From IMG/VR virus record IMGVR_UViG_3300044732_003257, positions 1 through 24,085 of that record: 24,085 nt of DNA; one strand, given 5' to 3'. The notes under the pieces were generated by a model. The model was not told the origin of the DNA. It made no database searches and worked only from the letters and a program-made list of their open reading frames with translations. The stretch comes from a virus. Positions 1 through 24,085 of the stretch are shown in pieces. The stretch's first letter is position 1. Each line of letters opens with the position of its first letter. The position numbers and the translations under genes were made by a program.

Positions 1-809
1 TTAATTAATTCGGGTATTAATGAATAAAATTTTTCTCGAATAACATTTGAGGTTGTTTTATAATGTGTTTGAACAATTATCGAGTTTACAAATGGTAAGA
101 TGTCACTAACTCTTTTAATATCTTCATTATTTACAATATATTCTACGAATTCATTAATTGTATTTTTAGTTATGCCAGATAGTATTAATTCTTTCCTTTT
201 TTCATTAAAATTACTTCGTTTTATTAAATCGCTATGATTTATTTCATTATATTTGTATGAATTTTTTGAAAATTCTTTTTTATTTAAAGAAGATATCCAT
301 TTTTTTTGTCGATTTAAGAATCTCTTTTCTCCCTCATCTTTTCCATATTTTAAAATGCATTTTTCTAAAGAAAATGTTTTTTGTCTTTCATGTAATAATT
401 TAGTTGCCGTTTCAACATTATGTCCTAATTTTAACCAATATTCTATTCTTGTGGGTGTTTTATCATAAAATTTTTCAGGTGAATTTTTTTTTGCAATAAC
501 TAATTTATTTACAATATTTTTTTGTTTTTCTTTTATGAATTCACTAGCTTCATTTTTTTCCCATCCCATTGACAATAAAAAATTAATATCGTTTTGGGTA
601 TTACCGTACCTCAATAATTTTTTTAATTCGGGTTTAATTGATTTGTAGTTAAGTTTATTGGTTTTAGAAATATAATTAATTATATTATTAATTTCATTAC
701 TTGGAAACTTTTTAAATGATTTGTAAAAGTTTTTAGTTAAAATAAAATTTTCAAATTCATTAATTGAATTAATTTCTTCTATAATTTTTTTTCTGTATAA
801 AATATACAT
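1..809 (-). CDS. Homing-endonuclease-like protein, N-terminal part (runs off window)
   Basis: The frame is open from the ATG at 809 to the window edge, giving at least 269 residues, so the C-terminus is missing. It is very lysine/asparagine rich. Two visible motifs, RIEYWLKLGHNVETATKLL (about residues 121-139) and SLEKCILKYGKDEGEKRF (147-164), match a helical region that, from memory, recurs in phage proteins carrying Vsr/PD-(D/E)XK-type homing endonuclease domains. The catalytic domain itself would be in the unseen C-terminus. It lies 39 bases downstream of a Clp ATPase gene that stops inside an intein-like sequence. That is where a free-standing endonuclease sits in the 'fractured gene' arrangement of split-intein loci. 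Role as a homing endonuclease is inference from motif plus position; it could be another HEG-associated DNA-binding protein. Confidence 0.6.
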   Translation of the reverse strand, partial: MYILYRKKIIEEINSINEFENFILTKNFYKSFKKFPSNEINNIINYISKTNKLNYKSIKPELKKLLRYGNTQNDINFLLSMGWEKNEASEFIKEKQKNIVNKLVIAKKNSPEKFYDKTPTRIEYWLKLGHNVETATKLLHERQKTFSLEKCILKYGKDEGEKRFLNRQKKWISSLNKKEFSKNSYKYNEINHSDLIKRSNFNEKRKELILSGITKNTINEFVEYIVNNEDIKRVSDILPFVNSIIVQTHYKTTSNVIREKFYSLIPELI

Positions 810-848
810 AGTTATACTGGCTTAGGTAAATGCCATTACCTATAAATA
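810..848 (-). promoter_or_regulatory. TATTTATA element plus small hairpin ahead of the endonuclease-like gene
   Basis: In the sense direction this gap holds TATTTATA (841-848, directly after the Clp stop codon) and then a short inverted repeat, GGTAA-TGGCAT-TTACC (825-840), before the ATG at 809. The TATTTATA copy is 31 bases from the ATG, farther than at other genes in the window. A late promoter plus a hairpin in front of a homing endonuclease resembles how T4 limits early expression of such genes, but here this is inference. Confidence 0.35.
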
Positions 849-1142
849 TTACATAGTTTCAATATTATGTGTATTAGCTTCAGAAATTTTCTCAATCTCA
901 ATATAAGTTTCTCCAAGGACACATCCGGGTTCACCTATTATAATTGGATTATTCTTTTTTCTTCTGGATAAAATTTGGGCAATTCTATTAATTTCATTTT
1001 CTCTACCAATAACAGGGTCTAATTTACCCTGTTCCGCCATTTTTATCAAATCTTTACTGAAATTATCCAGCACTGGAGTTGCACCATCTTTTGATTTTTC
1101 CGAACCAGATTTTTGGTTACTACTTTCTTCAAACTCTATCAT
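849..1142 (-). CDS. N-terminal fragment of a Clp-type AAA+ ATPase fused to a split-intein N-fragment
   Basis: Residues 21-73 match the start of the first AAA+ module of ClpB/ClpC unfoldases: [12 protein letters not shown], then [12 protein letters not shown], then [15 protein letters not shown]. In intact Clp proteins the GEPG is followed by xGKT to complete Walker A. Here it is followed by C74 and [10 protein letters not shown], which has the form of intein block A (Cys1, then a G-(D/E)-T-x-(I/V) turn and strand), and the protein stops after 97 residues. There is no Clp_N double-helix domain: only a Ser/Lys-rich leader of about 20 residues precedes the AAA+ part, and a stop codon lies in frame six codons upstream of the ATG. 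As it stands the product cannot bind ATP. I infer that it is spliced in trans to a C-intein/C-extein product encoded beyond the left edge, downstream of the endonuclease-like gene. The alternative is a dead remnant. Confidence 0.8.
852..923 (-). other. Split-intein N-fragment (24 residues)
   Basis: These 24 codons begin with Cys directly after Clp GEPG and carry the [10 protein letters not shown] block-A-like motif. The length and form are close to the short N-fragments (about 25 residues) known from atypically split phage inteins such as AceL-TerL, and much shorter than the roughly 100 residues of canonical split inteins. Block B (TxxH) is absent, as expected if it lies on the C-fragment. 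The C-terminal His-Asn and +1 nucleophile lie outside the window. Confidence 0.7.
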
Positions 1143-1243
1143 GTGATTTTTTCTGTATTAAATCATCTTAATTGTTTATTGATAAATTCTAAAATAAGAT
1201 AAACATTAAAAAATAAAAATACAGACACTTTAATATAAATTAA

Positions 1244-1273
1244 AACCCCCTTAGAAAAATCTAAAGGGGGTGT
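1244..1273 (-). terminator. Intrinsic terminator
   Basis: An inverted repeat pairs ACCCCCTTAGA with TCTAAAGGGGGT (one bulged A) around an AAAA loop. On the minus strand the G-run arm is followed by TTTTAATTT. It sits 27 bases after the stop of the 723-residue gene and ahead of the Clp fragment gene, so it separates the two units. The rest of 1143-1300 is AT-rich with no gene; I see no convincing promoter box for the Clp fragment. Confidence 0.75.
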
Positions 1274-1300
1274 TTAATTCACACGATGTGTTTCGGATTT

Positions 1301-3472
1301 TTATGCTCCCATTAAATTTTGTTTTAACTTATCGGTAACGGCTAAGAACTTAGTCGAAACTTTGGAAAGTAGGGGACAAATAAAACTTAATACTTTATCC
1401 TCAACTATTTTCAGTAATTCAGATTTATCATTTAATAATAGATCAGTTATTGAATTTCTTAAAATATTTTCTAGATGGTTTGTTTCGCCACCTTTTGAAG
1501 TTTTTTGTACGATAACAGTATCAACAATTGTTCTAGCAATTAATTTAGCTATTGCATTGCAATCACCGGATAAAATTTTAGCAATATTATCCAAATCAAA
1601 GTTTGCAAGACCAGTAGCTAATAAGTCACCAATTATACTAGTTTTTGAAACTCCTAAAGTTTCCAACACCCATCGCACTAATGTTTCTTGCACAGTGTCA
1701 GCAAATCCACCAAAACCTAATTTACCTAAGAAACTAAACCAATTTTCTTGTATTAATTTTTCGCTAAAACCTTGTTCTCTTAAGAAATTAGCTTCACTAA
1801 TCATTGAATTAAATAATTTGTTATAGTCAGCTTGTGTCTTTAAATTACCAGTACTTTCAGCTAAAACATATAATCTATTTTTAATTATTTTATTCTCTTT
1901 AAGAAGCCTTTGTTTTTTTGTTTTTTCTGTAATTAAATTTTCTTTAATCAATTTTTTTAGGTTTGTTGTTGATTTTCCTTCTACTCTTGTCTCTCTTCCA
2001 AAACTTTTACAAGTTTCACTAACATCTTTAAAATCAACTTTATATGCTCCAGCATTTGAACTTTTTAACTCTTCAATCATTCTAGCTGCGGATTTTTCTT
2101 GTTTAGTTCTAAACATTCTATTGAAGAATGCTTCATCTTTATTGGTATATTTACACTGATTGTTACATGCCATAAGAAGATTTTTAACCCTGTTAGTGTT
2201 TCTACTATCAATTTGTTTTTGTTGTGTAAAATTTGTATACCATTCACGTAATGCTTTTACACAATTTTCATCGGTTACATCTTTTATTTCGGTACTTATT
2301 TTGCCAGTATCAATACCAGAAACAACATCAGGCCAAATATAAGCTTGTGGTCCTGAACCAATTGTTGTTGGTAAAGACGGTATTAGATCAATAAGATTTA
2401 TTTTATTAAATCTTTTTATATCAACATTAGGATTGGCTAATTGGTCTATTTCATTATCAGGATAGTTTATGAAATCCGATACCTCCTTTACGGTATTTAT
2501 CCCTAATTTTCCAACATCAAGCGTTCCGTATTCATTTGGATAAAGTTTTTTTAAAAGTTCAACACCTTTTTTAAAAAAATTAAAATAGACTGACTGATAA
2601 CCATCGTTAAGTGCTCGTACAATCCCTTTGTTTATGTTAATTAAAATGGACTCATCCGGTTTTCCGGTATCGGGTTCATCACTAATTTGTAACCAATTAA
2701 AATATTTTCTATAATTCTCCTTAGTTGCTGGAGAACTTGATGTTTGTGTAGGCGTTGCAGCAGAGCCAGTTGTGGCTGTTTGTGTTGGTTTTTGACTTGT
2801 ACTTTTTCTTGTGAGAATAATTTGTTCGATAAGCGTCTCATCCACATTTTTACCCTCAATAGCAAGTTCCGGTAATTCATAGGTACCCTCATCAACTTGA
2901 AAAGAACCCTTTTCATTCTTTTGCCATTTAACCCATCTCCAAGGTGCGGCGGGTTTATCCCCTTTTAAGAAATAATAATCACCAATTCCATCAGAATCTC
3001 CGTCAATTAAATTTGCCGGTTTTTTATACGTCCAATGGCCTGACTTTATTTTTTTTATTTCACCACCACTAAAAAGACCTTTTTGTTCATTTTCTTTAAA
3101 CCACTTATATTCTTCCGATTGTTCTGTACCAGTTCCGGTTTCTGGTGTGCTAAGAGTAGATCCACCAGATTTTTTATATTCCTCACCGTATGAATTCCAA
3201 GCGGCGGTTGTTTTTGGACCAAATCTTCCATAACCACCACGTCTTTCTAATTTTCCTGTGGGAACCCAACCCGGATGGTTTTGGTCTAACCAATCTTGGA
3301 ATTTTTTAACACCATCAACATTTCCTAAAAATTCGGGAATTGTTGATGTTGGAGTTTGTCGTCTGCTTTGACCTGATTCACCGGCGCGTGGGGGTGGTTG
3401 TTTTCGAGGGGGTGGTTGTTTTCTATTGTCAGTTGAAGGTGTCGCTTCTTGCTCTCTTAAATTTCTTTTCAT
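1301..3472 (-). CDS. Large phage protein with peptidoglycan-binding-like N-terminal domain
   Basis: A 723-residue protein. It starts MKRNLREQEA, a short leader with an LRE site, followed by a Pro/Arg/Gln-rich linker. Residues about 45-100 resemble a PG_binding_1 fold: VKKFQDWLDQNHPGWVP and YGRFGPKTTAAW, comparable to DGKFGPETNAAV in the lysin at 15712. A Thr/Ser/Gln-rich low-complexity linker lies near residues 222-255. The central part is unrecognised. Near residues 515-560 there is a lysine-rich run with several (L/I)xE tripeptides (LIKE, LITE, LLKE, LAES), then a hydrophobic helical C-terminus of about 150 residues (WFSFLGKLGFGGFADTV, IAKLIARTIVDTVIV). It follows the 240-residue gene by 20 bases and ends at a terminator, so it is last in its unit. 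I infer a virion-associated or injected protein; no enzymatic motif is seen outside the binding-like domain. Confidence 0.8.
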   Translation of the reverse strand: MKRNLREQEATPSTDNRKQPPPRKQPPPRAGESGQSRRQTPTSTIPEFLGNVDGVKKFQDWLDQNHPGWVPTGKLERRGGYGRFGPKTTAAWNSYGEEYKKSGGSTLSTPETGTGTEQSEEYKWFKENEQKGLFSGGEIKKIKSGHWTYKKPANLIDGDSDGIGDYYFLKGDKPAAPWRWVKWQKNEKGSFQVDEGTYELPELAIEGKNVDETLIEQIILTRKSTSQKPTQTATTGSAATPTQTSSSPATKENYRKYFNWLQISDEPDTGKPDESILININKGIVRALNDGYQSVYFNFFKKGVELLKKLYPNEYGTLDVGKLGINTVKEVSDFINYPDNEIDQLANPNVDIKRFNKINLIDLIPSLPTTIGSGPQAYIWPDVVSGIDTGKISTEIKDVTDENCVKALREWYTNFTQQKQIDSRNTNRVKNLLMACNNQCKYTNKDEAFFNRMFRTKQEKSAARMIEELKSSNAGAYKVDFKDVSETCKSFGRETRVEGKSTTNLKKLIKENLITEKTKKQRLLKENKIIKNRLYVLAESTGNLKTQADYNKLFNSMISEANFLREQGFSEKLIQENWFSFLGKLGFGGFADTVQETLVRWVLETLGVSKTSIIGDLLATGLANFDLDNIAKILSGDCNAIAKLIARTIVDTVIVQKTSKGGETNHLENILRNSITDLLLNDKSELLKIVEDKVLSFICPLLSKVSTKFLAVTDKLKQNLMGA

Positions 3473-3492
3473 CTGGTTTACGTTATTTTGTT

Positions 3493-4215
3493 TTATTGAA
3501 TAAAGATAAAATTGGTCCCATCATATTTAATTTGATAGCCATCGATATTATAAACATCACCATTAACAGTAACATCGTCTTTAGTTGTCTTATCAAATCC
3601 GCTATATTCTTTTTTAAGTGCAGTTATAAATCCTGTTTTTTTAGCGTCATCAGCAGCGGCTTTTTCGGCAGTGGCTTTAGCTTCTTCTTCGGCTTTAGCA
3701 TCGGCAGCGGTTTTAGCATCGGCAGCGGCTTTAGCGGCTTTAGCTTCATTATCGTATTTCTCTTTAAGATCTAAGAAGGTATCCACAAAATCAACCCACT
3801 CATCATCATAGTCAATATCTGAATCAATCCATTCAAAGAAAGTATCACCTTCACCTTCACTATATCGGTTTTCAAAAAAATACTTTACCGCACATAAGTC
3901 ACCGAAAGTATTATTAGATAATTTATCTAATCCTTCTTTTACTTTATCTAAATCAGTACCAGTCCAAAAACCTTCAAATGCATCATAAAAAATACGAGCT
4001 AATTGTTGGATTTCATCGTTGGTAAGGATTTTAGTTTCTGCGATACCAGTAGTACAAGCATTTAAAACATTTTTGACGGTATCGGCATGACCCTCATTTA
4101 TAAGACCTTTAACTTTTTTTTCATTTTCCGTTAACGTCATATCATTTCTATATGACATAAGAAGTTTAATTCTTTCAAGAGACTCATTTGCCTCATTTAA
4201 TTTATTTTTTTCCAT
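3493..4215 (-). CDS. Unknown phage protein with Ala/Lys/Asp/Glu-rich helical tract
   Basis: A 240-residue acidic protein. The N-terminus MEKNKLNEANESLERIKLL holds an LNE-A site like T4 internal-head-protein leaders, followed by further LTEN and LINEG sites by residue 42. Residues about 75-125 (FEGFWTGTDLDKVKEGLDKL, then DLCAVKYFFENRY) have a GTD-helix pattern slightly reminiscent of annexin-like repeats, which is weak. Residues about 155-195 are a low-complexity A/K/D/E tract, probably one long helix, encoded by GC-richer repeated triplets than its surroundings. The C-terminus looks beta-rich (VNGDVYNIDGYQIKYDGTNF). A TATTTATA element lies 16 bases before the ATG, and the 723-residue gene follows 20 bases downstream, so the two probably share a transcript. 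Function unknown. Confidence 0.75.
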   Translation of the reverse strand: MEKNKLNEANESLERIKLLMSYRNDMTLTENEKKVKGLINEGHADTVKNVLNACTTGIAETKILTNDEIQQLARIFYDAFEGFWTGTDLDKVKEGLDKLSNNTFGDLCAVKYFFENRYSEGEGDTFFEWIDSDIDYDDEWVDFVDTFLDLKEKYDNEAKAAKAAADAKTAADAKAEEEAKATAEKAAADDAKKTGFITALKKEYSGFDKTTKDDVTVNGDVYNIDGYQIKYDGTNFIFIQ

Positions 4216-4231
4216 CTTTTAAAGTTTTTTA

Positions 4232-4239
4232 TATAAATA
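4232..4239 (-). promoter_or_regulatory. Candidate phage promoter element TATTTATA
   Basis: Sense-strand TATTTATA with 16 bases to the ATG at 4215. The same octamer type at the same distance precedes genes at 5898, 15346, 15712 and 17890. Confidence 0.5.
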
Positions 4240-4246
4240 TATCGAC

Positions 4247-5122
4247 TTATAATAAAGTATTTGCTTTACCGCGAGTTAATCCGGTGGACCATTTACTTTT
4301 TTGATCAATCGTATTTGCTTTACCCCTTTTTGTTTGATAAGTGTCCGACCATTTTTGTTTTGGGTCAATTGAATTAGCTGGACCTCTCTTTACTCCAGTT
4401 TCCCACTTTGTCACAGCAGGATAGCTTGGTTTACCCCCCTCAGTTGATTGTTCTCCCAATTCCGAAGTAAATTTATCATAATCAAGAAATTCGTTTTTTA
4501 ATTTTTTTGCATCCCGAAATGTTGCAAAATTAGAATACATTCTATGACTATGTTTTTGGTTATATTTTACAAATAAATCTTTATTTTTACTTAATGGCGT
4601 ATCAAAAAGAAAAATACTAAATTTAACTTTAAGGTCATCCGGTAATGTCTTAATATTTGTACTTTGTAACCATAAATCACCAAAAACTTTAAGATTATTG
4701 GGTAATTTTTCTATTGGCGTTACGTTTAAATCCAAATAACCCCCCACGGAAAGATTATCTCCCAAGGATGTTATTGGGGTTCCAACCAAATCCAAATAAC
4801 CCCCCACATGAAGATTATCCGGAAGGGATGTTAAATTTTTGCAACGATACAAATCCAAATAACCACCCACATGAAGATTATCCGGTAAAGATGTTATTGG
4901 TGTATTTGACAAATTCAAATCACCATCAACAACAATCTTTTCATAAAACTTATTATGATATTTTGCAAATTTTTCAGAATCCCCGTCAAATGCCTTAAAT
5001 AATCTAAAATTAAATTCTTCTTCATCTGTGTTCCAAACATTTTCATCTTCTTCTTGCTCAAGAAGAACTTGCTTTATAATGTTATAAAGGTCGGATTCAG
5101 ATAATTTGATTTTTCTTTTCAT
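4247..5122 (-). CDS. Leucine-rich-repeat-like protein with targeting-like N-terminus, copy A
   Basis: A 291-residue protein. Residues 1-23 (MKRKIKLSESDLYNIIKQVL then LEQ) form a predicted amphipathic helix bounded by LSE and LLE sites. Residues 25-65 are shared almost residue for residue with the paralogue at 13824. Residues about 66-175 are five to six repeats of roughly 20 residues of the type LPDNLxVGGYLDLxxTPITS, an LRR-like solenoid. Residues about 238-291 are a separate tail of three approximate repeats built on W-(x)-TGxxRGxANTIDxKxK, which the paralogue lacks. No enzymatic motif is seen; LRR-like solenoids usually bind other proteins. The gene follows the 109-residue gene by two bases, so it is probably co-transcribed from the element at 5914. 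Function unknown; I infer a packaged or structural protein from the leader. Confidence 0.85.
   Translation of the reverse strand: MKRKIKLSESDLYNIIKQVLLEQEEDENVWNTDEEEFNFRLFKAFDGDSEKFAKYHNKFYEKIVVDGDLNLSNTPITSLPDNLHVGGYLDLYRCKNLTSLPDNLHVGGYLDLVGTPITSLGDNLSVGGYLDLNVTPIEKLPNNLKVFGDLWLQSTNIKTLPDDLKVKFSIFLFDTPLSKNKDLFVKYNQKHSHRMYSNFATFRDAKKLKNEFLDYDKFTSELGEQSTEGGKPSYPAVTKWETGVKRGPANSIDPKQKWSDTYQTKRGKANTIDQKSKWSTGLTRGKANTLL
4250..4411 (-). repeat. Three-unit coding repeat at the C-terminus of LRR copy A
   Basis: Residues about 238-291 repeat a unit of about 20 residues: ETGVKRGPANSIDPKQKW, DTYQTKRGKANTIDQKSKW, and a shorter STGLTRGKANTLL. The units are diverged at the DNA level, so this is an old or selected repeat rather than recent slippage. 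Confidence 0.7.
4612..4927 (-). repeat. LRR-like coding repeats, copy A
   Basis: Tandem units of about 63 bases encode LPDNLxVGGYLDL-type repeats. The DNA of the first units is close to identical: an ACATGAAGATTATCCGG core recurs on the plus strand near 4805 and 4868. Confidence 0.7.
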
Positions 5123-5124
5123 TT

Positions 5125-5454
5125 TTAAAATATACCAACCATCGGTATTTTATCGGGATTATCCAAATAAAATTCAGTAATAAAAGATTTTAAATCATCT
5201 TCCTGAATATCATAAATGCTTTCATCATCGTCGTATTTGGAATCATCCAAATCTTCATCACTATAACCATTATTCACTTCTTCAAAAACATCATAGCTTT
5301 CAGAAAAGACATTAAAACCATAATTTTCGATTAGCGGAATATCAAAAGTATCTTCTCGTATTTCGGAATCAGAATCTGTCATAAATCTAAATTGTATCTC
5401 AATTGTCTTTGATGATTCGATTATATACTGAGACACGATTTCTTTGACTTCCAT
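5125..5454 (-). CDS. Acidic protein of unknown function
   Basis: A 109-residue protein, strongly acidic (runs such as DEDLDDSKYDDDESIYD near residues 68-84). The N-terminus MEVKEIVSQYIIESSKTIE contains an IIE-S site similar to the leader sites of neighbouring genes. No domain recognised. It sits 12 bases after the 143-residue gene and two bases before LRR copy A, so it is an internal gene of that operon. Confidence 0.65.
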   Translation of the reverse strand: MEVKEIVSQYIIESSKTIEIQFRFMTDSDSEIREDTFDIPLIENYGFNVFSESYDVFEEVNNGYSDEDLDDSKYDDDESIYDIQEDDLKSFITEFYLDNPDKIPMVGIF

Positions 5455-5466
5455 AACAATCGGTTG

Positions 5467-5898
5467 TTAGTGTCTATTTACTCGATTAAACATTTCAAGA
5501 ATTAAGTTTCTTTGATTTTTAAAACTTTCTTGTAATTCATCATCAACTTCTTCAAATTCCTCATCTTCGCATTGCTCACAAACCTCATCTTCCTCAATAT
5601 AATCAAATTTATCTTCAAGCTCCGCTGTTTTTTGTTCGCATTTACAAACCTCTTCGTTTAAACCACATTGTTCGCACATCTTAGTCTTTTCCTCATTTAT
5701 TCCAAAATTTTTGTATGTACTAACATTTCCTTTATTACTTAAAGTAATACCCCCCTTATCTTTTGCTAAATCTTCAATTGTTAGAGGTTGCGAACTTGAA
5801 GTTTTTTGAAGAGTCACATAACCATCATAAAGTTTTGTGTGTTGATTTTTTATCGAGTCTCTCTCCTCATTTGATATATTAAAAAAGTATGCATTCAT
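5467..5898 (-). CDS. Unknown protein with cysteine pairs (possible zinc-binding)
   Basis: A 143-residue acidic protein. The N-terminus MNAYFFNISNEERDSIKNQH has a form that, from memory, recurs at the start of marine phage proteins (NISxxExxxIxxxH). The middle carries CEQCGLNEEVCKCEQ (about residues 75-89) and a further CEQCE about 20 residues later; the pairs could bind a metal ion or simply be an EQC-rich low-complexity run. The C-terminus contains LQESF and LILEMF. It is the first gene after the candidate promoter at 5914-5921 and leads an operon with the next two genes. Function unknown. Confidence 0.7.
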   Translation of the reverse strand: MNAYFFNISNEERDSIKNQHTKLYDGYVTLQKTSSSQPLTIEDLAKDKGGITLSNKGNVSTYKNFGINEEKTKMCEQCGLNEEVCKCEQKTAELEDKFDYIEEDEVCEQCEDEEFEEVDDELQESFKNQRNLILEMFNRVNRH

Positions 5899-5913
5899 GA
5901 TATATAATTTATC

Positions 5914-5921
5914 AATAAATA
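5914..5921 (-). promoter_or_regulatory. Candidate phage promoter element TATTTATT
   Basis: Sense-strand TATTTATT with 15 bases to the ATG at 5898, in the 47-base gap after the cupin gene. It belongs to the same positional series as the elements at 4232, 15364, 15684 and 17866. Confidence 0.5.
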
Positions 5922-5945
5922 TGCAATAATTGTAAAAATAATTTT

Positions 5946-6209
5946 TTATTCCAATATTTTAATCACCAATGAAGTTGTGCCTTTTATAACACGATGAAAT
6001 TTTTCTCTAGGAATAAAAATTTTTTCGTTCTTTTTTAAACATATTGGTAATTCATTATCAAATTGAAACTTCCAATCGTTTTCATTTAATGCAATAACAG
6101 TTCTATCTTTTTCGTCTCTATGCCATTTTAATTCAATAGGGTCAATGTTGTCCGAAAAATTTCGAATCATGATATCGTTTTCAATAACTTGCGAATAAGG
6201 TCGTTCCAT
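5946..6209 (-). CDS. Small single-domain cupin
   Basis: An 87-residue protein from the ATG at 6209 (a TTG two codons upstream is a less likely start). The pattern ELKWHRDEKDRTVIAL, then DWKFQFDNELPICLKKNEKI, then FIPREKFHRVIKGTT fits a minimal cupin: a His/Asp strand, FQ-D turn, Gly-less loop, then IPxxxxHxV with the second His. Cupins bind small molecules, often through a metal. Similar short cupins occur in marine T4-like phages as I recall, without a known role. The start codon overlaps the upstream stop by one base (TAATG), so it is translationally coupled to the RHRC/YWAC gene. Confidence 0.75.
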   Translation of the reverse strand: MERPYSQVIENDIMIRNFSDNIDPIELKWHRDEKDRTVIALNENDWKFQFDNELPICLKKNEKIFIPREKFHRVIKGTTSLVIKILE

Positions 6210-6760
6210 TACCAATAACCGGGATATGTCTTACCACCCCATAAATGACCATATCGATTTACACGACACGCCCAATAACCAGCGGTTGTTTTGTCTTTCT
6301 TATCTTTGCATCTATGTCTTGCTGCAAATCTTTTTCTAGCATCAGGGTTTGATACCTTGGCGCTTAACCCTGTTGTATCACCAAAACTTATTTTTTTAAC
6401 ATTCCCGGATTTCGGATTTTTAACATATACATAATATTTTTTACTTCCACCCCTCATCGGATAACTAAGTTTAACCTCTTTACCCTGATATTCAGCTTCG
6501 GTCAAGAATTCAACATGTTCTATTGGTAAATCTAATGGAACTATTTCGTTTCCATATTCATCCCAAATACCAATATCGGTGGTTTCATATAATTCTCTAT
6601 CAATTCCGTTAAGTTCAACATCTTCTGAATCGTATAGATTTCTCACCTCAGTTATCAAATTAAAATATGATTCAGAACCATGTCTAAAAACATTTTCTGT
6701 AATTTGTATATCATTTTCCAAATGATATTTTAAGCTTTCGGAAATTATTGTTTTTTTCAT
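6209..6760 (-). CDS. Phage protein with C-terminal FAARHRC/YWAC domain
   Basis: A 183-residue protein. The N-terminus MKKTIISESLKYHLENDIQI has an ISE-S site. The last ~80 residues form a basic domain: KKYYVYVKNPKSGNVKKISF, then FGDTTGLS, then DARKRFAARHRCKDKKDK, then AGYWACRVNRYG. The F-x-ARHxC...YW(A/S)C pattern is one I recall from many uncharacterised T4-like marine phage proteins; its Cys/His spacing could bind a metal. The N-terminal half is acidic and unrecognised. It starts two bases after the 161-residue gene and overlaps the cupin start by one base. Function unknown; a virion or head-internal protein is plausible from the leader. Confidence 0.75.
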   Translation of the reverse strand: MKKTIISESLKYHLENDIQITENVFRHGSESYFNLITEVRNLYDSEDVELNGIDRELYETTDIGIWDEYGNEIVPLDLPIEHVEFLTEAEYQGKEVKLSYPMRGGSKKYYVYVKNPKSGNVKKISFGDTTGLSAKVSNPDARKRFAARHRCKDKKDKTTAGYWACRVNRYGHLWGGKTYPGYW

Positions 6761-6762
6761 TA

Positions 6763-7248
6763 TTAGTCAAATTTATAATATTCTGTTGTTTCACTATGTA
6801 CACTGTCTTCATGCGTAAGTTCACCGTCCCAAGGATTTGCGTTACCAGCATCAAAATCAAATATTAATGCTTTTTTTGCATGTTTATAATCATATGCTTT
6901 AAATGTGTGAGTGTAAGTTCTTTCCCAGACTTCCGATGTTGTCGATGTAACGTCAAAACTAAATTCTTGTAATTCTGGAATATAAATTGTTTCTTCGTTA
7001 AGCTCGTTCGTTTTTATTAGTTGGATATTTTCTAAAACTAATAAAGTATAAAAAGAAATTTCGTCCAAATCATAGTAATCAATCTCCAACGCTTTTGATA
7101 GTTCCTCCAATAAAGAAACCCATTCATTACCATCAAAATTTAAATTTTTTAAATCGTTAATTGGTATATTTCTTGTTTGAATCATTTGGTACAGAGCTTT
7201 AGCTATCTTTACCAAAGTTTTTATATCGCGTTCAATTCCTTTTTTCAT
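6763..7248 (-). CDS. Unknown acidic protein
   Basis: A 161-residue protein, first gene of the minus-strand unit reading 7248 to 5946. The N-terminal half is helical (MKKGIERDIKTLVKIAKALY); the C-terminal half has aromatic-rich strands (EVWERTYTHTFKAYDYKHAK). No domain recognised and no (L/I)xE leader within the first 20 residues. The next gene begins two bases after its stop, so the two are probably translationally linked. Confidence 0.7.
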   Translation of the reverse strand: MKKGIERDIKTLVKIAKALYQMIQTRNIPINDLKNLNFDGNEWVSLLEELSKALEIDYYDLDEISFYTLLVLENIQLIKTNELNEETIYIPELQEFSFDVTSTTSEVWERTYTHTFKAYDYKHAKKALIFDFDAGNANPWDGELTHEDSVHSETTEYYKFD

Positions 7249-7278
7249 TTTTAAGAATATATATATTTATATATAAAT
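7249..7278. promoter_or_regulatory. Divergent AT-only intergenic region with TATTTATA
   Basis: Thirty almost pure A/T bases separate the divergent genes at 7248 (minus) and 7279 (plus). The plus strand has TATTTATA at 7264-7271, seven bases from the plus-strand ATG. The minus strand reads TATAAATA (the T4 late-promoter octamer) 15 bases from the minus-strand ATG. The sequence is nearly palindromic, so one element could serve both directions. Confidence 0.4.
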
Positions 7279-7689
7279 ATGAATATTTCCGAAATAATCA
7301 ATAAACGTACTTTAGAAGAAATTGTAGAATTTCTTAGAAGTAGAAATTTAGATGATAGAGAAATACGTTTTGGTATTAATCACGCAACAAATACCCTTAA
7401 AAATTTACCAAAAAAGTTTAAAATTTATAGGATTGTAGCACTAAACAATCCATCAGAGTTAGAAACTGAAAAATTAGGCGCTCACTGGACTTTAAATAAA
7501 GAAAATCTTCTTGATTCGTATAATATAACGAAAGATAAAAAATATTGTTTAATTACCGCAAAAATCACTGAAGATAGGGTTATTCTTAGAAGAACCTTCG
7601 AGCTAAACGTTGAATATCCAAATGAAATGGAAATTTTGGTTGATAATGACGGTAGAAATCTTGATATTATAAGTATTGAGTGTTTTTAA
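7279..7689 (+). CDS. Possible small ADP-ribosyltransferase-like protein
   Basis: A 136-residue protein. After an N-terminal helical part, FKIYRIVAL (R51), KLGAHWTLNKENLLDSY (67-81) and VEYPNEMEILVDNDG (111-125) lie in the order of the R, S-T-S-like and E-x-E motifs of ADP-ribosyltransferases (E116 and E118). The middle motif has G-A-H-W-T rather than S-T-S, so this is a resemblance only. T4 carries such enzymes (Alt, ModA, ModB) that modify host proteins. The protein lacks a targeting-like leader apart from MNISEI. Its 3' end overlaps the convergent gene at 7667 by 23 bases. Catalytic activity is not established. Confidence 0.6.
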   Translation: MNISEIINKRTLEEIVEFLRSRNLDDREIRFGINHATNTLKNLPKKFKIYRIVALNNPSELETEKLGAHWTLNKENLLDSYNITKDKKYCLITAKITEDRVILRRTFELNVEYPNEMEILVDNDGRNLDIISIECF

Positions 7690-7912
7690 CGTCTTTCCAG
7701 TTATTTATTTTACCGGTTGGTAATTTTTCAGAAAACAAAATACAAATTTCTTGTCTTTTACCGGTTAATTTACAAATTCTTGTTAAATAAGGTATTCTAT
7801 ACCTATCACTCCTTTTCTTTGGAGAATCAAACGTTACCTTAAATGTAATATAATACCTCCAAATATGAATATTCCATTTGTCCATAAGGATTGCAAAGAG
7901 TGAACGTTTCAT
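7667..7912 (-). CDS. Small hypothetical protein
   Basis: An 81-residue open frame from the ATG at 7912, with an in-frame stop five codons upstream, so this start is the earliest ATG. It looks beta-rich and basic (IWRYYITFKVTF, RSDRYRIPYLTRICKLTGKR). No family recognised. It overlaps the convergent 136-residue gene by 23 bases at the 3' end. TATTTATT lies 42 bases upstream. Coding is likely but not certain: an ATG at 7928 in another frame gives only 29 residues. Confidence 0.5.
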   Translation of the reverse strand: MKRSLFAILMDKWNIHIWRYYITFKVTFDSPKKRSDRYRIPYLTRICKLTGKRQEICILFSEKLPTGKINNWKDVKNTQYL

Positions 7913-7954
7913 GGCAACTAGGAATCATGGTATTAGCGTTTTAGTTGTTTAATT

Positions 7955-7962
7955 AATAAATA
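7955..7962 (-). promoter_or_regulatory. Candidate TATTTATT element upstream of the 7912 gene
   Basis: The sense strand has TATTTATT 42 bases before the ATG at 7912 and 26 bases before another ATG at 7928. The leader bases TAAAACGCTAATACC before 7928 resemble TAAAACGTAAATACC before the gene at 15346, which may indicate a shared leader. Confidence 0.3.
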
Positions 7963-7966
7963 TGTA

Positions 7967-8647
7967 TTAATCTCTAAAATTATCCTTCTCAACATCAAAA
8001 TCTTTTTCAAGAACACAGTGTTGTATTGTTTTAACTGTAAAGTGCATCATTCCATCTGTTGGGTCATAATCGCAGTTTATAACATCTTTTAATTCCATGT
8101 CATCCGGAAGTTCAGTATATCCACCAAAAGGATTAAATCTTTTAATAATTCCCTTATGTGCTTTGCGAATATCAAATGCTTGAACACCAAACGATGAATC
8201 TGCACCCCAAACGCAACCAGCGACAAAAATTATGGGTAGATATTTACTCTTTTCAATATCTTCTTTTTTAATATCTCTTATTTCTTGGTCCCCAAGATAA
8301 ATTTCATATTTACTATCTTCCGCGCTTTTAATTTTATGTACTTTTGGTTGATAATAATGTACAGGACAAAAACCAAATTCACTATATTCCTCACCTCCGA
8401 TGTCTTCACAAGAAGGAAGCTTCATAATTCGCGTCATAACATATTTTGGTGAAAATAAAGCATACCAATTACCATCTTCACCAATAAAAGGAATAAATGT
8501 AGTATTACCCCCAGTTGGATAATTTCTTGTGTATTGTCCAATTTTTTTCTTTTTATCAAAAACTTCAATCAATTGATGATTCCAATAACCGGTTTCTTCT
8601 TGATTGATTAGTTTAGCTTCTACTCGATAATCGTGTTTTGTTGCCAT
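7967..8647 (-). CDS. Unknown conserved-looking protein
   Basis: A 226-residue protein with mixed alpha/beta character and many aromatic residues. Recognisable stretches include YPTGGNTTFIPFIGEDGNWY, FSPKYVMTRIMKLP, FAGCVWGADSSFGVQAFDI and RFNPFGGYTELPDD. It looks like a globular cytoplasmic protein; I cannot place it in a family. It is the last gene of the minus-strand run from 9358, 23 bases after the 106-residue gene. It has no (L/I)xE leader, as expected if this run is early rather than structural. Confidence 0.7.
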   Translation of the reverse strand: MATKHDYRVEAKLINQEETGYWNHQLIEVFDKKKKIGQYTRNYPTGGNTTFIPFIGEDGNWYALFSPKYVMTRIMKLPSCEDIGGEEYSEFGFCPVHYYQPKVHKIKSAEDSKYEIYLGDQEIRDIKKEDIEKSKYLPIIFVAGCVWGADSSFGVQAFDIRKAHKGIIKRFNPFGGYTELPDDMELKDVINCDYDPTDGMMHFTVKTIQHCVLEKDFDVEKDNFRD

Positions 8648-8670
8648 ATTATTTTGTTTTTAAAATTTCA

Positions 8671-8991
8671 TTAACTATTAATTACAATATCATTATTTTT
8701 TATTGTTTCTAAAAACACGCTATAACGACCGCAAATATACATAGAAATACCATGTTTATCAACCGCATTTTTTCTAACAAATGAATTAGTAAATTTCATG
8801 TTATTAATTTCAAAATCATAATCACCATCATCGATATGTTTATCAGAATAAAATATAAACTCAGGCAAATCATCACCATAATCATTACCCAATTTTAAAA
8901 ACTTATTTATTTTTCTCTTTTTGACTAACAAAACGTTTTTAAAGTTTTCAGCATTATGTTCTTTTGTGACAATTTTAAGTTTTTTTGTCAT
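8671..8991 (-). CDS. Small hypothetical protein
   Basis: A 106-residue, lysine-rich protein (MTKKLKIVTKEHNAENF at the start, YICGRYSVFLETIKNND near the end). No domain recognised. Its start overlaps the end of the 66-residue gene by 17 bases, so it belongs to the same operon. Likely an early accessory protein by context only. Confidence 0.6.
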   Translation of the reverse strand: MTKKLKIVTKEHNAENFKNVLLVKKRKINKFLKLGNDYGDDLPEFIFYSDKHIDDGDYDFEINNMKFTNSFVRKNAVDKHGISMYICGRYSVFLETIKNNDIVINS

Positions 8992-9175
8992 TTTTAAATT
9001 TGAAAATTAATTCTTTAATATCGTTTTGTATTGTTTCGATATCTTCTATATCAAGAGTAAAAAGAATTGAATCTTCTCCTTGAGAGCATTCCAACCATAC
9101 TTCATCCCCGCCTTGAATATAAAATTCAATGGCTTTATCGCCTTGCGAAAATTTATATGTTTTTATAGTTTTCAT
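8975..9175 (-). CDS. Small hypothetical acidic protein
   Basis: A 66-residue protein, MKTIKTYKFSQGDKAIEFYI onward, with a predicted beta-rich first half and a C-terminal helix (DIETIQNDIKELIFKFKNDK). No family recognised. It begins three bases after the 59-residue gene and overlaps the next by 17 bases. Confidence 0.6.
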   Translation of the reverse strand: MKTIKTYKFSQGDKAIEFYIQGGDEVWLECSQGEDSILFTLDIEDIETIQNDIKELIFKFKNDKKT

Positions 9176-9178
9176 GGA

Positions 9179-9358
9179 TTATTCTTCTCCAAATAGTTTA
9201 ACATATTCATTTTTTGGCATTTGACAATAAACATCCCCAACCCAAAAAAATACGGTATCACCAATTTCTTTTGGTTCTGTTATGTTCCATTTTTTTACAA
9301 CATTAACAGGTATTTTATCATAATCCAAATTTGGAAATGCTACATGTACGTATTCCAT
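9179..9358 (-). CDS. Small hypothetical protein, first gene of a host-promoter operon
   Basis: A 59-residue open frame from the ATG at 9358 to the TAA at 9179: begins MEYVHVAFPNLDYDKIPVNV, contains IGDTVFFWVGDVYCQMP, ends KLFGEE. No family recognised. Support for coding is the start 19 bases after a good Bacteroidota-type promoter box, the three-base gap to the next gene and the tight run of genes that follows. The 5' end of a plus-strand frame overlaps here, but that gene starts later, at 9442. Confidence 0.7.
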   Translation of the reverse strand: MEYVHVAFPNLDYDKIPVNVVKKWNITEPKEIGDTVFFWVGDVYCQMPKNEYVKLFGEE

Positions 9359-9377
9359 TTTATTTAATTTTATCTAG

Positions 9378-9409
9378 CAAAGATAGAAATAAACTTTTAA
9401 ATTTCCAAA
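9378..9409 (-). promoter_or_regulatory. Bacteroidota-type promoter (TTTG-N20-TATCTTTG)
   Basis: On the minus strand TTTG (9406-9409) is followed after exactly 20 bases by TATCTTTG (9378-9385), a full match to the Bacteroidota -33/-7 consensus TTTG/TAnnTTTG. The -7 box ends 19 bases before the ATG at 9358, giving a leader of about 10-13 bases. It is probably read by the host primary sigma factor, making 9358-7967 an early unit. Confidence 0.75.
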
Positions 9410-9418
9410 TGTTTGAAC

Positions 9419-9426
9419 TATTTACA
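9419..9426 (+). promoter_or_regulatory. Candidate phage promoter element TATTTACA
   Basis: A one-base variant of the TATTTAT element, 15 bases before the ATG at 9442, the same distance as at other genes. It lies back to back with the host-type promoter of the divergent gene. Confidence 0.35.
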
Positions 9427-9441
9427 ATTAATATTACACAT

Positions 9442-10224
9442 ATGAGAAACACAATTAAAAGAGTTTTAAGAGAATTTGCATTAAAAGAGGCGGAAGAAAC
9501 GTCTCACTCAAAATGTCGTTATATTAACAGAGTTATTGGTAAGGAATATACAACAACAAATGTTAAAGATAAAATTGGAGATGATGGTATTAAAAATGTT
9601 GATTTTATAATTGAACTTGTTAAAAAAATTGATTTTCCAAAAAATATCGACTTTACAATTAGACTAGCATATTCACCATCAAGAGACATTAAAAATCCAA
9701 AAAATTTTGAAAATGCGAAAGGATTTTATTTTAACGACCCTAATGATAATTGCACTAAAAAAGAGAATATTGAAGATACTTGGGGTCATTATTTGTGGTT
9801 AGTAATAAGAGAAAATACTATGAGTACAATAATGATTGGTAGGGATAAACCAAAATTATTAAGAGAAGTTAACATAGATAGATTATTAAATAATTTAAAT
9901 AATTATTTTGGACTTAATATTAAAGAAGAAGAACTTTCGTCGGTTCAAAATTTAAACCAAATAGATTTAACAAATGAAAGACTTTTCTTTAAGATGATTA
10001 GTAAACCCGAAAAAAAATCCGAAGAACCTCCTTTAAAAAAAGAAGAAATACTTCTTATTAAACAAAAAAAATATGTCATTGACAAAATCAAAAAAACAAT
10101 TCATCCAAAAAATAAACCAAAAGAAATACAGAAAATAGAAGAATTTGTTGAATTAATTTTAAATTCAGAACTTCTCACCCTTGAAGATGAGAAAGCTATT
10201 GAATACTTAATCTCTTTGATTTGA
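9442..10224 (+). CDS. Unknown protein with targeting-like N-terminus
   Basis: A 260-residue protein. I choose the ATG at 9442 over one 37 codons upstream because the latter lies inside the divergent promoter and gene, and because the resulting start MRNTIKRVLREFALKEAEET matches the leader type of neighbouring proteins (LRE-F and LKE-A sites). The middle contains NFENAKGFYFNDPND and DTWGHYLWLVIRENTMST; the C-terminal ~80 residues are Lys/Glu-rich helices (EEPPLKKEEILLIKQKKYVI). No family recognised. Its 3' end overlaps the convergent small gene by 18 bases. I infer a packaged or virion protein from the leader only. Confidence 0.7.
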   Translation: MRNTIKRVLREFALKEAEETSHSKCRYINRVIGKEYTTTNVKDKIGDDGIKNVDFIIELVKKIDFPKNIDFTIRLAYSPSRDIKNPKNFENAKGFYFNDPNDNCTKKENIEDTWGHYLWLVIRENTMSTIMIGRDKPKLLREVNIDRLLNNLNNYFGLNIKEEELSSVQNLNQIDLTNERLFFKMISKPEKKSEEPPLKKEEILLIKQKKYVIDKIKKTIHPKNKPKEIQKIEEFVELILNSELLTLEDEKAIEYLISLI

Positions 10225-10506
10225 TTTGATAATTAATCTATCATAATGCGTAAGATAACCCCGTTTATTGGCTTCATCCAATATTTCATCGGTTGTTGGT
10301 CTTGGTTGTTTTTCCAAATAATATTTGATATTTTTTTCATCCATATATTCTCTAATCGTCTCTTCAATATCACTAAATAGACGATAAATATTGTCAGTTA
10401 AAATATCAGCATCAACCAATCCCGTTACATTTTCCAACATATCATCAAAATCAAAATTTGACAATTCGTCTTTTTTAACAATTAATATGTAATAATCGTA
10501 TTTCAT
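10207..10506 (-). CDS. Small hypothetical protein
   Basis: A 99-residue acidic protein from the ATG at 10506 (MKYDYYILIVKKDELSNFDF). That start overlaps the stop of the upstream RNase H-like gene as ATGA, a coupling pattern used elsewhere in this window, so I prefer it to a TTG two codons earlier. Contains LFSDIEETIREYMDEKNI and ends RLIIKSNQRD. No family recognised. Convergent 18-base overlap with the gene ending at 10224. Confidence 0.65.
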   Translation of the reverse strand: MKYDYYILIVKKDELSNFDFDDMLENVTGLVDADILTDNIYRLFSDIEETIREYMDEKNIKYYLEKQPRPTTDEILDEANKRGYLTHYDRLIIKSNQRD

Positions 10507-10958
10507 CGGCAATGATAATCTGCTGCTTTTGTAGCAATTTGAATATTTGGTTTAACATTAACTTGATAACCCAAAGAGTTCGCCCAACCTTTTGTTGCAC
10601 CAATTAATTGATTACTTTTATAGAACTCATCTTCGTTATAATCCATATCTAATTCAGGTTTAATACTAATATTAACCTTATTTTTAAACCATTCAGCAAT
10701 TTCAATGGTGTTTTCAGCTTCTTTCCAAAGTCTTGTCCATAAATCATTAATTCTCTTGGTTCTTTCTTTGGTGAAGATATAATGAACACCTCTGGTTCCA
10801 TATCGATATGCGATAACCGAGACATAAACGGTTTGATTAGAAACGTTTTGTGAGTCTGTACCAATATGGATTTTAACATCGGGGTTTTCCCGAATAACCT
10901 CAAGAGTATGTTTTACAACATCAACTGGAGTACCGTCTATTTTTTTGAATACTTTCAT
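10503..10958 (-). CDS. YkuK/DUF458 family RNase H-like protein
   Basis: A 151-residue protein from the ATG at 10958 (an upstream ATG at 11012 would add a hydrophobic 18-residue stretch that spans the promoter box, so I reject it). It matches the layout I know for the YkuK/DUF458 group: VKIHIGTDSQ (29-38, first Asp of an RNase H-like fold), VYVSVIAYRYGTRGVHYIF, LWTRLWKEAENTIEIAEWF, ELDMDYNEDEFYKSNQLIG (second acidic cluster), ATKGWANSLGYQVNVKP and IATKAADYHC. Members are predicted nucleases or nucleotide-binding proteins; the activity is not well defined. It is coupled to the next gene by ATGA and has its own host-type -7 box. It lacks an (L/I)xE leader. Confidence 0.8.
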   Translation of the reverse strand: MKVFKKIDGTPVDVVKHTLEVIRENPDVKIHIGTDSQNVSNQTVYVSVIAYRYGTRGVHYIFTKERTKRINDLWTRLWKEAENTIEIAEWFKNKVNISIKPELDMDYNEDEFYKSNQLIGATKGWANSLGYQVNVKPNIQIATKAADYHCR

Positions 10959-10975
10959 GTTATTGTAAATTTTAC

Positions 10976-10983
10976 CAAAGATA
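10976..10983 (-). promoter_or_regulatory. Bacteroidota-type -7 box TATCTTTG
   Basis: The minus strand has TATCTTTG (10976-10983) 17 bases before the ATG at 10958, the same box and nearly the same distance as at 9378. No TTTG lies at the usual 19-21 base spacing, only a T-run, so the -33 part is weak. The rest of 11013-11103 holds nothing convincing. Confidence 0.55.
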
Positions 10984-11103
10984 TAAAAAATTTTATGAAA
11001 AAAAAATTGCAACGATTTTATCCTGTTAGACGGGAAGAGCTTATCGTTATTAAGTTTCGCTTATTATACTAACACAATTTTTAATTCATAATATGTTGTT
11101 TTG

Positions 11104-11191
11104 TACCCCCACCCAGATTCGAACTGGGAACGTTTCTTATGTTTTCCTAGGCTTCTAAGACCTAATGCTTTACCAATTTGCACATGGGGGT
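11104..11191 (-). tRNA. tRNA-Leu (anticodon UAG)
   Basis: Minus-strand cloverleaf of 88 bases: acceptor ACCCCCA pairs with TGGGGGT (discriminator A), D-stem TGC/GCA, anticodon stem TAGGT/GCCTA with loop CTTAGAA (anticodon TAG), a long type II variable arm of about 19 bases as expected for Leu, and T-arm CCCAG-TTCGAAT-CTGGG. CCA is not encoded. It reads CUA-type leucine codons, which an AT-rich phage uses more than many hosts. Confidence 0.9.
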
Positions 11192-11236
11192 GTACACAAC
11201 AAAGTTAAAACTTTATTATCATTTTTCCAAATTTTG

Positions 11237-11308
11237 AGGTCGAAGTGAGAATCGAACTCACGTAGAAAGTTTTGCAGACTTCCGCCTAAACCACTCGGCC
11301 ATTCGACC
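11237..11308 (-). tRNA. tRNA-Cys (anticodon GCA)
   Basis: Minus-strand cloverleaf of 72 bases: acceptor GGTCGAA/TTCGACC, discriminator U (typical of Cys), anticodon stem GAAGT/ACTTT with loop CTGCAAA, T-arm GTGAG-TTCGATT-CTCAC. CCA is not encoded. It is 10 bases downstream of the tRNA-Arg. Confidence 0.9.
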
Positions 11309-11310
11309 AT

Positions 11311-11826
11311 TTATTCTGTACCCCCCGAAGGACTTGAACCCTCACCAACTGAGTCGAAATCAGATATGCTATCCGTTACACTAGAGAGGTGTTTTTTAAT
11401 AATTTTTTCACATTTTTGTTTCCAGTTTGATGATAAACAAGAAATCGGTGTTATTTTTGTTAGTTGGTTTATTAATCTTATTTCTTGTGGATTATCATCA
11501 AGATGAAAAACGAACCCGTTACCATTTTTATCGAACCACCAAGCTTTTGGTTCATGATTTGTAAATATTATACGTTCTCTAGGAATGCCCAATTCAGTTG
11601 CTAATGGGAATAAATCATCCTCATTTGACCACCAAAGGACACCATCATCTCTTTTAAAAGTGTCATCATCAGGGTATTTTTTTCTAAAAAACTCCCTTGG
11701 ATTTTCGGGTCTTGATGTTACAATCCAAATCTCAATATTTAGATTTTGAATTAGTTCTTTACAATATTTTTGAATAGATTCAAAATGACCAAGGCAATCA
11801 TCAAAATCAAAGCTTACTTTTATCAT
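11311..11826 (-). CDS. HAD-like phosphatase with a tRNA-encoded C-terminal tail
   Basis: A 171-residue frame. Motif I is SFDFDDCLG (D7, D9), motif II is WIVTSRPE (T37/S38), a candidate motif III Lys is in HEPKAWWFDK (K94), and motif IV is FHLDDNPQEI (D110, D111). This is the layout of small HAD hydrolases such as 5'-nucleotidase/NagD-like phosphatases; the substrate is not readable. The start overlaps the stop of the T9SS-type gene as ATGA. Residues 146 to about 169 are encoded by the tRNA-Arg gene (11319-11390) on the same strand and look unlike a conserved domain (SSVTDSISDFDSVGEG), so the catalytic domain ends before them. Either the tRNA captured the end of the gene or the original stop was lost. 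The transcript probably carries the three tRNAs as its tail. Confidence 0.8.
   Translation of the reverse strand: MIKVSFDFDDCLGHFESIQKYCKELIQNLNIEIWIVTSRPENPREFFRKKYPDDDTFKRDDGVLWWSNEDDLFPLATELGIPRERIIFTNHEPKAWWFDKNGNGFVFHLDDNPQEIRLINQLTKITPISCLSSNWKQKCEKIIKKHLSSVTDSISDFDSVGEGSSPSGGTE
11319..11390 (-). tRNA. tRNA-Arg (anticodon UCG), inside the 3' end of a CDS
   Basis: Minus-strand cloverleaf of 72 bases: acceptor ACCTCTC pairs with GGGGGGT (two G-U pairs; discriminator A), anticodon stem CTGA/TCAG with loop TTTCGAC (anticodon TCG), T-arm GAGGG-TTCAAGT-CCTTC. The outermost anticodon-stem pair is T-T. CCA is not encoded. The whole gene lies within the open frame of the HAD-like protein. Confidence 0.85.
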
Positions 11827-13340
11827 CTTATTAAATTAATATTACCAATTTTAAATATTCTATTTTCACCAATTTTACCATTAAATTTATAAATATAAAC
11901 ATCATTTTGACAACTAGAACCATCCCACCATTCATTTTGGTCATAAAATTTATATACAAGTTCTCCCCATCGATTATAAATCTCCATTTCAAAATCATCT
12001 ATTTTTGATATACTCGATACTTTAAATACATCATTAACAAAATCAAAATCGGGTGAAAATGAATTTGGAATATAAAAATCACCGCACGATTCAGAATAAA
12101 CCGTTATTGTTGTGATATTTCCAACACATCCAAATTCATTTGTTTCATAAACAGATAGTTCATTTTGAAATTCACTTATATTTGGAAAATTAACTGAGAT
12201 GTTATTATCGTTATTTTGTTGCAGTTCACCATTTAAATTCCAAGTATATGTTGAATTGGTTGGTCCAGTTGTGGTATATATCAAATTTCTATCAACATTT
12301 GAACAATTTATAAAATTGTTTATACCTAAAATAAGAATATCATTTGGATTTTGATTTACGACAATTAAAATGGTGTCGCTATTTTGACAACCAAAATTAT
12401 CCGTATATGTATATTGAATCCAATTTGTACCTAATTGCGGAGAAAAAATAGGTCCAATATTCCAAGTACCACCAATAGGGAATGCTTGCATTTGAACTGG
12501 AGAATCGTTAAAACATAATGTATCGATTGGATTAATCGTTATATTTGGTAATGGTGATACATTTACCGTGAAAATAGTTGTATCTAAACAACCATTTATG
12601 TTTTCTTCAATCATTTCAACTTGCTGCACACCAATGGTATTCCATGTTATTGTATATGGGTTTGTTGGATAAAATAAAGAAAGATTTGTTGCATCACTAA
12701 GTTGGTGTGTTGTATTATCACCAATACAGATTGTTTGATTTAATGGAGTTACTGCTATACTTTCAAAATCAATGGGTGTGTTTGTACCATTAAAAACGTT
12801 AAATGCTGTTGGTGTACAACTGTTAGTACCCCAAGAACCCCAAGTACCATCAGCACCAGCGGTTATTTGAATTAATATGTTATCAGATGAACAACTCTCA
12901 ATCACTGTTGTTGAAAAACAAAAACTCCAAGTACAATTACCAAAATCACCCCAATCATTACCCGGATTTCCATCAATAACACCACCTTGGTCCGTTTCAA
13001 AAAACCACCCCGGTCCAACGGAAATTCCCGTGGAGGACGAAGTTATTGTACCCGGAATCCAAATCCAATTTCCTGAACCACCGTTACAATTTGCGGGTGC
13101 CGCTTGAGGTAAAGGGGGGGTTAAAGATGAACTTAAATTAATTTCAAATCCTTCTAACCAATTGGTGTTAAAATTTAAACCACTCCAACCAGTCATTTGA
13201 TAACAAACATTGATTACCGTTCCAGATGAATATTGACCATTAACCGGAGGGGGTGTTATTGTATAGGATTCAATTCCTGTGCATTGACTAAACGCAAAAT
13301 TACTTAATATAAAACAAATTAAAATTAATATTTTTTTCAT
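11823..13340 (-). CDS. Secreted T9SS-type protein with gliding-motility C-terminal (CHU_C) domain
   Basis: A 505-residue protein. Residues 1-18 (MKKILILICFILSNFAFS) are a signal peptide with cleavage likely before Gln19. The N-terminal domain is Trp/Gly/Cys-rich (GSGNWIWIPGTI, WSFCFSTTVIESCSSD), followed by PKD/SprB-like beta segments with paired cysteines (ENINGCLDTTIFTVNVSPLP; DNFGCQNSDTILIVV; NEFGCVGNITTITVY). Residues about 419-505 form a CHU_C domain: FYIPNSFSPDFDFVNDVFKV, MEIYNRWGELVYKF, WWDG, NDVYIYKFNG, and the usual end GNINLIR. In Bacteroidota this domain sends proteins through the type IX secretion system to the cell surface. In a phage it may alter the host surface or block superinfection; a virion role is less likely given the signal peptide. 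It lies between endonuclease VII and the HAD gene on one transcript. Confidence 0.9.
   Translation of the reverse strand: MKKILILICFILSNFAFSQCTGIESYTITPPPVNGQYSSGTVINVCYQMTGWSGLNFNTNWLEGFEINLSSSLTPPLPQAAPANCNGGSGNWIWIPGTITSSSTGISVGPGWFFETDQGGVIDGNPGNDWGDFGNCTWSFCFSTTVIESCSSDNILIQITAGADGTWGSWGTNSCTPTAFNVFNGTNTPIDFESIAVTPLNQTICIGDNTTHQLSDATNLSLFYPTNPYTITWNTIGVQQVEMIEENINGCLDTTIFTVNVSPLPNITINPIDTLCFNDSPVQMQAFPIGGTWNIGPIFSPQLGTNWIQYTYTDNFGCQNSDTILIVVNQNPNDILILGINNFINCSNVDRNLIYTTTGPTNSTYTWNLNGELQQNNDNNISVNFPNISEFQNELSVYETNEFGCVGNITTITVYSESCGDFYIPNSFSPDFDFVNDVFKVSSISKIDDFEMEIYNRWGELVYKFYDQNEWWDGSSCQNDVYIYKFNGKIGENRIFKIGNINLIR
11826..12086 (-). other. CHU_C / type B T9SS sorting domain (within the secreted protein)
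   Basis: Codes for residues about 419-505. Diagnostic parts are IPNSFSPDFDFVNDVF, IYNRWGELVY, WWDG and the terminal NINLIR, in the order and spacing of the family. Confidence 0.85.
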
Positions 13341-13361
13341 TTTTTTAATCTTTTGAAAAAG

Positions 13362-13760
13362 TCAAATTTCTTTATTTTTTTCTACATTTAAATAATCAAT
13401 TGCTCTGTGTAGCAGTTTTATATCGTCACTAAACCTACCCAATCCTAAGTTGCAATTGTTGCAAATATAACCCCTAAATTTATCGGTGAAGTGGCAATGG
13501 TCCAGTACCCAAGAAGTTGTATGTTTTTCACAGATTGGACAAGGACCAGCAATGGGTGGTGGATGTTTTATTTTTAATGTTTTTCTTATCTCAGCTAATT
13601 TTTGATTACATTGTTTGCATGTATTTTTTCTTCCAGCATCTATTGTTGAAAAAAATGGAAAATCGTCAATTGCTTTTTCGGTGTTGCAGCTTCTACATGT
13701 TTTTGTTTCACCAGATATTAGTTCCCTTACTTCTATATTAAATAATTTTAATTGTTCCAT
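13362..13760 (-). CDS. Recombination endonuclease VII family protein
   Basis: A 132-residue protein. An N-terminal CRSCNTEKAIDDFPFF...CKQCN pair is followed by CPICEKHTTSWVLDHCHFTD, KFRGYICNNCNLGLGRFSDD and a final helix (LHRAIDYL). The CxxC, (L/V)DHCH, RGxxCxxCNxxLGxF order is that of the T4 gp49-type HNH nuclease domain, with the four Cys of the zinc site and the catalytic Asp-His present. T4 gp49 resolves branched DNA before packaging; small stand-alone members of this family may also act as free HNH nucleases. It starts the minus-strand unit that continues 21 bases later with the secreted protein. Confidence 0.85.
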   Translation of the reverse strand: MEQLKLFNIEVRELISGETKTCRSCNTEKAIDDFPFFSTIDAGRKNTCKQCNQKLAEIRKTLKIKHPPPIAGPCPICEKHTTSWVLDHCHFTDKFRGYICNNCNLGLGRFSDDIKLLHRAIDYLNVEKNKEI

Positions 13761-13823
13761 TGGTGTTTATTGGAACCATAGAAATAATGATTAACAAAGT
13801 AAATCATTGATATATTTATATTC
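13761..13823. promoter_or_regulatory. Divergent intergenic region with TATTTATA
   Basis: 63 bases between the endonuclease VII gene (minus) and LRR copy B (plus). The plus strand has TATTTATA at 13813-13820, only three bases before the ATG, an exception to the 15-20 base rule. The minus strand reads TTACTTTG at 13795-13802, one base off TAnnTTTG, 34 bases from the minus-strand ATG. Confidence 0.35.
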
Positions 13824-14414
13824 ATGAAGAAAATCAAAATAACAGAATCTGACCTTTATGAAATCATAAAGCAAGTTCTTCTTGAGCAAGAAGAAGAAAA
13901 AAAAGTTTGGTATACAGACGCTGAAGAATTTGAATTTAGATTATTTAAGACATTTGATGGGGATTCTGAAAAATTTGCAAAATACCATAATAAGTTTTAT
14001 GAAAAGATTGTTGTTGATGGTTATTTGGATTTGTCAAATACACCAATAACATCTTTACCAAACAACATTGAGGTTGATAGTAGTTTGTGGTTAAGAAGCA
14101 CTCCAATAAAATCATTACCAGATAATCTTAAGGTTGGTAAAGATTTAGATTTAAAAAATACATTAATAGAGAGCTTACCAGATAATTTTATAGTTAGGGG
14201 GTATTTGGATTTAAGACATACCCCAATAAAATCATTACCAGATAATCTTAAGGTTGGTAAAGATTTAGGGATACAATTTACTGAAATAAAAACTTTACCT
14301 GATAGTTTATTTGTAAAAAATAAAATATATATTTATTTTACACCATTAAATGATAATGATGAGTTGGTTAAAGAGTATATGAAATATTATGATTTTGACC
14401 GATATAGACCATAA
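13824..14414 (+). CDS. Leucine-rich-repeat-like protein with targeting-like N-terminus, copy B
   Basis: A 196-residue paralogue of the protein at 4247-5122. Residues 1-66 (MKKIKITESDLYEIIKQVL, then LEQEEE, then FAKYHNKFYEKIVVDG) are nearly the same in both, and the DNA across the leader is almost identical for close to 30 bases. Residues about 66-175 are five LRR-like units (YLDLSNTPITSLPNN, LWLRSTPIKSLPDNLKVG and so on). It ends DFDRYRP without the repeat tail of copy A. A 45-base stretch (14103-14147) recurs exactly at 14223-14267, a sign of recent duplication or conversion within the gene. It leads a plus-strand pair with the holin candidate 18 bases downstream. Function unknown. Confidence 0.85.
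   Translation: MKKIKITESDLYEIIKQVLLEQEEEKKVWYTDAEEFEFRLFKTFDGDSEKFAKYHNKFYEKIVVDGYLDLSNTPITSLPNNIEVDSSLWLRSTPIKSLPDNLKVGKDLDLKNTLIESLPDNFIVRGYLDLRHTPIKSLPDNLKVGKDLGIQFTEIKTLPDSLFVKNKIYIYFTPLNDNDELVKEYMKYYDFDRYRP
14103..14267 (+). repeat. Exact 45-base repeat inside LRR copy B
   Basis: 14103-14147 and 14223-14267 are identical and 120 bases apart, spanning two LRR-like units (PIKSLPDNLKVGKDL in both). Confidence 0.8.
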
Positions 14415-14432
14415 AAAATAAAAAATACAAAA

Positions 14433-14741
14433 ATGGGAATATTTGAATTAGTTAATACATTATTTATTTTAGCATCTTTAGTTGTTGTTGGTGCTGAATA
14501 TGCTAGCAAATACACAAAAGTGAAAGGAACGCTAGCACAAATCCAATCATGGGTTATTTCAATTTTGCTTGGTATCTTTTGTGCTTGGTTAAATTTTGGA
14601 ATATTTAACGGAGTTGATACCAAAGGTGGAATTTTGTATGGTGTCTTAATCGGATTAATATCAAATGGTATATTTGATATGTCATTCGTTAAGCAACTCT
14701 TAACAATGATTGGCGCTAGAGCAGAGAAATTAGAGGATTAA
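14433..14741 (+). CDS. Probable holin (small membrane protein)
   Basis: A 102-residue protein with three hydrophobic segments: VNTLFILASLVVVGAEYA (about 7-24), WVISILLGIFCAWLNFGIF (about 40-58) and GILYGVLIGLISNGIF (about 66-81), then a polar tail (GARAEKLED). The W-V-I-S-I-L and L-I-SNGIFD pattern fits small phage holins that pass endolysin through the inner membrane. It is followed by an L,D-transpeptidase-like gene and, 1 kb on, by a multi-domain lysin. The stop overlaps the convergent gene's stop. Confidence 0.65.
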   Translation: MGIFELVNTLFILASLVVVGAEYASKYTKVKGTLAQIQSWVISILLGIFCAWLNFGIFNGVDTKGGILYGVLIGLISNGIFDMSFVKQLLTMIGARAEKLED

Positions 14742-15346
14742 ACAATATCTTTACTTTCAATTAAAGTGTAGGTAAATCTATTACCGTGGATAGCTCTTGC
14801 TTTATTTAAAATAACCATGAATTCGTTAAAGTCTTTAACTCTTTTAAATACAGAGCAACCCTCACTCCAATCGTTTACAAATTGAGATTCTGTGGTTGGA
14901 TTTGATCTATGAATATTAATACCAAAAACCCCCTCTTGAATTGTTGTGGGATTCATATCAAACTTCATATCTTTATTTTTATCACGATAAACTTTAACGG
15001 GTTTATCTTGACATAAAGCGTCATATTTGCCTTGGTGTTTTCTAATGATATAAGCACTTCTATATTGTTCCGGAACCAAAATTGCAACACCTCTGCTGTT
15101 GCTAAATTCTAGGACGGCTTTTTTTCCGGGGTCGGTTGTTATCGCCCATTCATGGTATTTCCAAACACCATTTTCTTTATATGATAAAGTTAAAATATCG
15201 TCAAAAACGTTTGTTACTCTACTTCCCGGACCTGAATTTCTAATACTAACAACGTTAACATCAAATCCTTTATTTGCATCATCATTAAACCAAACATAAC
15301 TTTTTGAGTTAACCGCTTTTTCTATTTTTTCTTTTGAATATAACAT
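14738..15346 (-). CDS. L,D-transpeptidase/YkuD-like protein
   Basis: A 202-residue protein. The key stretch is GINIHRSNP, then VNDWSEGCSVF: H146 and S161-E-G-C164 match the HX(14-17)[S/T]xGC signature of YkuD-type L,D-transpeptidases, with Cys164 as the nucleophile. A basic/acidic strand-rich part precedes it (YHEWAITTDPGKKAVLEF). Such enzymes make or cut peptidoglycan cross-links. There is no signal peptide, so it would need the holin or virion entry to reach the wall. Transcribed against the holin with a four-base overlap of the two 3' ends; its own TATTTATG element lies 17 bases upstream. Confidence 0.65.
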   Translation of the reverse strand: MLYSKEKIEKAVNSKSYVWFNDDANKGFDVNVVSIRNSGPGSRVTNVFDDILTLSYKENGVWKYHEWAITTDPGKKAVLEFSNSRGVAILVPEQYRSAYIIRKHQGKYDALCQDKPVKVYRDKNKDMKFDMNPTTIQEGVFGINIHRSNPTTESQFVNDWSEGCSVFKRVKDFNEFMVILNKARAIHGNRFTYTLIESKDIV

Positions 15347-15363
15347 GGTATTTACGTTTTAAC

Positions 15364-15371
15364 CATAAATA
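15364..15371 (-). promoter_or_regulatory. Candidate phage promoter element TATTTATG
   Basis: Sense-strand TATTTATG, 17 bases before the ATG at 15346. Confidence 0.45.
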
Positions 15372-15421
15372 TCATTGATTATATATTTTTGTTTTTTATT
15401 TTAAATTAAAATTCAAAACAA

Positions 15422-15664
15422 ATGTCAATATTAAAAGAGGAAATCAAAGGAACAAAAATTTACAACGAAGTTCAATCATCAAATATTGTGAGGACTGAAT
15501 ATGACACGCAAAATGAGACAATGATTGTCGAATTTAAAAATGGTAGTAGGTTTGAATATGAAAAAGTTCCCCATAAAGTTTATTCACAATTTAGATTAGC
15601 AGAATCTCAGGGTAAATTCTTTTCAACTTCAATATCAAGAGGATATAAGTATAAAAAAATTTGA
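15422..15664 (+). CDS. KTSC domain protein
   Basis: An 80-residue protein that is essentially one KTSC domain: SSNIVRTEYDTQNETMIVEF, then KNGSRFEYEKVPHKVYSQF, then AESQGKFFSTSIS with the closing KTSC-like Ser. KTSC domains are small beta-rich modules of unclear role, often found in phages and next to lysyl-tRNA synthetase-like proteins. TATTTTAA lies 17 bases before the ATG, a weak variant of the phage element. It sits alone between a divergent gene and the lysin gene. Confidence 0.8.
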   Translation: MSILKEEIKGTKIYNEVQSSNIVRTEYDTQNETMIVEFKNGSRFEYEKVPHKVYSQFRLAESQGKFFSTSISRGYKYKKI

Positions 15665-15683
15665 AAACTTATAAGATATCATA

Positions 15684-15691
15684 TATTTATG
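15684..15691 (+). promoter_or_regulatory. Candidate phage promoter element TATTTATG
   Basis: TATTTATG on the plus strand, 20 bases before the ATG of the 708-residue lysin gene. Confidence 0.5.
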
Positions 15692-15711
15692 AATAAAGCT
15701 TTTTTAAATAT

Positions 15712-17838
15712 ATGAGTGAAGAGTCAAAAATAATTTCATCGTTTTCCTTACAAGAAACATTAAATCCAAAAATTTGGGATAATTACGCAAATCCCAAAAA
15801 AGCTTCACTTAAGCCCGAAATAAGAAAAAAACTTCTTGAAATCGCACATGAATTTATGGATTTCATTGATGTTGAATTTTTTGTTGATGATATAATCTTT
15901 ACAGGTTCATTATCTAATTTTAACTGGTCCGATTTCTCTGATGTTGATTTACATCTTGAAGTTGATTTTATGCAATTTGATAAGGATTCCGTTGAATTAT
16001 ATCGAGAACTCTTTAATTTAAAAAAATTATTGTTCAATACAAATCACGATATTACAATAAAAGGATTTGAGGTTGAGCTTTATGTACAGGATATAATTGA
16101 ACCCCACACCAGTGGGGGTATTTATTCTGTGCTATATGATGAATGGGTTGTAATTCCCGAAAAAAAGGACGTTACAATTGATAAAAATCTTTTAAGAAGA
16201 AAGATAACAGCTTGGACCAAAAAGATTGATGAGGTTACCGAACAAGTTAAAAATGATGACTACGATGAGTCAATTATTTTAATTAAAGAATTAAGGGATA
16301 AGATTAAAAAATATAGAAAAGCGGGTCTTGAAGATAAGGGAGAATTTTCTTATGAAAATTTGGTTTTTAAATATTTGAGAAGGGGTAAGTATATTGAAAG
16401 GTTAATAGATTTAAGTCATAAGTTAAAGGATAAAAAATTATCTTTGGAGTCGTTGAATGAGTCATTAATTAAAGAGGTTCAAATTATAGATATTTCATCA
16501 GGATCTAGTTACCCAACAGGTAAAAAATTTAAGAATAAAGAATATTTTATGGTACACCACACCGCAGGTTCAGGTAACGCTGAAGATGTGATGAGGGTTT
16601 TAAATAAAAGAGGTCTATCGGTTCAATGGATTGTTGATAAAGAAGGTAAAATTTATAGGTCATTACCACAAGATACGGTTGGTGCTCACACCGGTTCAAA
16701 TGCAAAGATGAAAACAGTTAAAAATTCAAATACTGAAGGTGTTGAGGTTATCGGTTTAGATGATAATGACATAAAAAGAAGACATGATGCGGATATAAAA
16801 TCGGGTATTTTACCCAAACAAGCGGAAGCTGTGAGGCAATTGGTGAAATATTTGGGTTATTCACCAGATCAAGTTGTTGGACATGGTGATGTCAGTACAA
16901 ATAAACAAGCAACTGAAGGGAAGACAATTAAAGAATATATTATACAAAACTGGGATAAACCAATTAGCGGAAAATTTGATATATCTAATTTATCAACAAA
17001 TAATATAGAAACCAAAAAAGAAAAAAGTCTTTTTGATAGAATTTTATTGTTTTTAGGGCTTGGTGAAGAAGCAACTTCAAGTGAAAAAGATTTTACCAAG
17101 GATTTGGAAGAACTTATTAACTCAAATAAGGAGTTAAAATGGGAAAAAACCGGAAGATTAGAATATGATAATGATATTGAAATTTTACAAAGTGTTCTTC
17201 AGTTGTTGGGTTATTCTTTACCGGAATGGGGTATTGATGGAAAATTTGGTCCAGAAACAAATGCTGCTGTTATAAATTTTCAAAAGAAAAATAGCTTAAA
17301 CCCCAATGGTGTTGTGGATAAAAACACTCTAAAAACCATTCTTAAAGAATTATCAAAAATTGATTTAGATAGAAAAAAAATAGATGGAATTCAAAAAGAA
17401 AAGAAAATGGTAAAAATAGTTGCAACAGACAACAAGAACAAAATTCTAAAATTTTTAATGGATAAAGGATTAACAATAGAACAAGCTTCTGGTATTGCGG
17501 GTAACTTACAAGCGGAGTCAAATTTTAATCCAACCGCTGTTGGCGATAGTGGAACATCGTTGGGTATCGCACAATGGCATAAAAGCAGAAAAGAAAATTT
17601 AATCGGCTTTTGTAAATCAAAAAAACAAGACTCCGAATCGTTAGAATGTCAGTTAGATTTCTTATGGGATGAATTAACCACAAAATATTCAAATGTATTA
17701 TCATCAATTAAATCAAGCGAAAATGCTAGCACATCTGCTGAAATTTTTGCTTCAAAATATGAAAAACCAAGAAGTACCGATTATAGTAGGAGAATAAAAT
17801 TTGCGGAAAAAATATACAATGATGCATTAATTTCATAA
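15712..17838 (+). CDS. Nucleotidyltransferase-amidase-PG-binding-lysozyme fusion
   Basis: A 708-residue protein with four domains in order. Residues about 60-150: nucleotidyltransferase superfamily, GSLSNFNWSDFSDVDLH (G65-S66, D78, D80) and FEVELYVQD for the third acidic residue. Residues about 275-412: N-acetylmuramoyl-L-alanine amidase (amidase_2), with MVHHTAGSG (H282/H283), GAHTG (H326) and VVGHGDVSTNK (H391). Residues about 486-548: PG_binding_1, ILQSVLQLLGY and GIDGKFGPETNAAVINFQ. Residues about 576-706: phage tail lysozyme-like, IAGNLQAESNFNP (E602 probable catalytic) and GTSLGIAQWH. The linker at 243-256 (LSLESLNESLIKEVQ) holds LNE and IKE sites like those in leader peptides, and the start has LQE. 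The lytic part cuts host peptidoglycan. What the transferase does is unknown; the linker suggests it may be cut off. No signal peptide. Confidence 0.9.
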   Translation: MSEESKIISSFSLQETLNPKIWDNYANPKKASLKPEIRKKLLEIAHEFMDFIDVEFFVDDIIFTGSLSNFNWSDFSDVDLHLEVDFMQFDKDSVELYRELFNLKKLLFNTNHDITIKGFEVELYVQDIIEPHTSGGIYSVLYDEWVVIPEKKDVTIDKNLLRRKITAWTKKIDEVTEQVKNDDYDESIILIKELRDKIKKYRKAGLEDKGEFSYENLVFKYLRRGKYIERLIDLSHKLKDKKLSLESLNESLIKEVQIIDISSGSSYPTGKKFKNKEYFMVHHTAGSGNAEDVMRVLNKRGLSVQWIVDKEGKIYRSLPQDTVGAHTGSNAKMKTVKNSNTEGVEVIGLDDNDIKRRHDADIKSGILPKQAEAVRQLVKYLGYSPDQVVGHGDVSTNKQATEGKTIKEYIIQNWDKPISGKFDISNLSTNNIETKKEKSLFDRILLFLGLGEEATSSEKDFTKDLEELINSNKELKWEKTGRLEYDNDIEILQSVLQLLGYSLPEWGIDGKFGPETNAAVINFQKKNSLNPNGVVDKNTLKTILKELSKIDLDRKKIDGIQKEKKMVKIVATDNKNKILKFLMDKGLTIEQASGIAGNLQAESNFNPTAVGDSGTSLGIAQWHKSRKENLIGFCKSKKQDSESLECQLDFLWDELTTKYSNVLSSIKSSENASTSAEIFASKYEKPRSTDYSRRIKFAEKIYNDALIS

Positions 17839-17865
17839 TTTTTTTGAAATTTATAAAATTAGCTA

Positions 17866-17873
17866 TATTTATA
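17866..17873 (+). promoter_or_regulatory. Candidate phage promoter element TATTTATA at the head of the morphogenesis operon
   Basis: TATTTATA on the plus strand, 16 bases before the ATG at 17890 and 27 bases after the lysin stop. It would drive the run of genes that ends in terminase and portal. Confidence 0.5.
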
Positions 17874-17889
17874 TATAAAAAATAATAGA

Positions 17890-18063
17890 ATGCCAGAAAC
17901 AGTATCAGCAGGAACTTATAATTATGTAATACAAGATTGTTCTTGTACGGGTAATACACAGTTTTATTCGCCACATCCGGAATACGTAAATCCAAAAAAT
18001 GGCGATACCGTGGTTCAAATCTCCTCCATTGAGCTTGGTGGCTTTAATGGATTAAATAATTAA
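17890..18063 (+). CDS. Small hypothetical protein
   Basis: A 57-residue open frame: starts MPETVSAGTYNYVIQDCSCT, then FYSPHPEYVNPKNGDTVVQI, ends GGFNGLNN. It contains a CSC pair and looks beta-rich. No family recognised. Coding is supported by the phage promoter element 16 bases upstream and the 11-base gap to the next gene, whose A-rich leader follows the stop directly. Confidence 0.65.
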   Translation: MPETVSAGTYNYVIQDCSCTGNTQFYSPHPEYVNPKNGDTVVQISSIELGGFNGLNN

Positions 18064-18074
18064 AATTAAAAAAA

Positions 18075-19268
18075 ATGGGAAAATTAAAACCAATTGGGAG
18101 TGAAAAATTAGAAGGTGCTAGTAAGCTTGCACGTATCATGGAAATTGCCAGATACAAAGAAGCATTACCTACGCAAGAAAAAAGTTTGCAAACAGAATCT
18201 TTTTCTGTTCAATTAGCGGACGGTAATACATATAGAATTGTACATGAAAAAAATGGTTATGTTATTCAAAAAACAGTTAACGAATCATTTGATTATGTAG
18301 AACCAATGAAGAATAGAAAATACTATTCTTCATATTCTGAAGTATTTAAACGAGTTAATTTGATTGCAAAAGAATTAAATACTTTACATGAAAATAAAGA
18401 TGGTGTTTCATTATTTGGTGAACAAAAAAAGTTCGTATTAAAAACCCCAACACCCGCACCCTCTCCCGAACCAATGCCTGAACCAGCAATCGCGCCCGAA
18501 GCACCTGTTGATACCGCTCCTGCGGAACCTTCATTAGATATTGAGACCCCCATGCCTACGGATTCTACCGAACCAACTGATATGGCTCCAGATGGTGGTA
18601 TGCCCGAAGGCGGTGAAGTTTCATTTAAACAGGTGCAAAAATTAACAGGTAAACTTGCTCAAAAACTTAGAGAATTTAAAGTTTCTGGTGAGTTATCGTC
18701 AAAAGATATGAAATATGTTATAAATTCAATTTTATCAGCATTAGATTTAGTGAGTCTTGAAGAAGGTGATAGAGAAGAAATTTTATCAAGATTTGAAACT
18801 GATGAAATTGATACTGATATGGAATCTGATATGGAAATTACATCACCCGAAATAGAGACACCTGAAGAAGAAATGCCTGTTGGTGAAGGGTGGGCTGATG
18901 AAAATTATGAAATTCCAGAAGAAGAGGAAAATCCTGAAAGCAGATTCACCAAAGAAATTATGGATTCAATCTTTGCTGAGTCAAAAATTGAAAAAACATT
19001 AACAAAATATTTTGAAAGAACAAAAACAGAAGTTTTATCCGAACAAAAAAAAGTAATCAACAAAAAACAATTGTTGGAAAACAAAATCAGACTTGAACTT
19101 AAAGAAATCAAAATTCTAGCGGAGAATTCCGAGCAAGAAAAAAACTCAAGAGATTTCTTACGAAAGAACCCAACATTTAAATTTATTGGTAAGACCAATA
19201 AGAAAAGTTTAGTATTTGAAGGTAACGATAAACAAGTAAAGATAACCAAAGAGGGTGACGTATTATGA
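18075..19268 (+). CDS. Acidic, Pro-rich probable structural/assembly protein
   Basis: A 397-residue protein. The N-terminal ~120 residues form a mixed domain (FSVQLADGNTYRIVHEKNGY). Residues about 124-185 are a Pro/Ala/Glu-rich linker (TPAPSPEPMPEPAIAPEAPV). About 185-235 is helical (FKQVQKLTGKLAQKLREF). About 240-300 is strongly acidic. The C-terminal ~100 residues are Lys/Glu helices with several (L/I)xE sites (LLENK, LAENS), then a strand-rich end (FKFIGKTNKKSLVFEG). No known fold identified. Its stop overlaps the next start as ATGA, so it is part of the operon leading to terminase; a scaffold or head-related protein is plausible by composition and position only. Confidence 0.75.
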   Translation: MGKLKPIGSEKLEGASKLARIMEIARYKEALPTQEKSLQTESFSVQLADGNTYRIVHEKNGYVIQKTVNESFDYVEPMKNRKYYSSYSEVFKRVNLIAKELNTLHENKDGVSLFGEQKKFVLKTPTPAPSPEPMPEPAIAPEAPVDTAPAEPSLDIETPMPTDSTEPTDMAPDGGMPEGGEVSFKQVQKLTGKLAQKLREFKVSGELSSKDMKYVINSILSALDLVSLEEGDREEILSRFETDEIDTDMESDMEITSPEIETPEEEMPVGEGWADENYEIPEEEENPESRFTKEIMDSIFAESKIEKTLTKYFERTKTEVLSEQKKVINKKQLLENKIRLELKEIKILAENSEQEKNSRDFLRKNPTFKFIGKTNKKSLVFEGNDKQVKITKEGDVL

Positions 19269-19666
19269 ATCATTTAGCATATGTTAACGGTTTAGGACCA
19301 AACTATAAAGGTGAACATATATATGAGTTCATTTTTTCAGATTCTAATGAAATAGGTGGTGAATATTGGGATGCAAAACCATCACATGGTCAACCAAAAC
19401 CTCCTGATTTGGAATATGTTAAAAAAGTTGGTATACTTAAGAACAGTGGAATTATTCTCGAATTAGTTCAAAATTCCGATGTATTTGGAATGGAAGATGC
19501 TATTGATAATGTAATTGCATTAGCGTGGGAGAATAACGAAATCAAAACTAATAGTAAGAAATTAGTGTTTTTATTTGGTGAAGATGAAAAAACTGTAAAA
19601 GATAAACTTTATTCAAGAGATTTAATTCTTGAATTTGATAAAGAAATGAGCTATGAAATCGATTAA
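19265..19666 (+). CDS. Conserved-looking phage protein of unknown function
   Basis: A 133-residue protein. Stretches such as MNHLAYVNGLGPNYKGEHIY, YEFIFSDSNEIGGEYWDA, ILELVQNSDVFGMEDAIDNV and IALAWENNE are of a type I recall from uncharacterised T4-like marine phage proteins. It is globular, acidic and lacks a leader. Starts within the ATGA overlap with the previous gene and overlaps the next gene by 14 bases. Likely involved in head assembly by context; no function can be read. Confidence 0.75.
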   Translation: MNHLAYVNGLGPNYKGEHIYEFIFSDSNEIGGEYWDAKPSHGQPKPPDLEYVKKVGILKNSGIILELVQNSDVFGMEDAIDNVIALAWENNEIKTNSKKLVFLFGEDEKTVKDKLYSRDLILEFDKEMSYEID

Positions 19667-20516
19667 AGAAAAATACAATGAATTAATTAAAAATGGGTTT
19701 TCTAAGAAGACCCTTTACTCTTTGAACGAATCTGAACTTTTGGGTCTTCATAAATTAATTGTTGAACAGGTGAAACAGACAACTAAACAAGTCACAACAA
19801 CAACAATTCCCTCATCCGTTGCAAAATCAACAGGAGCAAATGTTGGTAACGTAGATATTAAACAAGATGCTTCTGGTAATATTGTTGCAACAAAGATGGA
19901 AGGTGAAATGAAAGAAGCTGGTAAGAAAAAAGTCAATCCTTGGGCTGTTTGTACTTCAAATATGGGTAAAAAATTTGGAACGACTGAAAGAAGTGAATGG
20001 TCAAAAAAACAAATGGCAGAATATGAGCGTTGTGTTATGGATGTTAAAACGTCTGCAAAAAAATATAAGAAAAAAATTGATGAAGAATTAGAAAATCAAC
20101 TTGTAAGATTAATTGAAAAACATATCTCACCTAAAATGACGAAAGGCGATTTACTTAGTTTGATTGAACAAGGAACCAAAGAGGCTCCGACAAAACCTAA
20201 GGAAACTGAAAAGGAAAGAACTAGACCTTGGCATCCCGGTAGAGATCCTAATCCCGGTGTTAATCCTGCTCCAAAAGCAAGAAAATCGGATGAAAAAAAG
20301 AAGGAAGATATTATGAAAATTATCGCAAAAATATTAAGTGAACAAGGAACCGAAGAGGCACCGACAAAACCTAAAGAAAAGGAAAGAACTAGACCTTGGC
20401 ATCCCGGTAGAGATCCTAATCCCGGTGTTAATCCTGCTCCAAAAGCAAGAAAATCGGATGAAAAAAAGAAAGAAGATATTATGAACATAATCGCAAAAAT
20501 ATTAAGTGAACAATGA
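19653..20516 (+). CDS. Unknown protein with leader sites and two large C-terminal repeats
   Basis: A 287-residue protein. The leader region has LYSLNESELLGLHKLIVEQ (LNE and IVE sites, residues about 21-39). The middle has NPWAVCTSNMGKKFGT and MAEYERCVMDVK, a Cys pair I recall from other phage proteins. From about residue 172 two near-identical units of about 57 residues follow, each with ERTRPWHPGRDPNPGVNPAP, ARKSDEKKKEDIM and the end AKILSEQ. LLSLIEQ precedes the first. So an (L/I)xEQ site brackets each unit. No known domain. It overlaps neighbours at both ends (14 bases; ATGA), within the morphogenesis operon. Confidence 0.75.
   Translation: MKSIKEKYNELIKNGFSKKTLYSLNESELLGLHKLIVEQVKQTTKQVTTTTIPSSVAKSTGANVGNVDIKQDASGNIVATKMEGEMKEAGKKKVNPWAVCTSNMGKKFGTTERSEWSKKQMAEYERCVMDVKTSAKKYKKKIDEELENQLVRLIEKHISPKMTKGDLLSLIEQGTKEAPTKPKETEKERTRPWHPGRDPNPGVNPAPKARKSDEKKKEDIMKIIAKILSEQGTEEAPTKPKEKERTRPWHPGRDPNPGVNPAPKARKSDEKKKEDIMNIIAKILSEQ
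20169..20513 (+). repeat. Two-copy direct repeat (about 170 bases) in coding sequence
   Basis: Copy 1 starts at 20169 and copy 2 at 20343, 174 bases apart; copy 2 is six bases shorter (loss of two codons). A core of about 95 bases is almost unchanged between copies, so the duplication is recent or kept uniform by conversion. Both copies stay in frame. Confidence 0.85.
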
Positions 20517-21760
20517 GTAAAAAATTTAAATTAGCTGAAGCACCTATTGATTATGGTGATTATCCCGAAAGAATGGACCCAAAAACTGAAAGAAAAGTTT
20601 CAAGTCCCGAAAATCCATTTGCAAAAGCATTAAGAGGTGGCGTTTCTGATGTTGAAAAATTAATCGGTTCTCGATTTAAAAAAGTCGTTGATAAACTCAA
20701 AGCTGCGACTGGAATTGAGGATTTGAGCAATCGTTATATGATGAGTCAACTAGTTAGTGAAATGATGGGTTATGTTCCTAGAATTGTATCAATCGAGTCT
20801 AGAAATAAACAAGAATTGGAAAATTTAGCAACAGAAATTGCTTTAGATGTTACCGAAGTTGAACAGGATTGGTATAAAATAGAAGCTCTTCTTAACCGAG
20901 CGCCAATTAATGTTTCAAATTTTAGAAAGAAAAAAGAAGAACAACCTAAATTTGAAATTCCGAGTTCATTTGATGTTGAAACTTTAACAGATGAGGAAAA
21001 ATTTGAATTAGAAAAAGCAAAAAGAAATATAATTAATGCAATTATACAGGGGTCATCAAAAAAAGGTCATTATAGCTTTCAATTACCCAAAGTTAAAAGT
21101 AAACTAGATGAAATTGACCCATCATTATATACAATGTACTCAAAAGTAATGGCAATTAATGATTTGTTATATTTTACTATGGAACAAATGATTGAACAAA
21201 TGAGTGAAACCGGTTCAGGTGTTGCTGGTAAATCACAAACAATGAGTAATGATGATGAAGACGATGATGAAAATGCACCAGATATAAAAATTGTTGCTGA
21301 AGGATTAATGTTTCCGATATTAGTTCATGAAATAATAAAGGGTATTGAAGAAGCAAAAGCTAAATATGGTTTACCTAAGGATCCTGAAATGGCGATGAAA
21401 GTTATGGGTCAAACAGATGTTCTTTCTCAGGAACCCATGCAATTAAGAATTGGACCTGAATTAGTGGAGAAAATAAAGTTTGCATTACCCGCAGAAATTT
21501 TTGAACCGGAAAATAAAGGTTTAATTAGTTTTTTTCAAACTGAATTATATTCCTTACCGGCTAAAGAATTTTTGGACGTGATAAGTGATGTTGTCTCTGA
21601 CAACGATGTTGAGAATAGAAAGGGAATGAAAAAATTTAGTGATTTATTAAAAATTGCTAAAAATAAAAAATCTCAATACGACAAATCAAAAAAATCAACT
21701 GATTCGGGTGATGATGAGGATGAGGAATTTGGCTCATTTTTAAAGGACTTAGGTTTATAA
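20513..21760 (+). CDS. Unknown protein upstream of terminase
   Basis: A 415-residue protein. The start MSKKFKLAEAPIDYGDYPER contains an LAE-A site like T4 head-protein leaders. Further stretches are FAKALRGGVSDVEKLIG, YMMSQLVSEMMGYVPRIVSI and FPILVHEIIKGIEEAKAKYG; an acidic low-complexity loop (NDDEDDDENAPD) sits near residue 245 and the C-terminus is acidic (GDDEDEEFGSFLKDLGL). Mainly helical. No family recognised; position directly before the large terminase and the LAE-A leader suggest a head or packaging role. Start overlaps the previous stop as ATGA. Confidence 0.75.
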   Translation: MSKKFKLAEAPIDYGDYPERMDPKTERKVSSPENPFAKALRGGVSDVEKLIGSRFKKVVDKLKAATGIEDLSNRYMMSQLVSEMMGYVPRIVSIESRNKQELENLATEIALDVTEVEQDWYKIEALLNRAPINVSNFRKKKEEQPKFEIPSSFDVETLTDEEKFELEKAKRNIINAIIQGSSKKGHYSFQLPKVKSKLDEIDPSLYTMYSKVMAINDLLYFTMEQMIEQMSETGSGVAGKSQTMSNDDEDDDENAPDIKIVAEGLMFPILVHEIIKGIEEAKAKYGLPKDPEMAMKVMGQTDVLSQEPMQLRIGPELVEKIKFALPAEIFEPENKGLISFFQTELYSLPAKEFLDVISDVVSDNDVENRKGMKKFSDLLKIAKNKKSQYDKSKKSTDSGDDEDEEFGSFLKDLGL

Positions 21761-21789
21761 AATCACTCTATTAGTTATTCTAATATATA

Positions 21790-23559
21790 ATGCAAGGATT
21801 AACAAAAGAGCAATTAGCGTTAGAATATGTTAGATGTTTAAAGAGTACGCCTTATGCACTTAAAACGTACTTACAAACGTATGATAATACCGTGCAAAAA
21901 TATGTACCTCTTGAGTTATTTCAGGATCAAGTACAATTGATTAATGATTATGATACTTATGAAGAAAATATCGCATTAAAGTATCGTCAGGCTGGTGTGT
22001 CAACAGCAACTGCTGGTTGGGCATCAAAAATACTTGCATTTGCTAAAAAAGAGAAACCTGAAAAAATTCTAATTATTGCCAATAAATTGGACACTGCCGT
22101 TGAGATGGCAAACAAGGTTAGAAGTTTTATTGAACAATGGCCCAAGTGGGTTGGTGTTGAGTTTTCGGATGAGAAAAATGCTGCGAGACACTTTAAACTA
22201 AATAATGGAAGTGAGATTAAAGCGGTTGCAACGTCTAAAGACGCTCTTAGAGGTTATACACCAACAATTCTAATATTTGACGAAGCGGCTTATATTGAAG
22301 CGGATGATGATTTTTGGGCAGCATGTATGGCATCACTTTCTACCGGGGGTAAAGTTATTGTAATATCAACACCAAACGGATTTGACCGAATTTATTATGA
22401 AATTTATGATCAATCAATTCGTGGGATGAACAATTTCAAAATCACGGAAATGTATTGGTATAGGGATCCTAGATATACAAAAGATTTATTCTTGGTCAAG
22501 ACAAATGATATTGTGGATTATCTTTTAAATAGGGAAGAAAGAAAAGATCTAGAAATTCTTGATTTTTCACATATAGCACCAAATGAAAGAGATTTTGTTT
22601 TAATAAAAGATTATATCAGTCAAGGATTCAAACCATGCTCAACTTGGTTTGAAAACATGGTTAAAAAATTAAAGTTTGATAGAAGAAAAGTTGCTCAGGA
22701 ATTGGATTGTCAATTTTTAGGTTCTGGTGATAACGTTATTGATTCGGTAATTCTTGAGAACATTAGAGAAAATCAAATCTGTGAACCAAAATATAAAACA
22801 ATGGGGGGTTCCTTATGGGTATGGAAAGAACCAGAACTTGGTCATAAATACATTATGGGTCTGGATGTAAGTCGCGGAGACTCAGAGGATTTCTCAGCAT
22901 TTCAAATAATTGATTTTGATAGTAGAGAACAAGTAGCTGAATATCTTGGAAAGGTTCCACCTGATGTGATGGCTGAAATAGCTTATAAATGGGGAACAAC
23001 ATATAACACATATATTGTTATTGATATCACAGGGGGTATGGGTGTGTCAACTGCTAGAAAATTACAAGAATTAAATTATAAGAATTTATATGTTGATGGA
23101 ATTGAGCTTGGAAATAAGTGGAAATATGACGCAAAGGCGCTTGATAAAATTCCCGGTCTTAATTTCAATAATAAACGAGTGCAAATCATCTCATCGTTTG
23201 AAGAAGCTTTAAGACATAAATTTAAAGTTTACAGTAGTAGATTATTAAATGAATTAAATTCTTTTGTTTATATAAATGGTAGACCTGACCATCAAAAAGG
23301 TCGTCATGATGATTTAATTATGTCAATTGCTATGGCAATTTATGTTTCAGAATTTTCATTTACACAATTAGAAAAAGTAACTGAACATACGAAAGTTATG
23401 ATTGAATCGTGGCAAGTTAATACATATGAACCAAAACAAACTTCACAATTCTTTAATCCTAGCATATCTTTTACGGACGATAAAAGTATATATAGAAATA
23501 ACCCAACAAAAAAAGATTATCAACAACATTCTTGGTTATTTGGTGGGATAAGAAGGTAA
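21790..23559 (+). CDS. terL: Terminase large subunit (T4 gp17-like)
   Basis: A 589-residue packaging motor and nuclease. ATPase part: the Walker A-like loop YRQAGVSTATAG (about 65-76) lacks the usual Lys, which is seen in some terminases; Walker B is TILIFDEAAYIE (about 159-170, D164/E165); the coupling motif is VIVISTPNG (189-197). Nuclease part (RNase H-like): IMGLDVSRGDSEDFSAF (Asp near 358), YIVIDITGGMGVS (near 413), and GRHDDLIMSIAMAIY (near 502-516) supply the acidic cluster. It cuts concatemeric DNA and drives it through the portal. Starts 29 bases after the previous gene behind an AT-rich stretch, and is followed 13 bases on by portal, as in many T4-like phages. Confidence 0.95.
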   Translation: MQGLTKEQLALEYVRCLKSTPYALKTYLQTYDNTVQKYVPLELFQDQVQLINDYDTYEENIALKYRQAGVSTATAGWASKILAFAKKEKPEKILIIANKLDTAVEMANKVRSFIEQWPKWVGVEFSDEKNAARHFKLNNGSEIKAVATSKDALRGYTPTILIFDEAAYIEADDDFWAACMASLSTGGKVIVISTPNGFDRIYYEIYDQSIRGMNNFKITEMYWYRDPRYTKDLFLVKTNDIVDYLLNREERKDLEILDFSHIAPNERDFVLIKDYISQGFKPCSTWFENMVKKLKFDRRKVAQELDCQFLGSGDNVIDSVILENIRENQICEPKYKTMGGSLWVWKEPELGHKYIMGLDVSRGDSEDFSAFQIIDFDSREQVAEYLGKVPPDVMAEIAYKWGTTYNTYIVIDITGGMGVSTARKLQELNYKNLYVDGIELGNKWKYDAKALDKIPGLNFNNKRVQIISSFEEALRHKFKVYSSRLLNELNSFVYINGRPDHQKGRHDDLIMSIAMAIYVSEFSFTQLEKVTEHTKVMIESWQVNTYEPKQTSQFFNPSISFTDDKSIYRNNPTKKDYQQHSWLFGGIRR

Positions 23560-23572
23560 AAAAGATATAAAA

Positions 23573-24085
23573 ATGGAAAATGAAAAACTAACAATATGGC
23601 AACGATTATCCAAGGGATTTGGACCGAATTCATTACTTGGACAAGAAACGCCAACATTCAAATTTGATAAAAATATTCTTTTAAAGACACCAAATAAACA
23701 GGAATACGAGCGAGAAAAACTTCAAGCACAACAAACCGCTTATTTAACATATCAGTGGGGTAAAATTGAGAATAACTTATATACCCAATCTGTCTACTAT
23801 GAACCCACTAGATTAGCATCATATTATGATTACGAGAGTATGGAATATTGTCCGGAAATTTCAGCAGCATTGGATACTTTTTCTGAAGAATCCACAACAC
23901 CAAATCAGGAGGGTCAAATGTTGCAGATTTATTCGGAATCAAAAAGAATTAAATCAATATTAACTGATTTATTTTATAATCAATTAGATATTAATACAAA
24001 TTTACCCATGTGGACAAGAAATACTTGTAAATATGGTGATAATTTTGTCTTTTTGAAATTAGACCCCGAAAAGGGAATTGTTGGT
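23573..24085 (+). CDS. Portal vertex protein (T4 gp20-like), N-terminal part
   Basis: 171 codons from the ATG at 23573 to the window end, with no stop. YDYESMEYCPEISAALDTF, EESTTPNQEGQMLQIYS, LFYNQLDINTNLPMWTR and NTCKYGDNFVFLKLD match the N-terminal region of T4-type portal proteins. Portal forms the dodecameric DNA entry ring on which terminase docks. The start has an A-rich leader (AAAAAGATATAAAA) and follows terminase by 13 bases, so both are read together. The C-terminal two thirds are outside the window. Confidence 0.9.
   Translation, partial: MENEKLTIWQRLSKGFGPNSLLGQETPTFKFDKNILLKTPNKQEYEREKLQAQQTAYLTYQWGKIENNLYTQSVYYEPTRLASYYDYESMEYCPEISAALDTFSEESTTPNQEGQMLQIYSESKRIKSILTDLFYNQLDINTNLPMWTRNTCKYGDNFVFLKLDPEKGIVG

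Follow-up and report, generated by a model that had tools for sequence, protein, structure and literature searches.

Bacteroidota depend on the type IX secretion system (T9SS) for delivery of their adhesins, of the machinery for gliding and, probably, of many phage receptors, and the locus described here raises the question of what a phage would gain from a protein addressed to that system. The locus lies in a 24,085-nucleotide stretch of viral DNA (IMG/VR record IMGVR_UViG_3300044732_003257, positions 1 to 24,085; hereafter the window), in which one gene, here called the cargo gene, encodes a putative type B T9SS cargo (Table 1). At about even odds (probability ~0.5), we read the cargo as an exported protein of adhesin type on the surface of infected cells, and superinfection exclusion as its likeliest use.

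An earlier note on this DNA, made from the sequence alone, had recognized a signal peptide and a CHU_C domain ending in NINLIR and proposed a T9SS cargo, and both elements hold up. By inspection, the N-terminus (MKKILILICFILSNFAFS/QC, the slash marking the predicted cut) is a Sec signal peptide conforming to the Bacteroidetes Q-rule for signal peptidase cleavage (PMC5837995); in each of the 12 family members that have an N-terminus, a Q immediately follows the hydrophobic stretch. The C-terminal sorting domain (CTD) scores above both curated cut-offs, that of CHU_C (PF13585; E=2.8e-13, 50.2 bits, cut-off 27) and that of the T9SS type B sorting domain (TIGR04131; 38.3 bits, cut-off 35), and covers positions 3–71 of 86 and 3–60 of 85 of these two profile HMMs. 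The final ~20 residues score weakly, yet they align with the ending of 12 relatives, which has the canonical form G-x-[IV]-x-L-[IV]-[RK]; the alignment reaches residue 505 and ends as in those relatives, so that the sorting domain sits at the extreme C-terminus. Five motifs, A–E, are needed for secretion of the SprB CTD (PMC12618676). The cargo departs from the pattern FTPNGDGxND (it reads FSPDFDFVND) but keeps those columns that never vary among the phage relatives (P425, F428, P430, D433, N436, D437, W472, G474, Y482, G499 and L503). The type A sorting domain (TIGR04183) was not matched, NCBIfam at E<=10 giving TIGR04131 only. Pfam scans of the cargo and 12 relatives matched no SprB repeats; in the relatives they matched PKD_6 and Ig_7 'CHU_C associated'. 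The paired cysteines of the Ig-like stretches (the relatives, too, have one such pair in each Ig domain) are consistent with an extracytoplasmic protein.

Table 1 Features of the cargo locus in the window, and sorting domains without a passenger on other phage contigs and records (L numbers)
Feature	Position	Strand	Details
Cargo gene, putative type B T9SS cargo, 505 aa	11823..13340	-	ATG start; C-terminus ...KIGNINLIR
Signal peptide, aa 1-18, predicted SPI cut before Q19	13287..13340	-	by inspection; Bacteroidetes Q-rule
N-terminal beta-sandwich domain, aa 19-186	12783..13286	-	model pLDDT mostly 70-94
Three Ig-like stretches, aa 187-418	12087..12782	-	paired cysteines 205/251, 276/318, 346/405
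C-terminal sorting domain of type B (CHU_C / TIGR04131), aa 419-505	11826..12086	-	
HAD-like phosphatase gene	11311..11826	-	by eye; weak PHROG match; ortholog in G002
Endonuclease VII gene, directly upstream of cargo, 21-base gap	13362..13760	-	PF02945 1.4e-16, phrog_2633 2.7e-25
Phage tRNA cluster (Leu, Cys, Arg), downstream of cargo	11103..11390	-	
Tail lysozyme / amidase	15712..17838	+	PF18013 1.1e-34, PF01510 1.8e-10
T4-type terminase large subunit	21790..23559	+	PF03237 4.2e-12, phrog_2 6.8e-41
Portal protein (start)	23573..24085	+	phrog_213 4.2e-7
Passenger-less type B CTD	L217:6237-6560		
Passenger-less type B CTD	L245:4352-4675		
Passenger-less type B CTD	L248:431-754		
Passenger-less type B CTD	L238:4979-5302		
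Passenger-less type B CTD	L098:1438-1788		
Passenger-less type B CTD	L099:1417-1743		

The passenger points the same way. The N-terminal domain (aa 19-186) matched no Pfam family, and a search of GTDB genome contigs with this domain alone gave 80 loci, all in Bacteroidota where named. All 36 complete cellular ORFs carrying the domain end in a T9SS CTD (32 type B and 4 type A, the type A CTDs and one weak case being judged by eye), as against a type B CTD in 5 of 119 other ORFs of at least 400 aa. Since the domain was not picked for its CTD, this is an independent sign of a passenger that goes with T9SS cargo. Its cellular carriers run from 655 to more than 2500 aa, and the phage cargo is a compact version of them. 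With the N-domain found in bacteria only in T9SS cargo, and with the paired cysteines, we regard predicted export of the gene product by the T9SS as well supported on sequence grounds.

Structure adds a shape to this picture. In an AlphaFold model (mean pLDDT 71) the N-domain folds as a beta-sandwich and is followed by Ig-like modules, while the CTD is modelled poorly (block means 35–65). Fragments of Aureispira GhpA give the best Foldseek matches and are the closest among solved structures, and the GhpA CTD also resembles that of the cargo in sequence (E=1.1e-28); adhesin-like matches further include pilins and antigen I/II. A search of solved structures (PDB) with the N-domain sequence returned nothing credible. 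Because the Foldseek and VIA matches are of the common Ig/beta-sandwich kind (Z about 8–10, where values near 8 can be background), no function was drawn from them.

That the cargo is a phage gene, as the earlier note had supposed, is borne out by comparison with an independent 256-kb IMG/VR phage contig (G002), whose terminase is 94% identical to that of the window. G002 shares the gene order across nearly the whole window, with a few insertions, and all 32 compared genes were matched. Its cargo ortholog likewise has 505 aa and is 67% identical without gaps (77% in the N-domain), and the synonymous divergence between the two is close to that of the terminase (dS 0.86 for the cargo and 0.79 for the terminase). 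Purifying selection is evident overall (dN/dS 0.26) and is strongest in the N-domain (0.16) and the CTD (0.20), the third Ig stretch standing at 0.53. This synteny, together with the near-terminase dS and the low dN/dS, indicates that the phage lineage has retained the gene and made use of it. Its composition, including GC3, is that of its phage neighbours. Two further contigs of the same lineage, L006 and L008, start too near the terminase to include the cargo locus, but the metagenome that yielded L008 holds another contig, L112, on which the 67%-identical gene is found. The label 'flavophage' used in the earlier note is not established, since the best isolate terminases include that of Flavobacterium phage immuto at merely 27% identity.

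Several other features of the window and of G002 were recorded. The ATG of the HAD-like gene overlaps the cargo stop codon (ATGA), and this gene is not a PorP/SprF shuttle; its ORF (171 aa) runs through the tRNA-Arg gene at 11311-11390 (-), and the G002 version stops sooner, at 148 aa. A ClpA/ClpB-like AAA+ gene is split at Walker A by an apparent split intein (window 849-1142 (-) and 3-809 (-); G002 counterpart at L205:4385-6871 (-), with the C-half reading ...GISSHN/CGKTAIVEGL), and an endonuclease-like ORF follows the intein N-half in the window, with none there in G002. Two LRR-like proteins (window 4247-5122 (-) and 13824-14414 (+)) have a common N-terminus, M..IK..ESDLY.IIKQVLLEQEE, that looks like a propeptide for capsid targeting, complete with an LxE site for a protease; a third version occurs in L112, and these genes are among the fastest-evolving (dN/dS 0.36–0.40). 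The tail lysozyme/amidase gene (Table 1) begins with a nucleotidyltransferase-like region (by eye) and continues into amidase, peptidoglycan-binding and tail lysozyme domains, a composite lysis/tail protein. At window 19653-20516 (+), a segment of ~55 aa is duplicated at the C-terminus (EQGTEEAPTKPKE...ILSEQ), the G002 ortholog being 55 aa shorter. Finally, two signal-peptide proteins of G002 (L205:48-794 (+) and L091:505-1647 (+)) look like type A cargo with a degenerate or truncated CTD.

The cargo also has a family of its own among phages. An IMG/VR search with the single cargo protein found no relatives, the peptide patterns being too specific, and a profile built from the window protein and its ortholog retrieved that ortholog and one further contig. 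A DNA pattern for FTPNGDGxND matched 52 IMG/VR contigs, at least 12 of which carry relatives of the cargo, mostly full-length and with the same domain order (513–604 aa, 31–36% identical, with one short form of 257 aa). These contigs reach 322 kb (some are 150–320 kb), and portal or terminase genes lie on five of them (L227, L233, L253, L255 and L258). Throughout the aligned family, CHU_C is matched in 13 of 13 members and a PHROG in none of the 13. Deposited phage genomes gave distant matches only, in two uncultured phages of 634 and 642 kb and a 4.2-kb faecal record; a deposited marine virus matches one phage relative over 57 residues. The family is nearly absent from deposited phage genomes and so has escaped notice in cultured phages.

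In a tree with 64 cellular N-domains, the 12 phage sequences form one phage-only clade (support 97/92), with the caveats that phage members were sampled by CTD motif or profile and cellular ones by N-domain motif, and that the phage row L253 is a very long branch. An earlier tree with 3 phage sequences had nested the window pair among host sequences on a long stem, a placement overturned by the better sampling. The 642-kb phage LR756502 and a 385-kb contig have N-domains that fall outside the phage clade and represent a separate acquisition. Contigs with terminases 69–71% identical to that of the window carry different CHU_C proteins (737 and 534 aa), and two contigs of the wider lineage carry type A cargo; the wider phage lineage swaps its cargo. 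The two huge phages, LR745206.1 (634 kb) and LR756502.1 (642 kb) (L002/L003), each carry at least 4 CHU_C genes as well as T9SS genes of type A. Genes resembling those for EF-G and tRNA synthetases also occur in LR745206. The idea in the earlier note of a captured host gene does not hold for a recent capture: the nearest cellular N-domains are ~40% identical, the composition is phage-like and the phage clade is separate.

What the protein would do can be set out as a sequence of steps. The phage would produce the cargo during infection; Sec would export it, signal peptidase I cutting ahead of Q19, and disulfides would form in its Ig-like domains in the periplasm. The host SprA/Sov translocon would take the type B CTD, and a host PorP/SprF-like shuttle would collect the cargo and anchor it outside with the N-terminal beta-sandwich outermost. 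On the surface so remodelled, other phages would miss their T9SS-dependent receptors (superinfection exclusion). We infer the expression in infection, the T9SS passage, the anchoring and the benefit to the phage; our choice of superinfection exclusion over other surface roles is of the same kind, nothing in the sequence favouring either. Gliding and T9SS mutations are reported to give phage resistance in Flavobacterium columnare, going by the entry for Kunttu 2021 among the references of PMC8714846.

In known systems, PorP/SprF-like proteins gather type B cargo and anchor it (PMC9143113, PMC12618676). Type B cargo characterised so far requires such a shuttle, a need that the earlier note had missed. 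A phage-borne shuttle was sought and not found, with none in 56 IMG/VR contigs (24 + 32) and 3 phage records; most of these contigs are fragments, and the 634- and 642-kb records were covered whole. As a positive control, two host genomes gave 13 and 17 PorP/SprF-like genes, at least 11 of them, by coordinates, directly downstream of a listed CHU_C gene. An adjacent porP/sprF-like gene is usual rather than obligatory, and inspection found none among the window ORFs; in F. johnsoniae itself, 3 of 12 type B cargo are orphans without an adjacent shuttle gene (PMC12618676). The phage type B family apparently always travels without its shuttle, which makes the phage cargo an orphan obliged to borrow one from the host. 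It might pass poorly, since overproduced type B fusions in F. johnsoniae need extra cognate shuttle for secretion (PMC12618676). According to the same paper, AlphaFold3 identifies cognate pairs with iPTM values over 0.8.

Other phage genes consist of a signal peptide and CHU_C only (107–116 aa), on four IMG/VR contigs and in both huge phages (Table 1). These passenger-less CTDs pass the cut-off of TIGR04131 in 5 of 6 cases and that of PF13585 in 6 of 6, two lie on contigs carrying portal and terminase, and the four from IMG/VR are under purifying selection (dN/dS 0.26–0.36). Across ten host genomes, frames shorter than 160 aa hold 3 of the ~150 CHU_C matches listed (140, 141 and 153 aa), a scarcity that is a lead rather than a statistic because the host figures are best matches only.

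Such CTDs bring up a different use of the same address, namely that phage type B CTDs flood the few host PorP/SprF shuttles, so that SprB-like adhesins and receptors go undelivered, gliding stops and superinfection is blocked. The missing shuttle and the selected passenger-less CTDs fit this idea, as do endogenous shuttle levels that are barely detectable and limiting for secretion (PMC12618676). However, a conserved passenger of 400 aa, whose N-domain is the most constrained part, would be superfluous for a pure decoy, and surface turnover is possibly too slow for the length of an infection; we consider the idea unlikely. The broader claim that Bacteroidota phages disrupt the T9SS, with shuttle-less cargo and naked CTDs occupying scarce PorP/SprF and cutting off adhesins and receptors, seems to us rather improbable. 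If phage occupation of PorP/SprF were true, it would be, to our knowledge, the first virus-encoded interference with T9SS sorting.

An exported adhesin could also serve dispersal, making infected cells stick to particles or to one another so that progeny are freed among new hosts. The adhesin-like fold matches, the presence of the same N-domain in giant cellular T9SS cargo and the adhesin role known or predicted for type B cargo (PMC12618676) speak for this; however, a ligand-binding motif was not identified in the cargo, and its length relative to its cellular counterparts implies a short reach, and we think this use, too, an unlikely one. That the protein is instead a Hoc-like capsid decoration or a fibre with Ig-like domains, never exported, we judge very improbable: phage capsids and tails often bear Ig-like domains, and some viral-library matches are of that kind at low similarity, but the family has a signal peptide in 12 of 12, CHU_C in 13 of 13 and Cys pairs, and the cargo matched no PHROGs structural or virion family. 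A chimeric contig with host DNA, or a recent host capture without a phage role, has the host-type domain architecture in its favour and can be dismissed, misassembly being ruled out by the synteny with G002 across nearly the whole window and the equal dS, and capture opposed by phage-like GC3, the phage-only clade and purifying selection.

A surface protein exported for superinfection exclusion, our preferred reading, would bear on wider questions. A widespread shuttle-less phage family aimed at the T9SS asks how orphan type B cargo gets sorted and whether the host secretion system gives phages control over the surface of infected cells; the key question is modest display of phage cargo versus blocking of the host's own cargo. 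In the literature searched, with most subscription papers and all preprints outside its scope, no published phage type B cargo was found, and three things appear to be new: a type B family specific to phages, its lack of a shuttle and the naked CTDs. An uncultured Caudovirales phage protein, BFVD A0A6J5L8Z9, is a short CHU_C protein (199 aa) annotated 'Gliding motility-associated, C-terminal domain', of which we found no published discussion.

Among known systems, proteins predicted on the host surface have been noted in general for huge phages (PMC7162821). Q-rule proteins of P. gingivalis phages are adapted to Bacteroidota Sec/SPI export and were proposed to modify the outer surface; unlike for the window cargo, a T9SS sorting domain goes unmentioned there (PMC10367356). 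The Cryophage genes (PMC7468147, Nat Commun 2020) likewise carry a T9SS sorting domain, and their authors proposed host-system hijacking and superinfection exclusion. The Cryophage domains, however, are of type A (PorV route) and are borne by an endoglucanase, a GH39 protein and a PA14 protein, whereas the window cargo is of type B (PorP/SprF route) and belongs to a different protein family in other phages. GhpA (Grappling hook protein A) is a 5898-aa weapon of a predator. It shares with the cargo a similar type B CTD and an Ig-like passenger (PDB 9flp, 9flw and others), although the cargo N-domain has no sequence match in the PDB. Phage-encoded, small, without an adjacent porP/sprF and with no SprB-repeat match, the window cargo differs from the cellular type B cargo SprB of F. 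johnsoniae and PG1035 of P. gingivalis, with which it has in common a signal peptide, a passenger and a C-terminal TIGR04131 CTD.

Follow-up and report, generated by a model that had tools for sequence, protein, structure and literature searches.

A phage nucleotidyltransferase joined to a peptidoglycan hydrolase, a candidate precursor of two virion enzymes

The 24,085-nt stretch of viral DNA analysed here (IMG/VR record IMGVR_UViG_3300044732_003257, hereafter the window) encodes at 15712-17838 on the plus strand an intact open reading frame of 708 codons (ATG at 15712, stop at 17836-17838), whose 708-aa product combines an N-terminal nucleotidyltransferase (NTase) with a lysin. At a probability of about 0.5, this fusion is a precursor of two virion enzymes that would be packaged, cut by a prohead protease and delivered at infection. 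From the match to PHROG 36119, an alignment and a structural model, the NTase core and its C-terminal helical domain can be assigned to residues 1-247 (15712-16452), followed by Amidase_2 (N-acetylmuramoyl-L-alanine amidase, residues 277-399, 16540-16908, Pfam E 1.8e-10), PG_binding_1 (residues 487-542, 17170-17337, E 1.1e-14) and Phage_lysozyme2 (residues 573-703, 17428-17820, E 1.1e-34). The amidase and peptidoglycan-binding modules match the endolysin phrog_1493, and the lysozyme is homologous to the tail lysozyme gp13 of phi29, with the glutamate of the QAES/QSES motif aligned. As a 90%-identical NTase is joined likewise to a lytic half on three contigs from other samples, the fusion is not an assembly artefact. 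Hence, the fusion noted in the first-pass annotation is real, whereas its view of the combination as unexpected holds only in part: the fusion is less isolated than assumed, the NTase usually being a separate gene, which became attached to wall hydrolases on several occasions.

The N-terminus alone did not give a significant NTase match in Pfam, but it covers PHROG 36119 nearly end to end (E 2e-37; residues 13-245 versus profile positions 21-247 of 247), and NTP_transf_2 is matched by 25 of 30 aligned close relatives (best value 5e-6). Modelled by AlphaFold on 30 aligned sequences (pLDDT 91, pTM 0.82), the domain shows an NTase-like fold followed by C-terminal helices. Invariant in the 30-row alignment are the GS motif (G65-S66, 15904-15909), the catalytic acids D77-x-D79 (15940-15948) and E122 (16075-16077) as the third acid. 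Among 192 relatives, fused and unfused, G65, D77, D79 and E122 are likewise invariant together with several residues of the helical part, with serine or glycine found at position 66. The acidic triad, for which the first-pass annotation had pointed to structural modelling, is thus in place, and its conservation argues for an active NTase. On these grounds the domain is assigned to the pol-beta nucleotidyltransferase superfamily, and nucleotide transfer is predicted. ANT/AAD aminoglycoside adenylyltransferases, MntA antitoxins and the AMPylase DrrA share the pol-beta NTase fold, but they were matched weakly (E 2e-4 to 1e-2 at best, low TM-scores), so that the substrate cannot be read from them. 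Foldseek and VIA-align gave weak or partial fold matches, the helical-bundle rows being uninformative, and matches to defence-system models were weak as well. Phage proteins of 346-884 aa that contain an NTase are listed in a viral structure library, one under the name amidoligase. A link to T4 nrdC.11, annotated as nucleotidyltransferase, found no support (hhalign probability 0.1).

When compared with viral contigs at full length, the 708-aa protein found no relative, whereas the NTase domain alone retrieved 214 in an IMG/VR scan and an alignment-based scan of the same database yielded more than 570, a lower bound. A single scan of genomes from bacteria and archaea confirmed no NTase relative; apparently, PHROG 36119 represents a large, unnamed and phage-specific NTase family. 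It is filed as a family of unknown function, with members recorded as unknown or hypothetical and a few as nucleotidyltransferase. Its more remote members come from Maribacter phages, Lak phages, cyanophages and Caulobacter phage Cr30. Usually, the gene is encoded alone and adjoins head genes; in cyanophages and Cr30 it lies among early and replication genes. The clade of the window comprises 105 distinct NTase proteins, 94 stand-alone (nearly all of 240-257 aa) and 11 fused.

In eight mapped loci, the NTase is preceded by a KTSC-like gene of about 80 aa and usually followed by a small gene ending GGFNGLN and by head-cluster genes, then by terminase and portal where the loci extend that far. 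The window keeps this order, with the KTSC-domain gene at 15422-15664 (+), whose counterpart immediately precedes the NTase in every gene-mapped relative of the clade, a 57-aa gene ending GGFNGLNN at 17890-18063 (+), found downstream in most relatives listed, and a T4-type terminase large subunit at 21790-23559 (+; profile matches) marking the head-gene cluster. Elsewhere in the window, an intein-like start seems to interrupt a ClpC-like gene (3-1142, -) after the Walker A sequence GEPG, and in-frame stops precede the next reading frame; in relatives the gene is unbroken and encodes about 670-690 aa. The window also has three genes for tRNAs (Leu, Cys and Arg) at 11103-11390 (-), the last overlapping the end of the reading frame 11311-11826. 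A 505-aa protein with a signal-peptide-like start (11823-13340, -) bears a CHU_C type IX secretion domain (E 2.8e-13), which points to a Bacteroidota host.

The first-pass annotation had suggested looking for the same fusion in other phages, and NTase-wall hydrolase fusions were indeed found, with varying partners. In the window, the NTase precedes Amidase_2, PG-binding and lysozyme2 modules; in L002-L004 it precedes M23, PG-binding and lysozyme2, in L005, L016 and L074 PG-binding, M23 and a glucosaminidase below the Pfam cut-off, in L006 PG-binding and M23, in L014 and its kin PG-binding and a glucosaminidase (again below the cut-off), and in L101 M23. The NTase of L286, from a separate phage group, is followed by Phage_lysozyme, and the C-terminal half of L287 looks lytic by eye, albeit without a Pfam lysin match. 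In a tree built from 192 NTases, fusion status changes at least four times, three of these changes being forced by well-supported branches, so the NTase has acquired wall-cutting modules of different kinds in at least three or four independent events. Moreover, the Amidase_2 of the window is replaced by Peptidase_M23 in its closest relative L004, to which DNA identity is 83.6% up to position 16460, inside the E250 codon, and is then lost and regained at 17014. This break indicates exchange of the catalytic module with its left border at an LNE step. The L005 fusion keeps the complete leader MKKTLQEELRRNHELLYGNKLNEQ of a free lysin, ending LNE-Q, and the same leader heads a free lysin in G006 (MKKTLTEELVRMHSMMYGNQIVEQ).

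As noted in the first-pass annotation, the linker of the window protein (LSLESLNESLIKEVQ) holds exactly two (L/I)xE steps, the triplet at which T4 gp21 cleaves (PMC9026906). These candidate prohead protease sites are L248-N249-E250 (16453-16461) and I253-K254-E255 (16468-16476). The nearby LSLE was rejected as a cleavage site, since it has serine at P3 and forms the conserved C-terminus (DKxLS(L/V)) of NTases that stand alone. Each of the 11 distinct fusions in the clade has an (L/I)xE step within 12 residues past the NTase end, and L286 and L287 show LNE at the corresponding position, so that the motif stands at the junction, just past the conserved NTase end, in 13 of 13 distinct fusions. 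The triplet is weak and common, arising by chance in K/E/L-rich proteins, and the NTase domain itself holds several; in the chance comparison, (L/I)xE was found in 0-22% of 20-aa windows from lytic halves and in up to 49% of those from NTase domains. When followed by Q, A or S, it occurs in 0-7% of the windows from lytic halves, as expected if these are to survive cleavage. In the proteomes of three relatives, the first 45 residues of the proteins have about 2.5 to 5 times the density of this extended motif seen in the remainder.

A gp21-like Peptidase_S77 is encoded in nine of nine large relatives tested and in seven of ten records of a second, T4-like clade; a protease gene was not found on the fusion contigs L286 and L287, both short, nor is one visible within the 24-kb fragment of the window. 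In T4, the capsid-targeting sequence spans ten residues, with positions 4 and 7 mainly serving targeting and 8 and 10 processing (PMC9026906). The T4-type pattern (M..[FY]..[FY][LI].E) is absent from the window protein, which starts MSEESKIISSFSLQETLNP and whose NTase is also devoid of the long leader of its clade. Both absences count against a precursor that would enter the prohead. A strict pattern detects solely IPII and IPIII in T4 (2/247), missing IPI and Alt. With a looser one, 23 of 52 distinct second-clade NTases from freshwater and marine T4-like loci are matched at the N-terminus versus 21 of 633 other reading frames of the same loci; as these frames are not independent of each other, a p-value for this contrast serves as a rough indication. 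The Molly NTase starts MNLKTLVETDKS, and about a dozen other Molly proteins have a similar start; the Molly phage paper does not include virion proteomics. Leaders ending (L/I)xE-Q are common to many unrelated proteins, free lysins included, and are possibly the capsid-targeting and cleavage system of the window's clade. Two further window proteins (4247-5122, - and 13824-14414, +) share an N-terminal leader of the MKKIKLTESDLYRIVRKVLLEQ type with many others, among them 11 in the relative G001 (L178-L190), and leaders of further types likewise end in (L/I)xE-Q. On L264, a 791-aa protein (2537-4909, +) carries the T4-type targeting pattern, a long repeat region and then an NTase, with (L/I)xE steps on both sides of the latter, and looks like another polyprotein.

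Evidence from virions is available for a homologue 33% identical to the NTase domain of the window protein, gp156 of cyanophage S-CREM2. It was detected by mass spectrometry in the proteome of CsCl-purified virions with 6 unique peptides and 15.2% coverage and is listed there as hypothetical (PMC10665884 Table 3). This is a stand-alone protein at low coverage, contamination of the virions being possible, and it lies outside the targeting pattern itself (starting MKKLISELK). S-CREM2 proteins bearing the pattern were detected in virions at five of six, compared to 47 of 213 others (p 0.003), position 4 of the pattern having been relaxed on inspection of one sequence; restriction to F, Y or W gives four of four. 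The five detected (L343-L346) include a SAM hydrolase, an APH-like kinase and a cytidylyltransferase.

Taken together, the invariant acids, gp156 in virions, the NTases with a targeting pattern and Peptidase_S77 in relatives count for a packaged precursor, as do the (L/I)xE step in 13 of 13 fusions, the repeated fusion, the homology break at E250, the L005 leader and the N-terminal enrichment of the motif. Against it count the weakness of the motif, the early-gene location in cyanophages and Cr30, the 24-kb fragment without visible protease gene, and the stand-alone state, low coverage and possible contamination in the case of gp156. The main rival, which we consider unlikely, is a late-acting endolysin with the NTase as passenger or regulatory domain, released via the adjacent holin when infection ends, without involvement of the virion. 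It would fit with the holin-like gene (14433-14741, +, phrog_1299) and the second lysin-like gene (14738-15346, -, phrog_3000, with a weaker match to endolysin family phrog_33083) directly upstream. In addition, in G001, the closest relative of the window, an Amidase_2 protein of about 200 aa that is conserved across relatives (210801-211394, +; profile match from position 39) lacks the usual histidine of the first zinc site and looks degenerate, so that the fusion may have taken over lysis. However, the adjoining lysin-like gene and a separate Amidase_2 gene in nine of nine large relatives speak against it, as do an NTase homologue in virions and a lysozyme of the virion-associated gp13 kind, and a late endolysin leaves the (L/I)xE step borne by every junction unaccounted for.

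The presence of the NTase family in virions and the gp13-type lysozyme do not require cleavage and would equally suit a bifunctional protein, packaged or attached to the particle, whose NTase and lysin remain linked. With the motif at the junction of 13 of 13 distinct fusions, the protease encoded in relatives and lytic halves poor in the extended motif (0-7% of windows), such an uncut protein appears highly doubtful. Quite improbable, too, is a meaningless read-through at a place where lysis genes gather by the head cluster, joining halves unrelated in their job. The great majority of NTases do stand alone (94 of 105 distinct proteins), and L005 looks as if simple loss of a stop codon had run it into a tagged lysin gene. 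Against this reading, fusion arose independently three or more times, in different phage groups, with a wall hydrolase wherever the partner can be named and the motif always present, and the fusions persist while their catalytic modules are swapped.

If the window protein is indeed a precursor, it would be made late and enter the prohead core, where a gp21-like prohead protease would cut after LNE250 and/or IKE255, giving rise to the NTase and a peptidoglycan hydrolase consisting of amidase, wall-binding domain and phi29-gp13-type lysozyme. Both products would exit with the DNA at infection, the lysin aiding passage through the wall and the NTase possibly nucleotidylating a host or defence target, on the model of T4 Alt, which ADP-ribosylates host proteins. 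For the window protein, we infer packaging and cleavage, ejection, catalysis and the NTase target from these comparisons. As a wider and more tentative proposal, somewhat short of even odds, one family of T4-like phages would carry an active NTase in the virion, and several of its lineages would produce NTase and wall hydrolase as one polyprotein for the prohead protease to split, resulting in equal numbers of two injected enzymes.

Among known systems, T4 Alt and the internal proteins are the closest to the proposed way of working. Alt and IPI-IPIII are capsid-targeted proteins of the virion interior that are ejected with the DNA, with a gp21-type protease cutting at (L/I)xE, and Alt is an ADP-ribosyltransferase modifying host proteins (PMC9026906, PMC7411985). 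The window protein resembles them in having (L/I)xE at a domain border, whereas Alt has neither an NTase nor a joined lysin; lacking the targeting sequence, the window protein falls outside the T4-type capsid-targeted internal proteins. The stand-alone members of PHROG 36119 (S-CREM2 gp156, Molly gp26 and that of Cr30) share the same domain end to end and the same invariant residues, but usually comprise about 250 aa without a lytic half. With phi29 gp13 and virion-associated peptidoglycan hydrolases, the window protein has the C-terminal lysozyme and catalytic wall-hydrolase domains (Amidase_2, Phage_lysozyme2) in common, although gp13 is a tail lysozyme without NTase, and multidomain phage endolysins, likewise combining Amidase_2 and PG_binding_1, bear no N-terminal NTase in the papers searched. 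Accordingly, we file the protein among virion-delivered phage enzymes, the new element being the NTase joined to a lysin. Neither such a fusion nor an endolysin with an N-terminal NTase is reported in the papers searched, a scope outside of which subscription journals and preprints fell.

A widespread phage NTase family, with at least one member found in virions, thus carries an invariant active site that, by analogy with T4 Alt, suggests modification of a target at the start of infection. The fusions further suggest the prohead protease as a splitter of polyproteins into separate virion enzymes. Both the role of the family and the splitting are directly testable, with S-CREM2 as a cultured starting point. 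The probable cut site between the joined enzymes suggests that this large phage synthesises two tools for host invasion in one chain and splits them later.
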